In this document: piece after piece, positions 1-64,000 of the stretch
How the letters are laid out: every line of letters begins with the position of its first letter
Position numbering within the stretch: position 1 is the first letter of the stretch
Assembly: GCA_902774035.1 (NCBI GenBank)
Contig: CACYHA010000004.1
Location: 17,104-81,103, forward strand
DNA length: 64,000 bases
Direction of reading: 5' to 3'
Source: Oscillospiraceae bacterium
GTDB taxonomy: Bacteria > Bacillota > Clostridia > Oscillospirales > Acutalibacteraceae
Made by a program: the position numbers and the translations under genes
The notes under the pieces: generated by a model
What the model saw: only the letters and a program-made list of their open reading frames with translations
What the model was told of the DNA's origin: nothing
The model's database searches: none

Positions 1-969
1 GCATTTGTTCGTGCCGACGCCGCCGTTGTCGCGCTGACAGAATTGCAGACCGTTGGCCCAGATGCGTCTGGCAAGCGTGCGATAGCGTGCTTCCACGGTG
101 TGGTAATAAAGCGCAACGGCCAGCAGCAGGCTGTCTGTAACGGCGCAAGGCTCCGTCCAGGTCTCTTCTCTGCCGAACCAGTTGAAATTTTCATAGGTCA
201 GCGTCATACCGTGCTGCAGATACCGGTCAAATTCACTGCGAACCGCTTGGAGGTATTTTTCCTGCCGTGTCGTTTCATAAAAAGACAGGATCCCCCGCAG
301 GCAGGTCAGCGACGTGTGCGTCTGGAACCCGTGTGCGACCATGTCCGCCTGCAGAAAGACGTCGATTACCTTTTCCAAAAAGACGCGGGCACGTTCGTCG
401 CCGGTCAGGGCATAATACCGCGCGACCCCATCCACGCACATGAAGGCGCAGCCAACGTCGGTGGAAAGCTCCCAGCCCAGCGCGGCGCCGCAGATGCTTC
501 CATCCACCTTTCCTCCGGCGGACGAACGCTCGAGCGAATAGACGTCATAAAGCGGCAGCGCGGGCAGATAAAGATGTTCGAAGGTACTTTTCAGCGCTTC
601 AAGCGCAAACGGATCCCGAAAGGTCTCCGCATAGTCCGTCAGAGCGCGCAAATACCAGTTGTGACCCGAAAGCTGCTGCTCGTTCGCGTGTCCGGCAGCA
701 GGCACATCGCCGAAAAACAACTGCGGATTCGTTCGCTTCGGCAGCTCGGCCATCATCCGCTCCATGCAGGGGATCTTTCTGCCGCTGATGTGGTAATGGC
801 ACAAAAAGTAGAGCAGTGCGCGGCCTTCCCGGTCGCCCGGCCAGCCGGGATTCCCGTCGAAAACGGTCTCGATCGTGTAAGGCGCAGAATGCAGACGCAG
901 AAAGTGTTTTTCGATGTTCCGTTCAGCGTTCGGCGTAAGCCAATGCGCATCGACACGCGGAATACTCAT
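1..969 (-). CDS. Putative (alpha/alpha)-barrel glycoside hydrolase, GH127-like, partial at window edge
   Basis: This reading frame has no stop and runs off the left edge, so only the first 323 residues are seen. The ATG at 969 follows a GGAGGG ribosome binding site on the minus strand. No signal peptide is visible, so the product is probably cytoplasmic. The sequence is a run of amphipathic helices rich in Tyr, Trp and Leu, as in (alpha/alpha) barrels. Around residues 269-289 it reads ETWTEPCAVTDSLLLA, which resembles the substrate-cleft segment of DUF1680/GH127 beta-L-arabinofuranosidase-like proteins. The remaining catalytic Cys/Glu region would lie beyond the edge. Other (alpha/alpha)6 families, such as unsaturated glucuronyl hydrolases, are possible. 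The fold is moderately likely; the substrate is unknown. Confidence 0.55.
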   Translation of the reverse strand, partial: MSIPRVDAHWLTPNAERNIEKHFLRLHSAPYTIETVFDGNPGWPGDREGRALLYFLCHYHISGRKIPCMERMMAELPKRTNPQLFFGDVPAAGHANEQQLSGHNWYLRALTDYAETFRDPFALEALKSTFEHLYLPALPLYDVYSLERSSAGGKVDGSICGAALGWELSTDVGCAFMCVDGVARYYALTGDERARVFLEKVIDVFLQADMVAHGFQTHTSLTCLRGILSFYETTRQEKYLQAVRSEFDRYLQHGMTLTYENFNWFGREETWTEPCAVTDSLLLAVALYYHTVEARYRTLARRIWANGLQFCQRDNGGVGTNKC

Positions 970-1014
970 AGCTACCCTCCGATTTATACAAACAACAGAT
1001 TCGAATGATTCTTC

Positions 1015-1043
1015 TTGTCTTTTTCACGAATATGGTGTATAGT
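1015..1043 (+). promoter_or_regulatory. luxS promoter
   Basis: TTGTCT (1015-1020) and TATAGT (1038-1043) are separated by 17 bases and lie about 45 bases upstream of the luxS start. They match a sigma-A promoter well. Confidence 0.7.
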
Positions 1044-1085
1044 AAAGGCGTAAGCAGAAACAAACAGCATAAAGGAGATACAAAA

Positions 1086-1610
1086 ATGGAATTGATTCAA
1101 AGCTTTTCAGTCGACCATACGCGCATTGTGCCCGGCATTTTCACAAGCAGAGTCGATCATCCGGGCAGTGCTTCCGTCACGACCTACGACATCCGTCTCA
1201 AACGGCCGAACAGGGAACCCGCCATCGACGTTGCGGCAATGCATTCGCTGGAACACATCATTGCAACCTTTCTTCGCAACGATCCCGACTGGAAGGATGA
1301 GATCATCTACTGGGGTCCCATGGGCTGTCTGACAGGGTTTTATCTCATCCTCAAAGGGAACCGCACGCCACGGGAGATCTATCCGCTGATGCTGCGTGCC
1401 TTCAAGTCCGTTGACGACGCGCAGGAGGTTCCGGGCGCGGCGCCCGTGAACTGCGGAAACTACCTGATGCACAACCTCGCCATGGCGAAGTGGTATGCGA
1501 ACGAATTCGTCGCTTATCTTCAGGCGAACGCAGAAAACAGCGATATATTTGAATATCCCAAAGCTGAGCGGCTCGTGACAGAGGACGGACAGCATTTCTA
1601 CGATTCGTAA
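1086..1610 (+). CDS. luxS: S-ribosylhomocysteine lyase LuxS
   Basis: LuxS cleaves S-ribosylhomocysteine to homocysteine and DPD, the AI-2 precursor, in the activated methyl cycle. The 174-residue product has the metal-binding HxxEH motif at His53-Glu56-His57. It also has the catalytic Cys81 in WGPMGCLTGFYL and the third metal ligand Cys123. An upstream in-frame ATG at 1005 exists, but the start at 1086 follows AAAGGAG and gives the usual LuxS length and N-terminus. The gene has its own promoter and converges on the next gene with only 5 bases between the stops. No Pfs nucleosidase gene is in view. With metK and several methyltransferases in this window, a role in SAH recycling is likely. Confidence 0.96.
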   Translation: MELIQSFSVDHTRIVPGIFTSRVDHPGSASVTTYDIRLKRPNREPAIDVAAMHSLEHIIATFLRNDPDWKDEIIYWGPMGCLTGFYLILKGNRTPREIYPLMLRAFKSVDDAQEVPGAAPVNCGNYLMHNLAMAKWYANEFVAYLQANAENSDIFEYPKAERLVTEDGQHFYDS

Positions 1611-1615
1611 CCAGA

Positions 1616-3313
1616 TTACCGTTTAAAGCTCTTTTCAAGAAAATCGCGAATGGCTTCGAAGAAGGCCTTGAGATACACGATGAAAGAAGCAAAGCCGGAA
1701 CCGTTTTGCGCAGAGGAACGCGACGGCGTCAGAACTGCGTCGCGATCCGGAATGTCGTCATCCTCCAAAAACCGGTTCAGGAACGGAGCGAGCACGGATT
1801 CCGCCGCGTCATAACTGAGGTTCGCGCCGAGGTGATACGTGCGGTTCCACCGGAACAGATCGATTTGATCGAGCTGCGCAAAGCCCAAAACGCCGAAAAT
1901 GCGGTTCAGGCATTGCGTTGAAACCTGATTGCCGGTTTGCGCAAGAATGTATTTCAGCAGCGTGTTCAGCGCGACGATCAGGATCCTTCCCTCCGGCGAC
2001 TTTGTGGTCGGGATATCCTCCCCTCCTGTGTAAATGATCGCAACAACGCTTGTGATCAGATCCATGAGGCTCAGATAATCCGAAGACGGAAGCTTTGCTC
2101 CGGCTGCGGCCGCAAGCGCCTGCACGCTCTTGCCCTGCTTTCCGTAAAGCGGCATATTCAGCGCGCGCGTCACGAGAGGCATCACAACGTCCGCCGCGTC
2201 GGCCAACGGCCCGGAGCTCACGTTGAGCAATTCCTTTATGGATTCGGCCGAGATCACACGCTCGATCTTTTTGGCGACGGAAAACTTGAAAAAGCCGAGT
2301 GAATAGGCGGTGTAATCCTCTGTGATCGCCTTGTGCTGGGCATCGTTATACTTCGGCGGAATATAGATCGGGTCAAGGGACTCCAGCCGCTCCATGGAGA
2401 TCGTCATGCGCTCCGACGTAAGGTCGATCATGCGGAATTCCATCGGATAGGAGTTCAGCGAGGTTGTGAGGATATCATAGACCACCTGACCGTTAGAGCC
2501 GGTGAACGAAGTGATGTTGTTGCCGTGCTCATGGCCGGTAAACACATAGGAGAATCCCCACGCGGCAAAACGCTCGGCCATTTTTTCGTGATCTCGCACG
2601 ATAAAGTCCTTCATCAGCACTTCGGCGTAAGGGATCGGCTCAAGCAGCGGATGATGCATCATGACGATCGGCATTTTTCCGTCTGCGGCGGCGGACTTCG
2701 CCTGCGCATCGACCCACGAGAGCAGACGATCGTCAAATCCGTCGCCGTCCTTGCCGGGAAGGTTGGAATCGATGGCGATCAGGCGGCAGTCACCGGGCAG
2801 CTCCGCCGTAAAAGAGGCGGTTTTCGTGTCCGATGCAAGCGCTTCGTCGTAACCGAAGTCGGAATAATACGCTTTAAACTCGTCGGGCGTGGCGCCGTAA
2901 TAATCGTGATTGCCCGGAACCACATAGACCGGGATCCCACTTTCTTCCTCAAACCCGCGAAGCAGAGCGGCAAAATAGCTGTGCTGCGTCTCGTTGCCGT
3001 AGTGCGTCAGATCGCCGCAGAGCAGGACAAACTGCGCGCCCTGTTCCTTTGCGCGCGCAAGCGTCTGCAGCAGCAGTCCCGTCGCTTCATGCGTCTGATT
3101 GCCGGAGCCCCAGCAGGCATAGTACAGCTCGCTTTCCGGGTAGTCGACCTCCAGCTCCGCATCCGGCAGACGCAAATGTACGTCTGCAGCCACGGCGAAG
3201 CGGACTTTTCTGCCGTTTTCATCGGCGGCAAACGACGGCACGCAAAGCGCGGCGGCCAGCATGACGACCGAAAGAAAGAGCGCGACGACTTTTTTTATCA
3301 CTTTTTTCTGCAT
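1616..3313 (-). CDS. Secreted calcineurin-like phosphoesterase (paralogue 1)
   Basis: This exported metallophosphoesterase has 565 residues. A signal peptide (KK, then a hydrophobic run ending SFAA, about residue 30) precedes the full set of dinuclear-metal motifs: DVH 44-46, GDLTHYGN 100-107, GNHD 134-137, MHHP 219-222 and GHEHG 260-264. About 250 extra C-terminal residues follow, including a segment YGKQGKSVQALA that is also found in the product at 46951-48558, so the two are paralogues with a shared accessory domain. The start at 3313 was chosen because GGGAGG lies just upstream; an ATG five codons earlier overlaps that site. The substrate is unknown: a phosphodiester or phospholipid headgroup is possible. 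Confidence 0.85.
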   Translation of the reverse strand: MQKKVIKKVVALFLSVVMLAAALCVPSFAADENGRKVRFAVAADVHLRLPDAELEVDYPESELYYACWGSGNQTHEATGLLLQTLARAKEQGAQFVLLCGDLTHYGNETQHSYFAALLRGFEEESGIPVYVVPGNHDYYGATPDEFKAYYSDFGYDEALASDTKTASFTAELPGDCRLIAIDSNLPGKDGDGFDDRLLSWVDAQAKSAAADGKMPIVMMHHPLLEPIPYAEVLMKDFIVRDHEKMAERFAAWGFSYVFTGHEHGNNITSFTGSNGQVVYDILTTSLNSYPMEFRMIDLTSERMTISMERLESLDPIYIPPKYNDAQHKAITEDYTAYSLGFFKFSVAKKIERVISAESIKELLNVSSGPLADAADVVMPLVTRALNMPLYGKQGKSVQALAAAAGAKLPSSDYLSLMDLITSVVAIIYTGGEDIPTTKSPEGRILIVALNTLLKYILAQTGNQVSTQCLNRIFGVLGFAQLDQIDLFRWNRTYHLGANLSYDAAESVLAPFLNRFLEDDDIPDRDAVLTPSRSSAQNGSGFASFIVYLKAFFEAIRDFLEKSFKR

Positions 3314-3343
3314 TTCAAGTCCTCCCATCGAATGATCGTTTCT

Positions 3344-3372
3344 ATTATCCTACATTTCAAAACAAATGTCAA
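3344..3372 (-). promoter_or_regulatory. Promoter of the phosphoesterase gene
   Basis: Reading leftward, TTGACA (3372-3367) and GATAAT (3349-3344) are 17 bases apart and about 30 bases upstream of the start codon at 3313. Confidence 0.7.
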
Positions 3373-3426
3373 CCGGTATCACATTTTTAAGTGCCGACCG
3401 ACATCCTTCAACTGGAGGTGGAACGT

Positions 3427-4887
3427 ATGTCCAATCAAAATCCGTCGCCGGAAAAGCTGCGCAAGGCCGCACTGAAAAAACAGCGTGAGATCGCAAAATG
3501 GGAAAAAGAAAAAGCGCGTCCTAAGCGCAGAACATATTTGATCTATATGGTCTTTCTCATCTGTCTGGTGTATATCACGGATGAGATCGCTTCTCAGATC
3601 TGCGTGCAGATGAAAACGGAGGTCGCGGGAGATCTGTTTGTGTCCTTCGGCGACAAATCACTGTCCACGCTCGGCGCGCTGGAGCTGCTCTCCTATCCGT
3701 GCATTGCCATATCTCTGTTCTATAAAACGCTGTCTGACCGTTACGGCCGCAGGCTGTTTCTGGTCGTCAACACCTTTGGTATGGCCCTTGGAATGACGCT
3801 GATCTTCCTTTCGGGCAACATTCCTCTGTATATCGTCGGCTACTGCGTGATCTCCTTCTTCGTTCCCCACGATATGCAGGTGGTCTATATCATGGAGACC
3901 GCCCCGGCGAAACATCGCGCACGGATTTATTCCCTTGTGCGGGCGATCGCAACGCTGGGCGCCATGCTGATTCCCCTGCTGCGGCGCGTCTTTTTGCACG
4001 ATCAAACGCAGTGGCGGATGGTCTTTCTGATCCCCGCCGTGCTCGGGCTGGTCACATCGTTCCTCGCGCTTCTGCTCTCGCGCGAGACGGAAGCTTTTAT
4101 CGACTCGCGCCTGAAATACCTGCACATGAGCGAGGAGGAGCTTCAAGCGGATAAAGCCGCGAAGGAGGTTCGAAACGCGCAGGGCGGATTTTTCGCCGCG
4201 CTCAAATTTGCGATGGGCCGAAAACAGCTTCGGTGGCTCTATATACTGATGGCCTTTCACAATCTCGGCTTCATCATCACTATGAATTACCAGCCCATGC
4301 TCTCCTACGGTTACGCCGGTCACCTTGTCGCCTCCGGCGGCGCAAAGACGCTGGACAGCGCGTTGAACGCCGTTGCCTCCAACAACGGTCAAGTGACGCA
4401 GGCACTGTTTCTCTTTGCGGTCGGCAGCGCTGTGTTTCAATTTCTTGTCGGGTTCATATCCGATAAGCTCGGGCGCAAACCTGCAGGCGCGTTGATGTCC
4501 GCCCTGACGCTGACGACGCTGCTGCTGTTCACCTTCGGCGCAAGATTCGGATGGGCACCGTGGGTCGTCGGCTTTCTGACGGGAGCCTGTGTCGGCAGCT
4601 TCTGGTCCGTCGGAGATATCAACGTGATGATGATGTCGGAGTCCTCGCCGACGAATCTGCGCTCCTCCGTCGCGTCCTCCGCCTATGTGATCCAAGCGCT
4701 CGGGACGATCCTCGGTATGGCAATCCTGCTGCCGACGCTCGGCGCGCTCGGCAATTCCGTTGTCAGCACTGCGGTTCTTTGCATTTCCGCACCGGGAATC
4801 CTGATCGGCCTTTTGCTGGTGCTTTTAAAGACTCACGAGACCAAAGGCGCCGATCTGGATACCGTCACGGGCTTTGAGTGGGATTGA
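3427..4887 (+). CDS. Major facilitator superfamily transporter
   Basis: This is an integral membrane transporter of 486 residues. A charged cytoplasmic N-terminus of about 40 residues precedes roughly 12 hydrophobic helices. The MFS motif A is present in both halves: SDRYGRRLF after helix 2 and SDKLGRKPAG after helix 8. The start at 3427 follows GGAGGTGG; an upstream in-frame ATG lacks a site. It is divergent from the phosphoesterase gene and ends at a hairpin terminator shared with the glutathione peroxidase gene. The substrate cannot be told from sequence; sugar/polyol or drug efflux are both possible. Confidence 0.85.
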   Translation: MSNQNPSPEKLRKAALKKQREIAKWEKEKARPKRRTYLIYMVFLICLVYITDEIASQICVQMKTEVAGDLFVSFGDKSLSTLGALELLSYPCIAISLFYKTLSDRYGRRLFLVVNTFGMALGMTLIFLSGNIPLYIVGYCVISFFVPHDMQVVYIMETAPAKHRARIYSLVRAIATLGAMLIPLLRRVFLHDQTQWRMVFLIPAVLGLVTSFLALLLSRETEAFIDSRLKYLHMSEEELQADKAAKEVRNAQGGFFAALKFAMGRKQLRWLYILMAFHNLGFIITMNYQPMLSYGYAGHLVASGGAKTLDSALNAVASNNGQVTQALFLFAVGSAVFQFLVGFISDKLGRKPAGALMSALTLTTLLLFTFGARFGWAPWVVGFLTGACVGSFWSVGDINVMMMSESSPTNLRSSVASSAYVIQALGTILGMAILLPTLGALGNSVVSTAVLCISAPGILIGLLLVLLKTHETKGADLDTVTGFEWD

Positions 4888-4910
4888 TCACACAATGAAA
4901 TGCAAAACAA

Positions 4911-4953
4911 CAGGAGCCACGATCGAATCGCCGAACGCGGCTCCTGCCTTTTT
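4911..4953. terminator. Terminator between convergent MFS and peroxidase genes
   Basis: CAGGAGCC (4911-4918) pairs with GGCTCCTG (4939-4946) and is followed by a T run on the plus strand. It lies 24 bases after the MFS stop. Confidence 0.75.
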
Positions 4954-4992
4954 AAATCACGATGATCACTTAATAAATCCATGCAGTCAAAC

Positions 4993-5538
4993 TCAAAGAA
5001 TCGCTTCCACAGCTGAACGAACATCCTGCATATCGACTGTCGGCTCAAAGCGGGAGATGACATTGCCTTCGCGGTCGATTAGAAACTTCGTGAAATTCCA
5101 TTTGATAAATGCCTTTTCGCCGAATCTCTTGTTGTTGGCCTTTGCAAAGGTGTTGAGCGCGGCGTTTTTGATGCCCCTTCCGAAGCCTTCAAACGGCTTT
5201 TCGGTCGCAAGAAAAGCAAACAGCGGCTCCGCGTCTTCGCCATTGACGTCAATCTTCTTAAACTGCGGAAAATCCGCACCAAATCTCAGCGTGCAGAACT
5301 GATGAATGTCGTCGGCGTCTCCGGGCGTCTGGTTGGCAAACTGGTTGCAGGGAAAATCAAGGATCTCAAATCCCTGATCCTTCAAATCCTTGTACATAGC
5401 CTCCAGCGGCTCATAGTGTGGCGTAAAGCCACACCCAGTCGCCGTGTTGACGATCAGCAGCACCTTACCGCTGTAATCGGAAAGAGAAACGTCGTTTCCC
5501 TTTCTATCTTTGACTGTGAAATCATAAACTGTGCGCAT
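4993..5538 (-). CDS. Glutathione peroxidase family thiol peroxidase
   Basis: The 181-residue product reduces hydroperoxides using a peroxidatic cysteine. The catalytic triad of the family is visible: Cys36 in NTATGCGFTPHY, Gln66 in FPCNQF and Trp147 in KWNFTKF. Position 36 is encoded by TGT, so it is the cysteine form, not selenocysteine. Bacterial enzymes of this type usually take electrons from thioredoxin rather than glutathione. The gene starts 24 bases after the stop of the upstream MarR-type regulator and is probably co-transcribed with it, which suggests peroxide-inducible expression. Confidence 0.93.
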   Translation of the reverse strand: MRTVYDFTVKDRKGNDVSLSDYSGKVLLIVNTATGCGFTPHYEPLEAMYKDLKDQGFEILDFPCNQFANQTPGDADDIHQFCTLRFGADFPQFKKIDVNGEDAEPLFAFLATEKPFEGFGRGIKNAALNTFAKANNKRFGEKAFIKWNFTKFLIDREGNVISRFEPTVDMQDVRSAVEAIL

Positions 5539-5562
5539 ACGGATACCTCCTATATTCTCTTG

Positions 5563-6000
5563 TTAATTCTTTCTGTCAAGCAGTTCATAAAGCAGCGTAT
5601 AAAGTGTTTTTGCCTTTTCCGGCGAAAGAACGACACAGTTTGCCGCTTTCGTCGGAACGTCTTTGAGCAGATACTGCAGAGCCCTGCCCGGTTCTGTCAG
5701 AGTGATAACAACAACGCGTTCGTCCTCACTGCTGCGAGTGCGCTCAATATAACCGGCTTTTTGCATTTTTTTCAGCAGCGGAGAAAGTGTTCCGTTATCC
5801 AGCATGAGACGCTCCCCCAAAGCGCCGACGGTGACCCCGTCCTGTTCCCACAAAACAAGAAACACGATGTACTGCGTATAAGTCAGGCCAAACGGTTTCA
5901 ACAGTGGCGTATAGAGATTGATTACGCCGCGCGCAGCGGCATACAGCGGAAAGCAAAGCTGATTTTCCAGCTTCATCGCCTCACGATAATCATATTTCAT
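5563..6000 (-). CDS. MarR family redox regulator, OhrR-like
   Basis: This 145-residue winged-helix repressor matches the OhrR/MgrA branch. The N-terminus MKLENQLCFPLYAA places Cys16 where OhrR carries its hydroperoxide-sensing cysteine. The wing segment RTRSSEDERVVVITLT is also typical. The start at 6000 follows GAGGGG; a longer frame to 6060 would translate the operator region. The glutathione peroxidase gene follows at once, and a palindrome overlaps the promoter region, so autoregulation and peroxide control of the pair is the simplest reading. Confidence 0.88.
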   Translation of the reverse strand: MKYDYREAMKLENQLCFPLYAAARGVINLYTPLLKPFGLTYTQYIVFLVLWEQDGVTVGALGERLMLDNGTLSPLLKKMQKAGYIERTRSSEDERVVVITLTEPGRALQYLLKDVPTKAANCVVLSPEKAKTLYTLLYELLDRKN

Positions 6001-6020
6001 GTGACATCCCCTCAAACGTG

Positions 6021-6055
6021 TTTTGCAACTATTTTTTTCATATATGGTTGCAAAA
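6021..6055. promoter_or_regulatory. Palindromic operator upstream of the MarR-peroxidase pair
   Basis: TTTTGCAAC (6021-6029) and GTTGCAAAA (6047-6055) are a perfect 9-bp inverted repeat with a 17-base AT-rich centre, starting 21 bases before the regulator start codon. It is the obvious candidate binding site for the regulator. Confidence 0.65.
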
Positions 6056-6114
6056 ATCAAGAATACAAATTAAGATTAATAATTCTTAAATCTTTTGTCT
6101 AATCCAATTTGTCC

Positions 6115-6155
6115 GACCAAAACGCAGGACACGGCCCCCTTTCGGGAAGCCGTGT
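6115..6155 (-). terminator. Terminator of the secreted repeat-protein gene
   Basis: GCCGTGT (6149-6155) pairs with ACACGGC (6129-6135), and a short T run (CGTTTTGG) follows in the leftward direction. It lies about 50 bases past the stop of the 6202-9225 gene. Confidence 0.6.
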
Positions 6156-6201
6156 CTTGATTATTCAGAAACAAATCAACAGGAAATTAAGGTTTTATAC
6201 C

Positions 6202-9200
6202 TCATTTCCAAAATTTGATCACCATGGTGAGCGTGCGAACGATCGCCGTCACGAACGCGATGAGCGCATCCCAGAAATTGTCGCGGCCGGTCTTGGGCTG
6301 TTCAGCGCCGCAAACCGTGCAGACGCCGTCCGCATAATTGTGGGCGGTCTTGTCGATCGGCTTGGTCTCGGTGAAACCGCAGACGCCGCAGGAACGGGAC
6401 TTGACGCCCTCTTCTGTGCAGGTGGCTTCCTTGGTCACGGTCCAATCGCCCATGGCGTGAGACTTCTTGGCGATGGTGTTCGCGGTGCGGTTGAGTTCCT
6501 CACCGCAGTCTGCGCAGTAAACCACGCTGTCATAGCTGCCTGTCGCCGTGCAGGTGGCTTCGTTTCTGTTTTCTTCGACAGCCGCGGCTGCAGTGTGGGC
6601 GGTTTCGTCGATCGGAAGCACCCAGCTTTCGGCTTCAATTTCCGTTTCGCCTGCCGCGTCGAAGAAATAGGCCTCGCAGTCCGGGCAATACCAGTAAGCG
6701 CTGTTACCTTCCGCCTTGCAGGTGGCCGCTTTCGCCGCGGTCGCAGTCATGTTCTCGTGTGCGCAGTCATCAATAGCCGCAACAAGATAGATGCTCAGTC
6801 CGTCGGCATCCGCATAAACATAGTTGCCTCTTACTCTGGAGGGAACCTTTTCCACCGTACCGTTTGCAAGCGCGTGGTACACGCCAACCTTTTCGGGCGC
6901 AGCGTTTTCGGGCGCCGGGAAGCGCAGCGTGATCGAGCCGTCCGGCTGAATGGCAACGTCGTCCTTCATCAGCTTGACGTCATAAGCGGACTGCTGCAGA
7001 ATCTTTTTCTTATCAAGTTCGGGAAGATTCCTGATCGCCTGATGCAGCTCCGGTCTGACTTCAACATCCGGGACAACAACAAGCAGCGCATCTTCGTCGA
7101 TCACATTGGGAGCGGCATAGATCACAACAGACTCTTCGGGGGCTTCTTCGCCCTCTTCCTGCTCACGCGCTTCAATGATGAGCATATTGTCGCGAATATA
7201 CGTTATGATCGAAAGGATTTGGTTAACTTCATCCTTTTGGCTCATCAGTTCGTCATATTCCTCGCTGCCTTCCTCGGCCAGTGCAAGCGCCTCGTTGATC
7301 TCATCCAGCGCATCCTGCAGTTCGTCGATAGAATACGCTTCGATATAACCGTACTGCTCGATCGCCATTGAGATCTCACCGTTTTCAGGATTGTAGTAGA
7401 AGGAATACATCTCGATCTCATTCATGAATTCTTCTGCTTCCTCTTCCGGAACGCCAACCGCTTCCAGGAAGTACGCATAGAAGGGTTCCTTTTCCAGATA
7501 GATGCCGATTTCTTCGATCTCTGCAAGATCATAGACAATGGGAACCAGACCCGCATAGGGATCATAGCCGACGATCTTGAGGTAATGGTCAAGGTCGTAT
7601 TCGAGAATGCGGCCGGAAGGATCGACGCCGAACACAGTTTCGCCGTCAGCGGCAAGGTACCAGACTGCGCCGCGAACTAACTGTTCAAAATACGCAAACG
7701 TATCGGGCTCCATGTAGCCTCCCATATTGGAAATATAGGTCTCGATATCGAGCCATGCGTCGCCGTCCACCAGACCTTCGTCGGAGACCGGAAGCACGGT
7801 TGCACCTTCCAGCGGGTTGATCTTAATGTAATCGAAGATGTGATAAAGATTGGTTGCGCGGTCGAACTCTTTTTTGCCTTCCTTCGTTATCGCAATGATG
7901 GTGTCTTCGTCTTCGCTCAGATAGTAGAACGCATCATAGACGTTATACACGTCGAATTCATCGTCGTAGACAGTTTCACCGGTTTCGCTGTCATACCGGG
8001 AGAAGTTTTCATAGGCAAACTCCGAGTCGATCGCTCTCGGCGTATCCACTGTCAGATTATACGGCAGCTTTTGGAATCCAGCGCACAAAATGAAATTCCA
8101 GAGGCCGTAAGAGCCGAGTGGACTGGTTTCAACATAGCCGTTTTCGTCGCAATAAATCGTGGAAGTAGCCGGATCCAGATAGTAATCCAAATCAACCACC
8201 TGCGCAGCGTTGGCTTCGGTATAGCCATGATCGGCCAAATAGGAACAATAACCTTCAGCATTCAGCCAAAGCGTGCCGTCCGCAAGTCCTTCGGCAGACT
8301 TCGGCAAAAGGACATAGCCGAGATCCTCAAAGGTAACTTGCTTTACATAGCCGTTGATATCTGCCCAGTCTTCTGCGTTGGCAAACATACCGACGATGGT
8401 ATCAAACACGATGAAATCGTCGGGACCTTCGCCATAGACATTTGTGCAGGTCATCTTGAAGTTGCCGTCTTCGTCAATATAGAGCTTATCGAAAAAATAC
8501 GTGGCAAATTCTTCATCGGTGATTTCCGTTTCTTCCAGCACGGCGGCCTTGTCAAAATATTTGTCGCCGTAATTCAGGCCATCGGGAGAAAGCGGAAGCT
8601 GCGTCCAAGCTGTGTCGGTGTCGCGCTGCATGATCGCTGCTTCAAAAGCCTCCGTGGCTTCGCCGTTTTCGATCACGGTCACAACGCCGTTGACAACGAT
8701 TTTGAAGTTCCAGAATTCGTCAGTGTAGACCTCGATATAGTCGCCGTCATCATAGAAATCGGCAAACACGGTTTTGTAGGTGTAATACCAACCGACCAGA
8801 AGACCCGCAACATCGTCCCAGGTGTCGATCAGATGCAGGGTTTCCCAGGGACCGAAACCGTACTGCAAGACAAAGCTTTCAAAGATCGACGTATCCGAGG
8901 TGTAGTTTTCAAACGGATCAGGACGGCTCTGATCATAATAGTTCTGGTTGAAGATCTTGATCGCGGAATGATCTTCTTTGATGAAGAATTCGGTGGCCTC
9001 ATAACGATCGGCGTCGTCATTGTATCCGGCGTCTCTCAATGCCGCGACATAACCGCTCAGATCAAAATACCAGTCGCCGGGATACAGATCATCCGCCGAG
9101 GTCGGCAGGATCACGTAGCCGTCGGGTGCGTCGACAGCAAACGCCACGGTTCCCAGCAGGGAGCACATGGACAGCGCCATTAATACGGAAAGGAAAATTG

Positions 9201-9225
9201 CCAAGGATTTTTTCAGAGTTTTCAC
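6202..9225 (-). CDS. Large secreted repeat protein with Cys-rich C-terminal modules
   Basis: This exported 1007-residue protein has no function I can assign. A signal peptide ends near AFA (residue 30). A recurring acidic, Tyr-rich module then begins with a pattern like LPxSxxGLxxGDxWxD. I see four copies, starting near residues 37 (YVILPTSADDLYPGDWYF), 207, 303 and 475. The last ~180 residues hold repeated CxxC and C-x-H pairs (YWYCPDCEAYF, VYCADCGEEL, SCGVCGFTE, VCTVCGAEQ) resembling zinc-ribbon modules of clostridial surface proteins. The C-terminus ends in a hydrophobic segment plus KFWK, which may be a membrane anchor. The start is GTG with a strong AGGAGG site. Its promoter carries the dyad described at 9366-9377. 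Confidence 0.8.
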   Translation of the reverse strand: MKTLKKSLAIFLSVLMALSMCSLLGTVAFAVDAPDGYVILPTSADDLYPGDWYFDLSGYVAALRDAGYNDDADRYEATEFFIKEDHSAIKIFNQNYYDQSRPDPFENYTSDTSIFESFVLQYGFGPWETLHLIDTWDDVAGLLVGWYYTYKTVFADFYDDGDYIEVYTDEFWNFKIVVNGVVTVIENGEATEAFEAAIMQRDTDTAWTQLPLSPDGLNYGDKYFDKAAVLEETEITDEEFATYFFDKLYIDEDGNFKMTCTNVYGEGPDDFIVFDTIVGMFANAEDWADINGYVKQVTFEDLGYVLLPKSAEGLADGTLWLNAEGYCSYLADHGYTEANAAQVVDLDYYLDPATSTIYCDENGYVETSPLGSYGLWNFILCAGFQKLPYNLTVDTPRAIDSEFAYENFSRYDSETGETVYDDEFDVYNVYDAFYYLSEDEDTIIAITKEGKKEFDRATNLYHIFDYIKINPLEGATVLPVSDEGLVDGDAWLDIETYISNMGGYMEPDTFAYFEQLVRGAVWYLAADGETVFGVDPSGRILEYDLDHYLKIVGYDPYAGLVPIVYDLAEIEEIGIYLEKEPFYAYFLEAVGVPEEEAEEFMNEIEMYSFYYNPENGEISMAIEQYGYIEAYSIDELQDALDEINEALALAEEGSEEYDELMSQKDEVNQILSIITYIRDNMLIIEAREQEEGEEAPEESVVIYAAPNVIDEDALLVVVPDVEVRPELHQAIRNLPELDKKKILQQSAYDVKLMKDDVAIQPDGSITLRFPAPENAAPEKVGVYHALANGTVEKVPSRVRGNYVYADADGLSIYLVAAIDDCAHENMTATAAKAATCKAEGNSAYWYCPDCEAYFFDAAGETEIEAESWVLPIDETAHTAAAAVEENRNEATCTATGSYDSVVYCADCGEELNRTANTIAKKSHAMGDWTVTKEATCTEEGVKSRSCGVCGFTETKPIDKTAHNYADGVCTVCGAEQPKTGRDNFWDALIAFVTAIVRTLTMVIKFWK

Positions 9226-9335
9226 AAATATTCCTCCTTTTGGATTTTGGGTTCGTTCATTTGTTTATGGGCGGACGACTGTTCTTTTTTTCGAAATCCC
9301 CTCCTTAAAATGTATTTGAATGTATCATTTAATTC

Positions 9336-9377
9336 ATTATAAACCAAAAATTAGAAACGCACAACGTCACAAGTGAT
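9336..9377 (-). promoter_or_regulatory. Promoter with upstream dyad for the secreted repeat protein
   Basis: Reading leftward, the dyad ATCACTTGTGAC (9377-9366) is followed after one base by TTGTGC (9364-9359), 17 bases, and TATAAT (9341-9336). The -35 box is poor, as at activator-dependent promoters. The same dyad in the same position precedes the kinase pair at 12148-12189. Confidence 0.6.
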
Positions 9378-10361
9378 AAAATGTGTCAAAAATATGTTAA
9401 TATGTCGTAGAATTTTTGCCGCTGTTTTTATGCAAAGTGCACAAAAGAGGCAAAAATCAGTTTTTGCTGTTGGGATCAAGGGCAATTCCAACCACCCGGG
9501 CGTGAACGGCCAGCTCCGTGCGGCAAGGTAGGCTTCGATGGCAAGCAGGCTCTGGCCGAGGTCGTTGTGCAGCCGCGTTTTTGCCGAAAGCACCTCGCGT
9601 TCGCGCACGATGCGTTCCATATTGTTCAGATAGGTGCGCATCTGCCGGTTCACCGCCGCCAGACGCTCGTTGCGCTGACGCAGCTCGCAAATGTCGCGGT
9701 AACGCTCCGTTACGTCATAGGCGATCGTTTCCGTGAGCGGCTTGTTGTCCATTGCCACCTGCCGGCGCTTGAGGTGCCACGTTTCGCCGTTCGGCAGGCA
9801 CAAAAAGGTGTTGTTCGCGTCTTCGTCCACGGTGCAGCCCGGCAGCAGGTCCCGCTTTTTCAGCCGTTCATCCAGTCGCACGATATCTGTGACGCCCGTG
9901 CCGAAAGCCTCGTTGCAGATGCTTTGCATCCGGTTGTTCACCAGCTTCGGAAAACCGTCCGGCAAGCTGTAGCATACGCCGTCGGGGAGATGATCCAGCC
10001 CCTCGCAGACGGACCGCGCCGAAAGGGTCTGTCGGCTCAACCGCACCAGACGCAGATGCATCACGATGACCGCCGCCAGCAGCAACCCCATGTAAAGCGC
10101 AATCAACCAGAGCGGCAAAGAAAGGATACGGTTCATAAAAGGCAACAGTTCCATATTTCTCTGAATAAGAACAATGTTGATCGCCATGGTGGAAGACGGA
10201 AGAATGCTCAAAAATGCCACGAGCAAACCGATCCGGAAAATCCGTCTTGCCGTTCGGTATCTGAACGCGCGTACCGTGCAAAGCAAGGCGCCCATGCAAA
10301 GCAGATACAAGCCAAAAGCAATCGCGCGAACCCAGCCAAAGGGCAAATCATTCAAGCACAT
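9351..10361 (-). pseudogene. Truncated membrane histidine kinase (HisKA_3 type), ATPase domain lost
   Basis: The first ~275 residues read as a sensor kinase. Several membrane helices are followed by a PAS-like segment (LPNGETWHLKRRQVAM), a coiled coil, and an H-box of the NarX/DesK class, TRLHNDLGQSLLAIEAYL. After that point the frame continues for about 60 residues with no kinase-like sequence and runs into the promoter of the next gene. The whole HATPase domain, with its N, G1 and G2 boxes, is missing. A deletion with its junction near 9530 would explain this. The start at 10361 has a good GGAGGGG site. A response regulator gene, normally adjacent, is also absent. Calling it a pseudogene is inference. 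Confidence 0.7.
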
Positions 10362-10364
10362 AGA

Positions 10365-12105
10365 TCAGACGCCCCCTCCGACATTTTTCGATTTCAAAAC
10401 AAAGCGGATCTCTTCGCTGTCGGTCTTGCGCTTGACCGTCTCCACGGTGTGCTTGAGACTGAGAAAGTCCGCTTGCGACATTGCCTGCGGCTGAAGCGCG
10501 ATCTCCAAAACGGCATCCAGAACGTGGGCTTGTTTTCGGCTGACAACGGCCTCAACCGCCAAAAGCATGGGCAGCACCTGCTCGATCACAGACTCAAACG
10601 CTTCATACACCGCCACGGCGCCGCGGGCCGAAACAGTCAGCCCCGGCGCGACCTTGACCTCACAGGAGATTTCCGAAAGGCGCAGCGCCTTTGCCGATTC
10701 TTCAAAGCAAAGCCGCAGCTCTTCTCCGTTCAAATACGGGTGGGTTTCCGCCTGCAGGAGCAAATTGCTGCGGCGCTTGCAATAGGCCAGCAGAACCGCC
10801 ATTTTTTTCAGCGCGGCGCAAAAGGCCTCCTCCTCGCCGGGAAGATGCTGCACCCATGCGCTGAGCTGATTCAACTGCGGGCGCAGGGATTCCGTCACAC
10901 TGTCGAGCAGACGGGTCTGTTCGGCGGTCTTTTTGCGGCTCTCGTCAATCTCGGCGGAAAGACACATCATGGCGTTTTCTTCCTTGAGATAGTCGGCGGT
11001 ATCCTCCAGCTCCTCCTTCAGACGACGCAGCTCGGAGATGTCCTCCGTCCAATAAAACCAGCCGCCGATGACCGGCCGCACCTTGAGCAGCGTGTCGCCG
11101 TCGGGCAGAACAAGGGTGCCGTTCCTTGCTTTTTCGATCTGCTCAGGCTTAGGACGGACGCCGGCGGCAGAGGTCTGCCGCGCGTGAAACGTATCGTCCG
11201 CGAGACCTGCGTTCAGCGAAGAAACGGCAAAGATCGCCGGGTAATCGTTGTTGGAAACGATCACCCGCGCAATGACAAGGCTTTCCCAAAGCGCAATCGC
11301 GCTGATGCAAATGAAATCGCTCATTGCGAAAGCCTTCTGGAAGAAGGTTCTGTTCTGGCCGGGATAGGCATAAATCAGCGAGTAGATCACCATCAACAGA
11401 AGAATCAGGCTGGGCAGCCAGAACGTTTTCAGGAGCCGGCGGTTGAGAGAGGAGCGGATCATCATCCCGATCACGATCAAAAGACCCAGCACGATCCAAC
11501 CGGACGCCAGATAAATAGAGGATCCCGTGGGTATATTCGCCTACCCAGTTTTCAATTCCGTTCGTGAACCGAAACGTAAGCTGATGCAGGTCGTTCGTAA
11601 AAATGCCCGCCGAAAGCAGCGCCGGGGGCAAAAAAAGCCAATACCACTTTCTGGAGATTTTTTAGTCGTCGGCTTTGCCGAAATACAGGGCGGCATAAAA
11701 CAAAAACAGCGGCCCGAAGGTCAAAGGGATATAGTAGGCATACCAGAGATACCGTGCAACGGCGCCGTCGTGCGTCACAAAGTTACATTTCGCAACATGC
11801 AAAAGGCTCAGCAGAATGAAAAGCACCGCCAACCGACCCATGTTGTTTCGCATCTGTTTTTGCGGGAACCGTCTGTGGACGCTGAGATACCACTGCATAT
11901 AGACAACTTCAATGATGAGGGCGGACAAAACGCCAAAGTGCAGAACCTTCCATATCATCCACTCATCAAAGTGTAAAGCAGTCCAAAGAGGCCATTCGTT
12001 CAGGGCTCTATCCGAAATATGGTCAAACGTGTTCATCAAGCCGGCGCATAAAAGCACCGAAAGATTCATCAGCAGCTTGCGCAGCGACTTCTTATTAAAA
12101 TCCAC
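10365..12105 (-). pseudogene. Membrane sensor protein of a kinase pair, broken by a nonsense codon and a frameshift
   Basis: Read through two lesions, this is one sensor protein of about 580 residues. It has an N-terminal 7-helix membrane region, a cytoplasmic sensor domain (TLVLPDGDTLLKVRPVIGGW), a long coiled coil (YLKEENAMMCLSAEIDESRK) and a degenerate C-terminal kinase-like part without clear ATP-binding boxes. The start is GTG at 12105 after GGGAGG. Lesion 1 is an in-frame TAA near 11662 between GKADD and KISRKWYWLF. Lesion 2 is a +1 shift near 11512, where one extra T separates NWVGEYTHGILY from YLASGWIVLGLL. Sequence on both sides remains typical, so decay looks recent. Either lesion could be an assembly error, but two together favour a true pseudogene. 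Confidence 0.72.
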
Positions 12106-12147
12106 GGGTTCACCTCCCGGCGCGCAGCTTTTCTCTTTTTCGGGTTC

Positions 12148-12189
12148 ATTATATCCCAGAAAAACCTGCTTGTCTACGTCACTAGTGAC
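12148..12189 (-). promoter_or_regulatory. Promoter with upstream dyad for the kinase pair
   Basis: Reading leftward, the perfect palindrome GTCACTAGTGAC (12189-12178) is followed after one G by TAGACA (12176-12171), 17 bases, and TATAAT (12153-12148). The arrangement is the same as at 9336-9377. A site centred just upstream of the -35 box is typical for an activator such as a NarL-type response regulator. Confidence 0.65.
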
Positions 12190-12313
12190 TAATTTTCGAC
12201 ACTTTGAAGAAAAAATTGAAACAAATTCAGGCGTGCGCGCCTTGTCCGTTGCCGAAAAGTGCCATCCGACGATCTGCGTCACAAAAACTTTTGCCGAAAA
12301 TCCTTGTACCCTC

Positions 12314-12369
12314 TTGAAAACCGGAAAAAAATGTGCTATAGTTAGCTTGAGCTAATTAGCGAACGCTAA
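12314..12369 (+). promoter_or_regulatory. Strong promoter overlapped by tandem 14-bp operators for the methyltransferase operon
   Basis: TTGAAA (12314-12319) and TATAGT (12337-12342) are 17 bases apart. Directly over the start site lie two abutting palindromes of form TTAGC-N4-GCTAA. The first is TTAGCTTGAGCTAA (12342-12355) and the second TTAGCGAACGCTAA (12356-12369). Their position would block transcription, so a dimeric repressor (MarR or TetR type) is expected. No such gene lies within the operon. Confidence 0.75.
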
Positions 12370-12417
12370 TCCACTTCCAGATGCAGATGCAAAAACAATG
12401 AAAAAGGAGGAACCCTT

Positions 12418-12924
12418 ATGAGCATTCCCGTCATTCTGATCGAAATGGCCGTTTTTGCGGCGCTGTTTACCGCTATCGTCTTCACGGCATACAGGGGCGA
12501 CAGGAAATACAGCCCCGCCGGGATCAGCAATTATCCGCCCGATATTCAGGCGGAATACTTCAAAACGCACGCGCCGGTCGAGGTTTCCTACCGGTCGAAA
12601 AAGGTTCTGTTGACCAAAGGCTTCGGCGTGCTGCTGTTTACCGTGATCCTGCTGGTCTGCGCCCTGATCGCGGGCGCGAAAACCTTTTGGCAGGGCTTCG
12701 GTCTGGCGTTCGGCCTGATGGTGTGGATCGGCGCCTACGACACGTTCTTTCTGGACTGGGTGCTGTTTGCGCGGCTCCCCATGTTCCGGCTGGAGGGAAC
12801 GGAGCACATGGACAAGGCATATCATCAAAAGTGGTTTCACCTGAAAGGCATGCTGTTTCCGGGAATCGTCTTTGCGCTGATCCCGGCCGCGGTCGTCGGG
12901 CTGCTGATCCTGCTGATCCGATAA
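12418..12924 (+). CDS. Four-helix membrane protein, first gene of the methyltransferase operon
   Basis: This is an integral membrane protein of 168 residues with helices near 4-24, 64-86, 92-112 and 145-167. It opens a tight eight-gene operon and starts after AAGGAGG. I do not recognise the family. The segment GAYDTFFLDWVLFARLPMF matches KAYDVLFFDFFLL in the last gene of the operon, in the same position relative to the helices, so the two are paralogues. Two related membrane proteins could form a heteromeric complex that anchors or feeds the encoded enzymes. That is inference. Confidence 0.8.
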   Translation: MSIPVILIEMAVFAALFTAIVFTAYRGDRKYSPAGISNYPPDIQAEYFKTHAPVEVSYRSKKVLLTKGFGVLLFTVILLVCALIAGAKTFWQGFGLAFGLMVWIGAYDTFFLDWVLFARLPMFRLEGTEHMDKAYHQKWFHLKGMLFPGIVFALIPAAVVGLLILLIR

Positions 12925-12937
12925 GAGAGAGATCGAC

Positions 12938-13576
12938 ATGAACTACATCGGAATGCCCATGGGTATGTGGGCGCTTTACAGAACATCCTTTCAATCGCAT
13001 CTGGTTTCCGTTCTCGGGTTCAGCGAGAAAGCGGCGAAAAGGATTGCCGCCGCAGCAAAGCCGAAGTATAAAGAGATCATTGCAAAGCTGCCGGAATTTG
13101 AAAAAGAAGACCGCTTCAAAATGAATATCGTGAACTGCGCCATGTTCGCGTCGTTCCTGCTGTGCATGGAACAAAAGCCGGACGTGGAACGGCTGACGAC
13201 GTTTTACGCCCGCGCCATGATGAACGCGCCGACGCGCGTGTTCTGCCGGTTGGAAGGCAGACAAAAGTTCAGCGCCAAAGACATTGCCGGCATGAAAGCG
13301 ACTGCCGCGCTGAACGCAGCGGATCGCAACCCGTATTCATGGAACATGGCGATTCTCCCCTACGCCGACGGCAGCGGCTATGAGGCGCGTTTCACGAAGT
13401 GCGGCATATGTACGCTGATGCGGGAACTGGGACTCTATGCGTTCGTTCCGGCAATGTGCCGTCTGGATTACGACATGACGGCGGCAGGCGGCACGGCGGA
13501 TTTTGTGCGCGAATACACGCTGGCTTCCGGCGGGCCCTACTGCGACTGCGGATACAAAAAGAAAGAAGGAACATAA
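12938..13576 (+). CDS. ATC hydrolase family protein (L-2-amino-thiazoline-4-carboxylate hydrolase-like)
   Basis: The 212-residue product matches the ATC hydrolase family. The known member opens the thiazoline ring of L-2-amino-thiazoline-4-carboxylate on the way to L-cysteine. Family hallmarks seen are the segment FTKCGICTLMRELGL, a downstream CRLDYDM, and the C-terminal GGPYCDCGY close to the usual GGxxCDF ending. There is no signal peptide. It lies 13 bases after the membrane protein and 1 base before the HMA gene. Clostridial homologues are often found with SAM methyltransferases, so the true substrate may be another thiol- or ring-containing compound. The family call is fairly sure, the reaction is not. 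Confidence 0.75.
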   Translation: MNYIGMPMGMWALYRTSFQSHLVSVLGFSEKAAKRIAAAAKPKYKEIIAKLPEFEKEDRFKMNIVNCAMFASFLLCMEQKPDVERLTTFYARAMMNAPTRVFCRLEGRQKFSAKDIAGMKATAALNAADRNPYSWNMAILPYADGSGYEARFTKCGICTLMRELGLYAFVPAMCRLDYDMTAAGGTADFVREYTLASGGPYCDCGYKKKEGT

Positions 13577-13577
13577 G

Positions 13578-13832
13578 ATGACAAAAACAACGCTCAAAAT
13601 TGACGGCATGATGTGCGGCATGTGCGAAGCGCACATCTGCGACACGATTCGCAACAGCGTGCCCGACGCGAAAAAGGTGAAAGCTTCACACACGAAAGGC
13701 GAAGCGAGCTTTTTAACGGAGACGGTTCCGCGCGAGGATGTGCTCAAGGCAATGATCGACGCCACGGGCTACACATTCGTTTCCATGACGAGCGAACCCT
13801 GTGAAAAGAAAGGCTGGTTTCATCGAACATGA
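13578..13832 (+). CDS. HMA-domain metal-binding protein, CopZ-like
   Basis: This small cytoplasmic protein (84 residues) with a heavy-metal-associated fold carries GMMCGMCEAHI, the GMxCxxC metal-binding motif, near residues 10-20. A beta-alpha-beta-beta-alpha-beta pattern follows, and a Cys occurs in the tail (SEPCEKKGW). The ATG at 13578 is preceded by AGAAGGAAC. Its last codons overlap the start of the methyltransferase gene by 4 bases, so translation is coupled. Such proteins usually pass Cu(I) to a P-type ATPase or regulator, but neither is nearby. A metal or metalloid link to the operon is plausible. Confidence 0.88.
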   Translation: MTKTTLKIDGMMCGMCEAHICDTIRNSVPDAKKVKASHTKGEASFLTETVPREDVLKAMIDATGYTFVSMTSEPCEKKGWFHRT

Positions 13833-14671
13833 ATCAAAATACGGCTTACCACATCGAAAAAAACTCCGTACAGGAAACGCTGGTGATCCCGCTGCTCGGC
13901 CGTGTGGTCTGTTCCGAGCGGTTTCCGCAGTTATTCTCCGACCCCACGGCAAAGCGTATCTGCGATTCGCTGGACTATGACTTTGCAGCCAAACGCAGGC
14001 TGATGGAATCCCCTGCCGGACTGTTCGGCGCACTGGAGGTTGCCCAGCGCCAGTATGACCTGATGCAGGAGGTACTGGACTATCTGAAAGCCCATCCGAA
14101 GGCGGCGGTCGTCAACCTCGGCTGCGGACTGGACGACACCTTCACCCGCGTGGACAACGGCAAGTGCAAGGGTTACAACATCGACATGCCGGACGTGATC
14201 GCCGTGCGGAATGATCTTCTGCCCGCCGGGGAGCGCGAACAGAACCTCGCCTGCGATCTCAACGACTTTTCGTGGATGGACAGGATCGATGCGGCGGAAG
14301 GCGCGGTCCTCTTTGCCGCCGGGGTGTTCTATTACTTCAAGACGGAACAGGTCAAAACCCTGTTTTGCGAAATGGCAAAGCGGTTCCCCGGCGCGGCCCT
14401 CACGTTTGATTCCTGCAACCGGCGCGGCGCAAAGATGATGATGCGCACCTGGCTCAAGGAAGCGGGGATCACCGACGTTGGCGCGTTCTTCTCGCTCGAA
14501 GATGAAGCCGCACTGCGCACGTGGAGCGCCGCCTTCGCTACGGTCACGTCCAAAAGCTATATGCGCGGCTACCGCGACATCTACCGTGACGTCGGCGAGT
14601 TCCACAAGCTGATGATCCGCTTTTGCGACAAGCTGGTTCGGATGAAAATCGTCAAGATTCAATTTGCATAA
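13829..14671 (+). CDS. Class I SAM methyltransferase, LCMT/TcmP-like (MT 1)
   Basis: The 280-residue product belongs to the leucine carboxyl methyltransferase-like family (PF04072 type). The long helical N-terminus ends with an all-alpha cap (FSDPTAKRICDSLDYDF). It is followed by SAM motif I as VNLGCGLDDTF, then NIDMPDVIAVR and the acidic strand EGAVLFAAGVFYYF. Members of this family O-methylate carboxylates or polyketide-type hydroxyls. It starts inside the HMA stop (ATGA overlap) and ends 12 bases before the next methyltransferase. The substrate is unknown. Confidence 0.85.
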   Translation: MNQNTAYHIEKNSVQETLVIPLLGRVVCSERFPQLFSDPTAKRICDSLDYDFAAKRRLMESPAGLFGALEVAQRQYDLMQEVLDYLKAHPKAAVVNLGCGLDDTFTRVDNGKCKGYNIDMPDVIAVRNDLLPAGEREQNLACDLNDFSWMDRIDAAEGAVLFAAGVFYYFKTEQVKTLFCEMAKRFPGAALTFDSCNRRGAKMMMRTWLKEAGITDVGAFFSLEDEAALRTWSAAFATVTSKSYMRGYRDIYRDVGEFHKLMIRFCDKLVRMKIVKIQFA

Positions 14672-14683
14672 GGAGTGTTTTTC

Positions 14684-15472
14684 ATGAAACCCGATTACAA
14701 AAACTGGATGCCGAAAGGTATGGTTTTGACCGCTGCAGCGGCGACCGCCGTTTTTCTGCTGCTGTTTGTCGTCTTCGGATGCACAGGCATTCTGTCCGGC
14801 ACGCTGAAAACCGTGTTGTTCATCGTCTTTCTTGTCGGCACGGTGATCGGCCTCGGCGTGACGCTTTGGATGGTGCTGATGTACCGCGCGTTTTCCTACA
14901 ACGGCAAGCGGCAAATGTCGCGCCAGATCATTGAAGGGATCGCAAAGCATGTGCGGCTCCCGGACGGCGGCAAAGGCCTCGACGTGGGCTGCGGCAGCGG
15001 CGCGCTGACCATCGCCGTTGCCAAGCGCAACCCGAACGCGCAGATGGTCGGACTTGACCGCTGGGGCAAGGAGTATGCCTCGTTCAACAAGCCGCTGTGC
15101 GAAAGCAACGCCAAAGCCGAGGGCGTCTGCAACACGTCCTTTGTGCAGGGCGACGCGACAAAACTCGCTTTCCCCGAAGGGAGCTTTGACGCGGTGGTGA
15201 GCAATTATGTCTATCACAACATCCCGACGAAAGACCGGCAGGCGCTGCTGCTGGAAACGCTGCGCGTTTTGAAAAAGGGCGGCGCGTTCGCCATCCACGA
15301 CATTTTTTCAAAGTCGAAATACGGCGATATGCGGGCGTTTGTTCAAAAGCTGAAAGCTATGGGTTATGAGCAGGTAGAACTGATCGACACCACCGACGGC
15401 ACCTTTATCACAAAGACGGAATCCATCTGGATGGAGCTGGCCGGCTCGGCGCTGCTCGTCGGCAGAAAGTGA
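14684..15472 (+). CDS. Membrane-anchored class I SAM methyltransferase (MT 2)
   Basis: This 262-residue enzyme has two N-terminal transmembrane helices (about residues 15-35 and 43-68) and then a complete methyltransferase domain. Motif I is LDVGCGSGALTIAVAK, the acidic loop is MVGLDRWGKEY, and motif IV is FDAVVSNYVYHNI. The start at 14684 has AAGGAGTG upstream. The anchor places the active site at the inner membrane face, which suggests a lipid-like or membrane-delivered substrate and fits the two membrane proteins of the operon. Confidence 0.85.
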   Translation: MKPDYKNWMPKGMVLTAAAATAVFLLLFVVFGCTGILSGTLKTVLFIVFLVGTVIGLGVTLWMVLMYRAFSYNGKRQMSRQIIEGIAKHVRLPDGGKGLDVGCGSGALTIAVAKRNPNAQMVGLDRWGKEYASFNKPLCESNAKAEGVCNTSFVQGDATKLAFPEGSFDAVVSNYVYHNIPTKDRQALLLETLRVLKKGGAFAIHDIFSKSKYGDMRAFVQKLKAMGYEQVELIDTTDGTFITKTESIWMELAGSALLVGRK

Positions 15473-15479
15473 GGAAACC

Positions 15480-16106
15480 ATGGGACTGCTGCACAACTTT
15501 TTTAACCAGACAAGAAAGCCCGAGGGCTTCCTCGGCAAGCTGATGGTCGGCGGCATGAACAGCGGGCACGCCGCGGTCGCGGACTGGGGCATGGCGTTTC
15601 TTGACGGTCTGCAGCCGCAGAAAATCCTGGACGCAGGCTGCGGCGGCGGGCGCAACATCGGCGCGCTGCTCGAGCTTTATCCGGCTGCAACTGGCGTCGC
15701 CGTGGACTATTCGCCGGTCAGCGTGGAAAAGAGCAAGCAGCACAACAAGGCGCTGATCGACGCCGGACGCTGCCGCGTGATACAGGCAGACGTTTCCGCC
15801 CTGCCGTTGGAACGCGATTGCTTCGATCTTGTGACGGCGTTTGAAACGGTCTATTTCTGGCCGGGCCTGCCGCGCAGCTTCGCCGAAGTCGCGCGGGTGC
15901 TGAAAAACGGCGGCGCGTTTCTGATCGTCAACGAATCCGACGGCACCGACAAAACGGCAAAGAAGTTTGAATCCATCATCGACGGCATGGTGTGCTACAC
16001 GGCGCAGGACATCGAAGCCGCGCTGAAAGCGGCGGGCTTTGGCGACATCCGCGTGTTCAGGCACGAAACCAAGCCGTGTATGGCTGTGCTGGCAAGAAAG
16101 GGATGA
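15480..16106 (+). CDS. Class I SAM methyltransferase (MT 3)
   Basis: This is a 208-residue soluble methyltransferase of the UbiE/Methyltransf_11 type. Motif I is ILDAGCGGGRNIGALLEL and is followed by VAVDYSPVSV, the CFDLVTAFETVYFWP motif and the ARVLKNGGAFLIVNE strand. It lies 7 bases after MT 2, with GTGAGGAAACC as the binding site. No substrate-recognition insert can be named. It is one of four methyltransferases in a row that clearly differ from one another, so this is a pathway rather than simple duplication. Confidence 0.87.
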   Translation: MGLLHNFFNQTRKPEGFLGKLMVGGMNSGHAAVADWGMAFLDGLQPQKILDAGCGGGRNIGALLELYPAATGVAVDYSPVSVEKSKQHNKALIDAGRCRVIQADVSALPLERDCFDLVTAFETVYFWPGLPRSFAEVARVLKNGGAFLIVNESDGTDKTAKKFESIIDGMVCYTAQDIEAALKAAGFGDIRVFRHETKPCMAVLARKG

Positions 16107-16110
16107 AGCC

Positions 16111-16806
16111 ATGACATGCAAAGAGCAAATCAAAAGCGCTTACAAGCTGACCGGCGGCCACGCGAGCTTTTACGACGGCATGATGACCTATGCCACCTTG
16201 CCGGGCAAGGCGATCTGCCGCCTTGTCTGGAACATGGACGGCGAAAAGAATCTGCGCTATGTGGAACAGGCGCTTTCCGGCGTGCCGGAGGATTTCGGCG
16301 GCAAGCTGCTGGAGGTGCCGGTGGGCACGGGCGTTCTGACCATGCCGGTCTACAAAGAGCTCCCGAATGCGGACATAACCTGTCTGGATTATTCAGCAGA
16401 AATGATGGCGGCGGCAAAGCAAAAAGCCGCCTTTGCCGGAATCGGGAACATCACGTTTTTACAGGGCGATGTCGGCGCGCTGCCGTTCCCGGACGAGCAC
16501 TTTGACATTGTGCTGTCGCTCAACGGTTTTCACGCTTTTCCCGATAAGGACGCCGCCTACCGCGAAACCTTTCGGGTGCTGAAACCGGGCGGCGCCTTTT
16601 GCGGCTGCTTCTATATTCAGGGCGGCTGCAAACGGACCGATTGGTTCATCCGGCATCTGTATGCGCCGAAGGGCTTTTTTACCCCGCCGTTTGAAACGCA
16701 GGCTTCGCTCAGAGCGCGGTTGCAGAAAATGTATCAGGACGTAACCGTAACGGCAGTGGAGGGCATCGGCTGCTTTTGCTGCAAGAAGGAGGTTAAATCA
16801 TGCTGA
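16111..16806 (+). CDS. Class I SAM methyltransferase (MT 4)
   Basis: This 231-residue Methyltransf_11-type enzyme has motif I LLEVPVGTGVLTMPVYKE, with Pro-Val in place of the usual Gly-Cys/Ala-Gly opening. The acidic residue sits in CLDYSAEMMAAAK, and motif IV is FDIVLSLNGFHAFPD. The C-terminus is Cys-rich (CGCFYIQGGCK and GCFCCKKEV), which could bind metal or be redox-active. The start at 16111 is 4 bases after the MT 3 stop, and the last codons overlap the next gene by 7 bases. The substrate is unknown. Confidence 0.85.
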   Translation: MTCKEQIKSAYKLTGGHASFYDGMMTYATLPGKAICRLVWNMDGEKNLRYVEQALSGVPEDFGGKLLEVPVGTGVLTMPVYKELPNADITCLDYSAEMMAAAKQKAAFAGIGNITFLQGDVGALPFPDEHFDIVLSLNGFHAFPDKDAAYRETFRVLKPGGAFCGCFYIQGGCKRTDWFIRHLYAPKGFFTPPFETQASLRARLQKMYQDVTVTAVEGIGCFCCKKEVKSC

Positions 16807-17300
16807 CAACAATCATCCTTTCCCTTGTGATGATGGCGGGGCTTTTCCTGCTGCTGTATGCATGGGTCGCTCTGATCCAGAATCCGCGCTTTTTCTCCAC
16901 CGCGCCAAAGGAGGTGCAGGCGGCGGTGCAGCCGAAGCCGGAACGGTTCCGGGGCGCGCACTTCTTCGGCTGGAAGCTGGCGATCATTGCGATCGTGCTG
17001 ATGGGCGGCGCCGTTTTCTTCGGCTGCTGGGATGGCATCCAAAACGGTTTCAGCTTCGGCCAGTTCTTCCTGCGCTTTCTCATCATGCTGCTGGGGCTGA
17101 AAGCGTATGACGTGTTGTTCTTCGACTTTTTCCTGCTTTGCCGCTCCGGTTTTTTTCCGCGCTATTATCCCGAGGTGAAGGAACACCTCGGGCCGCATCT
17201 GTTCGGTTACAACTGGAAAACCCACGTGCTGACCGGTTCGCTGAGCATTGTGGGCGCTGCGGTCTTGGCGAGGATCTGCGTATCGATTGCGAGCGGCTAA
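16800..17300 (+). CDS. Four-helix membrane protein, last gene of the methyltransferase operon
   Basis: This is an integral membrane protein of 166 residues, paralogous to the first gene of the operon. Helices lie near 3-25, 60-80, 88-110 and 145-163. The shared element is AYD-x2-FFD-x2-LL in the third helix, followed by an Arg- and Tyr-containing loop. It overlaps MT 4 by 7 bases and is preceded by AAGGAGG. No clear terminator follows; the next ~245 bases up to the tRNA terminator contain no gene that I can support. Confidence 0.78.
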   Translation: MLTTIILSLVMMAGLFLLLYAWVALIQNPRFFSTAPKEVQAAVQPKPERFRGAHFFGWKLAIIAIVLMGGAVFFGCWDGIQNGFSFGQFFLRFLIMLLGLKAYDVLFFDFFLLCRSGFFPRYYPEVKEHLGPHLFGYNWKTHVLTGSLSIVGAAVLARICVSIASG

Positions 17301-17517
17301 CGGAAAGCAAGCATGTGCGCACCTTGCGGCATCGCGCACCATTCGTTCACCGACCGAAAAGGTACGCGCTGCCATGTCCGAGGCCGGGAAGCGGCACAGC
17401 GGGAATCTCCGGCACAGGAAACAGCCAAAAGAGAAAGCGCCGCCGCAGCGACGCAAAAGAGCGTACTTGTCAGCCCATAACGGCTGAACGGCTCGTTTTG
17501 AAAGCTTGTTTCAAAAG

Positions 17518-17542
17518 GAAAAAGCAGCCCTTTCGGACTGCT
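17518..17542 (-). terminator. Terminator after tRNA-Ser
   Basis: Reading leftward, AGCAGTCC (17542-17535) pairs with GGGCTGCT (17530-17523, one mismatch) around a short loop and is followed by TTTTTCC. It lies immediately after the tRNA CCA end. Confidence 0.75.
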
Positions 17543-17545
17543 CAT

Positions 17546-17631
17546 TGGCGGAGAGTTAGGGATTCGAACCCTAGGTACTTTCGTACACAGCATTTCGAGT
17601 GCTGCACCTTCGACCACTCGGACAACTCTCC
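17546..17631 (-). tRNA. tRNA-Ser (anticodon CGA)
   Basis: The class II tRNA folds with acceptor GGAGAGT/ACTCTCC, D arm, anticodon stem CAGCA/TGCTG with loop CTCGAAA (anticodon CGA), a long variable arm (TGTACGAAAGTACC) and a T arm with TTCGAAT. Discriminator G and an encoded CCA end follow at 17549-17546. It reads UCG codons. It lies between the methyltransferase operon and the secreted-protein genes. Confidence 0.95.
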
Positions 17632-17708
17632 ATTGCCAAAAGATTTTAACAGATTCCGCTGCGGTTGTCAACCTTTTTTTCGGAATTCGAGCGTTTTTTC
17701 CTGTCAGA

Positions 17709-18443
17709 TCAGCCGATTCCGAGCAGCAGAGACGCATCCTTGACGCGATCGACTGATGCGCCGGCACCGTTGCCCCTCTGGCGCAGCACACGATCGCGCG
17801 GAGGATCCGTCATACGCGGGCCGCCGCCGGAACCGATCTCACTCTTTTCGGAAAGCGGCAAAAACTTATAATCCACATGATCCGGCGAGACACTGTTCCA
17901 GACACGGGTGGCAAACCGGTTGCAGTTATCGCTCAGCGTCCAGTCGTTATTGTTCACAATCGTCTCGTTGACTTGCCGAAGCTGGTCGCTTGTCAGATCC
18001 ATGCTCCGGGAAACAACGCCGGAGGACGAACGCTGGTGCAGCATATAGGCTTCCACGTTATAGTAAACGCCTCCGCCATCCGCGCGGCGGTATTTATGTG
18101 TCCCGACGGAGACGCCCTCCCCCGGTGCGGCTTCGATCACACCGACAGAGATCGGCTGCGCGGATAAGTTTTCGATATAGATCCAGGTGTGGCCGAAAAA
18201 GATCACACGGCAGCACAGGTACATCCGCGCAACAACGGCAGGCTCGGAAGGCTGAACCTGCGGCTCGGCGCCTTCATCCTGTTCCTCGACGCCCTCGCCC
18301 TGTACATCGACGCCTTCATCCTGTTCTTCCACCGCGGGTTGGGACGGATCCTCCGCCGAAGCGAGCGCGGGAAGTCCGCAGACGCCGAACACAAACAGCA
18401 GGCAAAGCAGACAAACGAGCGACTTTTTCCATTTCCCTTTCAT
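17709..18443 (-). CDS. Secreted protein with a possible permuted papain-like domain
   Basis: The 244-residue product has a signal peptide (to about residue 30) and an acidic linker with a repeated EEQDEG/VQGEG unit. A domain then places His85 in FFGHTWIYIE and Cys174 in SDNCNRFATRVWN. A His followed later by a Cys in an NC-x2-FA context is the arrangement of circularly permuted NlpC/P60-type papain folds. Hydrolase or lipid-acyl activity at the cell surface is therefore possible. It starts after GGGGAG and is 18 bases downstream of the LCAT-like gene, probably co-transcribed with it. The fold assignment is tentative. Confidence 0.65.
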   Translation of the reverse strand: MKGKWKKSLVCLLCLLFVFGVCGLPALASAEDPSQPAVEEQDEGVDVQGEGVEEQDEGAEPQVQPSEPAVVARMYLCCRVIFFGHTWIYIENLSAQPISVGVIEAAPGEGVSVGTHKYRRADGGGVYYNVEAYMLHQRSSSGVVSRSMDLTSDQLRQVNETIVNNNDWTLSDNCNRFATRVWNSVSPDHVDYKFLPLSEKSEIGSGGGPRMTDPPRDRVLRQRGNGAGASVDRVKDASLLLGIG

Positions 18444-18461
18444 TTTTTCTGCACTCCCCTG

Positions 18462-19961
18462 TTATCGTTTGATTTTTGCAAACGGGAACCGTATGCCGGC
18501 TTTGATCCGCTCGATCAGCTTTCTGAGCAGCATCCGGATGTCGTCCTGCCATTTGCGCGGCGAACGCACAAAGCCGTCGTCGGAAAACAAGCCGCCGAGC
18601 GATTTGTCAAGTATCAAAAACTGCGGATATTCCGCAAAGCTTTCCACGGTCTGCTGTCCCTTGGAACGCAGAAGCTTGCCGGTAAACTCCTTGAGCACAG
18701 GGTCGTGCTCGGTGTGTTTGCAGTTGCGGATGAACCACGTCTGCGACGGGAACAGACAGGTGCTCGCGTCGATCGCGCCGTTGGGAGAGATCATCGGCAT
18801 ATTTTCAAGCTTCGGAACGGACATGATATCCAGTCGGTCGCAGGTTGCGCCGAAGGATTCCGCTTCCGTGGTGAGTACGCCGTCGCTGTTGGCTGTCCAG
18901 ATGCCGCCGAGCGGAACGCCGGCATAGCCGTAGCGCGCGATCACATAAAGACTGCGCTGATCGTTGACGGAACGCAGCAGGGGCGCACGTCTGGAGCGGA
19001 TGTTTGCGTCGAATTTATCAGTGCGCGAACGAAAAGCATCGCTCAGCGTGACGCCCGTCTTCGCAACAAAAGCTCTGCCCGCTTCCTGCTCGTCGTCGGG
19101 CACCATGTCCCAGACGCTCAGCCAGCTCCCGAACACGGGCACGATGGACTCTTTCCAGATGCGGCTGGAAAGATGGTCGAACAAATCGTTGATAAACGAG
19201 CAGAGGAAAGCCAGGCCGCCAAGATCGTCAAAAATCGTGATCAGACCGCGCAGCAGTCCCTCGTATTCCGACTGGTCGATCAAACCCTCCAAAAAAGCTG
19301 TCAGTCCGTCTACGCTCAGATTCACCTTGCCCTGCATCAGTTCGCCGGCAAACGCAGCGCCGTAAACCGCCGTTGCGTTGAAGCAGACGCTCTCGATCTT
19401 CTCCGTGCCATAGGTTGCAAGGTAGGTCAGCGTGACCACGCCGGCATAGCTGTGACATTCCAGCGCAACCTTGCCGTAGCCGCAGTCATCGGCCACATAG
19501 TTCACAAAATCGTTGAGCTGCGACGCGCTCACATAAGGATCGTCGCGCCAGTCATACACAAAGGAAATGTCGGGATTCTTCCGGATCTCTTCCTTGGAAG
19601 GATAAGTAAACAGCGGGCCGGTCTCGCCCTTGACGTCGCCTTTTTCGTCGGCAGCAACCGGAAGCAGCAGCTCGTTGAGCGCGGGAATCAGTTTGTTTCC
19701 GAGCACGTCCCAGTTTTTGTCGACCGTGAATCTTGTGATGGAAGGCAAAAGGCGCCGTGCCAGCGTCAAAAGACCGTCCTTTTCCGGCGGAAACAGGCGC
19801 GTACTGTCGGGATCGTTTCGATCTTCATAGATCTGACTGCTCATAAACCCGCGCAGATCGATCACCGGCAAAACCGCTTTCGCCTGCACGACGACCGAAG
19901 CCGCAGAGATACACGACAGAACCAGAATCAAGGACAAAAAGAGACTGATTGCTTTTTTCAT
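18462..19961 (-). CDS. Secreted LCAT-like alpha/beta hydrolase
   Basis: This exported 499-residue hydrolase has a signal peptide ending near VQAKA (residue 28). It shows the lecithin:cholesterol acyltransferase-like order, with FVYDWRDDPYVSASQL, a helix, and then the nucleophile elbow LECHSYAGVVTL (Ser171). The elbow is unusual because both glycines of GxSxG are replaced (Cys169 and Ala173). A late KHTEHD segment may supply the catalytic His. The likely role is phospholipid or ester hydrolysis outside the cell. RBS GGGGAG and its own promoter support the start at 19961. Confidence 0.75.
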   Translation of the reverse strand: MKKAISLFLSLILVLSCISAASVVVQAKAVLPVIDLRGFMSSQIYEDRNDPDSTRLFPPEKDGLLTLARRLLPSITRFTVDKNWDVLGNKLIPALNELLLPVAADEKGDVKGETGPLFTYPSKEEIRKNPDISFVYDWRDDPYVSASQLNDFVNYVADDCGYGKVALECHSYAGVVTLTYLATYGTEKIESVCFNATAVYGAAFAGELMQGKVNLSVDGLTAFLEGLIDQSEYEGLLRGLITIFDDLGGLAFLCSFINDLFDHLSSRIWKESIVPVFGSWLSVWDMVPDDEQEAGRAFVAKTGVTLSDAFRSRTDKFDANIRSRRAPLLRSVNDQRSLYVIARYGYAGVPLGGIWTANSDGVLTTEAESFGATCDRLDIMSVPKLENMPMISPNGAIDASTCLFPSQTWFIRNCKHTEHDPVLKEFTGKLLRSKGQQTVESFAEYPQFLILDKSLGGLFSDDGFVRSPRKWQDDIRMLLRKLIERIKAGIRFPFAKIKR

Positions 19962-19992
19962 GGTGGAACTCCCCTTTCACTTCTATGTCTTC

Positions 19993-20020
19993 ATTATACC
20001 AAGTTTCACCAAAAAGTAAA
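19993..20020 (-). promoter_or_regulatory. Promoter of the LCAT-like gene
   Basis: Reading leftward, TTTACT (20020-20015), 16 bases, then TATAAT (19998-19993), about 30 bases upstream of the start codon. Confidence 0.6.
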
Positions 20021-20035
20021 GAGTTTCTTGCCCGA

Positions 20036-20085
20036 AAAGCACAAAAGGGCTGTTGCATTTCGCAAAAAAGCGTCATGCAACAGCC
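20036..20085 (-). terminator. Terminator ending the rsgA-spoVM transcription unit
   Basis: GGCTGTTGCAT (20048-20058) and ATGCAACAGCC (20075-20085) form a perfect 11-bp stem, and leftward transcription then meets CTTTTGTGCTTTT. It starts 9 bases after the spoVM stop. Confidence 0.8.
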
Positions 20086-20093
20086 TCTTTCAA

Positions 20094-20177
20094 TTATGCT
20101 TCCCGGTTTTTCATTTTGAACAAGATCCGCAGCAGCGGACGCAGTGATTTCGGACTTTTCCAGACAACGATCTGCAT
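20094..20177 (-). CDS. spoVM: Stage V sporulation protein SpoVM
   Basis: This 27-residue amphipathic peptide begins MQIVVWKSPKSLRPLLRIL. It has the size, the K-x-P-K-x-L pattern and the basic helical face of SpoVM, the curvature-sensing peptide that recruits SpoIVA to the forespore and starts coat assembly. An excellent GGGAGGGG site precedes the ATG. Position supports the call: in Bacillus subtilis spoVM lies in the rsgA region downstream of prkC (rsgA-rpe-thiN-spoVM). Here rpe and thiN are absent, and only one 50-residue gene separates it from rsgA. Confidence 0.85.
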   Translation of the reverse strand: MQIVVWKSPKSLRPLLRILFKMKNREA

Positions 20178-20189
20178 TCGTACCCCTCC

Positions 20190-20342
20190 CTATGATCGAA
20201 AGCAGGAGAGTACGCCAAGCACCACCAGCAAAAACGCCAGCACAAACAGCATGAATTTTGTCGGAAAACAAAGCGCAAGCAGCATTCCCGCGCCAAAGGC
20301 GGCAAACACCAACCCGCGGTCATTCATTCCTCTGCGGCGCAT
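20190..20342 (-). CDS. Small hypothetical membrane protein between rsgA and spoVM
   Basis: The 50-residue product begins MRRRGMNDRG and then has one long hydrophobic stretch (residues about 11-48) with PTKFMLF in the middle, so one or two membrane helices. The start at 20342 has GGGGAG 9 bases upstream. It ends 12 bases before the spoVM start and is surely co-transcribed with it. I do not know a function; the location hints at sporulation or simply operon carriage. Confidence 0.6.
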   Translation of the reverse strand: MRRRGMNDRGLVFAAFGAGMLLALCFPTKFMLFVLAFLLVVLGVLSCFRS

Positions 20343-20414
20343 AACGACCATCTCCCCGGCGGCAGAAGCGTTCTGCCTTCATTAACCCAGTATATGAGGA
20401 GACGGGGCTCTGTG

Positions 20415-21272
20415 TTACCAGGGTTTTTGCTCGATTGCCTCCCGACGGAGCTGTAGATAGCTTTGATAGCGGCTTTCGCTGATGACGCCTTCGCTGACCG
20501 CCCGGCAGATCCGGCAGCCCTTTTCGCCGGTGTGAGCGCATGTGGTGAATTTGCATTCGCCGAGGAAGGGCGCAAATTCGGGGAAGAGGGTTTCCAGCGT
20601 TTCCAGCGGCGGCGTTTGCGCTTTGAGACTGTCGATGGAAGAAAACCCGGCGGTGTCGATCACAAGTCCGTTCGCCGCGTGAAAAAGTTCGGCGTGGCGG
20701 GTGGTGTGCCGTCCGCGGCCGAGCTTTTCACTGATCTCCCCTGTGGGAAGTTCAAGCGCAGGGCACAGAGCGTTCAGCAGCGTCGATTTTCCCGCGCCGG
20801 TGTTGCCCGTAAGGGCGCTGCATTTGCCGCTGAGCTGCGCTTTGATTTTGTCGATCTCCGTGTTCAGCAGCACGGGATACCCCGTTGTACGGTAGATTTC
20901 GTAAAGCGCTTCCACCGACGCGAGGTCCGCCTTGGAAAAGATCAGGACCGGCAAAATGTGCTTTTGCTCGGCGACCACAGTGAGCTTGTCGATGACAAAG
21001 GGATTGGGCGCGGGTTTTGTTGCGGAAACAACAATGAGAAGCTGATCCACATTTGCAACAGGCGGCCGATCCAGCGCATTCTTCCGCGGGAGAATGACGT
21101 CGATCGTGTTCTCCTGCCCCTCACGCAGCGTCACGGTCACATGATCGCCGGCGAGTGGGGTGAGGCGCTCTTTGCGAAATTTTCCCTTTGCCTTGCACTC
21201 AAAAACACCAAGAGCGGTTTCCACATAGTAGAAACCGCCGATGCCTTTTAAGATGATACCCTGCTGCTCCAT
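20415..21272 (-). CDS. rsgA: Ribosome small-subunit GTPase RsgA
   Basis: RsgA is a circularly permuted GTPase that checks late 30S maturation. The 285-residue product has an OB-fold N-terminus. The GTPase motifs come in permuted order: FSKADL (G4), GNTGAGKST (G1, about residues 160-170), a switch rich in Thr/His, and DTAGF (G3). The C-terminal zinc knuckle is CKFTTCAHTGEKGCRIC. The ATG at 21272 sits one base after the prkC stop, so coupling is likely. A longer start inside prkC is possible but unsupported by a binding site. Confidence 0.96.
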   Translation of the reverse strand: MEQQGIILKGIGGFYYVETALGVFECKAKGKFRKERLTPLAGDHVTVTLREGQENTIDVILPRKNALDRPPVANVDQLLIVVSATKPAPNPFVIDKLTVVAEQKHILPVLIFSKADLASVEALYEIYRTTGYPVLLNTEIDKIKAQLSGKCSALTGNTGAGKSTLLNALCPALELPTGEISEKLGRGRHTTRHAELFHAANGLVIDTAGFSSIDSLKAQTPPLETLETLFPEFAPFLGECKFTTCAHTGEKGCRICRAVSEGVISESRYQSYLQLRREAIEQKPW

Positions 21273-21273
21273 G

Positions 21274-23154
21274 TTATGCATCCACGTCAAGCTCCGGCTC
21301 GTCGTCCGCCGCCGTTGTGGGCGCGGTCGTTGAGATCGTCACATCAACATCCGCCGTTGTGGAGGGCGCAGTGGTCGTTGTGGTCGGTTCGGCCGTGGTG
21401 CTTTCCGTGGTGGAAGGCGCTGTGGTCGTTGTGGTAGGCGCAGTCGGAAGCTGGCCGGTGGAAACATAGACCGCGATCTTCGTTCCGGGAACGACCTTTT
21501 CGCCAAGGCTCTCATAGCCGATGATCTTTCCGCGCGGCTCAGAGCTGGAACGGTATTCCGTGCGGTTGCGATCCAGTTCAAGACCGGCTTCCTCGAGTTC
21601 ATCCTCGGCTTCGGAGATGGTCATGCCCATCAGATCCGGAACTTCCACCGGCTCCTGATCGTCAGCCGTTGCAACATACATCGTGATCGTTGCACCTTCC
21701 GCCACATGCTCGTCGCGGGCGGGAGAGGTGCGGATCACAGTGCCGGCTTCACGGTCGTTGTTTGCTTCTTTTTCGATCTTAACTTCAAAGTTGGCGGCCT
21801 TGAGAATGCTCTGCGCGGAGCTGTATTCAAAGCCGTAAACGTCGGGAACACGGATCTCTTCTTCTCCGGTCGCGATATACAGGGTGATGGAGCTGCCCTT
21901 TTCCACCTTGCCTTTTTCCGGCGACTGGCTGACGATCGTTCCGATATCGGCATTGCTCTCTTCATCGTTTTCGCAGATGAAATTGAAATCTTCATACGCC
22001 TCGGCGTTCATCACGTCGGTCTGGAAGTTTTTGCCGACAAGGTACGGCACGTCCACCTTGGTGCTGCCCTTGGCATAGAGATGCACCAGAACAGCGGCGA
22101 AGATCACCAGCGCGGTCAAAAGACCGGCCATGACGGCGAGGGTGCGCTTGCGCGTGGCGGCGTCTTTCTTTTCCTGCTGCGTGCGCGGGGCGCGAGGCGG
22201 CTGCGTCGGCTGCGGCTTGGGACGGGTCGCCTGCTGCTTTTGATATTCGCGGGCGATCTCCTGGGTCGAGGGAATGTAGCGGGTCGGCTGACGATCCACG
22301 TAATAGGAATAATCAAACTTTATGTTCGGATTCTTTTTGTATTCGTCGATGTCCATGAGCATCTCCGAAGCGGACTGATAGCGGTCGTTCGGATTCTTCT
22401 GCATGGCACGCATCACGATCTGCTCGAGACCCACCGGGATGTTCGGATTAATGTTGCGGGGCTTTTCTGGCTCGTTCTGGAGCTGCATCAGGGCAACGGA
22501 GACCGCGTTTTCCGATTGGAACGGGAGCTTTCCCGTGAGCATTTCATAGAGCACGACGCCGACGGAATAGATGTCGGTCTTCGCGTCCATGACGCTGCCC
22601 TTGGCCTGTTCGGGGCTGATGTAATGCACGGAACCGATGGCGGTGTCCGTCATGGTCTTTGTGTCGCTGCGGGCAAAGCGGGCGATGCCGAAATCCGTGA
22701 CCTTGATGGTGCCGTCGGAGATCAGCATGATGTTCTGCGGCTTGATATCCCGGTGCACGATCCCCTTGTCATGGGCGTGCTGCAGGGCGCGCAGGATCTG
22801 GGTGACGAAATAGATCGCCTCGCGGATCTCGATCGTCCCCTGCTGACTGATGTATTCCTTGAGGGTGATACCCTCGACATATTCCATGACGATGTACTGC
22901 AGACGGTCGCCGTAGCTGACGTCATACACCTTGACGATGTTCGGATGCGAAAGCACGGCGATGGCCTTGGATTCATTCTTGAATCTGCGGCGGAACTCCT
23001 CGTTCGTGAGGTATTCATCCTTCAGGATCTTGACTGCAACGATCCGGTTGTCAATATTGTCAAAGGCTTTATACACAACGGCCATGCCGCCGACGCCGAT
23101 GATCTCAATGATCTCATAACGTCCGTCCAGTCTCTTTCCGACATAATTTTCCAT
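21274..23154 (-). CDS. prkC: PASTA-domain Ser/Thr protein kinase
   Basis: This membrane sensor kinase responds to muropeptides or lipid II and controls cell wall and germination functions. The 626-residue product has an N-terminal kinase domain with GVGGMAVVYKAFD, the VAVKIL lysine, HRDIKPQN and DFGIAR. One transmembrane helix lies near residues 338-360. Three PASTA domains follow (starting VPYLVG, VPDVYG and VPDLMG), then a Thr/Pro/Ala-rich tail of about 55 residues ending in acidic residues. The start at 23154 follows GAGGAG. It lies 10 bases after its phosphatase, as in other Firmicutes. Confidence 0.96.
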   Translation of the reverse strand: MENYVGKRLDGRYEIIEIIGVGGMAVVYKAFDNIDNRIVAVKILKDEYLTNEEFRRRFKNESKAIAVLSHPNIVKVYDVSYGDRLQYIVMEYVEGITLKEYISQQGTIEIREAIYFVTQILRALQHAHDKGIVHRDIKPQNIMLISDGTIKVTDFGIARFARSDTKTMTDTAIGSVHYISPEQAKGSVMDAKTDIYSVGVVLYEMLTGKLPFQSENAVSVALMQLQNEPEKPRNINPNIPVGLEQIVMRAMQKNPNDRYQSASEMLMDIDEYKKNPNIKFDYSYYVDRQPTRYIPSTQEIAREYQKQQATRPKPQPTQPPRAPRTQQEKKDAATRKRTLAVMAGLLTALVIFAAVLVHLYAKGSTKVDVPYLVGKNFQTDVMNAEAYEDFNFICENDEESNADIGTIVSQSPEKGKVEKGSSITLYIATGEEEIRVPDVYGFEYSSAQSILKAANFEVKIEKEANNDREAGTVIRTSPARDEHVAEGATITMYVATADDQEPVEVPDLMGMTISEAEDELEEAGLELDRNRTEYRSSSEPRGKIIGYESLGEKVVPGTKIAVYVSTGQLPTAPTTTTTAPSTTESTTAEPTTTTTAPSTTADVDVTISTTAPTTAADDEPELDVDA

Positions 23155-23164
23155 AGCTTTCTCC

Positions 23165-23893
23165 TCATCCCTGCACGGCAACGACCGTGATGTTATCTTT
23201 TCCGCCGGCTTTGTTGGCCTGCTCGATCAGCTTGGCGGGATACAGTTCGAATTTTGTGGTTTCAAAAATTGAAAGGATCTGTTCATCGGTGACCTCGTTG
23301 GTCAGCCCGTCGGAACAAAGCAGCAGCACATCTCCCTTGCCGAGTTCGGCGTTGTTGAATTCGATCTCCACGCCCTCGGAAACGCCGAGCGCCCGGGTGA
23401 TGATGTTGCGCAGATTGTTGTTTTTCAGTTCCGACCGGCTGAGCTGGCCCTGATCGAACATCTCCTGCACGAGAGAATGATCCTTAGTGATCTGCCTGAT
23501 CTCGCCGTCGTGGATCAGATAGGCGCGGCTGTCGCCCACATGGGCAACATTGATGTGGCCGTTTTTGATCACGGCGGCAACGATGGTGGTGCCCATGCCG
23601 TTGAGAAACTCGTCGGCGATCGCCCGGTCATAGACGGTGACATTGGCGGTCGTGATCGCGGAAAGCAGCATGTTTTCGATGGAGCTTTCGCTCATCGACC
23701 TGTTGTAGCACTTTTCGATCTTTTTGCTCACCATGTCGGCCGCAACGGTGCTTGCGATCTGGCCGCCGGATGCGCCGCCCATGCCGTCGCAGACAACGGC
23801 CCAGCAAACGCTGTCGTCGATCCGGCCGAAACGGAACGCGTCTTCGTTGTTTTGGCGCAAACGTCCGATATCGGAGTTTCCGACCGTTTTCAT
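23165..23893 (-). CDS. prpC: PP2C-type Ser/Thr phosphatase
   Basis: This metal-dependent phosphatase removes phosphates placed by the adjacent PASTA kinase. The 242-residue product has the family motifs RQNNEDAF, VCDGMGGASGG, VGDSRAYL, TKDHS and LCSDGLTNEV with its metal-binding aspartates. It follows rlmN by 15 bases. The order rlmN-prpC-prkC-rsgA is conserved in Firmicutes. Confidence 0.96.
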   Translation of the reverse strand: MKTVGNSDIGRLRQNNEDAFRFGRIDDSVCWAVVCDGMGGASGGQIASTVAADMVSKKIEKCYNRSMSESSIENMLLSAITTANVTVYDRAIADEFLNGMGTTIVAAVIKNGHINVAHVGDSRAYLIHDGEIRQITKDHSLVQEMFDQGQLSRSELKNNNLRNIITRALGVSEGVEIEFNNAELGKGDVLLLCSDGLTNEVTDEQILSIFETTKFELYPAKLIEQANKAGGKDNITVVAVQG

Positions 23894-23908
23894 GAGATCA
23901 CCTCTGGT

Positions 23909-24934
23909 TCAAAGGATTTCACCGCGGCGAAGCTGGCCGCAGGAAGCGTTGATGTCGCTGCCCAGCGTGCGCCGCACAGTGACGTTGATATGATTGTTCT
24001 CCAAAACGGAAATGAAAGATTTCATCCGTTCCGCGGAGCTTTTGACGTAGTCGCGCTCCTTGACGGAATTGACGGGGATCAGATTCACGTGGCAGAGCAT
24101 ACCGCGCAGACGCCGCGCCAGCTCCCGGGCATTTTCGTCGCTGTCGTTGACGCCGGAGATCATAGCGTATTCGAAGGAGATGCGTCGGTGCGTTCGGGCG
24201 GTATAATCGCGGCAGGCGCCCAGCAGCTCCTCCATGGAATAGCGCTTGGCAACCGGCATAGTCTTTCGGCGGATCTCGTCGTTCGGCGCGTGCAGCGAAA
24301 CGGAAAGAGTCAACTGCAGGTTTTCTTCAAGCAGCCGGTAGATGCCGGGAACAATGCCGCAGGTGGAAAGCGATATATTCCGCATGGAGAGACGCTTTCC
24401 GTTTTCATCTGTCACCAGACGCAAAAAGCACAGGACGTTGTCGTAATTATCCAGCGGCTCGCCCACGCCCATCATGACGATGTGGGAGATCGTAATGCCG
24501 AGATCGCGCTCCGCCGTGTAGATCTGGGAGAGGATTTCCCCCGGCAGAAGATCGCGCACGAAGCCGGCGATGCCCGAGGCGCAGAACGTGCAGCCCATTT
24601 TGCAGCCGACCTGACTGGAGACACAGATCGTATGGCCGTATTTATAATGCATCACAACGGATTCGATCCGTTCTCCGTCATGCAGACGAAAGAGATACTT
24701 AACTGTTTTATCATACACTGAAACCAGTTTTTTTTCAATAGTGCAGCCATAAATTGCGTAACTTTTTTTGAGCTTTTCTCGCAAAGATTTGGAAATGTTC
24801 GTCATTTCGTCAAAGGAAACGGCCTTTGCCTGATGCAGCCACTTGAAGATCTGCGAAGCGACGAATTTCTTTTCGCCAAGCTCCGTCATCTGCGTCTGCA
24901 GCTCCGGCAGCGTCAAAGAGCAGATATCAGTCAT
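23909..24934 (-). CDS. rlmN: 23S rRNA/tRNA (adenine-C2)-methyltransferase RlmN
   Basis: RlmN is a radical-SAM enzyme that methylates A2503 of 23S rRNA and A37 of some tRNAs. The 341-residue product has the iron-sulfur motif CKMGCTFC and the C-terminal methylated-Cys region NASCGQL. The motif VGEPLDNYDNV is also present. Its start overlaps the rsmB stop by 4 bases. Confidence 0.96.
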   Translation of the reverse strand: MTDICSLTLPELQTQMTELGEKKFVASQIFKWLHQAKAVSFDEMTNISKSLREKLKKSYAIYGCTIEKKLVSVYDKTVKYLFRLHDGERIESVVMHYKYGHTICVSSQVGCKMGCTFCASGIAGFVRDLLPGEILSQIYTAERDLGITISHIVMMGVGEPLDNYDNVLCFLRLVTDENGKRLSMRNISLSTCGIVPGIYRLLEENLQLTLSVSLHAPNDEIRRKTMPVAKRYSMEELLGACRDYTARTHRRISFEYAMISGVNDSDENARELARRLRGMLCHVNLIPVNSVKERDYVKSSAERMKSFISVLENNHINVTVRRTLGSDINASCGQLRRGEIL

Positions 24935-26238
24935 GCGTCAGTCTCCTTTTCAAACGCGGCGATGAAAAAGCCGTCGCAGTCATGCGTATGGGGAAACAAA
25001 GTCAAAAACGGCTGCCCGGAAAGCTGCGGCAGGGCCGGTACGGGACGCAGCTCGGGGTGCTTTCTTAGAAAAGCGTCGCAGACGTCTTCGTTTTCGGCGC
25101 AGGAAAGCGCGCACGTGGAATAGACAAGGCGGCCGCCGGGTCTGACATAACGCGCACCGTTCTCGAGGATCTTCAACTGGATCGCGGGCAGATCCCCGAG
25201 GGAATCGGGATCCTTCCACTTGACCTCAGGCTTTTGCCGCAGGATGCCGAGACCGCTGCACGGCACATCGCACAGCACGCGATGCGCAAGCCCGAGGGCA
25301 GGATCGAACGCCGAAGCGTCGCCCTGCGCGGCCCGCACGCAGGAAAGGCCGAGACGGTTTGCGCCCTCTGCGATCAGAGCGACCCGGTGCGAATGAAGGT
25401 CGAACGCCTTTACAACGCCGCGGTTTTGCATCTCTTCGGCAAGAGTGAAGGTCTTTCCGCCCGGCGCGGCACAAAGATCGAACACGGTTTCGCCCGGTTT
25501 TGCGCCGACAGCCAGCGCGCACAGCACGCTTGCCTTGTCCTGCGCATGAAAAAGCCCGTCCCGAAAGGAAGGCAGTTCATCCACGCGGCAGGGCAAACGG
25601 TTCAGCCGCAGCACCAAAGGCAGCTCGGTCGGCGCGGCGCTCACACCCTCCTGCGCCAAACGGGAAAGCAGCGCTTCAGCGTCGGTTTTGAGCGGATTGA
25701 CGCGCACAGTGAAGCCCTGCGGCGCAAAGGAAGCAGAAAGGATGCCGTGCGCCGTCTCTTCGCCGTAATCGTGCGTCCAACGGTCGATCAGCCATTGCGG
25801 GCAGGAATATTTGACGGATAAGTATCTTTCGTCCTCTTCGGGCGGAAGACGCAGCCCGTTTTGCGAAACTTTGCGCAGAACGGCATTACAAAGGCCGCTC
25901 GCAAAGGCGCAGTGCTTTTTTGCCAGCTTCACGCTTTCATTGATCGCCGCGGAGGGCGGAATCTTTTCAAGATATAAAAGCTGCAAGGCGCCCAGACGCA
26001 GCACACAGACCGCGTCCGGCGAAAGCTTTTGCAGCGGTTTTGTTAGATAAAGCTCCAGGTTGTAATCGAGCGTCAGACGATGCTCGATCACGCCGTAAAC
26101 AAGAGCGGAGGTCAACGCGCGGTCCCTCGCGGAAAGATCCCGGGTCAACGCAGCATTTTCCAGCAGCAGGTTCGAATAGGCGGCGTCTTTTTGCAGCTTT
26201 TTGAGCAGCGCAAACGCCGCTTCTCTCGCGGTGATCAT
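24931..26238 (-). CDS. rsmB: 16S rRNA (cytosine-967-C5)-methyltransferase RsmB
   Basis: The 435-residue product has an N-terminal NusB-like RNA-binding helical domain (about 1-140) and then a SAM domain. SAM motif I is FDLCAAPGGKT. The two catalytic cysteines of the RNA m5C family are in CDVPCSGLG and STCALSCAENE. It is coupled to rlmN by a 4-base overlap. Confidence 0.96.
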   Translation of the reverse strand: MITAREAAFALLKKLQKDAAYSNLLLENAALTRDLSARDRALTSALVYGVIEHRLTLDYNLELYLTKPLQKLSPDAVCVLRLGALQLLYLEKIPPSAAINESVKLAKKHCAFASGLCNAVLRKVSQNGLRLPPEEDERYLSVKYSCPQWLIDRWTHDYGEETAHGILSASFAPQGFTVRVNPLKTDAEALLSRLAQEGVSAAPTELPLVLRLNRLPCRVDELPSFRDGLFHAQDKASVLCALAVGAKPGETVFDLCAAPGGKTFTLAEEMQNRGVVKAFDLHSHRVALIAEGANRLGLSCVRAAQGDASAFDPALGLAHRVLCDVPCSGLGILRQKPEVKWKDPDSLGDLPAIQLKILENGARYVRPGGRLVYSTCALSCAENEDVCDAFLRKHPELRPVPALPQLSGQPFLTLFPHTHDCDGFFIAAFEKETDA

Positions 26239-26242
26239 ACGC

Positions 26243-26926
26243 TCAACGGCGCGAACGCGAGCGCAGGATCAGGCGCAGGAGCGACGCGATGGAGACGATC
26301 AGCGCGGCGACATAGGTCATCGCGGCGGCCGTCAGAACTTTTTTTGCGCCCCTGTATTCGTCGCCCTCGAGCATTCCGGTCTCGCCGATCACCTGCAAAG
26401 CGCGGGAGCTGGCGTTGAATTCCACCGGAAGGGTCACAAGCTGGAACAGCACCACAAAGGCGAAAAGCACGATGCCGAGCAGCATCAAAAACCTTGCGGA
26501 AAGCATATAGCCGATCACGGCCAGCAAAATGCCCGCCGAAGAGCCGATGTTCGCCACCGGCAAAATGGTGTTGCGAACGGCGATCGGCCGGTACTGTTCG
26601 GCATATTGCGCCGCATGGCCGGCCTCGTGGCAGGCAATGCCGACAGCGGCGACGGACGTGCTGTTGAACACGCCCTGCGAAAGGTGGATGACGTTGCTGC
26701 GCGGGTCAAAATTATCCGTCAGATTGCCGGCGATCGGCGCGATCTGCACGCCGGAAACGCCGTAATAGGCCAGAACGCGCCTTGCGGCTTCCGCGCCGGT
26801 CAGGCCGCGGCTATTGTTGATCTTGCCCCATTTGCGGTAGGCGCCCTTGACCATGATCTGCGCGATCAGCGAGAGCAGCATAGCCGGAATGACCAGCAAA
26901 AAATAATATTCATCGTACCAAATCAT
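26243..26926 (-). CDS. Membrane zinc metallopeptidase, YugP family
   Basis: The 227-residue membrane protein has a first helix at the N-terminus and helices near 120-165 and 205-220. The zinc motif HEAGH lies in ACHEAGHAAQYAEQ, with a likely third ligand in the downstream helix. This is the PF04298 (YugP) neutral zinc metallopeptidase family, whose substrates are not established. In Clostridia it commonly lies between fmt and rsmB, as here. Confidence 0.88.
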   Translation of the reverse strand: MIWYDEYYFLLVIPAMLLSLIAQIMVKGAYRKWGKINNSRGLTGAEAARRVLAYYGVSGVQIAPIAGNLTDNFDPRSNVIHLSQGVFNSTSVAAVGIACHEAGHAAQYAEQYRPIAVRNTILPVANIGSSAGILLAVIGYMLSARFLMLLGIVLFAFVVLFQLVTLPVEFNASSRALQVIGETGMLEGDEYRGAKKVLTAAAMTYVAALIVSIASLLRLILRSRSRR

Positions 26927-26950
26927 TTGTATTCTCCGTTTCTGAAATCA

Positions 26951-27880
26951 TTACGCGAAGACTTCGCCGTTTTCCACGCCGCGCCCGTTCAGAAACGAGG
27001 CGGCGTCCATCCGCTTTTTTCCCTCCGGCTGGACTTCCAACAGTTCGACGCAGTGTCCGTCGCCGCAGACGACCAGTAGTTTTCCGTTTTGCACGAGAGC
27101 GGTTCCGGGAGCGGCCCCGGAGACCTTGTCGCTCAGGCACGAGCGGTGGAGCTTCAGCCGTTTTCCGCCAAGCGCGCAGTAGGCGCCCGGCCAGGAATTC
27201 AGACCGCGGATCCTGTTATGGATCTCAAAGGCGGAAGCCGACCAGTCGATTTTCCCCATCTCCTTGGTCAAAAGGCCGACAGTTGTCGCCTCGGCGTGGT
27301 TCTGCGGCGTTGCCGTCAGTGTCCCATGTTCCAGCGCGTCAATGGCTTCGAGCATCGCCTTCGCGCCGAGCGCGGACAGGCGCTCAAACATCTCCTCGGT
27401 CGTTGCATCGAGCGGGATCGGAAGCTTTTTCACCAGCAGGATATCGCCGGTGTCCATGCCTTCGTCCATCTGCATGACCGTCACGCCGGTTTCCGTGTCG
27501 CCGGCCATAACGGCCCAGTGGATCGGCGAGGCGCCGCGGTATTTCGGCAGAAGCGAGGCGTGGATATTGATACAGCCGTATTTCGGAAAGGCGAGAAAAT
27601 CCGGCGGCAAAATCTTGCCGTAGGCGGTCACGATGACCAGATCGGGCTGCAGCTCCCGCAACAGCGCCACGCCCTGCCCGTTCCGAAGCGAAACCGGCTG
27701 CAGCACACGGAAGCCGTGGCGCAGCGCCTCTTGCTTCACCGGGGGCGCGTGGAGCTCCTGCTTCCTGCCGATCGGTTTGTCCGGCTGGCAGAAGACGCCG
27801 ACGATCTCATGTCCGCTTTCGGCAAGCGCACGAAGGCAGGGCACGGAAAAATCGGGCGTTCCCATAAATGCGATTTTCAC
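26951..27880 (-). CDS. fmt: Methionyl-tRNA formyltransferase
   Basis: This enzyme formylates initiator Met-tRNA using 10-formyl-THF. The 309-residue product shows IAFMGTPDFSVPCLRAL at the N-terminus and the formyltransferase signature ASLLPKYRGASPIHWAV. It also has GVTVMQMDEGMDTGDIL and a C-terminal OB-like domain. It directly follows def (6 bases), pairing formylation with deformylation. Confidence 0.96.
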   Translation of the reverse strand: MKIAFMGTPDFSVPCLRALAESGHEIVGVFCQPDKPIGRKQELHAPPVKQEALRHGFRVLQPVSLRNGQGVALLRELQPDLVIVTAYGKILPPDFLAFPKYGCINIHASLLPKYRGASPIHWAVMAGDTETGVTVMQMDEGMDTGDILLVKKLPIPLDATTEEMFERLSALGAKAMLEAIDALEHGTLTATPQNHAEATTVGLLTKEMGKIDWSASAFEIHNRIRGLNSWPGAYCALGGKRLKLHRSCLSDKVSGAAPGTALVQNGKLLVVCGDGHCVELLEVQPEGKKRMDAASFLNGRGVENGEVFA

Positions 27881-27886
27881 GCAAGC

Positions 27887-28387
27887 TCACCCTTTCCCTT
27901 TTTGAACGCGATCTTCCTGCATCCGGCGGATCTCTTCTTCCGTCAGGCGGCGCGTCATGCAGTCGATAAACAGATGGCCGTCGAGGTGGTCGATCTCGTG
28001 GCAGAACGCCCGGGCTTTTAGCCCTTCGGCCTCGAGGATCCGCCAGGCGCCGCGGCGATTCTGCGCACGGACCTTGACGTGGTTCGGCCGTTTGACAAGC
28101 GCCCACTGCCGGGGCAGCGAAAGGCAGCCTTCCTGTCCCTCCTGCTCACCGTCGGCTTCGATGATCTCAGGGTTGATCAGTTCCACCAGGCCGTCACCGA
28201 CGTCGACGATCACGGCGCGGCGCAGCAGACCCACCTGCACGGCGGCCAGACCGACCCCGTTGGCTTTTTCCATCGTTTCTTTCATATCGTCAAGGATCTG
28301 CCAAAGCTTTTCGTCAAACTTCTGCACCGGCCTGCTGGTCTTGCGCAGGATCGGATCTTCTTCGGTCACTATTTTTCTGATTGCCAT
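27887..28387 (-). CDS. def: Peptide deformylase
   Basis: This metalloenzyme removes the N-formyl group from nascent proteins. The 166-residue product has all three motifs: GVGLAAVQVG, EGCLSLP and HEIDHLDG. It sits between priA and fmt. Confidence 0.96.
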   Translation of the reverse strand: MAIRKIVTEEDPILRKTSRPVQKFDEKLWQILDDMKETMEKANGVGLAAVQVGLLRRAVIVDVGDGLVELINPEIIEADGEQEGQEGCLSLPRQWALVKRPNHVKVRAQNRRGAWRILEAEGLKARAFCHEIDHLDGHLFIDCMTRRLTEEEIRRMQEDRVQKGKG

Positions 28388-28408
28388 ACTATTCGCTCTC
28401 CATAAAAG

Positions 28409-30862
28409 CTACATTAAATTTTCCGGATTGATATCCGCCGTCAGTGTCACATCACGCAGTTGGGTCGCTTTTCCGAACTCTGTGAGCAAGCGGGAGATCA
28501 GCGCGCGGAAGCGGCGGGTGTTTTTACATTTGATGATGATGCGGAAACGAAAGCGGTCGCCCAGCTTGCCGATCCGCGGCGGCATAACGGGCAGCACGAT
28601 CATATGCACATCGGAGAATTCGCCTTCGCCGAGCTCTGTCAGCCGCGTGAGCACGAGGTTCGCCGCGTCGAGGGCGTGGCGTTCGTTTTCGCTGATCGTG
28701 CTCAGTGCGCAAAGATCGCAGAACGGCGGATAGACCATCGCTTTGCGGATCACGATCTCGTTCTTGAAAAACGCAGGATAATCCTGCTTTTGCGCGAGGC
28801 GGATCACGCCGTTTTCGGGCGTCATGGTCTGCACAAGGGCAACGCCCTTTTCGCTGCCGCGGCCGGAGCGCCCGACCACCTGGGTCAGCAAATCAAACGT
28901 GCGCTCCTCGGAACGGTAATCGTCGTTGTGCAGGGCGAGGTCGGCATTGACCACGCCGACGAGGGTCACGTTTTCAAAATTCAGGCCCTTGGCCACCATC
29001 TGCGTGCCGAGCATGATATCGTAGTCTCCCCTGCCGAACGCCAGCAGGTTCTTTTCAAACACGCCGCGCGTGGAAGCTGCGTCGGTATCCATGCGCAGGA
29101 TCCGCGCTTCGGGAAACAGGGCGGCAAGCTCCTCTTCAATGCGCTGTGTGCCTGTGCCGGCATAGCGCAGCTTCGGTTTGCCGCAGTGTTCGCAGACATT
29201 CGTGAACGGGCGGCTGTAGCCGCAATAATGGCACATCAGGCGGTCGTTCGCCCGGTGATAGGTCAAAGAGATGCTGCAGGAGGGACAACAGATCACCTCG
29301 CCGCAGGCGTCGCAGGCAACAAAGGTGTTGTAGCCGCGCCGGTTCATCAAAAGGATCGACTGCTTGTGTTCTTTCAGGTTCTCGGCAAGCAGGTCGATCA
29401 ACGGCAAGGACAGGGAATGCCGGTTGCCGCGCTGTCGGTCGAGCTTCATATCCACCACGGTCACATCCGGCAGCACGGCGTCGCCGTAGCGTTCGGGAAG
29501 CTGCTCAAAGCCATAGATGCCCTTTTGGGCATAGGTGTAGCTTTCGAGGCTCGGCGTCGCTGAAGAAAGCAAAAGCAGCGCACGGTGGAATTTTGCACGG
29601 AATCTGGCCACGTCGCGGGCATGATAGCGGGGCGAAAGCTCGGATTTATAGGTGTGCTCCTGCTCCTCGTCCATCACGATCAGGCCGAGATCACGAAACG
29701 GCGCAAACACGGCAGAACGTGTGCCGACGGCGATCTTCACCGCGCCGGAGCGCACCCGGCGGTATTCATCCCGGCGTTCGCCGACGGAGAGCGCGGAATG
29801 AAAGATGGCGACCGCGTCGCCGTAGCGGCCCTTGAAAATGGCCATCATCTGGGGCGTGAGCGAGATCTCCGGCACCATAACGATGACCTGCCGTCCGCTT
29901 TGCAGCACGTCGTCGATCAGCCGAAGGAAGACGGAGGTCTTGCCGCTGCCGGTCACGCCGTAAAGCAACGAGACGCCGCCTGTGTTTTTATATTTTTCCA
30001 GCAGATGGCGGTAAGCGGTCTGCTGATGCTCCGTCAATTTGATGTCGCGTTTCGCGCTTTCGTCGATCAGCTCGCTTTTCGGAACTCGGAAAAGCTCCTG
30101 ATCCACGATCTCCACGATCCCTTTCTTTTCCAACGTGGAAACGACGGAAACGGAAACACCGGTGAAATAGCAAAGCTCCTTCACGCTGGCGGCGCCGACG
30201 TCGAACAGCACGCTGCAGACACTGCGCTGCTTTTCCGTCAGATTCGTCGGAAGCGCCTGCGGTTCCGGAAAAGCTGGCGCCATCCGCGCGGTTTTCACCG
30301 TCAGGTTTCCCATCTGCTTTCCTGCGTCATAGTTGCGCTGGACCAGCCCTTTTTGAACAAGGCGCTCGAGCGCGTCGCAATCCGCAGGAAGGCCGCAGTC
30401 TTTGAGCACCTTCTCTTTTGCGAGATACTTGACAGCCGAGAGCAGATACTCATAAACGGCAGTCTCGGTCTCGTTCAGCACCGGGCGCTGTGCGCTTTGC
30501 AGCGCCACAAAACGCACCTGTGTTTTCAGATGAAAGCCCGTGGGAAGCTGGACGCGCGCCGCCTCGAAGAGGGTGCAGAACGTCCGATCCTTGAGAAACT
30601 GCGCAAGCTCGAGCATTTCATCGCTAAACAGCGGCGCATCATCTAACACGGAAAGGATCTTTTTATAGCGTTTTCCCTGCTCCGGTGTGGAAAAAGCAAA
30701 GACAAGCCCCTGCCGTTTTCCGCTGCCGTTGCCGAAATTCACCAGCACGTGGCTGCCGCTGAGAACGCGCTCGCGCAGGGCCTCCGGGATCAGATAGCCG
30801 TAAAGAATGTCAAAATGATATGCAACATTTTCCACCGCAACAAGGGCAAGAAGCTGTTCCAT
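28409..30862 (-). CDS. priA: Primosomal replication-restart helicase PriA
   Basis: The 817-residue 3'-5' helicase reloads the replisome at stalled forks. It has an N-terminal 3'BD domain, a Walker A GVTGSGKTS, a DEEQ box, and a central eight-Cys zinc region (CDACGEVICCPSC and CHYCGY to CEHCG). It also has the helicase motif VVGRSGRG. Length and order agree with the family. It lies between rpoZ and def; the coaBC gene often found here in Firmicutes is absent. Confidence 0.96.
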   Translation of the reverse strand: MEQLLALVAVENVAYHFDILYGYLIPEALRERVLSGSHVLVNFGNGSGKRQGLVFAFSTPEQGKRYKKILSVLDDAPLFSDEMLELAQFLKDRTFCTLFEAARVQLPTGFHLKTQVRFVALQSAQRPVLNETETAVYEYLLSAVKYLAKEKVLKDCGLPADCDALERLVQKGLVQRNYDAGKQMGNLTVKTARMAPAFPEPQALPTNLTEKQRSVCSVLFDVGAASVKELCYFTGVSVSVVSTLEKKGIVEIVDQELFRVPKSELIDESAKRDIKLTEHQQTAYRHLLEKYKNTGGVSLLYGVTGSGKTSVFLRLIDDVLQSGRQVIVMVPEISLTPQMMAIFKGRYGDAVAIFHSALSVGERRDEYRRVRSGAVKIAVGTRSAVFAPFRDLGLIVMDEEQEHTYKSELSPRYHARDVARFRAKFHRALLLLSSATPSLESYTYAQKGIYGFEQLPERYGDAVLPDVTVVDMKLDRQRGNRHSLSLPLIDLLAENLKEHKQSILLMNRRGYNTFVACDACGEVICCPSCSISLTYHRANDRLMCHYCGYSRPFTNVCEHCGKPKLRYAGTGTQRIEEELAALFPEARILRMDTDAASTRGVFEKNLLAFGRGDYDIMLGTQMVAKGLNFENVTLVGVVNADLALHNDDYRSEERTFDLLTQVVGRSGRGSEKGVALVQTMTPENGVIRLAQKQDYPAFFKNEIVIRKAMVYPPFCDLCALSTISENERHALDAANLVLTRLTELGEGEFSDVHMIVLPVMPPRIGKLGDRFRFRIIIKCKNTRRFRALISRLLTEFGKATQLRDVTLTADINPENLM

Positions 30863-30898
30863 ATCATTTCACATCCCATCTTCAGTTTCCGAAAAAAA

Positions 30899-31108
30899 TC
30901 AGATATCGCGAATCTCCTCCGGCTCGCGGATTTTCAGATCGCCGTTCATAAACTCGTTCAGCGCGTAGGAGACAGGCTTTTGCGTGCCGCATTTTTCCTT
31001 CAGCTCGGGATCCTCGGAGACAAAGCGAGCGCGCTTTGCAACGGCGATCACCAGAGAATAACGGCTGGTGTGGTCTTTCAGGAGCGGTCTCAAATCAGGA
31101 TTCAGCAT
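30899..31108 (-). CDS. rpoZ: RNA polymerase omega subunit
   Basis: This 69-residue omega subunit helps assemble and stabilise RNA polymerase beta-prime. The core SRYSLVIAVAKRARFV and the segment KPVSYALNEFMNG match the family. It overlaps the gmk stop by 14 bases, the common gmk-rpoZ arrangement. Confidence 0.92.
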   Translation of the reverse strand: MLNPDLRPLLKDHTSRYSLVIAVAKRARFVSEDPELKEKCGTQKPVSYALNEFMNGDLKIREPEEIRDI

Positions 31109-31715
31109 AATCGGTTACCTCACTTAATTTCAAAAGCATTTTATCTGTTTTCAGTTTCGACACGCGGATGATCGCCATGACGTCCTCTACGGCGTCCTCC
31201 AGCGCATCGTTGATCACAATGTAGTCATAGTCTTTGGCGCAGGCGAGCTCGCGTTTCGCGATCTCCATGCGTTTTTCAATGGCTTCCGGCGTTTCCGTGC
31301 CGCGATGTTCCAGGCGGCGTCGGAGTTCCGGCAGCGAAGGCGGCGCAACAAAGATCTCTACCGCGAAGGGCAGGAGCCGGCGCACGTTCTTTCCGCCGGT
31401 GACTTCGATGTTGAGGATCACGGTCTTGCCCTCAGCAAGCAGGCTGCGGATGTGGCCGACGGGCGTTCCGTAAAAGTTTTCGCCGTACTGCGCGAATTCA
31501 AGCATCTGGTCGTCTTCGATGTTCCGGCGGAATTCCGCTTCGGAAACGAAGTAATAGTGCACGCCGTGGATCTCCTCGCCGCGCTTCGGACGGGTCGTCA
31601 TGGAGACCGAAAGGAAGCCTTCTCCGTCCAGGCGCTGCAGCACCTCGTGGATGATCGTATCCTTGCCGCAGCCGGAAGGGCCGGAGATCACAAGCAGCAG
31701 ACCGTTTTCAGCCAT
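31095..31715 (-). CDS. gmk: Guanylate kinase
   Basis: Gmk converts GMP to GDP with ATP. The 206-residue product has P-loop [11 protein letters not shown], the GMP-binding segment [18 protein letters not shown] and the lid region with [11 protein letters not shown]. The ATG at 31715 is preferred to one three codons earlier, because GGGAGG then lies 9 bases upstream. It overlaps remA by 8 bases. Confidence 0.95.
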
Positions 31716-31977
31716 CGTCCTCATCCTCCCAGGTGTCGTTCATCTCCGCGCCGAGACGCGCGGCAAGCGTTTCCGTCTGCAGATAGGAAAGAACCACATG
31801 GTCGCTGTCCATGATGAGCACAGCGCGGGTACGGCGACCCTGCGTGGCGTCGATGAGGATGCCGCGCTCCTTGCCTTCCTGAATGATGCGCTTGATCGGT
31901 GCGGAATCGGGGCTGACGACGGCAACGAGCCGCGCAGCGTTGACCATGTTTCCGAACCCGATGTTGACCAGCTTCAA
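31708..31977 (-). CDS. remA: RemA-type DNA-binding regulator (DUF370)
   Basis: This 89-residue protein matches RemA, which activates biofilm matrix and osmoprotection genes in Bacillus by binding DNA as a ring. Family features are [31 protein letters not shown] and the basic [12 protein letters not shown]. It is conserved between yicC and gmk across Firmicutes. Its regulon in this organism is unknown. Confidence 0.92.
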
Positions 31978-31999
31978 CGTCCTTCCCCTCTTTGCTGCG

Positions 32000-32878
32000 T
32001 TATTCGATGTTCTGTACCTGCTCGCGGATCTTTTCGATCTCGGCTTTCACGGCGATGACGTGCTTCGCAATGTCCACATCCTGCGCCTTGGAGCCGATGG
32101 TGTTCGCTTCGCGGTTGAATTCCTGCACAAGAAAGTCCATCTTGCGGCCGATGGCGGTCTGCGCGCGCATAAACTCGCGCATCTGGTCGATGTGGCTGCG
32201 CAGGCGGACGGTCTCTTCGGCAACGGCGACTTTATCGGCAAAGATGGCCGCTTCCGTCAAAAGGCGCTGTTCGTCGACGGTTTTATCCTCGAGCACCGTG
32301 CGCATCCGCTCCAGAAGCTTGTCGTGATAGGCCTGCACGGTCTGCGGGGAGCGTTCTTCGATGAACGCGATGTGTTCGAGGATCAGATCGCAGCGCGAAA
32401 GAATGTCGGCTTTGAGCTTTTCACCCTCGCGTTCACGCATGGAAAGGAAGGAAGCGAGCGCTTCGTCTGTCACGGTTTTCACCGCCGCCCAGATCCGGTC
32501 CTCATCCTCGGCCTGCTTATGCACCGTGAAGATATCGTAGTATTTGGCAAGGCTTGTGACGGTCACGTCGTTTTCCAGCCCGTAACGCTCCGAGATCTCG
32601 CCGAGCGCAGCAAGATATCCGGCGGCAAGCGAGTGGTTCACCTGCACCGTGCAGTCCTGCGCGTCAAGCTCCTCCAAAGACACATAACACTCGGTCTTTC
32701 CGCGGGCGATCTTCGTCTGCAGATAGGATTTGAGCTTTTCCTCCAAAAATCCATAGGCGCGGGGCGTTCTGGCGCTGAATTCAAAATAGCGGTGATTCAC
32801 GCTTTTCAGCTCAACGCTGATCTGCATCCCGTCGATCACATCCTGCGCACGGCCGAAGCCGGTCATACTGCGAATCAT
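32000..32878 (-). CDS. yicC: YicC/YloC family endoribonuclease-like protein
   Basis: The 292-residue product begins [11 protein letters not shown], the family hallmark, and has the C-terminal DUF1732-type region ([17 protein letters not shown]). Enterobacterial YicC has been linked to RNA turnover. The start at 32878 follows GGAGG; an earlier ATG has no site. It leads the remA-gmk-rpoZ-priA set. Confidence 0.93.
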
Positions 32879-32922
32879 GAAAAGCCTCCGTTTGGTCAAG
32901 AATAGTCTAATAAAAGAATGTT

Positions 32923-33270
32923 TTACGGCGTTTTGTCAAACCCGCCGCAGGTTCCGGTCAAAAGCGTCGGAATGTCGTTTTCGAGCACGCCGTTCCTGCT
33001 TTCAAAGCGCAGACGCGCCGTCACGGCTTTGTCCGCCTTTGCGGAACAGACGCCCCAATAGGCGCCCTTGTTGGCGGCGTAGTGATACGCCGCGCGAAGC
33101 AGCCCTTCGCCGATCCCGGCGTCGCCGCCGGTCAGCGTGAGTTCAAAAACGTCCGCGCGATTGCCGTCCAGACGCAGGCGGCAGACGCCGAGGCAGGCTT
33201 CGCCGTCGAGCGCTTCGAAATAAGCGGCGCACGCATCGGTCCCGACTGCATGAGGCGCAAAGTAGATCAT
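32923..33270 (-). CDS. Hypothetical protein, possibly GNAT-like
   Basis: The 115-residue cytoplasmic protein has a beta-alpha pattern (LGVCRLRLDGNRADVFELTL, then GEGLLRAAYHYAANKG) that recalls half of a GNAT acetyltransferase fold. The acetyl-CoA loop is only partly matched. Its ATG overlaps the rluB stop (ATGA), so translation is coupled. The function is unknown. Confidence 0.65.
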   Translation of the reverse strand: MIYFAPHAVGTDACAAYFEALDGEACLGVCRLRLDGNRADVFELTLTGGDAGIGEGLLRAAYHYAANKGAYWGVCSAKADKAVTARLRFESRNGVLENDIPTLLTGTCGGFDKTP

Positions 33271-34010
33271 TGCTTTTTCGCCCTTTCCATCCCGGCGGCA
33301 AGCTCCAGCCTGCGCACCTCGTCTTCCGTCAGTTCGCGCCAGTCGCCGATTTTCAGCATCCCGAGCTTCACGGAGCCGACCGCCGTGCGGCGCAGTCTCG
33401 CGACTTCGAGGCCGACCTCTTCGCACATTCTGCGGATCTGACGGTTGCGGCCTTCATAGAGGATGATCTCCAGCACCACGCGGTTTTCTTCCGTCGTGAT
33501 CACGCGCACCTCGGCCGGCGCGGTTTTGCGCGCGTCAAGAATAACGCCCTGTGTGAGCGCGGTGAGCTGCGCCTCGCTGACGGAAGGGCGCACCGTGACA
33601 CGGTAGGTCTTCGGCACGTGTCGGGACGGATGGGTCAGCGCGTTGGCAAAGTCGCCGTCGTTTGTGAAAAGCAGCAAGCCTTCGGAATCACGATCCAGCC
33701 TCCCGACGGGGAAGACCTTCGCCGGCGCGTTTTCGACCAGCGCAGCCACGCATTTGCGGTCCATCTCATCCGACATGGTCGTGATGAAGCCGCGGGGCTT
33801 GTTGAGCATGAGATAGGTGTGCTTTTTCTGCCGCGCGATCCGCTTGCCGCCGACAGTGACCGTGTCGCGTTTCGGGTCGATCTTGTCGCCGAGCTGCGCC
33901 ACATGGCCGTTGACACGCACCTTGCCCGCGAGGATCAGCTCCTCGCTTTTTCGGCGCGACGCGACGCCGCACTCGGAAAGAAATTTTTGCACTCTGACGT
34001 CCTGTGCCAT
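33267..34010 (-). CDS. rluB: rRNA pseudouridine synthase, RluB/RsuA family
   Basis: The 247-residue product has an N-terminal S4 RNA-binding domain (VQKFLSECGVASRRKSEELI) and the catalytic segment VGRLDRDSEGLLLFTNDG with the essential Asp. RIRRM-like basic residues lie in GRNRQIRRMCE. Likely target is helix 89/90 of 23S rRNA (RluB), but RsuA-type 16S activity cannot be excluded. The start at 34010 follows GGAGG. Confidence 0.93.
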   Translation of the reverse strand: MAQDVRVQKFLSECGVASRRKSEELILAGKVRVNGHVAQLGDKIDPKRDTVTVGGKRIARQKKHTYLMLNKPRGFITTMSDEMDRKCVAALVENAPAKVFPVGRLDRDSEGLLLFTNDGDFANALTHPSRHVPKTYRVTVRPSVSEAQLTALTQGVILDARKTAPAEVRVITTEENRVVLEIILYEGRNRQIRRMCEEVGLEVARLRRTAVGSVKLGMLKIGDWRELTEDEVRRLELAAGMERAKKQ

Positions 34011-34071
34011 CGCGTCCTCCATGGTTAAGTAACCGATGCTTCGATCAATGTGTGAAGATTAACGGGCAAGA

Positions 34072-34111
34072 ATGTACCAAAACAACCACCTGCGCACCAA
34101 TGGCAGGCGGT
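34072..34111 (-). terminator. Terminator after ytfJ
   Basis: ACCGCCTGC (34111-34103) pairs with GCAGGTGGT (34093-34085, one G-U) and is followed leftward by TGTTTTGG. It splits the long leftward block into two transcription units. Confidence 0.6.
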
Positions 34112-34128
34112 CATTTCAAGCAGCCGGT

Positions 34129-34545
34129 TTACTGCGCGTCGGATTCGATCTGCGCAGCTTCCTTTTTCGCGGCTTCCTTCTTGCTCTTGTTGACGAGGCT
34201 CGTCACCTTATCGAACATTTCAGGCACGAGGTTGACCACGCGCTCCGCAGCGTTGTCATAGGCGGTGATGTGCTTGAGCGTCACTTCGCCGTCGCTGATG
34301 ACAAGGAAGGCCACCGGGGTGATGGTCACGCCCGCGCCGCCGCCGCCGCCAAAGAGCTCTTGCGAATTCCTGGAGGGAAAATCCGCGCCGCCGGAAGCAA
34401 AGCCGTAGGTCACTTTGGAGATCGGAATGATCGTCACGTTTCCCTCGGCATAGATCGGTTCGCCGATGATGGTGCTGGTATCCACAAGATCGCGGATTTT
34501 TTCAATCGTGCTGGCAAGAATGGCGCCTGCTGATTTTTCTGACAT
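34129..34545 (-). CDS. ytfJ: Sporulation protein YtfJ (GerW)
   Basis: The 138-residue product matches the GerW/YtfJ family, which is needed for proper spore germination in Bacillus. It shows the family core GEPIYAEGNVTIIPISKVTYGFASGG, here cited by its ends (about residues 27-52). The FGGGGGAGVTITPVAFLVI glycine run also fits, and the C-terminus is charged. It lies downstream of scpB and DUF2953, a usual clostridial order. Confidence 0.9.
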   Translation of the reverse strand: MSEKSAGAILASTIEKIRDLVDTSTIIGEPIYAEGNVTIIPISKVTYGFASGGADFPSRNSQELFGGGGGAGVTITPVAFLVISDGEVTLKHITAYDNAAERVVNLVPEMFDKVTSLVNKSKKEAAKKEAAQIESDAQ

Positions 34546-34565
34546 ATCGTATCATCCTTTCCGGA

Positions 34566-35282
34566 TTATTTCACTGATGTTTCGGCTTGTTCGGCCTGCG
34601 GGTTCGGCTGCGTCTTCGGAAGCTTGCCGTTTTTGAGAAACTTCAGAAGCACGCGGAACACCATGCGAACGCCCATGGCGATTGTTGCGTTGAGAATCTT
34701 GCGGATGATCGCATGGCAATCGAAGAAGAACTCGCCCTGAGATTTGTTGGCGAGGAAATCGCATTCCACGCTCACATCGTATTTATGTACCACATTGTTT
34801 GCACAGAGGAAGCCAGCAAGCGGATAGATGTTCTGACAGGCCTTGCCGTATTCGATGGCCGTTGCGGCCGCGTCGCCCTTGCCGACGACGACATAGATGT
34901 CGAACTCGTCGAACACAACGCTTTTCAGCAGCTTGGAAAAATACCGCGACTGCACGGCGGCAAGGTTCGAAAGGACCTCCATCATGCCGTCATAGCCGTT
35001 GGCCTTCGCCATTTGCAAAAGCGCGTTCGGCTTTTTCTCTTTCGGCGCTTCCTCGGCCGGCTGCTCATCCTTCGGCTTCTCTTTTTTCTTTTTTTCTTTC
35101 TTCGGCTTTTTTTCTTTCTTTTCGCCCAGCGGAAGGATCTGAAAGCTCAAAAAAAGATAGCGCACCGAAAGGTAGATCTTGTCCTGATAGGAGAAGGAGA
35201 CGTGTACGGGGATCGACAAAATCAAAAGGATCAGCAAAATGATCGCGGCAAGCACACAGAGAAAAATTTGAAAACCGCTCAA
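34566..35282 (-). CDS. DUF2953 family membrane protein
   Basis: The 238-residue product has one N-terminal membrane helix (about 4-28) and then a Lys/Glu-rich low-complexity stretch (EKKEKKPKKEKKKKEKP). A folded region with conserved DIYVVVGKGDAAATAIEYG and HKYDVSVECDFLANKSQGE follows. The family is found beside ytfJ in spore formers. The function is unknown. Confidence 0.85.
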   Translation of the reverse strand: MSGFQIFLCVLAAIILLILLILSIPVHVSFSYQDKIYLSVRYLFLSFQILPLGEKKEKKPKKEKKKKEKPKDEQPAEEAPKEKKPNALLQMAKANGYDGMMEVLSNLAAVQSRYFSKLLKSVVFDEFDIYVVVGKGDAAATAIEYGKACQNIYPLAGFLCANNVVHKYDVSVECDFLANKSQGEFFFDCHAIIRKILNATIAMGVRMVFRVLLKFLKNGKLPKTQPNPQAEQAETSVK

Positions 35283-35334
35283 CGTCAGCCCTCCTCTTCT
35301 TCGAAAATGTTCAACTTATATCATACATGAAGAA

Positions 35335-35934
35335 TTAAGTTTCGTCAACTGTTTGCGGAAAATCTTCTTCATTTTTCTCGTTTTTTTCGGCTTCGTCGCC
35401 GCTCTGCGCCAAAGCTTCGGGCGCTTTTTCCGGCAGTGACGGCAGCTCGTCCAGGGACGAAACGCAAAAACAGCGCAGGAAATTCGCCGTGGTGCCGTAG
35501 ATCAGCGGGCGGCCCGGTAGATCAAGTCGGCCGCGCTCTTCAATGAGCTGCTTCTGGCAAAGCGTTGCCAGAACGGCGGAACAATCCACACCGCGGATCT
35601 GCTCGATGAAGGCCTTGGTCACAGGCTGATTGTACGCGACGATGGCAAGCACTTCAAACGCGGCCTGCGACAGCGGGGAATTGCGCTTGATCTCCAGCAC
35701 CTTGCGCACGGAATCCGCGTATTGTCTGCGCGTGCAGAGCTGATACTGATCCTCCAGACGAAGCAGGCAGATGCCCGCTTCCTCCTCGTCATATTTTGCG
35801 GCGAGGTTTTCCAGAAGCTGGGAGAGCAGCAGCTCGTCCAGCTCCAGTGCCTGCGCCAGCCGGGAAAGCTCGATCGGCTCCCCTGCAGCAAAAAGCACCG
35901 CTTCCAGCGTGCTTTGCAGTTCCTTCATGTTCAT
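35335..35934 (-). CDS. scpB: Segregation and condensation protein ScpB
   Basis: This is the kite subunit of the SMC-ScpAB condensin complex. The 199-residue product has two winged-helix domains, with LEAVLFAAGEPI at the start and FEVLAIVAYNQPVTKAFIEQ in the second. An acidic Glu/Lys tail (about 180-199) is longer than usual. It overlaps scpA by 4 bases. Confidence 0.95.
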   Translation of the reverse strand: MNMKELQSTLEAVLFAAGEPIELSRLAQALELDELLLSQLLENLAAKYDEEEAGICLLRLEDQYQLCTRRQYADSVRKVLEIKRNSPLSQAAFEVLAIVAYNQPVTKAFIEQIRGVDCSAVLATLCQKQLIEERGRLDLPGRPLIYGTTANFLRCFCVSSLDELPSLPEKAPEALAQSGDEAEKNEKNEEDFPQTVDET

Positions 35935-36647
35935 TCCTTCGGGTTCCTTTCTCGGTTCAGGCTGACAACCGTATTGTCCTCGTTCAGCGTCACCTTGTTG
36001 GCCTTGACCAGCTCCAGCACGGCAAGGAAGGTCGCCACAAGCTGCGAGCGGGAAGAAGCGCCCTCGAACAGCGCCGTAAAGCGCAGCTTTGACTGTTTGA
36101 GCAGCTTGCGATAGATAAAGACAATGCCGGTGTTGACGGAGACGATCTTCTTTTTCACGATCACGGAAAAGGCTTCCATGGGCACGGGCAGCTTACGGCG
36201 ATCCCTGCCGACGGCGCTGACATAGGCCAGAAGCAGCTCCCCGGCGTCGTGCAGGCGGGAATAGGTATAGTTTACCGGCAGCGGCATAGGGGCACGCTCC
36301 AAATAATCGAAGCCGTTCGCCTGCTTGGAAAGCTTTTCCGCCATCAGCTTGCAGTCGCGGTATTCCAGCAGCTCGCCGGTCAGCTCTTCCTTGAGCTTTT
36401 CCGCTTCCTCATAGACCGGCAGGAGGGACACGGTCTTGATATAGATCAGCCGCGCCGCCATCTCGATGAACTCGCTGGCAATGTCCATATCCGCCTCCTG
36501 CATCTCGCGGACATAGGCGACATACTGTTCCACCAGTTCGAAGATCGGGATGTCGTTGATGTTCAGCTTGTGCTTGGAGATCAGGTGCAGCAGCAGATCC
36601 AGCGGCCCTTCAAAGACCTCCAGCTTGTATTGAATCTTTTCCATCAC
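35931..36647 (-). CDS. scpA: Segregation and condensation protein ScpA
   Basis: This is the kleisin that bridges the SMC heads. The 238-residue product has the N-terminal signature YKLEVFEGPLDLLLHLI and the following KLNINDIPI, plus a C-terminal winged helix. It is translationally coupled to both neighbours by 4-base overlaps. Confidence 0.95.
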   Translation of the reverse strand: MMEKIQYKLEVFEGPLDLLLHLISKHKLNINDIPIFELVEQYVAYVREMQEADMDIASEFIEMAARLIYIKTVSLLPVYEEAEKLKEELTGELLEYRDCKLMAEKLSKQANGFDYLERAPMPLPVNYTYSRLHDAGELLLAYVSAVGRDRRKLPVPMEAFSVIVKKKIVSVNTGIVFIYRKLLKQSKLRFTALFEGASSRSQLVATFLAVLELVKANKVTLNEDNTVVSLNRERNPKE

Positions 36648-37333
36648 GCCACCAGATTTCCGTAGCCGAAGGGCAGCGCCGCCAGCTTCATCACGCCGCG
36701 CATCAGCGCGGAAGAGGCGATGCTCATCGGGGTATCGAGCACGCCGAACAGAATCAGCGCGAAGATTCCCAGGACGATGTAGCGCTCATAGGGCTGGATC
36801 TTGTACAGATACTTGTCGGGAATGAACAGCGCGAGAATCCGCGAACCGTCCAGCGGCGGAACCGGAATCAAGTTGAACACGGCAAGCATCACGTTGATCT
36901 GCGCAACGAAAAAGCAGAACTGCATGAGATACGACGCGAAATTTGAAACGCCGGACGACGCCATGACCGCGTAAATGATCCAGTACAGCACACTGTAAAG
37001 CAGCGCCATCACCAGATTCGACGCGGGGCCGGCGGCAGCCGTCAGCGCCATGCCGCTCTTCGGATTCTTGAAATTGCGGCTGTTGACTGGCACGGGCTTG
37101 GCGTAGCCGAAGCCGACGAGCAGGATCATCAGCGTACCCACAAGATCGAGATGGGCAAGCGGGTTGAGCGTCAGGCGTCCGCCGAGCTTCGCCGTGCGGT
37201 CTCCAAGGGCGTTGGCAACCACAGCATGGGCGAATTCATGGATCGGCAGCACGCAGAACAGCACGAACAAACGCGCGCCAAGCTTGACCACAAGCTCGAT
37301 CGTGAAGCCGTTTCGGAAGAGGTCAAAAATCAT
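36644..37333 (-). CDS. Site-2 protease family membrane metallopeptidase
   Basis: The 229-residue polytopic membrane protein has the intramembrane zinc motif PIHEFAHAVVA near residues 28-38 and the second-ligand motif NLIPVPPLDGSRI. This is the short M50B type. The start at 37333 with AAAGGA was chosen; longer frames lack sites. It overlaps prmC by 11 bases. The substrate is unknown. Confidence 0.9.
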   Translation of the reverse strand: MIFDLFRNGFTIELVVKLGARLFVLFCVLPIHEFAHAVVANALGDRTAKLGGRLTLNPLAHLDLVGTLMILLVGFGYAKPVPVNSRNFKNPKSGMALTAAAGPASNLVMALLYSVLYWIIYAVMASSGVSNFASYLMQFCFFVAQINVMLAVFNLIPVPPLDGSRILALFIPDKYLYKIQPYERYIVLGIFALILFGVLDTPMSIASSALMRGVMKLAALPFGYGNLVA

Positions 37334-38195
37334 AGAAGTTCCTTTCCTGCTTTTCAGCAAAAACAAATCGTTCGGTCTCGGAAAAATCTCTGCAGATCTC
37401 GGTGGTAAAACCCCGCGACGCAAAGAGCGCGGCAACGTCACGCGCCTGGGTCTCGCCGCATTCCACGCCGACAAGGGCGCCTTCTTTCAAAAACGGCAGC
37501 CACGAATTGGCAAGGGCGCGGTAAAAAACCAGGCCGTCTTCGCCGCCGTCCAATGCCATTGCGGGTTCTCTTTGCACCTCGCGCTGCAAAAACGGCAGCT
37601 CCCCGGAAGGGATATAAGGCGGATTGGAGAGGATGACGTCCGGCACGGGGAGCGAGGAAAACGCCGAAAATCCGCGCAGCACGTCGCCCTGAATCAGCGG
37701 CACCGACCGGGCAAGACCCAGCGCGCAGCGGTTTTCGTTGCAGTAGCGCAGCGCGTCGTCGGAGCATTCAAAGAGATAGACGTTTGCGTCCGGGCGTCGC
37801 TTTTTGACGGACAGGCCGATGCAGCCGGAGCCGGCGCAGAGATCAAACACGGTCGGCGCCTTTTTGCCCTTCATGCGCTCCAGCGCGAAAAGCACCAGCT
37901 CTTCGGTCTCCGGGCGCGGGATCAGCACGCCTTTCCCCACGGCGAAGCTGCTGTCAAGAAAATCCCAGCTTCCGCAAAGGTACTGCAAGGGCTCCCCTGC
38001 CAATCTGCGGGAAAGAAGAACCCGAACCTCCGCCATCTGCGCTTCGCTCAAAGGCTCGTCGCAGACAAAGAGATGGTTCGCCGTTTCCCGGCCGAAGGCG
38101 GCCTCCAGAAGCGTTCGCGCCTCAAACCCGCTGTTTTCAACGCCGCCGGTTTCCAGCGCTTCGCGCAGCGAAGCGGCAAAAGCACGGGCGTTCAT
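37323..38195 (-). CDS. prmC: Peptide-chain-release-factor glutamine methyltransferase PrmC
   Basis: PrmC methylates the GGQ glutamine of release factors. The 290-residue product has a helical N-terminal domain, SAM motif FDLCAGSGCIGLSV and the catalytic NPPYIP. The usual partner prfA is not next to it. It overlaps the DUF1385 gene by 4 bases. Confidence 0.95.
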   Translation of the reverse strand: MNARAFAASLREALETGGVENSGFEARTLLEAAFGRETANHLFVCDEPLSEAQMAEVRVLLSRRLAGEPLQYLCGSWDFLDSSFAVGKGVLIPRPETEELVLFALERMKGKKAPTVFDLCAGSGCIGLSVKKRRPDANVYLFECSDDALRYCNENRCALGLARSVPLIQGDVLRGFSAFSSLPVPDVILSNPPYIPSGELPFLQREVQREPAMALDGGEDGLVFYRALANSWLPFLKEGALVGVECGETQARDVAALFASRGFTTEICRDFSETERFVFAEKQERNFYDF

Positions 38196-39181
38196 CGGAT
38201 CGCGTCGTCTTCGGGGTTGTCGGTGATGACTGCGGTGAAGGCCGCGAGCGCGACCTCGATCATATCGTCCTCCGGCTCCTTCGTCGTCAGCCGCTGCATC
38301 CAGAGGCCGGGCGCGGAAAGCACCTTCACAAAGACGTTGTCGTGGCGGCCGGCGTATTTGATGAATTCATAGCCGAAGCCCATCACCAGCGGCAGGATCA
38401 GCAGCTTGATGAGCATCCAGAGCGCCGTGACGTCGCGCAGATGGGGAAACGCCACGGAGATGACCGAGGAGATCAGCACGCTGATGATGATGATCACAAA
38501 CATGAACGACGTTCCGCAGCGCGGATGAAAACGGCTTTGCTTTCTCACGTTTTCCACCGTCAGCGCAAGGCCGTTTTCGTAGCAGAAGATGGTCTTATGT
38601 TCCGCGCCGTGATACATAAATGTGCGGCGAATGTCCTTCATCAGCGAGACGGCGGCGATGTAGGCGACGAAGATCAGCATACGCAGCACGCCTTCGATCA
38701 GCGCGCGGAAGTTCGTCAGCGCATCATTGGCAAGCTTGTTGAAAAGATTGGTGATGATCGTCGGCAGCCAGAAGAACAGCGCGAAAGCCAGCAGAACGCC
38801 GAGGACGGAAGCCACGGCAGCAAGGGTGTTCATGACCTTTTTGCTCAGATGCCGGTTCAGCCAGCGGTCGAATTTCGACATTTCCTCTTCCGGAACATCC
38901 ACATCCTCAAGCCCGCTCTTTTCGGCGGATTCCATCAGGCAGTGATAGCCGAAAATCATGGATTCCACAAAATTCACGCACCCGCGAATGATCGGCCAGC
39001 CGAGCGGCTTGATTTTATCGCGAATATGCTTCGGATTTTTCATTTCGGTGTCGATGCTGCCGTCGGGCAGACGCACGGAGAGGGCGGCGCCCTTCGGCCC
39101 CTGCATCATGATGCCTTCGATCAGCGCCTGACCGCCGACCGAGGTTTTGTGCAGCGGACAGGATTCATTTATGTTTTTCAT
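38192..39181 (-). CDS. DUF1385 family membrane protein (YqhQ-like)
   Basis: The 329-residue protein begins with the family core TSVGGQALIEGIMMQGPKG and has KFDRWLN, several transmembrane helices (about 115-135, 155-180, 225-270) and HPRCGTSFMF. In Clostridia the family is typically next to prmC, as here. No molecular function is established. Confidence 0.9.
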   Translation of the reverse strand: MKNINESCPLHKTSVGGQALIEGIMMQGPKGAALSVRLPDGSIDTEMKNPKHIRDKIKPLGWPIIRGCVNFVESMIFGYHCLMESAEKSGLEDVDVPEEEMSKFDRWLNRHLSKKVMNTLAAVASVLGVLLAFALFFWLPTIITNLFNKLANDALTNFRALIEGVLRMLIFVAYIAAVSLMKDIRRTFMYHGAEHKTIFCYENGLALTVENVRKQSRFHPRCGTSFMFVIIIISVLISSVISVAFPHLRDVTALWMLIKLLILPLVMGFGYEFIKYAGRHDNVFVKVLSAPGLWMQRLTTKEPEDDMIEVALAAFTAVITDNPEDDAIR

Positions 39182-39199
39182 CTGAGAACCTCCTTTGAT

Positions 39200-40717
39200 T
39201 CAGGAATTCAGAAACGCTTCCATCACGGAAAGCTCGAGCGCTTCGCACTCTTTGAGCGCTTCGTAAAGTTGGCCGGCGATCGCTTTGACGCCGCCGGAAA
39301 CGTCGCTTTCGATATTCAGCGGCATGATCGGATCGTGGACGCTCAGGCGCAGCAGGAACCATCCCCTGCATTCGGGCGCATCGAGAAAGACGCGCACGCC
39401 CTCGCGGTTATCGTCGGCAAGGCGCCAGTCCGTTCGCATTTCGGCAAGCTGTTCCACCCGGGCGATCACGGAATTGCCGTAGGCTTTGAATTCCTCCGTT
39501 TGGATCTTCAGGCGAAGCTCCGTTGCCTCGAGCGGATCGCGCAGCGCTGCGATCAGGGAATCCAGCGATTTCCCTTCTCTTCCCATCTGCGCGGTTTTGA
39601 TGATGATCTTTGTGATCAGATAGGCACCGTCGTCAAGATAGTAGTTGTCGCGGAAAGCCGCGTGACCGGAGGTCTCGATCGCCAGCGGACAGTTGACGCC
39701 GGCTTCATTGAGCTCGATCTGTTTGTTGATGACGTTGCGGTAGCCGCGGCGGTAGCGGTAATGTACGCCGCCGAGGGTGCAGTTGATGAAATCGGTCAGA
39801 CCCGTGGAAGTCACGGAATCGGTGACGATCGTGCCGCCAGCGTTCCCTTCCAGCGCAATGACGGACGCAAGCGCTACAAGCCGGTTGCGGTTGATCTCTC
39901 TGCCGGAGCTGTCGACACAGCTTGCACGGTCAACGTCGGTGTCGAAGATCACGCCGATGTCGGCGTTCGCGCGTTTTGCTGCCGCGCTGACAGACGCCAT
40001 GGCCTCCTTGTTTTCCGGGTTCGGCGCGTGGTTCGGAAACATCCCGTCGGGCTCAAGGAACTGGCTGCCGGAAACATCGGCGCCGAGAGGCGCGAGCACC
40101 TGCGAGGCATAAAAGCCGCCCACGCCGTTGCCGGCATCCACAAGGATGTGAAAGCCCTTCAGCGGATGTGCACGGTCTTCGGCGGCGACTTCGTCGCAGA
40201 TCATTTTGCGAAGCCGCGCCGCGTAAACGGTCATATAATCGGCGGTCTCTGTTCCACCTTTTTCGCCCTCCGGCGCGGGGAGAGAAGCTGCGTTTCGGAT
40301 GATCTCGTCGAGGTCGCCGCTGTCCACGCCGCCGCGTTCGGTGAAAAACTTCAGGCCGTTGCGGTCAAAGGGATGATGGGAAGCGGTGATCTGCACGGCC
40401 GCTTTGCAGCCGAAATCAACCGTCGTCATGAACATCGCGGGTGTGGACGCGAGGCCGCAATCCAAGGCGAAAAAGCCGAAATCGCGCAAGGCGACGATCA
40501 CCTGCGTTTTGATGCGTTCGGCGGAGATGCGCGAATCGTGGCCCACGGCGATGCGTGCGCCGGTCTTTGCGCCGGATTCTTTCAGCCAGACGCAAAAGCC
40601 GCCCGTCAGATCATAGACCGCCTTGTCTGTCAGCTCCACCGCGTGTTCCGAGGTTTCCACAGCCACGCCGCGGATATCGGTTCCGCTTTTGAGTTTTTTA
40701 TAGTCTGTAGTCAGCAT
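39200..40717 (-). CDS. Phosphomannomutase/phosphoglucomutase family enzyme
   Basis: The 505-residue alpha-D-phosphohexomutase has the active-site serine Ser113 in TASHHPFDRNGLKF (His replaces the common Asn). It has the metal loop FDTDVDRASC, a sugar-binding segment ETSGHAAF and a phosphate-binding C-terminal domain. It interconverts hexose 1- and 6-phosphates; sugar specificity cannot be told. It overlaps the DUF2461 gene by 20 bases. Confidence 0.9.
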   Translation of the reverse strand: MLTTDYKKLKSGTDIRGVAVETSEHAVELTDKAVYDLTGGFCVWLKESGAKTGARIAVGHDSRISAERIKTQVIVALRDFGFFALDCGLASTPAMFMTTVDFGCKAAVQITASHHPFDRNGLKFFTERGGVDSGDLDEIIRNAASLPAPEGEKGGTETADYMTVYAARLRKMICDEVAAEDRAHPLKGFHILVDAGNGVGGFYASQVLAPLGADVSGSQFLEPDGMFPNHAPNPENKEAMASVSAAAKRANADIGVIFDTDVDRASCVDSSGREINRNRLVALASVIALEGNAGGTIVTDSVTSTGLTDFINCTLGGVHYRYRRGYRNVINKQIELNEAGVNCPLAIETSGHAAFRDNYYLDDGAYLITKIIIKTAQMGREGKSLDSLIAALRDPLEATELRLKIQTEEFKAYGNSVIARVEQLAEMRTDWRLADDNREGVRVFLDAPECRGWFLLRLSVHDPIMPLNIESDVSGGVKAIAGQLYEALKECEALELSVMEAFLNS

Positions 40718-41411
40718 AATTCTGCCCCTTTTCCGCGATGGAAGCTTCCATCACCTTGAGAAGAAATTGATACATCGGACGATAAGCCGCAATGCATGTT
40801 CGCAGTTCCGCGAGGACGCTGCCGTCAAAGAGCGGCTCCATATCGCTGCTGTAACGGATGAAATAGAGACTTTTCGCGTTATAGTACGGTTTGAGATCGG
40901 CTGCGATCTCCCCGGGTTTTTCGCGGGCGTACCGATCGAAATCCTCCACCGCGCCGACGGCGCGGACTTTTTTGAGCGCCGCGCGGAACACGCGCTGGTT
41001 TTCCAGCAGCAGGCGGCGAAACTGCTCCATATACGCTGCGTCCGCATAAAACGCGCCGACGCCGATGGTGTAGCCCCCGGGCATGATCTCGAACCACATG
41101 CAGGGCTGGTAGTGCCATTCCTGCTTATGGCGCATGAACATCATCCAAACATTGTCTCGGTACATGTTCTTTTCCTTAGCGCGGCGGGTATCACGGCGGA
41201 TGCGCGAGACCATCCGGCTCGGGACGAGCATCATCTGGTCGTCGAGCGCAAAGAGCTGATCCTGCAGATCTCCGGCAATGGCCCGCATGGGCTCGATCGC
41301 CTTTTGCCTGATCTGCTCTTTGACGGATTCATAATACGGCTTGCTGTCGTTGAACTTGTTTTCCGCAAGCAGCAAAAAGGTGTCGAGGTCAAAGCCCTGA
41401 AAACGATCCAT
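40698..41411 (-). CDS. DUF2461 family protein
   Basis: The 237-residue product matches the DUF2461/TIGR02453 family. It has RIRRDTRRAKEKNMYRDNVW, FEIMPGGYTIGVGAFYAD and the late LKPYYNAKSLYFIR. The family is widespread and its function is unknown. It is immediately downstream of the PLP-enzyme gene. Confidence 0.85.
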   Translation of the reverse strand: MDRFQGFDLDTFLLLAENKFNDSKPYYESVKEQIRQKAIEPMRAIAGDLQDQLFALDDQMMLVPSRMVSRIRRDTRRAKEKNMYRDNVWMMFMRHKQEWHYQPCMWFEIMPGGYTIGVGAFYADAAYMEQFRRLLLENQRVFRAALKKVRAVGAVEDFDRYAREKPGEIAADLKPYYNAKSLYFIRYSSDMEPLFDGSVLAELRTCIAAYRPMYQFLLKVMEASIAEKGQNYADYRL

Positions 41412-42677
41412 TCACTTCACCTTCTTTTGTTCATCCAGCAACGCCTGCGCTGCAGAAAGCACCGCGAGCTTTGCGGAATGGAAATTCAGCCCGCCCTGCA
41501 TCCAGACCGCATAAGGTTCGCGCAGCGGTCCGTCGGCGGAAAGCTCGATGGAGGAGCCAAGCGTGAACGCGCCGGCCGCCATGATGACCTTGCTGTCATA
41601 GCCGGGCATATCCGACGGCTCCGGCACAACGAAGGAATCGATCGGCGAAGCCTTTTGCAGCCCACGGCAGAAAGCGATCAGGTTTTCCGCTTTCTGCAGC
41701 TTGATCGCCTGAATGATGTCGTGGCGGGTCTCGTATGGCTGCGGCGTGGTTTCGAAGCCGAGGGACGTAAACAGCGAAGAGGCGAAGGCGGCGGTTTTGA
41801 GCGCCTCGCCGACCACATGCGGCGCATGGAACAGCCCCATGAAAAGTTCGCGCGTGTGGCCGAGGGTCGCACCGACCTCGCGGCCGAGTCCTGGCGTGGT
41901 CAGCCGGTTGCAGCACAGCTCCACAAGGGCATGCCGTCCGGCAATATAGCCGCCGGTGGGCGCGATGCCGCCGCCGGGATTTTTGATGAGAGAACCGGCC
42001 ATGAGATCGGCGCCGGCCTCGACGGGTTCTCTGCGCTCGGTGAATTCGCCGTAGCAGTTATCTACCATGACGACGGCGCTGCTGTAAGAATGGGCGAGGT
42101 TTGCAATGATCTCGATGTCCTCCACGGAAAGCGAAGGCCGCAGACTGTAGCCGCGCGAACGCTGGATATAGACCATCTTCGGCTGCTGTTCCCGCACGGC
42201 TTTTTCTATGGCGGCAAAATCCGGGTGACCGTCGGACGCAAGCTCCACCTGCGCGTACTTCACGCCGAAATCATGGAGAGAGCCGGTGTGTCCGCTGTCG
42301 CCGCCGATGCCGATCGCCGGCTGAATGGTGTCATAGGGCAGACCGGTGACGCAAAGCAAAGTGTCGCCCGGACGCAGCACGCCGAAAAGCGCAACCGTCA
42401 GCGTATGGGTACCGCAGGTAAAATTGTGGCGCACCACGGCGTCTTCGGCGCCGACAGCGTCGGCAAAGACGCGGTCGATCACTTCCCTGCCGCGGTCACC
42501 GTAGCCGTAGCCGGTGGAGGGGGCGAACATTGCCTCGCTCACGCCGTTTTTGACGAAGGCTTTCAGCATTTTCTGCTGATTGTATTCGGTGATCTCGTCG
42601 ATCGTTTCAAAATCATGGGCGCACTGCTTGAGCGCGAGTGCGGAATATTTCAAAAGCTGATGGCTGAAATCAAACAT
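41412..42677 (-). CDS. PLP-dependent methionine gamma-lyase-related protein (aluminium-resistance family)
   Basis: This 421-residue fold-type I PLP enzyme (PF06838) has the PLP-lysine region MAGSLIKNPGGGIAPTGGYI and VMVDNCYGEFTE. FTCGTHTLTVALFG near the N-terminus is also typical. Homologues are annotated as aluminium resistance or C-S lyase-like proteins. The reaction here is unproven. The start at 42677 follows AAAGGA. It could belong to sulfur amino-acid metabolism. Confidence 0.88.
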   Translation of the reverse strand: MFDFSHQLLKYSALALKQCAHDFETIDEITEYNQQKMLKAFVKNGVSEAMFAPSTGYGYGDRGREVIDRVFADAVGAEDAVVRHNFTCGTHTLTVALFGVLRPGDTLLCVTGLPYDTIQPAIGIGGDSGHTGSLHDFGVKYAQVELASDGHPDFAAIEKAVREQQPKMVYIQRSRGYSLRPSLSVEDIEIIANLAHSYSSAVVMVDNCYGEFTERREPVEAGADLMAGSLIKNPGGGIAPTGGYIAGRHALVELCCNRLTTPGLGREVGATLGHTRELFMGLFHAPHVVGEALKTAAFASSLFTSLGFETTPQPYETRHDIIQAIKLQKAENLIAFCRGLQKASPIDSFVVPEPSDMPGYDSKVIMAAGAFTLGSSIELSADGPLREPYAVWMQGGLNFHSAKLAVLSAAQALLDEQKKVK

Positions 42678-43440
42678 AAGCTGTCCTTTCGATGATTGCC
42701 AGTTCCCGATAAGGCGCAAATCCGATGCGGGCGTAAAACTGAGCTGCGCTGTCGTTCAACGCGATCACGTAGGCGGTTTTGCCTTCCGCTTGCAGCGCGT
42801 TCGCAAGTGAGAGCACAACGCGTCTGCCGAAGCCTTTGCCGCGAAAGCGCGGATCGACCGCGACGCCGGAAAGCACGGCGGCTTGGTCAGTCTCGGCCGC
42901 CGTCAGGGCGCAGGCGCAAAGCGCGCCCTGCTCTGTCAGCGCAGCCGCTCGGGCCGCGCCGCGGTTTTTGCGAAAGGTATAATCGGAAAGAAACGAGAGA
43001 TACGCTTCGCGAGCGGCGGAAAACGATCCGGGGATCTCCCTGGAGATGAGCGCATAGACCGCTTTCATATCGTCCGGCTCCGGCGCCGGGCGCACCGCTT
43101 CGCCGCCGGTGAAAACAAAGGCCTGCTTTTTGACATAATTCTCTAAGCCGCAGCGTTCCGCGGTCTTTGCCGCAGTCATCATGGAGGAGAAGGATTGCAT
43201 CCGCAAAAAAGCGGAAAGCTCTTCATGGTCGGCAGACGGCGCAGCCAACAGCACGGCGGCGCTGTCCAGCGTTCCGAGGACGGCGCAGATCTCGCCGTCC
43301 GCTTCGCCGAGCCAGAACCGAACGAAGTCAAAACCGAAGCCATAGCAGCGCAGACGCGAGCCGAGATAAGTCCCGAGCAGGCTGCCTTTGCAGAAGCGTT
43401 CCAGCTTTTCGCGGTCCGCCCCTGTCGCGAGGGTCAGCAT
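42670..43440 (-). CDS. GNAT family N-acetyltransferase
   Basis: The 256-residue product has an N-terminal extension (about 1-125) and a C-terminal GNAT domain. The acetyl-CoA loop is VAVDPRFRGKGFGRRVVLSL (Q/R-x-x-G-x-G/A type), followed by ALNDSAAQFYARIGFAPYRE. The substrate is unknown. It overlaps both neighbouring genes by 7-8 bases. Confidence 0.88.
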   Translation of the reverse strand: MLTLATGADREKLERFCKGSLLGTYLGSRLRCYGFGFDFVRFWLGEADGEICAVLGTLDSAAVLLAAPSADHEELSAFLRMQSFSSMMTAAKTAERCGLENYVKKQAFVFTGGEAVRPAPEPDDMKAVYALISREIPGSFSAAREAYLSFLSDYTFRKNRGAARAAALTEQGALCACALTAAETDQAAVLSGVAVDPRFRGKGFGRRVVLSLANALQAEGKTAYVIALNDSAAQFYARIGFAPYRELAIIERTAYV

Positions 43441-44453
43441 ACGGCCCAGCGATCCAGAAGCGCTTCGGCCAGCGCACGGCAGGCCGCCATGTCGCGCTTG
43501 TCAGCCACGCTCGTTGCGCTGTGAATATAGCGGCAGGGCAAGGAAACCGTCAGCGTTTTGACGCCGCCGTTGGCCTTGTGAATCGCCCCGGCGTCATTGC
43601 CGCCCGCAACGGTCGTTTTCGTCTGAACGGGGATGTTCTTTTCCCGGGCAAGGTCGAACGCGTCCTTGAAAAGCGCGCGGTCATAGACGGTGGAGCGGTC
43701 CATGAAGGAGACCACCGCGCCGCTGCCCTGCAGACAGACCTTTTCGGCATCCGGAACACCTGCGACGTCCGCCGCCGTGGTCGCCTCCAGCACAAGGGCG
43801 TAATCGGGTTCCACGGTAAACGCGGCGGCAGAAGCGCCGCGCAGGCCGACCTCCTCCTGCACAAGAAACGCGAAGGTCGCATCGTATGCCACGCCGTGTT
43901 CGATCATGTCGAGCAGAACAGCGCAGCCGAAACGGTCGTCGATGGCCTTGGCCTTGAGCTTATGCTCGCCGAACTCTTTGCAATCGGAAACAAAATACGC
44001 AGCGTCACCGACGCAGACGTGCCGCATTGCGTCCTCTTTGTCTGCAGCGCCGATGTCGATCAGGCACTTGGAAAGAGCGGGCACGGTCTTTTCCTCGTCG
44101 CCTTCAGTGAGGTGAATGGCCTTGATGCCGACCACGCCGGGAATGCGTGCTTCGCCGACAGTGACAGGACGCCCGACTACGACCCTCGGGTCGATCCCGC
44201 CGACGGCATCGAACCGCAAAAAGCCCTCGTCGGTGATCCCGGTGATGATGAATCCGACCTCGTCCATGTGGGCTGAGAGCATGACTTTGTTTTTCGCGCG
44301 GCTTTTGCCCTTCACAAAGGCAAGTACATTGCCCAGCGGATCGACCGTTACCTCGGCCTTTCCGGCGAGACGGCCGAGAATATATTCGCGCACGGCTTCC
44401 TCTCTGCCGGAGGTGCCGTTCAAAAGGCAAAGCGTTTTCAGAGTGTTCAGCAT
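43434..44453 (-). CDS. M42 family aminopeptidase (copy 1)
   Basis: The 339-residue cytoplasmic dinuclear-metal peptidase of the PepA/TET type has ligands and catalytic residues AHMDEVG (His62), AIDDRFG, VQEEVGLRG and CRYIHS. These enzymes form dodecameric shells that trim peptides; some act as cellulases or endoglucanase-like proteins. It overlaps copy 2 by 7 bases. Confidence 0.93.
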   Translation of the reverse strand: MLNTLKTLCLLNGTSGREEAVREYILGRLAGKAEVTVDPLGNVLAFVKGKSRAKNKVMLSAHMDEVGFIITGITDEGFLRFDAVGGIDPRVVVGRPVTVGEARIPGVVGIKAIHLTEGDEEKTVPALSKCLIDIGAADKEDAMRHVCVGDAAYFVSDCKEFGEHKLKAKAIDDRFGCAVLLDMIEHGVAYDATFAFLVQEEVGLRGASAAAFTVEPDYALVLEATTAADVAGVPDAEKVCLQGSGAVVSFMDRSTVYDRALFKDAFDLAREKNIPVQTKTTVAGGNDAGAIHKANGGVKTLTVSLPCRYIHSATSVADKRDMAACRALAEALLDRWAVC

Positions 44454-45472
44454 GAGAGCTCCGCCTCCTTTTTGAGAATATAGGCCGCGATGAGCTTCGC
44501 AGTGTTTTCGACGTCCGCGGTGTCGATCACTTCGGCCGCCGTATGCATGGAGCGCAGCGGGATCGAGAGCAGCGCGGTCTTCACGCCACCGCGGGAGATG
44601 TTGATATGGTCGGCGTTGGTGCCGGTGCGGCCGGGCATCACGTCGTGCTGATAGGGAATGTCGTTTTCCTTTGCAAGGGCGACAAGCTCCTGCGTCAACG
44701 CCCGGTCAAGCGTCGGCGAAATGCCGATGGACGGGCCGCCGCCGAGGTCGATGGTATCGTTTTTGTCGCAGTAGGGATCGCTGCCGAAGCCCACGTCAAC
44801 GGCGATGGCGGCGTCGGGCGAAGAGACGAACGCGCAGGTTTTGGCGCCGCTCCCGCCGCTCTCTTCCTGCGAGGAAAGCAGCAGCCGCACGCGGCAGTGC
44901 CGCAGGTTGTCCCTGACCTGTTCGGCCGCAAGCAAGATCGCCGCAACGCCGGCGCGGTCGTCAAAGGCGGCGGAAACGATGCGTGTGCCGCGCAGCGACG
45001 CCTGATTCGCCGGGAGCAGAACCCGGTCGCCGATCTCCACAAGGGCTTCGGCCTCGGTTTTGGAAAGGCCGACATCCACGGCGAGGCTCTTGAACGAGAC
45101 CTCGCGCTTTTTGCCCGCATCCTTCTGCAGATGCGGCGGCGTGGAGCAGATCACGCCCGGAAGCGCCCGTTTGCCCAGCACGGTCACTTCGGATCCGACC
45201 AGCACGCGGGGATCCGTTCCGCCGACCTTGTCGATCAGCAGAAAGCCGTCCTTGTCGATCCCGCGCACCAGAAGCCCCACGCGGTCGATGTGCGCGTCGA
45301 GCAGAATTTCGAATGCGCCGCTGCCGAGGCAGCAGGTCAGGCTGTGCAGCGCCGTTTCTTCAAACGAAGCGAAAGCACCGAGCATCGTTTTCGTTTCCGC
45401 AATGAACGCCGATTCGTCACCGGAGGTTCCGTTTGCTTTTGCGAGGGCAAAGCAAAGCTCGGCAGTCGTCAT
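44447..45472 (-). CDS. M42 family aminopeptidase (copy 2)
   Basis: This 341-residue paralogue of the next gene has DAHIDRVG, AFDDRAG, SSQEESGGSGAKT, VDVGFGSDP and LRSMHTAAE, so all metal and catalytic residues are kept. The two copies are clearly diverged, which suggests mixed or specialised peptide-trimming shells. It leads the leftward block behind a strong promoter and a GAGGAG site. Confidence 0.93.
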   Translation of the reverse strand: MTTAELCFALAKANGTSGDESAFIAETKTMLGAFASFEETALHSLTCCLGSGAFEILLDAHIDRVGLLVRGIDKDGFLLIDKVGGTDPRVLVGSEVTVLGKRALPGVICSTPPHLQKDAGKKREVSFKSLAVDVGLSKTEAEALVEIGDRVLLPANQASLRGTRIVSAAFDDRAGVAAILLAAEQVRDNLRHCRVRLLLSSQEESGGSGAKTCAFVSSPDAAIAVDVGFGSDPYCDKNDTIDLGGGPSIGISPTLDRALTQELVALAKENDIPYQHDVMPGRTGTNADHINISRGGVKTALLSIPLRSMHTAAEVIDTADVENTAKLIAAYILKKEAELSC

Positions 45473-45514
45473 TTTTATCGTCTCCTCTGATATTTAGAAA
45501 AATATATTCATTAT

Positions 45515-45543
45515 ATTATATCGCATTCGGCAGGAAAAATCAA
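45515..45543 (-). promoter_or_regulatory. Promoter of the M42-led leftward operon
   Basis: Reading leftward, TTGATT (45543-45538), 17 bases, TATAAT (45520-45515), about 40 bases before the start codon. Confidence 0.75.
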
Positions 45544-45550
45544 GGCGTTT

Positions 45551-45598
45551 GAAGCTGAAATGTTTTTGAAAAATGAAGCTGAAATGTTTTTGAAAAAT
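45551..45598. repeat. 24-bp tandem duplication
   Basis: The 24-base unit starting GAAGCTGAAATGTTTTTG occurs twice without a gap (45551-45574 and 45575-45598), between the two divergent promoters. Confidence 0.9.
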
Positions 45599-45668
45599 CG
45601 AGCTTGCGCAAAGAAGCGCAAAGCCCGCCGGAGCGCCGGATTTTTACCCGTTATTTTCAACAAAATTA

Positions 45669-45697
45669 TTGACTTTTTTTCAAAAAAACAGTATAAT
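45669..45697 (+). promoter_or_regulatory. Promoter of the DUF2974 gene
   Basis: TTGACT (45669-45674), 17 bases, TATAAT (45692-45697), about 60 bases upstream of the start at 45758. Confidence 0.75.
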
Positions 45698-45757
45698 AAT
45701 CAATTAGGAAAAATCTGAATTCGAGTCTTTCGACTCACATTGAAAGGAAGGTTTGTT

Positions 45758-46930
45758 ATGCCAGGCATCAACGAATACATTGAACAGTTCGGCGCAAAAT
45801 CTTTTACGAAATATCCCTTTTCTCCCGCCGACAATCTGACGATCAGCCAGTTGGTCTATCTCGATTTTGAATCCGTGGTCTCGCCATCGTTTGACGAGGC
45901 GCCGCGCCCCTTTGCCGAAGTCTGCAACACGCTTTTCGCCCGGCACGGCTACCGCCACGAGCCGATCGGCCTTGTGCTTCCAGCGGACGCCAGCATCAAC
46001 AGTATGCGCATGGCGGTTCAAAAGCGGTTTTCCGAAATGCGGGTCTGGGCGGCGCAGACGGCCTACAGCCGCGACCCTGCGCTGCAGTTTGCCGCGCTCA
46101 CTTTCCTTTTGCCGACGGGCGACGCCGTGATCGCCTTTCGCGGCACGGACGACTCCCTCGCCGGCTGGATCGAGGATCTGAACATCTTTTTGCAGGACGA
46201 CGTCCCCTCCCACCCCTATGCCGTCGAATATCTCAAGGAGGTCGCCGCGCGTACGACGGGGAACCTCATTCTCTGCGGCCATTCCAAGGGCGGACACCTT
46301 GCGCTGTATGCGTCTGTCACGGCGGATCCGGCGATCCGCAAGCGTATCATCGGCATCTATAACAATGAAGGTCCCGGATTTTTGACCTATGATCTTTTCC
46401 ATACCGACGCCTACCGGGAGCTTTTGCCGCGCTACCGCCACTTTGTCCCCTATTCCTCGGCGATCGGCATGATGCTCGCTCACGATTACGACTATACCGC
46501 CGTGTTCAGCACCAAGCATCTCGGCCCCCTCCAGCACGACGTCGCCTCGTGGCAGATCGTCAACGGCGCCATCATCACGCGCCCGGACGTGAACAATCTG
46601 GCCAAGATCGTGGACATCCTCTTTTCCGATTTCCCGCTGAGCATCTCCGAGGAGCGCCGCAAGATCCTTGCGGAGACCGCCACGCGCCTTTCCTGCGCAA
46701 CGGACGAGGAAATGCTTGTCGGCATCGTGCGCCATTTCCCGCGCGAGCTGAAAAAAGCCCTGCAGGCCTGGCACACCTTCCCGAAACAGACGCGAAAGGA
46801 ATTCCACGCCGCCTTCTCCCCCTTCCCCTCCATTCTGGTCAACGCCGTGAAAAACATCAAGGAGGAGACCGTGCCAAAGGCTGCGGAAGCGGCGGGAATG
46901 CTGCTGAGCAAGGTCACCGAACACATCTGA
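45758..46930 (+). CDS. DUF2974 lipase-like alpha/beta hydrolase
   Basis: The 390-residue protein has the nucleophile elbow LILCGHSKGGHLALYA and an oxyanion-region segment AVIAFRGTDDSLAGWIEDLN. These are the features of DUF2974/Mbeg1-like proteins related to class 3 lipases. There is no signal peptide. The start at 45758 follows AAAGGAAGG; an upstream in-frame ATG does not. It is followed after 20 bases by the secreted phosphoesterase gene, so the two are co-transcribed. Substrate is unknown. Confidence 0.85.
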   Translation: MPGINEYIEQFGAKSFTKYPFSPADNLTISQLVYLDFESVVSPSFDEAPRPFAEVCNTLFARHGYRHEPIGLVLPADASINSMRMAVQKRFSEMRVWAAQTAYSRDPALQFAALTFLLPTGDAVIAFRGTDDSLAGWIEDLNIFLQDDVPSHPYAVEYLKEVAARTTGNLILCGHSKGGHLALYASVTADPAIRKRIIGIYNNEGPGFLTYDLFHTDAYRELLPRYRHFVPYSSAIGMMLAHDYDYTAVFSTKHLGPLQHDVASWQIVNGAIITRPDVNNLAKIVDILFSDFPLSISEERRKILAETATRLSCATDEEMLVGIVRHFPRELKKALQAWHTFPKQTRKEFHAAFSPFPSILVNAVKNIKEETVPKAAEAAGMLLSKVTEHI

Positions 46931-46950
46931 TCTGAAACGAGGTATCTGCC

Positions 46951-48558
46951 ATGAAAAAGCTGATTTCCCTTTTGCTTTGCCTGTGTCTGATTCTCACGCT
47001 CACTCCGGCCTTCTCCCTCGCCGGAAAAGCGGACGCCGACGGCTTCAAGGCCTTCATCGCAACGGATATCCACCATTCCGTCGTGGAATCCGTGCCGAAG
47101 GAGAACGGCAACTACGTCTATTGCAACAGCCTCGGCCTGACGCCGACCCTTGCGCCCGCCCTGCTGGATGAATTTTTGCGCCAGGCGGCGGAATCCGACA
47201 CGGACTACGTGTTTTTGACGGGCGATCTCGCGGACATTCCGGACATTGCGCAGGCAAAAAAAGTTGCGCAGAAGCTTGCGCGTTTTGAAAAAAGCACCAA
47301 GAAAAAAGTCTTCGTTATCAACGGCAACCACGACGTCGATTATACCGGCAAGGCTGCCCCCGGCAGAGTGACCGTGAAAGACTTCAAGAAGATCTATGCA
47401 AAGCTCGGCTATAACGAGGCGCTCTGCGTGGACAAAAACACCTGTTCCTATACGGCGCAGCTCAAAGGAGGCTACCGCCTGATCGCCATCGACGCCGTTG
47501 ACCGGCCGGGCGAAGGCGGTGCGACCGTCACGCCGAAGCTCGCGAAATGGATCCGCGCACAGGCCGCGGACGCAAAGAAACACGGCCAGAAGCTCGTTGC
47601 CCTGATGCACCATCCGCTGATGAACCATTTCACATTGATGAGCAAGCTCCTGCCGATCTTTGTGGTCTCCAACAGCGAAGAAGCCTGCAAGCTCTTTGCC
47701 GAATGTGACATCGGCCTTGTGTTCACGGGACATTTTCACCAGAACGACATCGCCGTTTATCACGGAGAACGCGACGTCTATGACGCCGAAACCACGTCCC
47801 TCTCCTGCTATCCGAACGCCTACCGAACCCTCACGTTCAAAAACGGCAGCGCGGACATCCGCACCGTCGGGATCGAGCGCATCGACACGTCGAACCTGCC
47901 GAAGGGCTACACCAAAGCCATGAAGAAACAGATCAAAACCGATCTTTCCGGGTACGCCTACGAGCGCCTTGTTGAGGACAGCACAAAACGGATCCACAGC
48001 TATTTCAACGCGGAAAAAATCAGTGGAATGCTCGGCTTGACCGATCCGCTCTCGCAGAGGGCGCTGGAACTTCTGCTTTCCGCGCTCGACAAAGGGTTTG
48101 ACCTTCCCCTTTACGGCAAAAAGAACAGCGTTTCCGCTTACGCGAAGGACATCGGCCTGAAGATCCCGAAGACAGACTACCGCACGCTCAACGACGCGGC
48201 CTGCGCGTTCATCGCCGCCCAGTTCAGCGGAGACGAACATTTCGACACAAAGTCGCCGCTGTTCCGCGTGCTGTTTTACGGCGTGATCGCGATCCTCAGC
48301 CACGAAGCGACCAAGTCGGCGAATCCGGCGGTCAACGCAGCCGTGCAGGCCGCCCTGCTGCAGGCGGGCGCCGTTCTGCTGCAAAAGCTGCAATTCGAGA
48401 TGGAAGCGAAGCTCCTGCTTTCCGTTGTGCGTTCGAGCACCAACCCGCAGGTCATGCTGAACACGCTGATGTCCGCCGCGGAGCCGCTGTTTGTCGGGCT
48501 GACCATGGACCGCGAACCGCAGGACAACAACGTCGTGCTTCCCGTATATTCCAAATAA
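46951..48558 (+). CDS. Secreted calcineurin-like phosphoesterase (paralogue 2)
   Basis: The 535-residue product has a signal peptide (to about residue 25). The full metal-site set is present: ATDIHHS, GDLADI, NGNHDVD, MHHPLM and TGHFHQND. The C-terminal ~250 residues match those of the product at 1616-3313 in order and in the element YGKKNSVSAYAKDIG followed by a DYRTL-type motif. So this is a family with a second conserved domain. It shares a transcript with the DUF2974 gene and ends at a strong terminator. Confidence 0.87.
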   Translation: MKKLISLLLCLCLILTLTPAFSLAGKADADGFKAFIATDIHHSVVESVPKENGNYVYCNSLGLTPTLAPALLDEFLRQAAESDTDYVFLTGDLADIPDIAQAKKVAQKLARFEKSTKKKVFVINGNHDVDYTGKAAPGRVTVKDFKKIYAKLGYNEALCVDKNTCSYTAQLKGGYRLIAIDAVDRPGEGGATVTPKLAKWIRAQAADAKKHGQKLVALMHHPLMNHFTLMSKLLPIFVVSNSEEACKLFAECDIGLVFTGHFHQNDIAVYHGERDVYDAETTSLSCYPNAYRTLTFKNGSADIRTVGIERIDTSNLPKGYTKAMKKQIKTDLSGYAYERLVEDSTKRIHSYFNAEKISGMLGLTDPLSQRALELLLSALDKGFDLPLYGKKNSVSAYAKDIGLKIPKTDYRTLNDAACAFIAAQFSGDEHFDTKSPLFRVLFYGVIAILSHEATKSANPAVNAAVQAALLQAGAVLLQKLQFEMEAKLLLSVVRSSTNPQVMLNTLMSAAEPLFVGLTMDREPQDNNVVLPVYSK

Positions 48559-48566
48559 AAAGAACA

Positions 48567-48618
48567 GATAACAGCCGCCGTGGGGTTCCTTCCGCGGCGG
48601 CTGTTATCATTTTTTCAC
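48567..48618. terminator. Bidirectional terminator between convergent phosphoesterase and ceramidase-like genes
   Basis: A perfect 14-bp stem, GATAACAGCCGCCG (48567-48580) with CGGCGGCTGTTATC (48595-48608), is followed by ATTTTTTC and preceded by an A run. Confidence 0.9.
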
Positions 48619-48620
48619 AT

Positions 48621-50231
48621 TTACTTGATTTGGTCGATCAAAGCTTCAAACGCCTCGGTCATTTGAGAGCCGACGGTGCTGCTGACGGCGTTGATCTCCT
48701 CGTTTTCCGTGAGCATGGAGCGGTAATCGTTGTCGCAGAGGATGTAGCCGATCTGGTCGTTGCAAAGGCCGATGCAGATCAGCCGCTCGGCGCCGCAGGT
48801 CTGCGCCCAGGGCGCGTAATCCCAGGTTTTGCCCGTCCAGCTTCCTTCTTTGGTCTGCGCGCCGCCCCAAAGGATCGCCGGTTCGATCTCGCCGGGTACG
48901 AGCGCCACGCCGAGTTTTCCGCCAAGCTCCATGTAGCCCAGCTCGGTGATCACCGCATAGCCGAGCCCCTTGCGGCACATCACGCTGGCAAGCAATCCCT
49001 CGCGGCCTGCAATGACATGGATGGGGTTCTTTACCGGGACCGTCACTTCCCGCATCGCAACATTCAACAGCGCGGGAAGCGCTTCTTCCTGCTCGATCGC
49101 GGCGAGCTTTTTGCCGAGCGTCTCGCCCATAGCGGCGGCTCTTGCGGTCGGTCCGTCGTTCTGATCGTAGGAGAAGGTGTTCCCGAAGCTGGAGATCGCC
49201 AGTTCCGCGCCCTGAAGGAAGACAAAGTCGGCGCAGGTGTGATCCGCGACATACCGCTCGAGATAGTGCGGATAATCCGCGGAAAGCGTGCCGTCGGGTA
49301 CGGTCACGGGATGAATGCATGTCTGCCCGACCCAGATCTCGTTTTTGTTCTTGTCTGCGGGGACAAAGCGCAGCCGGTGAAACAGTCCGTCAAAAGCCTG
49401 CGGGTCGCGTTTGTCGCAGATGTGTTCGCTGATGTCGGCATTGCCGTAATACAGCGTCCCTTCGCACATGGAATCCACGGCTTCGGTAACCGTTTTTGTC
49501 ACAGCGCGGTAAAGCTCCTCCATAAAGGCCGGATTGCGGCCCACGACAAGATGTTTACCACCGAAGAGAATGTCCGTCGGATTGACAAGCAGCGCGGGCA
49601 CGATGGGCGCGCCAAGGCCGAGCGTATCGAGGCAGGAGTGCTGATGGAGCGCGGAGACATTGATCGCGTCGATGCCCCTCTGTTTCGCAAAGTCTGCCAG
49701 GCGGCCGCGGATCTCCAGCACGTCGCCGCGCGTCAGGCCGAAGCCGTCAACGGAAGCGTGGACGACTGTCGTTTTGCCGTCGGAAAGCGCGAAGGTGTTC
49801 ACACCCTGATCGTCCGCCACGTTCTGCGGAACGGCGCCTTTCGTTGCGGAGAGAGAGCCGGCGATGTAATAGCTGCCGTCCTTCGGGTCGATGTTCGTCA
49901 GAAACGAAGCCGAAGAAAAGCCCATCCGCCAGACGGCGTCTTCGCCGGGCGAGCGGTCGAACCGTTCCTCACCAGGATAAAACTGCTCAGCCGTGTAATC
50001 CTTCAGCCTCGGGACCTGACCTACCCAGTTTTTGCCGGGGATCAAGGCGTTGAGTACGGCGCCGAGTCCGACGATCAGCCCGTCGACCGCCTGATAGAAG
50101 CGGTGCTGCGCCGTTTCCCTGAAGGAAGCGCCCGTCGCTTCCGTTTTCACCGCCGAGACCGGCACGGCAAAAGCGGAAACCGCCAGCAGCAGCGCCAGCA
50201 GCAGAGAAAGATACTTTTTCCAGTGTTTCAT
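48621..50231 (-). CDS. Secreted neutral ceramidase-like hydrolase
   Basis: This 536-residue exported protein has a signal peptide to about residue 27. The segment VSALHQHSCLDTLGLG corresponds to the neutral/alkaline ceramidase zinc motif THTHSGPDTLG, with changed second and sixth positions. Further on it has CIHPVTV and ELAISSFGNTFSYDQND, and a conserved C-terminal region. The usual ceramidase role is hydrolysis of ceramide to sphingosine and fatty acid. Gut bacteria also use related enzymes on other amides. Specificity is uncertain because the motif is altered. It converges on the phosphoesterase gene. Confidence 0.72.
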   Translation of the reverse strand: MKHWKKYLSLLLALLLAVSAFAVPVSAVKTEATGASFRETAQHRFYQAVDGLIVGLGAVLNALIPGKNWVGQVPRLKDYTAEQFYPGEERFDRSPGEDAVWRMGFSSASFLTNIDPKDGSYYIAGSLSATKGAVPQNVADDQGVNTFALSDGKTTVVHASVDGFGLTRGDVLEIRGRLADFAKQRGIDAINVSALHQHSCLDTLGLGAPIVPALLVNPTDILFGGKHLVVGRNPAFMEELYRAVTKTVTEAVDSMCEGTLYYGNADISEHICDKRDPQAFDGLFHRLRFVPADKNKNEIWVGQTCIHPVTVPDGTLSADYPHYLERYVADHTCADFVFLQGAELAISSFGNTFSYDQNDGPTARAAAMGETLGKKLAAIEQEEALPALLNVAMREVTVPVKNPIHVIAGREGLLASVMCRKGLGYAVITELGYMELGGKLGVALVPGEIEPAILWGGAQTKEGSWTGKTWDYAPWAQTCGAERLICIGLCNDQIGYILCDNDYRSMLTENEEINAVSSTVGSQMTEAFEALIDQIK

Positions 50232-50335
50232 TTTTCGTTGCCCCTTTCCGGTTTACTTCGCTTACATTATAGAAAACCGAAAGGCAAAATGCAATTTCAA
50301 AATTGTAAACTTCCGCCTTTTTTTGCAAAAAAGCC

Positions 50336-50364
50336 TTGCAATCCCCAATGTTTTGTGCTAAAAT
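50336..50364 (+). promoter_or_regulatory. pheST promoter
   Basis: TTGCAA (50336-50341), 17 bases, TAAAAT (50359-50364), directly upstream of the T-box leader. Confidence 0.7.
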
Positions 50365-50375
50365 ATCGATAATAA

Positions 50376-50634
50376 CGCGATGAAAAAGAGAGTAGGCTCC
50401 ATCGACGCACAGAGAGAAGCGGCCCCGGCTGCAAGCCGCTTTGCACGAGAGAAAGCTGAAGTTCACTTTGGAGCGGCGCGGCTGAAACGAAAGCGAAAGT
50501 AGGCTGCGACGGGTCATCCCCGTTAACGGATGCAGGAGTGTTTGCTTCGCGAAAGCAGGAACCAGGGTGGTACCGCGGAATTTTGTGTAATTTCGTCCCT
50601 GTGGCTTTTCAGTCACAGGGCGTTTTCTTTTTGA
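50376..50634 (+). ncRNA. T-box riboswitch, phenylalanine-specific
   Basis: The leader has a long stem I with a specifier loop GAAGTTCAC, where TTC (50462-50464) is a Phe codon. The T-box proper AGGGTGGTACCGCGG lies at 50564-50578. A competing terminator follows, with stem CCCTGTG (50597-50603)/CACAGGG (50614-50620) and a T-rich tract. Uncharged tRNA-Phe should favour read-through into pheS. The specifier matches the downstream gene. The 5' end is estimated. Confidence 0.93.
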
Positions 50635-50660
50635 AATGAATCATCGAAAGGATTGATCGT

Positions 50661-51680
50661 ATGAAAGAACAACTGGAAGCGATCCGCGCGGTCGCAAAAG
50701 ACGTTTTGCAGTCGGCCACGTCGCTGCAGGAGCTTGACGCAGCGCGTGTCAAGTATCTCGGCAAAAAGGGCGAGCTGACTGCGATCCTCAAGCAGATGGG
50801 CCGGCTTTCCGCCGAGGAGCGTCCCGTCATCGGCCAGCTTGCCAACGAGATCCGCGCCGATCTGGAGGCGAGGATCGACGAAAGCATGGAGCAGATCAAG
50901 GCGCGTATGCTTGAAGAAAAGCTCAAAGCGGAGACCATCGACGTGACCATGCCCTCCGACGCAAAGGCGCTCGGACACAAGCACCCCCTTTCCATCGTTC
51001 TGGACGAGGTGAAGGACATTTTCTACGGCATGGGCTTTTCCGTTGCCAGCGGCCCGGAGGTGGAGTGGGATTACTACAACTTCGAAGCGCTGAACATTCC
51101 AAAGAACCATCCCGCCCGCGACACGCAGGACACCTTCTACATCACGGAAAACATGCTCCTGCGCACGCAGACCTCGCCCTGTCAGATCCGCGTGATGGAA
51201 CAGCAGAAACCGCCGATCCGCGTGATCGCTCCCGGCCGCGTTTACCGCTCCGACGCCGTGGACGCCACCCATTCGCCGATCTTCCATCAGATCGAAGGTC
51301 TCGTCGTTGACAAGGGCATCACCATGGCCGACCTCAAGGGCAATCTGGAATCCTTTGCCAAAAGCCTTTACGGCGAAGAGACGAAGATCCGCCTGCGCCC
51401 GCACCATTTCCCGTTCACCGAACCCTCCTGCGAGATCGACGTTTCCTGCTTCGCCTGCGGCGGCAAAGGCTGCCCGATGTGCAAAGGTGAAGGCTGGATC
51501 GAGATCCTCGGCGGCGGCATGGTGCACCCGAAGGTGCTCAAAAACTGCGGCGTCGATCCCGACGTTTACAGCGGCTTCGCCTTCGGCATCGGTCTGGAAC
51601 GTCTGGTCATGTTCCGCTTCAACATCGACGACATGCGTCTGCTCTATGAGAACGACGTCAGGTTTCTGAAGCAGTTTTAA
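50661..51680 (+). CDS. pheS: Phenylalanyl-tRNA synthetase alpha subunit
   Basis: This is the catalytic subunit of the (alpha-beta)2 enzyme. The 339-residue product has an N-terminal coiled coil (about 1-85), motif 2 [19 protein letters not shown], the Cys-containing [17 protein letters not shown] loop and motif 3 [10 protein letters not shown]. It is controlled by the T-box and is 14 bases from pheT. Confidence 0.97.
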
Positions 51681-51694
51681 GGAGGGCTGAGAGT

Positions 51695-54076
51695 ATGAAT
51701 ACATCGAAAAAATGGCTGCTTGATTTTGTGGATCTCGACTGCACCGACAAGGCATTCGCAGACGGGATGACCCTTTCCGGCTCCAAGGTGGAAGCCTTTG
51801 CCGTGGAAGGGAGCGAGCTTTCCAATATCGTGACCGGCCGCATCGAATCGCTGGAACGCCACCCGGATTCCGACCACATGTGGATCTGCATGGTGAATGT
51901 CGGCGCTAACGAGGATCTGCAGATCGTCACCGGCGCGCAGAACCTCTCCGTCGGCGACGTTGTGCCCGTGGCGCTCGACAACTCCGTGGTGCACGGCGGC
52001 AAACAGATCAAAAAAGGTAAGCTGCGCGGCGTGGAAAGCTGCGGAATGCTCTGCTCCCTCGGCGAGCTTGGGCTTACGACCCATGACTTCCCCTACGCGA
52101 TCGAAGACGGCATCTTTGTCCTCGGCGAGGACTGCGACAGGACCCTCGGGCTCGACATCCGTGAAGCCATCGGTCTCAACGACACCGTGACAGAGTTCGA
52201 GATCACCTCCAACCGCCCGGACTGCCTTTCCATTCTCGGCCTTGCCCGGGAAGCGGCGGCGACCTTCGGCAAAGATCTGAAGATCCGCGAACCGAAAGTA
52301 CATTTCAGCGGAAAAGACGTGCACGATTTCCTTTCCGTGAACATCCTCGCGCCGGAACGCTGCTACCGTTACTGCGGCGCCGTTGTGGAAAACGTCCGTG
52401 TGAAGCCCTCCCCGCGCTGGATGCGCGAACGGCTTCGCGCCTGCGGCGTTCGCCCGATCAACAACATCGTGGATATCACGAACTATGTGATGCTGGAATA
52501 CGGCCAGCCCATGCATGCGTTTGACCTGCGCTATCTCAAGGGCGGCAGCGTCATTGTCCGCCTCGCGAAGCAGGGCGAAAGCATCACGACGCTCGACGGC
52601 ATCGAGCGTGCGCTGAGCGAAGAAATGCTCGTCATCGCCGACGAGGAAAAGCCTGTCGCCGTTGCCGGCGTCATGGGCGGCGAATACAGCGGCATCATGG
52701 ACGACACGAATACGATCGTCTTTGAATCTGCCTGCTTCAACGGTCCGACGACGCGTCTGACCGCCAAAGCTCTCGGTATGCGCACCGAAAGCAGCGGCCG
52801 GTTCGAAAAAGAGCTTGACCCCGCGTCCTGTATGCCCGCCATCCTGCGTGCGCTCGAGCTTGTGGAGCTGCTCGACGCCGGCGACGTGATCAACGGCATC
52901 ATCGACTGCGACAAATCGACGCATGAACGCCGCACCCTCCCCTTTGACCCGGATTGGGTGAACAATTTCATCGGCATCGACGTTTCCGCCGACGAACAGA
53001 AGAAGATCCTCGAAGCGATCGACTTCGAAGTCAAAGACGGCCTTATCTATATTCCGACCTTCCGCGCCGACATCGAGCATCAGGCGGACGTTTCCGAGGA
53101 AATCGCACGCTTCTACGGCTACCAGAACATTCCGAACCGCCCGCTTTCCGGCGTTGCCAACGCCAAGCGCACCCCGGCGCAAAAGCTCGAAACCCTGATC
53201 TCCGCGACGCTGCGTGCCTGCGGCCTGAGCGAGATCGCGACTTTCTCCTTCATCAGCCCGAAGCATTACGACAAGATGCGTCTGCTGGCGGATTCGCCGA
53301 AGCGTAACAGCGTCGTGATCTCCAACCCGCTCGGCGAGGATACCTCCGTTATGCGTACCACCGTCATTCCGTCCATGCTGGATGTGCTCGCGCGCAACTA
53401 CAACAACCGAAACGAAGCAGCCGCACTGTTCGAGCTTTCCAACGAATACATTCCGAACGGCGCCGACAAGCTGCCGGACGAAAACGAGATGGTCACGCTC
53501 GGCCTTTACGGCGAGGACGTGGATTACTTTACACTCAAGGGCGTTGCGGAAGCTGTCTTCACGGCCTGCGGCGTTACCGGGTACGACATTGAACCGCTCA
53601 CGGACGACCCGACCTTCCACCCGGGCAGAACCGCCGTCGTCACCATCGACGGCAAACAGATTGCCATTCTCGGCGAAGTGCATCCGCTGGTGCTGAAAAA
53701 CTACGACATCGGTGTGAAAGCCTATGTCGGCCAGATTGATTTCAATCTTCTGCTGGAATACGGCGACACCGACCGCAAGTACACCGCCCTGCCCCGCTTC
53801 CCGGCAACGAGCCGCGACCTCGCCTTTGTCTGCGGCATCGACATCCCCGTTCTCAAGATCGAAAAGCTCATCACCGAAGCCGTGGGCAAGATCCTCGAGA
53901 GCATCAAGCTCTTTGACGTCTACATCGGCCCGCCGATCCTGCCGGGCCTGAAGAGCGTTGCGTTCAGCATCAAAATGCGCGCCGCCGACCGGACGCTGAC
54001 CGACGAGGAAGCCGACGCGGCCATGAAACGCGCGATCAAGGCGCTGGACAAGATCGGCATTTCCCTGAGAAGCTGA
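51695..54076 (+). CDS. pheT: Phenylalanyl-tRNA synthetase beta subunit
   Basis: The 793-residue editing and tRNA-binding subunit has an N-terminal OB-type tRNA-binding domain with ESLERHPDSDHMWIC. The B3/B4 editing domain includes RPINNIVDITNYVMLE. A B5 domain, a catalytic-like core and a C-terminal ferredoxin-like anticodon-binding domain (FPATSRDLAFV onward) follow. Length is normal. Confidence 0.97.
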   Translation: MNTSKKWLLDFVDLDCTDKAFADGMTLSGSKVEAFAVEGSELSNIVTGRIESLERHPDSDHMWICMVNVGANEDLQIVTGAQNLSVGDVVPVALDNSVVHGGKQIKKGKLRGVESCGMLCSLGELGLTTHDFPYAIEDGIFVLGEDCDRTLGLDIREAIGLNDTVTEFEITSNRPDCLSILGLAREAAATFGKDLKIREPKVHFSGKDVHDFLSVNILAPERCYRYCGAVVENVRVKPSPRWMRERLRACGVRPINNIVDITNYVMLEYGQPMHAFDLRYLKGGSVIVRLAKQGESITTLDGIERALSEEMLVIADEEKPVAVAGVMGGEYSGIMDDTNTIVFESACFNGPTTRLTAKALGMRTESSGRFEKELDPASCMPAILRALELVELLDAGDVINGIIDCDKSTHERRTLPFDPDWVNNFIGIDVSADEQKKILEAIDFEVKDGLIYIPTFRADIEHQADVSEEIARFYGYQNIPNRPLSGVANAKRTPAQKLETLISATLRACGLSEIATFSFISPKHYDKMRLLADSPKRNSVVISNPLGEDTSVMRTTVIPSMLDVLARNYNNRNEAAALFELSNEYIPNGADKLPDENEMVTLGLYGEDVDYFTLKGVAEAVFTACGVTGYDIEPLTDDPTFHPGRTAVVTIDGKQIAILGEVHPLVLKNYDIGVKAYVGQIDFNLLLEYGDTDRKYTALPRFPATSRDLAFVCGIDIPVLKIEKLITEAVGKILESIKLFDVYIGPPILPGLKSVAFSIKMRAADRTLTDEEADAAMKRAIKALDKIGISLRS

Positions 54077-54109
54077 TCAGATCGAACTGTTCCATTTCAT
54101 TACTATCGA

Positions 54110-54142
54110 AATCGCGCAGGGGTAGCCCTGCGCGATTTTTTA
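54110..54142 (+). terminator. Terminator of pheST
   Basis: AATCGCGCAGGG (54110-54121) pairs perfectly with CCCTGCGCGATT (54126-54137) around GTAG and is followed by TTTTTAC. Confidence 0.92.
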
Positions 54143-54175
54143 CGGGCATCGCAGAGATCCGTGTCTTTCATTTGC

Positions 54176-54334
54176 GGCGGCGAAACGCTGCGCGCCGCAG
54201 GCGCGCTGCAAAAAGGAGCGCGGCAAAACAGCGCTTTTCCGAAAAGAACCCCTGACCAAAGGCGGGTTTTGCGCCGTCCGTGCACTGCTCTCGCGCTCCT
54301 TTTTCGCGCAGCAAAGCTGCGCGGTTTCGCCGCC
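54176..54334. repeat. Structured GC-rich intergenic repeat, copy 1
   Basis: Nested inverted repeats lie in this otherwise geneless spacer (54143-54404). Outer arms are GGCGGCGAAAC (54176-54186) and GTTTCGCCGCC (54324-54334). A 7-bp hairpin with loop GCA lies at 54190-54206. A middle stem AAAAAGGAGCGCG (54210-54222) pairs with its complement at 54292-54304. A second 7-bp hairpin with loop AAA lies at 54306-54322. The same layout recurs at 59881-60024. Confidence 0.8.
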
Positions 54335-54404
54335 TCCGCCCGGGATATACGCAAAAAAGCGGCCGCCCCAAAGGGTGGCCGCACGTTCAATTGTAAAAGA
54401 TACC

Positions 54405-55316
54405 TCAGCCGAAATACTCCTTGCAGTACTTCACAAGCAAATCGCTGAAGTCTGCGGTTTTCAAAAGGGTGTTGAAGATGTTGCCGAGGTCGTGCGTCGC
54501 AGACGTATAGGCGATATAGTCATGCTTCACGCCGCAGTTTGTCAGCGCGTTTTCCAGAGAATCCTTGTTTGTCAAGGGGATCACGGTATCCTTGTGGGCG
54601 TAGGCAAAGAGCGTCGGCACGGAAGCGCGGGTGAGGTAATTCACCGGAGAAAGATAGATCGCGGTTCTGACAAGATCCACGGACTTCGCCGCAATGTCCG
54701 AGACCTTGAAGGATTTGCCGGCCATTAGATTGATCAGATTGATGTACTGCTCATTGGTGTAAAAATCCTTCCAGCGCTCATATTCCATGTCGCAGGGCGC
54801 AACGCGGGACGCCACAAACGCGATCGGCAGCGGGGAATAATTCACGTTCATGTAGGAATACATCAACGCATAGTAGCCGCCGGCGGAATCGCCTGCCAGC
54901 GCGATCTTGTTGATATTGAGCTTCTTTTCCGCGGAATAGTCCTTGATCTTCTGGATCGCAAGGGTGAGATCCTCCACCACGTTGAGGGCTGTCACAGCCT
55001 TGTTCGTGGGGCTGAGCAGTCGGTAGTTCAGCGCAACGGCGATATAGCCGTGGCTGATGATCGACTCGCAGGTGGACTTCAGATCGTCCTTACTGCCGGT
55101 TTCAAACAGACCGTCGTGCAAAAGCAGGACCGCGCCGTTGCTCTGCTTCTGTTCGGCGCCGTTGGGGATATAGATATCCATGACCTGCGCGGAATCCGAG
55201 CCGTAGGCATAGTTCGATTCCGTGCCGTTGGTCGGCGTCACCAGACCGATGCTGGCAAGGAACGTCATCAGCAGCGATAGGAACATCGCCATGATTTTCT
55301 TAAAGGTTTCCATCAT
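54405..55316 (-). CDS. Secreted alpha/beta hydrolase (esterase/lipase)
   Basis: This 303-residue hydrolase has an N-terminal hydrophobic signal or anchor (about 5-27). Its BD-FAE/carboxylesterase-type core shows LLLHDGLFETGS (an HG-like oxyanion region) and the elbow LAGDSAGGYYALM with the nucleophilic Ser. Late Asp (AHKDTVIP) and His (SATHDLGNI) complete the triad. RBS GGGAGG precedes tandem ATGs at 55316 and 55313. An acyl- or feruloyl-ester substrate is possible. Confidence 0.88.
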   Translation of the reverse strand: MMETFKKIMAMFLSLLMTFLASIGLVTPTNGTESNYAYGSDSAQVMDIYIPNGAEQKQSNGAVLLLHDGLFETGSKDDLKSTCESIISHGYIAVALNYRLLSPTNKAVTALNVVEDLTLAIQKIKDYSAEKKLNINKIALAGDSAGGYYALMYSYMNVNYSPLPIAFVASRVAPCDMEYERWKDFYTNEQYINLINLMAGKSFKVSDIAAKSVDLVRTAIYLSPVNYLTRASVPTLFAYAHKDTVIPLTNKDSLENALTNCGVKHDYIAYTSATHDLGNIFNTLLKTADFSDLLVKYCKEYFG

Positions 55317-55429
55317 GATAAATCAACCTCCCGGTTCTATTTTTCTTATTATAGCACAGAAGAACGCAAAGGTCAATGACCTCTTTTTGAATCATCTGTG
55401 AAAGAATCTTCCAAAAACGGTCGATTTTG

Positions 55430-56404
55430 TCAATCGACACAACCGTTCGAAACGATCTCAAACGCCAACGCCTCCAGCTCCTCCAGCGTGGAAAGCGCTC
55501 CGACGCGCTGACGGTAGGCCGCCGCGCCGCGGATCTCGCGGATATACCAGGCGGCGTGCTTGCGCGCTTCGCGCATTCCCACACGTTCTCCCTTGTATGC
55601 GCAGATGCGTCGGATATGACGCAGCATCACGCGCATCTGTTCGCTGAGCGGAGGCTCCGGCAAAACGCGCTCGTATTTGAGATAGGACTCGATCTGACTA
55701 AAAACCCAGGGGCGGCCGAGCGCGCCGCGCCCGACAAGCAGGTAATCGCAGCCGGTCTCTTCCAGCATTTTTGCCGCCGAGGGACCGTCGGTCACGTCGC
55801 CGTTGGCGATCACGGGGATCGAAACGCTGCGCTTGACTTCGGCGATGGCCCCGGTATCCACCGGCGGGGCGTACATCTGCCTGCGCGTGCGGCCGTGAAC
55901 GGTGACGGCGGCGGCGCCGGCGTCTTCGGCGCGTCTGGCGAGTTCCACGGCGACCGGAGTGTCCTCGTCCCAGCCCAGGCGCATTTTGACTGTGACCGGC
56001 ACATCCACAGCCTGCACGACGGCGCGGATGATCGCTTCGGCCAACGGAAGATCCTTCAGCAGCGCGGACCCGCCCCCGTTGCCGGCGATTTTCGGCGCGG
56101 GACAACCCATGTTGATGTCAATTACATCCGGCGCGAAGGCCATGGTCTCCCTTGCGCAGGCGGCCATAACGGCCGGGTCGCTGCCGAAGATCTGCGCCGC
56201 GGCGGGACGCTCCTTTTCCGAAAGCACAAGCAGTTCGCGGCTCTTGCGGTCATGCATCGTCAGGCCCTTGCTGCTGACCATTTCGCTGACTACATAGGTC
56301 GCGCCGAATTCGCAGCACAGTTCGCGAAACGCCCGATCCGCAACGCCCGCCATGGGCGCAAGCCCGGCGGTTCGGCTGTCAAGTTCGATGGTTCCGAGTT
56401 TCAA
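55430..56404 (-). CDS. dusB: tRNA-dihydrouridine synthase
   Basis: This FMN enzyme reduces uridines in the tRNA D-loop. The 324-residue product has LAPMAGVADRAFRELC, the active-site Cys in INMGCPAPK (followed by IAGNGGGSALL), VKMRLGWDED and the FMN-phosphate segment VIANGDV with GRGALGRPWVF. A TTG start at 56404, 9 bases after AAAGGA, is preferred. The nearest in-frame ATG codons fall in or upstream of the -10 box TACAAT. Confidence 0.9.
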   Translation of the reverse strand: MKLGTIELDSRTAGLAPMAGVADRAFRELCCEFGATYVVSEMVSSKGLTMHDRKSRELLVLSEKERPAAAQIFGSDPAVMAACARETMAFAPDVIDINMGCPAPKIAGNGGGSALLKDLPLAEAIIRAVVQAVDVPVTVKMRLGWDEDTPVAVELARRAEDAGAAAVTVHGRTRRQMYAPPVDTGAIAEVKRSVSIPVIANGDVTDGPSAAKMLEETGCDYLLVGRGALGRPWVFSQIESYLKYERVLPEPPLSEQMRVMLRHIRRICAYKGERVGMREARKHAAWYIREIRGAAAYRQRVGALSTLEELEALAFEIVSNGCVD

Positions 56405-56434
56405 CTTCTTCGTTCCTTTGCAAACTTTTTTCAT

Positions 56435-56463
56435 ATTGTAGCACAAACTTTCAAAAATTGCAC
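56435..56463 (-). promoter_or_regulatory. dusB promoter
   Basis: Reading leftward, GTGCAA (56463-56458), 17 bases, TACAAT (56440-56435). The -35 box is imperfect. A divergent TATACT (56485-56490) is a likely -10 box for polA, without a clear -35. Confidence 0.45.
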
Positions 56464-56522
56464 CACTTTTTCCGCATTTTGTGCTATACTAAGAAAAAAC
56501 GATCAACTTTTCGGAGGTTCCC

Positions 56523-59108
56523 ATGCGTTTTCTTGTCATCGACGGCAACAGCATCGTCAACCGCGCGTTTTACGGCATCAAGCTGCTGACCACCAAGGAC
56601 GGCCAGTTCACGAACGGCATCTACGGCTTTTTGAATATCCTGATCCGGCTCAGGGAGGAGTGCGACCCGGATCACGTTGCGGTCGCCTTTGATCTGCGCG
56701 CACCGACCTTCCGCCACAAGCTCTACGACGGCTACAAGGCGGGCCGCAAGGGCATGCCGCCGGAACTTGCAAGCCAGATGCCGCTGCTCAAAGAGCTGCT
56801 GACCGATCTCGGTTATAAGATCGTATCCGAAGAGGGCTATGAGGCCGACGACATTCTTGGAACGCTTTGCGCAACTTGCAAAGACGGCGACAGATGCTTT
56901 CTTGCAACAGGCGACCGCGACGCACTGCAGCTTGTTTCCGATCGAACGACCGTGCTTCTTGCCGCAACAAAAATGGGCAAAGCGGTCACCACACCCTATG
57001 ACCCCGAAACGCTCAAAGCGGAATACGGCCTGACACCGGATCAGATGATCGAACTGAAGGCCATCATGGGCGACACCTCCGACCGCATCCCCGGCGTTGC
57101 CGGCATCGGACAGAAGGGCGCGACCGATCTTGTGCAGCGGTTCGGCAGCATCGACTACATCTATGAGCATCTGGACGAGCTGGACGTCAAAAACGGCGTG
57201 CGCGAAAAACTCCGCGCCGGAAAGGACAGCGCCTTTTTGAGCCGGACGCTCGGCACGATCTGCCGCACGGCGCCGATCGACACCGACCCGGCGAGCTACG
57301 TCCCCGGCAAAGGCGACATTCCGGCCGCCATCCGTCTGCTGGCAAGACTGGAGATGTTTTCCATCATCGAAAAGCTGCATCTGACGGATGCCGTTCCGGC
57401 AGCGGCAGCCGAGGAAGCGCCGACCTTCGTCTGCAGGGAAGAACGCGACCTCATGGGGCTGCTCGGCAGACTAAAGAACGCGAACGCCGCCTATTTCACC
57501 GCCCTGTTCAAAGACGGCGTACCGCAGGCGCTCTGCTTTGCCGAAAAGGACGCGGTCTCGGTCGTAGAAGCGAACTGCTTCGATTTTCAGAGCTTTCTCG
57601 AACAGCTTTTCGCGGCGGACTATCCGAAATACACCGCCGACGCAAAGGCGCTTTACCGCTTTGCGCAGACAAAGGGGCTGCAGCTTCGCGCTCTCGCGAT
57701 GGACACCACCCTTGCGGGCTATCTCCTGAACCCCGCCGCCAGCGATTACGATGTGCTGCGTCTTGCCGGTGAATATGCCGTCCCCGTTCCGGAGATCGAC
57801 GCGCCGGAAAGCCTCGCCGAACCGGTCAAAAGCGCCGCCGTGCTGCCGCGCCTTTGCGAAGAACTGACCGACCGACTGCGCGAAAACGAACAGCTTTCCC
57901 TGCTCGGCGACATCGAGCTGCCGCTTTGCGAAGTGCTGGCGAGCATGGAGAACGCGGGCTTTCTTGTGGACAGGGACGCCATTGCCGCCTACGGCGAAAC
58001 GCTGCAAAAGCAGATCGAGGCCATGGAGCTGCGCATCTTTTTTGAAGCCGGAGAGACCTTCAACCTGAACTCGCCGAAGCAGCTCGGGGTGATCCTCTTT
58101 GAAAAACTCGGCCTGCCCGCAAAGAAAAAAACCAAAAGCGGCTATTCCACCAACGCCGAGGTGCTCGAGGAGCTCTCCGCCGATTACCCGATCGTGGCGG
58201 ACGTGTTGGAATACCGGATGCTTTCCAAGCTGAAATCCACCTACTGCGACGGACTGGCCAAAGAGATCGAAGCCGACGGCCGCATCCGTTCCACCCTCAA
58301 CCAGACCGAGACGCGCACAGGACGCATCTCCTCTCTTTCGCCGAACCTGCAGAACATTCCCGTGCGCCGCAAGGAGGGTCGGGAGATTCGCCGCTTCTTT
58401 GTTGCCGCGCCGGGAAATGTCCTCGTTGACGCGGACTATTCCCAGATCGAGCTGCGTGTGCTGGCCGCGCTTTCCGGTGACGAGGCCATGTGCAAAGCCT
58501 TTAACGACGGCGCCGACATTCACACCATCACCGCCTCCCAGGTCTTCGGATTGCCGCAGGAGATGATAACGCCGCTGCTTCGTTCGCGGGCAAAGGCGGT
58601 CAATTTCGGCATCGTGTACGGCATCGGCGCGTTCTCACTGGCCAAGGACATCGGCGTCACACGCAAACAGGCAGACAACTATATCAAAGGCTATCTTCAC
58701 CACTACAGCGGCATTGCACACTTCATGAAAGACGCGGTTGCCGCCGCGCGGGAAACCGGCTACGCTAAAACACTGTTCGGCCGCAGAAGGTATCTCCCGG
58801 AGCTGACGGCCAGCAACAAGATGCTGCAGGCCTTCGGCGAGCGCGTGGCGATGAACATGCCCGTTCAGGGCACGGCCGCCGACATCATCAAGCTGGCGAT
58901 GATCCATGTCTACAACCGCCTGAAGAACGAGCTGCCGAGCGCCAGACTCATCATGCAGGTCCACGACGAGCTCATCATCGAATGCGCAGAGTCCGACGCG
59001 CAAACCGTCTGCGCCCTGCTCAAGGAAGAGATGGAAAACGCCGTGGAGCTTCGCGTCAAACTGGTCTGCGACGCCCACAGCGGCAAAACCTGGTACGACG
59101 CAAAATAA
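56523..59108 (+). CDS. polA: DNA polymerase I
   Basis: The 861-residue repair and Okazaki-fragment polymerase has an N-terminal 5' nuclease (about 1-290, with EEGYEADDILGTL and GVAGIGQKGA). A middle 3'-5' exonuclease-like domain lacks the DxE metal ligands, so proofreading is predicted to be inactive, as in many Firmicutes. The polymerase domain has motif A DYSQIELRVLAALS, motif B RSRAKAVNFGIVYG and motif C QVHDELIIE. RBS GGAGG precedes the ATG. Confidence 0.97.
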   Translation: MRFLVIDGNSIVNRAFYGIKLLTTKDGQFTNGIYGFLNILIRLREECDPDHVAVAFDLRAPTFRHKLYDGYKAGRKGMPPELASQMPLLKELLTDLGYKIVSEEGYEADDILGTLCATCKDGDRCFLATGDRDALQLVSDRTTVLLAATKMGKAVTTPYDPETLKAEYGLTPDQMIELKAIMGDTSDRIPGVAGIGQKGATDLVQRFGSIDYIYEHLDELDVKNGVREKLRAGKDSAFLSRTLGTICRTAPIDTDPASYVPGKGDIPAAIRLLARLEMFSIIEKLHLTDAVPAAAAEEAPTFVCREERDLMGLLGRLKNANAAYFTALFKDGVPQALCFAEKDAVSVVEANCFDFQSFLEQLFAADYPKYTADAKALYRFAQTKGLQLRALAMDTTLAGYLLNPAASDYDVLRLAGEYAVPVPEIDAPESLAEPVKSAAVLPRLCEELTDRLRENEQLSLLGDIELPLCEVLASMENAGFLVDRDAIAAYGETLQKQIEAMELRIFFEAGETFNLNSPKQLGVILFEKLGLPAKKKTKSGYSTNAEVLEELSADYPIVADVLEYRMLSKLKSTYCDGLAKEIEADGRIRSTLNQTETRTGRISSLSPNLQNIPVRRKEGREIRRFFVAAPGNVLVDADYSQIELRVLAALSGDEAMCKAFNDGADIHTITASQVFGLPQEMITPLLRSRAKAVNFGIVYGIGAFSLAKDIGVTRKQADNYIKGYLHHYSGIAHFMKDAVAAARETGYAKTLFGRRRYLPELTASNKMLQAFGERVAMNMPVQGTAADIIKLAMIHVYNRLKNELPSARLIMQVHDELIIECAESDAQTVCALLKEEMENAVELRVKLVCDAHSGKTWYDAK

Positions 59109-59168
59109 CAAACCGCGCATAAATTGCCTCGATCCGGAAACGCTATCCAAAGAAAGGATGCGATCGGA

Positions 59169-59870
59169 TTGAGGCAATTGTTATATCGGCGGATCATGGC
59201 CATGGCTGCAGCGCTGTTACTGTTGGTTGCAGTGGGCGCATGGGGAGAAAACGCAATGCAGGAGGATGCAGCGGCGCCCATCGCCGTGCTCTCGCAGCTC
59301 GGCTCACGCGGGCAGGAGGTGCGTTCCATTCAGAGCAAGCTGAAATCCCTCGGGTTTTACAGCGGCGCGGTGGATGGCATCTACGGCACCGGCACGCAGC
59401 GTGCGGTGCGCGCGTTCCAAAAAAGCGTCGGACTGACGGCAGACGGCATCGCGGGACAGAAGACGCTGCTCTATCTCGGGCTCGGCGGCTCCTCGTCTGC
59501 TTCCACAGGCGGCTACAGCAGCAACGATCTGACGCTGCTCGCGAAGCTGATCGCAGCGGAGGCCCGCGGGGAAAGCTACACCGGTCAGGTCGCCGTGGGC
59601 GCCGTGGTGCTCAACCGGGTGGCGCACGCCTCCTTCCCCGACACGATCGCCGGCGTCATCTATCAGCGCGGCGCGTTCTCCTGTGTCAACGATTCCAACT
59701 GGAATGTCGCGCCGAACGCGACCTCACGCAAGGCGGCGCAGGACGCCATGAACGGCTGGGATCCCAGCGGCGGCGCGATCTATTATTACAACCCGGCAAA
59801 GACGACCAACGCATTCATGTGGTCCAGACCAATCATCGTCGTGATCGGCAACCACAGATTTTGCAAATGA
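59169..59870 (+). CDS. sleB: Spore cortex-lytic enzyme SleB-like
   Basis: The 233-residue exported protein has a hydrophobic signal sequence. A peptidoglycan-binding domain has two characteristic repeats (GSRGQEVRSIQSKLKSLGFY and DGIYGTGTQRAVRAFQ). A C-terminal Hydrolase_2 domain has the catalytic Glu in LIAAEARGES, then VAVGAVVLNRV. SleB lyses cortex at germination. A TTG start at 59169 with AAAGG upstream is proposed; the ATG at 59196 is an alternative. It follows polA by 60 bases. Confidence 0.9.
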   Translation: MRQLLYRRIMAMAAALLLLVAVGAWGENAMQEDAAAPIAVLSQLGSRGQEVRSIQSKLKSLGFYSGAVDGIYGTGTQRAVRAFQKSVGLTADGIAGQKTLLYLGLGGSSSASTGGYSSNDLTLLAKLIAAEARGESYTGQVAVGAVVLNRVAHASFPDTIAGVIYQRGAFSCVNDSNWNVAPNATSRKAAQDAMNGWDPSGGAIYYYNPAKTTNAFMWSRPIIVVIGNHRFCK

Positions 59871-59880
59871 GAGCGAAGCG

Positions 59881-60024
59881 GCGCGATTTTGGCGGCGGCG
59901 GGCCGCATCACGCGCAGCGTGATGCGTAAGGAGCGCCCGCACGCGCGTTTGAAACGCCGAAGCGGCCTTGCCGGCGCTCCTGCGCGCGGCGAAGCCGCGC
60001 GGCCCGCCGCCGCCAAAATCGCGC
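59881..60024. repeat. Structured GC-rich intergenic repeat, copy 2
   Basis: Perfect 26-bp terminal inverted arms lie at 59881-59906 and 59999-60024. Inside are a 7-bp hairpin ATCACGC-GCA-GCGTGAT (59907-59923), a middle stem AGGAGCGCC (59929-59937) with GGCGCTCCT (59973-59981), and a 7-bp hairpin GCGCGGC-GAA-GCCGCGC (59984-60000). Order and loop sizes equal copy 1, but the stem sequences differ. Confidence 0.88.
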
Positions 60025-60061
60025 AAAATAAACCGAAAAACACATCAGTCAGGAGTACCGC

Positions 60062-60145
60062 ATGGCAATATGCTATATTCTGATAATGGAAGGTCTCTAT
60101 CTTGCACTGCTCTGCCTGATCAGAGCAACAAGACCGAAAAAATGA
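60062..60145 (+). CDS. Putative 27-residue membrane peptide
   Basis: This short frame begins MAICYILIMEGLYLALLCLI and ends RATRPKK: one hydrophobic helix followed by a basic tail. CAGGAG lies 8 bases upstream of the ATG, and the stop overlaps the first base pairs of a strong terminator, so it has the form of a complete gene. It could be a small regulatory membrane peptide or a toxin-like peptide. No homologue is known to me. Confidence 0.35.
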   Translation: MAICYILIMEGLYLALLCLIRATRPKK

Positions 60146-60185
60146 AACAGGGTACGGATTTCATTTTCCATACCCTGTTTGTTTT
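60144..60185. terminator. Bidirectional terminator between the small peptide and pduL
   Basis: AAACAGGGTA (60144-60153) pairs with TACCCTGTTT (60170-60179) and is followed by GTTTTAT. It also serves leftward transcription from pduL. Confidence 0.8.
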
Positions 60186-60203
60186 ATATAGATGTAATTT
60201 TCC

Positions 60204-60779
60204 TCACGCAAGGATCTCGCCCATGAGACCCGGTGTGCAGCCGGCGGCGTTGGATTCGTCGGTGTCGATATGCATCGCAAGGGCATACTTCGGGCTGACA
60301 CGCACGACCACATCGCCGAAAATCAACGAACGCTCAGCGGTATCGACCTTCACGGAAACGATCTGCTTGTCGGAAAGGCCGTATTTTTCGGCGTCTTCCG
60401 GGGTGGCGTGAATGTGGCGCTTGGCGATGATCACGCCGTCCTTGAGCTCAACTTCGCCCTTCGGACCGACGATTTTGCAGCCCGCGCTGCCCGCAAGGTC
60501 ACCGGATTCGCGGATCGGCGCCTTGACGCCGATGGAACGCGCGTCAGCGGCGGAAAGCTCCACCTGGGTCTCGGGACGGACCGGGCCGAGAATGGAGACG
60601 GCGGGGAAGCTGTTCTTCGGGCCGATCACCTGCACACGCTCTTCACAGGCGAATTGGCCGGGCTGGGAAAGATCCTTTTTCCATGTGAGTTCATAGCCCT
60701 CGCCGAAGAGGATGTTCAGCACGCGGCGGCTGACGTGGACGTGGCGGGCGGATGTTTCGATCAATACGGGTTTGCTCAT
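60204..60779 (-). CDS. pduL: Phosphate propanoyltransferase, PduL-type phosphotransacylase
   Basis: The 191-residue enzyme interconverts acyl-CoA and acyl phosphate. It has the two-barrel PduL signatures with zinc-binding histidines: SARHVHVS near the N-terminus, IAKRHIHATPEDAEKYGL and MHIDTDESNAAGC. No encapsulation peptide precedes SARHVHVS and no microcompartment genes are nearby, so it is probably a cytosolic phosphotransacetylase for acetate formation. RBS AGGAGGAACC. Confidence 0.93.
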   Translation of the reverse strand: MSKPVLIETSARHVHVSRRVLNILFGEGYELTWKKDLSQPGQFACEERVQVIGPKNSFPAVSILGPVRPETQVELSAADARSIGVKAPIRESGDLAGSAGCKIVGPKGEVELKDGVIIAKRHIHATPEDAEKYGLSDKQIVSVKVDTAERSLIFGDVVVRVSPKYALAMHIDTDESNAAGCTPGLMGEILA

Positions 60780-60811
60780 TTTTGGTTCCTCCTGATAGTT
60801 TTATCTCTGCT

Positions 60812-60840
60812 ATTTTACATCAATTTTTCATAGATTGCAA
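60812..60840 (-). promoter_or_regulatory. pduL promoter
   Basis: Reading leftward, TTGCAA (60840-60835), 17 bases, TAAAAT (60817-60812). Confidence 0.65.
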
Positions 60841-60880
60841 GAATTTGCGAAAAAATAATGAAATCCGACGCGGAATATGC

Positions 60881-60886
60881 TATAAT
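60881..60886 (+). promoter_or_regulatory. -10 box close to the uracil-DNA glycosylase start
   Basis: TATAAT (60881-60886) with an extended TGC just upstream lies only 16 bases before the ATG at 60903 and 7 before a GTG at 60894. The -35 region (ATGAAA, 60858-60863) is weak. Confidence 0.5.
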
Positions 60887-60902
60887 TTAAGCGGTGATCG
60901 AA

Positions 60903-61469
60903 ATGGAACTGACGTTAAAGGAACTGGAAGCGGCTTGTCAAAGCTGCCGGAACTGTCCGCTCGGTAAAACGCGCACGAACCTCGTGTTCGGCGTCGGCGT
61001 GCCGGACGCAAAGGTGATGTTTGTCGGCGAAGGCCCCGGCGCGCAGGAAGACGCGCAGGGCAAGCCTTTTGTCGGCCAAAGCGGCCAGTTGCTTGACAAG
61101 TATCTTGCGGTGATCGACCTTGACCGCAGCAAAAACATCTACATCGGCAACATGGTCAAATGCCGGCCGCCGCAAAACCGCGACCCGAAACCGGAAGAGA
61201 CCGAAGCCTGCCTCCCCTGGCTGCGAAAGCAGGTCAAGTGCCTGCGTCCGAAGATCATCGTCTGCCTCGGGCGTATTGCGGCGCAGCGGCTCATTTCTCC
61301 TGATTTTCGCGTCACGCGGCAGCACGGGCAATTCATTGAAAAGGGCGGCATTCTGTTCATGGGCACGTTTCACCCGGCGGCTCTGCTTCGCAACCCCGCG
61401 CAAAAAGCTGACGCGCTTTCGGATTTTCAGGCGCTGCGCGACAAACTCGAAGCGCTCGGCATAAAGTGA
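60903..61469 (+). CDS. Uracil-DNA glycosylase, family 4 (iron-sulfur)
   Basis: The 188-residue enzyme removes uracil from DNA. Family-4 features are the cluster cysteines in CQSCRNCPLG and C-x-n (MVKCRPP, CLPWL), motif 1 GEGPGAQEDAQGKPFVG and motif 3 TFHPAALLRNP. The start is either GTG 60894 or ATG 60903. With the -10 box so close, the mRNA would be nearly leaderless. Confidence 0.93.
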   Translation: MELTLKELEAACQSCRNCPLGKTRTNLVFGVGVPDAKVMFVGEGPGAQEDAQGKPFVGQSGQLLDKYLAVIDLDRSKNIYIGNMVKCRPPQNRDPKPEETEACLPWLRKQVKCLRPKIIVCLGRIAAQRLISPDFRVTRQHGQFIEKGGILFMGTFHPAALLRNPAQKADALSDFQALRDKLEALGIK

Positions 61470-61492
61470 GGATCCGCCAGGGGAAATTCTTC

Positions 61493-61520
61493 TTGACAAT
61501 TTCAAAATTTATGCTATAAT
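61493..61520 (+). promoter_or_regulatory. Promoter of the FMN riboswitch-ribU unit
   Basis: TTGACA (61493-61498), 16 bases, TATAAT (61515-61520), directly before the riboswitch. Confidence 0.85.
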
Positions 61521-61525
61521 AAACC

Positions 61526-61677
61526 TATCTTCAGGGCGAGGTGAAATTCCTCACCGGCAGTGTTTGGCAGCAAAAGCGGCCATCAGCCTGCGAACCGGGA
61601 CATCCCGGCCGATTCGGTGCGATTCCGAAGCCGACGGTGCGCGGCAGAGCCGTGCGACAGTCCGGATGGAAGAAGAA
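61526..61677 (+). ncRNA. FMN riboswitch (RFN element)
   Basis: Conserved elements are in order: ATCTTCAGGGCGAGGTGAAA at the 5' end, CTCACCGGCAGT, the middle stem-loops, and CAGTCCGGATGGAAGAAG at the 3' end, which closes P1. It precedes a riboflavin transporter gene, as expected. Confidence 0.95.
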
Positions 61678-61694
61678 GCACAACCCGTGTTTTT

Positions 61695-61720
61695 GCCCGT
61701 GAAGAACTCACGGGCTTTTT
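61695..61720 (+). terminator. Expression-platform terminator of the FMN riboswitch
   Basis: GCCCGTGA (61695-61702) pairs with TCACGGGC (61708-61715), then TTTTT. Confidence 0.88.
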
Positions 61721-61763
61721 CTTCACCCTGATGATCTATTTCACACCGAAAGGAACGATCATC

Positions 61764-62405
61764 ATGCAAACACCGACCGAATCCAAAGCCTCCCCGAAAA
61801 AAAGCAACGTCGCAAAGCTCACCATCATCGCCATGCTCTCCGCCGTGGGCGTCGTTTTGCAGTACCTCGAGTTTTCCGTGCCCTTTGTTCCCGCGTTTTT
61901 GAAGCTCGACCTCTCCGACATTCCCGAGCTGATCGGCGCCTTTCTCCTCGGACCCGTGGGCGGCGTCATCATCTGCCTTGTACGCAACCTGGTGCATCTG
62001 CTGGTGTCGCAGTCGGCATTCATCGGCGAACTGTCCAACTTCCTGCTCGGCGCGGTCTTCGCCATCGTTGCGGGTCTCTTTTATAAAGCCCACAAGACAA
62101 AAAAAGGCGCGTTGATCGCCTGTCTGCTCGGCGCGGTCTGCATGGCTGCCGTCAGTGTTCCGTCCAATTATTTTATCATCTACCCCGTTTACGCCCAGCT
62201 CTTCGGCGGCATGGAGACCATCCTCGGCCTCTATAAAGCGATCCTGCCCTCCGCCGATACGCTGCTGAAAGCGCTGCTGATCTTCAACGTGCCGTTCACC
62301 CTCGTCAAGGGACTGCTCTGCGCCGCCGTGACGATGCTGATCTACAAGCCGCTTTCACGCCTGTTCACGCAGATGAATGCCGCCATGCAGCGCCACCGCG
62401 GATAA
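61764..62405 (+). CDS. ribU: Riboflavin ECF transporter substrate-binding subunit RibU
   Basis: This is the S-component that binds riboflavin and docks with the shared ECF module. The 213-residue membrane protein has about six helices, LQYLEFSVPFVPAFLKLDLS and the conserved FLLGPVGGVIICLVRNLVH helix. The start at 61764 follows AAAGGA, and earlier frames run through the riboswitch. The FMN riboswitch upstream fixes the substrate. The ECF ATPase genes are elsewhere. Confidence 0.93.
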   Translation: MQTPTESKASPKKSNVAKLTIIAMLSAVGVVLQYLEFSVPFVPAFLKLDLSDIPELIGAFLLGPVGGVIICLVRNLVHLLVSQSAFIGELSNFLLGAVFAIVAGLFYKAHKTKKGALIACLLGAVCMAAVSVPSNYFIIYPVYAQLFGGMETILGLYKAILPSADTLLKALLIFNVPFTLVKGLLCAAVTMLIYKPLSRLFTQMNAAMQRHRG

Positions 62406-62418
62406 ATCGAAAAAAAGC

Positions 62419-62447
62419 TTGACAACCGCAGCGAAACTGCGTATAAT
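62419..62447 (+). promoter_or_regulatory. Consensus metK promoter
   Basis: TTGACA (62419-62424), 17 bases, TATAAT (62442-62447): a perfect sigma-A match. Confidence 0.9.
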
Positions 62448-62471
62448 CAATAATGACATAAAACTACATAT

Positions 62472-62570
62472 TTCCTTATTCAGAGCAGCTGAGGGAACAG
62501 GCCCTGTGAAGCTCGGCAACCTGCCAACGGCAAGGTGCCAAATCCTGCGGTATTGACCGAAAGATAAGGT
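62472..62570 (+). ncRNA. SAM-I riboswitch (S-box)
   Basis: Core elements are TTATTCAGAGCAGCTGAGGG, CCTGTGAAGCTCGGCAACC, GGTGCCAAATCCTGC and GAAAGATAAGG at the closing P1. It is placed before SAM synthetase. Confidence 0.95.
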
Positions 62571-62578
62571 TCTATCCG

Positions 62579-62608
62579 GCGGTCGTTCCACGGCCGCTCT
62601 TCTTTTTG
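62579..62608 (+). terminator. Expression-platform terminator of the SAM riboswitch
   Basis: GCGGTCG (62579-62585) pairs with CGGCCGC (62591-62597, one G-U), then TCTTCTTTTT. Confidence 0.75.
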
Positions 62609-62629
62609 GAAAAGCAAAGGAGCATTCGT

Positions 62630-63817
62630 ATGGCAAAACATCTTTTTACATCGGAATCCGTCACCGAGGGGCATCCCGACAAGATTTGCGATCAGATCTC
62701 GGACGCGGTCCTGGATGCGATCTATGAAACCGACCCGCAGGCCCGCGTTGCCTGCGAAACCGCGATCACCACAGGACAGGTCCTCGTGATGGGCGAGATC
62801 AGCACCGTTGCCAAACCGGACATCGCCTCCATCGTGCGCAAGGTCATCTGCGACATCGGCTACGACGACGGAAGCAAGGGCTTTGACGGCAACACCTGCG
62901 GCGTGATGGTCGCGCTGGACAAGCAGTCCGGCGACATTGCCATGGGCGTGGACAGATCCAAGGAGCTCAAAGAGGGCGAAGAAGACGCCTACAACCTCAA
63001 CGGCGCCGGCGACCAGGGCATGATGTTCGGCTTCGCCTGCAACGAGACGCCGGAACTGATGCCGCTGCCGATCTCCCTGGCGCACAAGCTGACGAAAAAG
63101 CTCACCGAAGTGCGCAAAGACGGCACCCTCCCCTACCTGCGCGCGGACGGAAAAAGCCAGGTCACCGTGGAATATGATGACGGGAAGCCCGTTGCCGTCA
63201 CGGCGGTCGTGGTCTCCTCGCAGCACAGCGCGGACGTCTCGCTGGAACAGATCCGCGCCGACATCAAGAAATACGTGATCGATCCCGTCATTCCCGCCGC
63301 GCTCATGCGCGAGGACACGCAGATCCTCATCAACCCCACCGGGCGCTTTGTCGTCGGCGGTCCCCACGGCGACAGCGGCCTGACCGGGCGCAAGATCATT
63401 GTCGACACCTACGGCGGCTATGCCCGTCACGGCGGCGGCGCCTTCTCCGGCAAGGATCCGACAAAAGTGGACCGCAGCGCGGCCTATGCGGCCCGCTATG
63501 TGGCGAAAAACATCGTGGCAGCCGGACTGGCCGACAAATGCGAAGTGCAGCTCGCCTACGCCATCGGCGTCGCAAAGCCGGTCTCGATCATGGTGGACTG
63601 CTTCGGCACGGCAAAAATCGACGAGGACAAGCTGGTCGCTCTGATCAAAAAAGTCTTTGACCTGCGCCCCGCGGCGATCATCGACACGCTGGGTCTGCGC
63701 AGACCGATCTACCGTCAGCTTGCGGCCTACGGCCACATCGGACGCGAGGATCTGGACGTACAATGGGAAAAGACGGACAAGGCGGACGAGCTGAAGAAGC
63801 AGGCGGAAGAAGTGTGA
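62630..63817 (+). CDS. metK: S-adenosylmethionine synthetase
   Basis: MetK makes SAM from methionine and ATP. The 395-residue product has [50 protein letters not shown] and [19 protein letters not shown]. The start at 62630 follows AAAGGAG. It supplies the cofactor for RlmN, RsmB, PrmC and the four-methyltransferase operon, and is repressed by its own product through the S-box. Confidence 0.97.
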
Positions 63818-63830
63818 ATTAAGAAAAACT

Positions 63831-63862
63831 ACTGATCGGTCAAAATGGCCGGTCAGTTTTTA
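63831..63862 (+). terminator. Terminator of metK
   Basis: ACTGATCGGTCA (63831-63842) pairs with TGGCCGGTCAGT (63846-63857, two G-U) and is followed by TTTTATG. Confidence 0.85.
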
Positions 63863-63869
63863 TGCTTTC

Positions 63870-64000
63870 ATCGGGCCGCCGAACGCGGCTGCCCCTGCGC
63901 GCAGCTTCGCTGCGCGGGAAGGCGGCGGCGGGCGCCGCGTGCCGCAGGCACGCGGCATTGCGGTGCGCGTATACGCGCCGCAGCCGCGCAGCGAACGCTG
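63870..64000. repeat. Structured GC-rich intergenic repeat, copy 3, cut by the window edge
   Basis: The terminal spacer after metK holds the same kinds of parts. There is a 7-bp hairpin GCGCAGC-TTC-GCTGCGC, then GGCGGCGGCGGGC like the outer arm of copy 2, then a hairpin CCGCGTGCC-GCA-GGCACGCGG with the same GCA loop. Further short palindromes (CGCGTATACGCG) run to the edge. No gene is visible. Confidence 0.6.

Follow-up and report, generated by a model that had tools for sequence, protein, structure and literature searches.

The 64,000-nucleotide stretch of DNA analysed here (the window), from an Oscillospiraceae bacterium, carries an eight-gene operon that is very probably induced when iron is scarce, because it has a site in common with feoAB, this site equals the core of the operator of the repressor EqbA, and the genome encodes a DtxR-type repressor of its own. 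It can be proposed with high confidence that a DtxR-type protein places the operon under the control of a metal, iron being the likeliest one; Zn2+ or Mn2+ could also be the controlling metal. The explanation as a whole, in which the operon is a mosaic piece of an iron-shortage regulon that acts on an organic iron ligand, is a serious possibility somewhat short of an even chance, and only with low confidence can it be proposed that the enzymes modify or dismantle such a putative ligand rather than build one.

Organization of the operon and its proteins

Eight co-directional open reading frames occupy positions 12418-17300, adjacent genes overlapping or lying at most 13 bases apart, in agreement with the earlier note on this DNA. 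The distances are 13 bases (g1/g2), 1 (g2/g3), 12 with the ATG at 14684 or 3 with a GTG at 14675 (g4/g5), 7 (g5/g6) and 4 (g6/g7), whereas g3/g4 and g7/g8 overlap by 4 and 7 bases, respectively. The features are as follows.

12314..12342, plus strand: promoter-like site, -35 TTGAAA, 17-base spacer, -10 TATAGT, TG preceding the -10
12342..12355, no strand: operator 1, TTAGC-TTGA-GCTAA, its first base being the last base of the -10
12356..12369, no strand: operator 2, TTAGCG-AA-CGCTAA, abutting operator 1
12418..12924, plus strand: g1 (mem1), membrane protein, 168 aa
12938..13576, plus strand: g2, ATC_hydrolase family protein (PF14196), 212 aa
13578..13832, plus strand: g3, HMA-domain protein (PF00403) with GMMCGMC, 84 aa
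13829..14671, plus strand: g4, LCM-type protein (PF04072), predicted SAM methyltransferase, 280 aa
14684..15472, plus strand: g5, Methyltransf_11-type protein, 262 aa, GTG start at 14675 possible
15480..16106, plus strand: g6, Methyltransf_11-type protein, 208 aa
16111..16806, plus strand: g7, Methyltransf_25/11-type protein with EVPVGTG as motif I, 231 aa
16800..17300, plus strand: g8 (mem8), membrane protein, paralogue of g1, 166 aa

Families were assigned by Pfam matches above the curated cut-off, and those named earlier for g2-g7 were all recovered: ATC_hydrolase for g2 (72.3 bits, cut-off 28.1), HMA for g3 (27.0, cut-off 24.8), LCM for g4 (42.2, cut-off 22.3; below the cut-off of the narrower TIGR00027, 34.8 vs 93.55) and Methyltransf_11 for g5, g6 and g7 (74.1, 72.3 and 79.8, cut-off 21.2). 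No Pfam family matched g1 or g8 above cut-off. The proposed relatedness of these two membrane proteins was confirmed (blastp E 0.002; profile-profile probability 98%, E 2.8e-14), and a D-x4-D motif of g1 (D108, D113) is invariant among 56 aligned sequences. A simple hydropathy script gave four hydrophobic peaks, matching the four helices claimed for both, only for g8, with three in g1, and it gave one peak for g5 instead of the claimed two helices, g5 having a hydrophobic N-terminal stretch as a predicted membrane anchor.

The GMxCxxC motif of g3 is present in all 27 members of its cluster. In g2, C155, C174, D177 and R191 are invariant among 50 aligned family members and C202 is found in at least 90% of them. 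The protein shares its Pfam family name with ATC hydrolase, and the same activity is putative for g2. Divergent ATC-family paralogues in related clusters are only 14-23% identical to it, which speaks against one fixed substrate. Searches of PDB sequences yielded two chance-level matches (E 0.54 and 0.65) with the ATC-family profile and none with g4. Four methyltransferases are indeed encoded, but they are less distinct than had been suggested, because g5-g7 are 30-42% identical to one another over about 100 aa. In g7, motif I does depart from the usual pattern, but this is a family trait, the EVPVGTG type being present in 38 of 62 cluster members, rather than a sign of decay; the Cys-rich tail varies among the 25 of 62 tails compared in this cluster.

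A double operator shared with iron-uptake genes

The promoter-like site had been called strong. It has 10 of 12 consensus matches in addition to the TG, but alone it is weak evidence, because a scan over 11 kb returned 8 comparable sites vs 4.0 (sd 2.1) in shuffles. Directly behind its -10 box lie two abutting palindromes, TTAGCTTGAGCTAA and TTAGCGAACGCTAA (12342-12369), a double operator that the earlier note had missed. Both contain TTAG-N6-CTAA exactly, and the window holds 2 such sites vs 0.16 expected, a number reached in 0 of 100 shuffles.

The same site was then counted in 80 related loci, picked by g2 alone and extending up to 10 kb on each side. It occurs 136 times in 58 of them (the other 22 show no exact match within the sequence examined), compared with 7.7 expected (sd 2.7; 20 first-order Markov simulations), and among spacings of 0-14 between TTAG and CTAA only a spacing of 6 is enriched (next best, 12). 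The wider consensus is GTTAG-N6-CTAAC, with the left G in 92% and the right C in 83% of sites; operator 1 has the left G and lacks the right C, and operator 2 lacks both. In the own assembly, TTAG-N6-CTAA appears seven times in all: twice at the window operon, three times before feoA and once before feoB of a feoA-feoA-feoB locus, and once roughly 30 bases upstream of a gene for an Fe-S/pyridine-nucleotide oxidoreductase. Feo is a transporter, whereas the window operon, under the same site, encodes mostly enzymes.

Across the related loci, a leader gene was defined by an upstream gap of at least 70 bases, and a site was counted within 300 bases upstream. Sites precede leaders of feoA (8/8), DUF3793 (12/14), HMA (5/6), feoB (4/5), DtxR-type (4/6), ABC (7/12), MT7 (10/19) and ATC (10/34) genes, against a baseline of 25 of 310 unclassified leader genes in the same count. 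They are seldom found before mem1, the first gene of the window operon (1/8), LCM (2/14), ZIP (1/14) or mem8 (1/9), and were absent upstream of MT5 (0/11), MBL (0/6), abh6 (0/8) and P1B (0/5) leaders. In one genome of the same genus with no g2 match, an HMA-ZIP pair alone stands behind a similar abutting double site. Eight LCM-bearing stretches without g2 are sparse in operon partners, and in three of them (L118-L120) the sole site falls inside the LCM gene.

A DtxR-type repressor and comparison with equibactin

The own genome encodes one PF02742 regulator, a 124-aa open reading frame with Fe_dep_repress (PF01325) and Fe_dep_repr_C domains. It carries DACKIEH, whose Cys is conserved in all nine cluster members; this DACxxEH motif is probably the position that marks Fe2+ response. 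In the related loci, regulator genes are divergent to the sites and feoA in four cases (L012, L015, L044 and L090) and to DUF3793-flavodoxin in a fifth (L137). TetR, a first guess from the palindromes, was rejected as the regulator: the site is found at feoAB, next to genes of the DtxR type, and none of the 5 TetR leader genes of the related loci has a site in front.

According to PMC3672683, EqbA is a Fe2+-responsive DtxR-type repressor with the operator core GTTAGATGTATCTAAC, which the TTAG-N6-CTAA site equals, and a Cys at the Fe2+-type position of such repressors marks Fe2+ response. Fe2+ and Zn2+ were reported to enhance its DNA binding, Mn2+ doing so to a lesser extent, and the eqbE transcript rose 13-fold when eqbA was deleted (PMC3672683). 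The equibactin locus eqbA-N of Streptococcus equi ICESe2 resembles the present system in its short DtxR-type repressor, in the core GTTAG-N6-CTAAC before the operon and, by analogy, in a role in iron acquisition that would be shared here. It differs in having an NRPS, a salicylate ligase and other building enzymes (PMC3672683), none of which are in the window operon. The latter instead encodes the two paralogous membrane proteins together with an ATC-family protein, an HMA protein and four predicted methyltransferases.

These observations bear directly on the earlier reading of the operon as a membrane-associated pathway or a detoxification system. Its first half agrees with a linked operon encoding membrane and metal-binding proteins, but methylation as a means of detoxifying a metal(loid) or a thiol-reactive compound now appears very improbable. 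It could draw on the HMA protein, on P1B-ATPase and ZIP genes in related loci, and on weak matches of the operon methyltransferases to arsenite methyltransferase models, far below the cut-offs; however, both the operators and the kind of regulator match those of iron-uptake genes, which are shut down when metal is abundant. The Fe2+-type operator and regulator, together with the site on feoAB and DUF3793/flavodoxin genes, instead indicate iron shortage as the inducer, and this direction of control places detoxification of a toxic metal last among the alternatives. The thiazoline-containing substrate proposed in the earlier note is neither favoured nor disfavoured by these data.

A shuffled gene pool

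Related loci form a mosaic in which the window families recur in shuffled order and content, with additions such as ATC-hydrolase paralogues, alpha/beta hydrolases, a ZIP transporter, flavodoxin/DUF3793, FeoAB and ABC proteins; P1B-ATPase genes also occur. Of the 80 loci, 72 contain one or more of the other seven window families and 35 contain four or more, so the homologues are not scattered singly across genomes. Only two of the five g2-bearing genomes among 391 of the class, own included in each count, have g4 beside g2. For this reason, and since LCM stretches without g2 are poor in partners, LCM was rejected as a marker of the gene cluster. The g2 type is also present in 6 of 59 near relatives, own included, and was not found in viral contigs.

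Flavodoxin can replace ferredoxin. An iron-sparing role, in which methylation of a membrane lipid or a redox cofactor by these enzymes lowers the iron demand of the cell alongside flavodoxin, would accommodate the DUF3793/flavodoxin genes under the same operator, the membrane segments in g1, g5 and g8, and the PEMT/ICMT-type methyltransferases of 6 of the 80 loci. It is nevertheless improbable, as the patchy, shuffled distribution (5/391 class genomes; 6/59 near relatives) is easier to reconcile with an accessory substrate than with a core lipid.

Transporters, building enzymes and the nature of the ligand

ABC genes of a YbtPQ-like cluster occur, at least one per locus, in 19 of the 80 related loci. 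Three of these proteins were compared with the YbtPQ/IrtAB siderophore importers, and each matched YbtP or YbtQ best among the half-transporters listed: two subunits of one locus matched YbtP (1.3e-94) and YbtQ (1.5e-85), and a protein from another genome matched YbtP and then IrtA, whereas an ABC protein from the own genome, used as a control, matched 8wcw_B best, with TM288 among its better half-transporters. Import by the related-locus proteins is putative, judged from sequence likeness. No such pair is present in the window operon, and the own genome (85% complete) yielded no ABC protein closely resembling YbtP (32% identity at best); uptake of a ligand by this organism is therefore a proposal. 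The counterpart in the equibactin locus is EqbKL, resembling the ABC pair of the related loci and not anything in the window operon; because removal of the YbtPQ-like eqbKL left the iron-toxicity phenotype in place and a role in secretion is considered by the authors (PMC3672683), transport may run in either direction.

Such transporters would also fit an own metallophore, a small chelator completed by the methyltransferases, ATC-family proteins and hydrolases and then secreted or taken back up by the ABC pair. Operator core and type of regulator agree with the equibactin siderophore locus, which has a YbtPQ-like pair as well, tailoring-type enzymes are many, and g5 has a putative membrane anchor. 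However, no NRPS or other backbone-building enzyme was recognized by Pfam among the eight window genes, no building domain was detected in the 12 distinct unclassified ORFs longer than 620 aa of the walked related operons, and NRPS, PKS and NIS were missing from the 25 commonest of 119 Pfam families in their 143 unclassified ORFs of 100-620 aa. Although unlikely, a metallophore is the strongest of the rival explanations.

Somewhat less probable is a tetrapyrrole substrate, haem or a chlorophyll breakdown product bound by ATC-family proteins, by analogy with ligand binding (haem among others) in the related HNOB and V4R domains, with methyltransferases and hydrolases altering its side chains for metal recovery. 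PMC5847659 describes a MetOD1 domain that resembles those of HNOB, V4R and ATC hydrolase and has three conserved Cys in common with the latter two, and in PMC8401325 tolI of the tolyporphin cluster was provisionally assigned as an ATC hydrolase. An hhalign comparison of the ATC family with V4R (8 of 13 V4R hits) did fall on the Cys region (P 0.006), but it was weak (probability 6%; 0.3% in a control against the membrane family). In addition, the own genome has no V4R match, and no haem-opening enzyme appeared in the recurrent neighbour clusters or the 25 commonest families.

A possible route to ligand-bound iron

Under the favoured explanation, when Fe2+ is plentiful, a short, Fe2+-bound DtxR/IdeR-type (EqbA-like) repressor would sit on 12342-12369 and block transcription; when Fe2+ is low, the operon would be turned on together with feoA-feoA-feoB. 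The ATC-family protein with its conserved Cys, the four predicted SAM methyltransferases and the two membrane paralogues may then act on an organic iron ligand, either taken up or met at the membrane, which would be cut or methylated and give up its iron to be handled by the HMA protein and Feo. The gene pool would be shuffled between genomes because the ligands differ. A bolder version, for which the chance appears small, is a horizontally shuffled "chelate-breaking" island by which gut anaerobes disarm the thiazoline- or phenolate-type siderophores of other microbes, imported via YbtPQ-like transporters under iron shortage: ATC-family proteins might open azoline rings and methyltransferases cap the iron-holding phenol and carboxyl groups, the gene set of each genome matching the ligands it meets. 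If the enzymes do act on other microbes' chelators, this would add a new form of competition for iron in the gut and would reveal the role of the widely annotated "ATC hydrolase" family.

None of the titles and abstract starts listed in the literature searches describes such a gene set, and iron acquisition beyond Feo in anaerobic gut or rumen clostridia seems little described in the literature searched. The operator is searchable and defines a probable iron regulon in largely uncultured groups, bringing ATC-hydrolase paralogues, DUF6796, DUF3793, the new D-x4-D membrane family and LCM-type proteins together under iron shortage as a single condition that can be tested. The source organism is probably a gut or rumen bacterium. 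In PMC9674144, a STRING term named after ATC hydrolase (7 of 14 genes) is listed for one co-expression module of Faecalibacterium prausnitzii, which offers weak support for co-expression.

The operon and its double operator

The earlier note described eight closely packed genes behind one promoter, including two related membrane proteins and four methyltransferases. This packing and the family assignments were borne out by ORF coordinates, Pfam scores and a profile comparison of the first and last genes, g1 and g8, which are paralogues (profile-profile probability 98%). Neither g1 nor g8 had a Pfam family above cut-off, and D-x4-D (D108, D113) is invariant in their alignment with 54 relatives.

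Features of the window
9351-12282, minus strand: three divergent ORFs, no Pfam match, 5' of the operon
12337-12342: -10 box TATAGT
12418-17300, plus strand: eight ORFs, intergenic gaps of 13 bases or less, or overlapping; g1 (mem1), g2 (ATC_hydrolase), g3 (HMA), g4 (LCM), g5-g7 (Methyltransf_11/25; MT5-MT7), g8 (mem8); g2-g7 above Pfam cut-off
17549-17631, opposite strand: tRNA, 3' of the operon
50371-50603: T-box leader (Rfam)
61523-61681: FMN riboswitch (Rfam)
62473-62570: SAM riboswitch (Rfam)

The divergent ORF at 9351-10361, with an HNDLGQSLL stretch that we take to be a kinase motif, may encode a truncated histidine kinase.

Directly 3' of the -10 box lie two abutting 14-base palindromes, TTAGCTTGAGCTAA and TTAGCGAACGCTAA, of the form TTAG-N6-CTAA, which were absent from the earlier note. 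These two sites compare with 0.16 expected in the window, and none of 100 shuffles reached two. The whole assembly (2.3 Mb, 85% complete) contains seven sites, the reversed control pattern occurring 29 times: two at the operon, three before feoA, one before feoB, and one about 30 bases 5' of a 631-aa ORF with NADH_4Fe-4S, Fer4_20 and Pyr_redox_2 domains (stretch L100:4005-5934), an Fe-S/pyridine-nucleotide oxidoreductase that is a possible further regulon member.

Related loci and mosaic gene content

The g2 gene was found in 6 of 59 genomes searched (source included), all six in the source genus, to which 34 of the 59 belong. A profile search with these six proteins against 84,980 species genomes detected relatives in 413 stretches. 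The top 80 of these (L012-L091) are labelled mostly as gut or rumen Clostridia, Lachnospiraceae, Oscillospiraceae or Ruminococcaceae, and Erysipelotrichaceae/Solobacterium; two labels of Chloroflexi and one of Succinivibrionaceae stand out and may belong to wrongly named bins. Since L019, L051 and L069 derive from genus members that had already been sampled, L020 and L021 come from one bin, and L059 and L060 share gene order, the 80 loci are not all independent.

Gene families by ORF clustering (loci out of 80)
ATC: 79 (missing in L078 through ORF choice); further ATC-family clusters: 13, 12, 6 and 4
Other window families: MT7 45, LCM 43, mem1 37, MT5 35, mem8 35, MT6 28, HMA 26
Other enzymes and transporters: alpha/beta hydrolase abh6 29, ZIP 28, metallo-beta-lactamase fold 22, ABC 19, ApbA 15, P1B-ATPase 11, PEMT 6
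Remaining families: DUF3793 17, DUF6796 16, DUF6110 12, DtxR-type 9, FeoA 8, flavodoxin 5, TetR 5

The conserved linkage raised in the earlier note held for gene content, the other seven window families being represented by at least one member in 72 of the 80 loci, at least four in 35, all seven in 3 and none in 8, but not for gene order, which was shuffled among 83 stretches followed gene by gene on the ATC strand (commonest steps: ATC-HMA 17, abh6-ATC 12, LCM-MT7 11, and MT5-MT6, HMA-ZIP and ZIP-LCM 10 each). Among the relatives seen, L007/L019 is the closest (73-89% identity across shared genes); it keeps the order of the window with ZIP inserted and without MT7, on a contig whose start lies before ATC. 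Beyond these genes come a site, a protein sharing 63% identity with L014:16373-16942 (Trep_Strep, PF09605), and then two genes for ABC proteins. Elsewhere, one ATC-family protein (L008:12857-13672, minus strand) has an N-terminal stretch like the transposase domain DUF772 (21.9 bits, cut-off 23.1), possibly a fusion or mobile-element scar.

Among 391 genomes of the class (source included), the g2 type occurred in 5 (E up to 1e-30) and LCM in 29 (E up to 1e-15), both being present in the source, G105 (adjacent) and G422 (different contig, 34% identity). All four other g2 loci of this sample (L110-L113), which may overlap with the 80, have sites and pool members, that is, families of this shared gene pool; in L112 the sole site and HMA are separated by about 5 kb. 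Of the stretches that bear LCM but not g2, eight chosen as close matches, from seven genomes (L115-L122), have few pool members, which ruled out LCM alone as a cluster marker. The site occurs solely within the LCM gene in L118-L120, at an identical position, and at a different position in that of L121, probably by coding coincidence.

Operator distribution and probable iron control

The 80 loci (1.18 Mb) contain 136 sites, in 58 loci, versus 7.7 expected (sd 2.7, maximum 13; 20 first-order Markov simulations), and 6 alone stands out among spacings 0-14. Among leader genes (upstream gap of at least 70 bases), a site within 300 bases upstream was present for feoA (8/8), DUF3793 (12/14), HMA (5/6), feoB (4/5), ABC (7/12), MT7 (10/19) and ATC (10/34), as against 25/310 unclassified genes; but it was scarce for mem1 (1/8), LCM (2/14), ZIP (1/14) and MT5 (0/11). 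The site is thus a mark of a subset of operon starts and does not precede each gene of the pool. The 59 genomes have 1 to 37 sites each. In one congener (G012, 85% complete), which gave no g2 match and has four sites at feoAB, HMA-ZIP stands alone 3' of a similar abutting double site (L136:3080-3675); this unit is perhaps the core to which the remaining genes were added.

DtxR-type genes, whose representative has Fe_dep_repress and Fe_dep_repr_C domains, are divergent to feoA with sites in between in L012, L015, L044 and L090, and in a genome of the same family (G035, L137:4104-5700) flavodoxin-DUF3793 is divergent to such a gene with two intervening sites. The source genome has one PF02742 match, which, like 9 of 9 cluster members, contains the Cys of DAC-x-x-EH, presumably the position of the Fe2+-response Cys. 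According to a study on Streptococcus equi, EqbA, the DtxR-type repressor of the equibactin locus (eqb), has an operator printed with the core GTTAGATGTATCTAAC, shares with DtxR a Cys linked to the Fe2+ response, and in gel shifts binds better in the presence of Fe2+ and Zn2+, to a lesser degree with Mn2+, and no better with Fe3+ or Cu2+ (PMC3672683). This type of regulator and operator is known from eqb; the window operon has a like operator and its genome a like regulator. Taken together, these features make iron control of the window operon likely.

Possible function

No building enzyme is present among the eight genes. NRPS, PKS or NIS domains were absent from the 12 distinct unclassified ORFs >620 aa of the walked related operons (glycosidase, FeoB, V-ATPase, STAND-type or no domains), and none of this kind appeared among the 25 commonest of 119 families of the 143 shorter ones. 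Because these operons are also rich in hydrolases, methyltransferases and reductases, altering an existing molecule is favoured over making one. We tentatively suggest that the operon modifies or dismantles organic iron ligands, a reading somewhat short of probable; iron-sparing remodelling is a rival explanation. Tetrapyrrole use is another: the ATC family is said to resemble V4R and HNOB domains (PMC5847659), and it may bind aromatic or tetrapyrrole ligands; our own profile comparison with V4R was weak. The component families are known and their combination appears to be the new part; no description of it was found in one open-access library, which holds few subscription papers or preprints.

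A further rival is that the enzymes tailor a metallophore of the cell itself. The window contains no YbtPQ-like ABC pair, and the nearest ABC protein in its genome (assembly 85% complete) reaches 32% identity. In S. equi the iron-toxicity phenotype persists after deletion of the YbtPQ-like eqbKL, and the authors consider secretion for EqbKL (PMC3672683), so such pairs may work in either direction. Fused eukaryotic transporters outrank half-transporters by whole-chain score, which sums both halves; among the half-transporters listed, YbtP was best for an ABC protein of L060 (320.9 bits, one stretch) and YbtQ for its partner (291.1 bits), and YbtP, then IrtA, for a third protein from another genome (L110). 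A control ABC protein from the source genome matched 8wcw_B best, and TM288 was also well matched.
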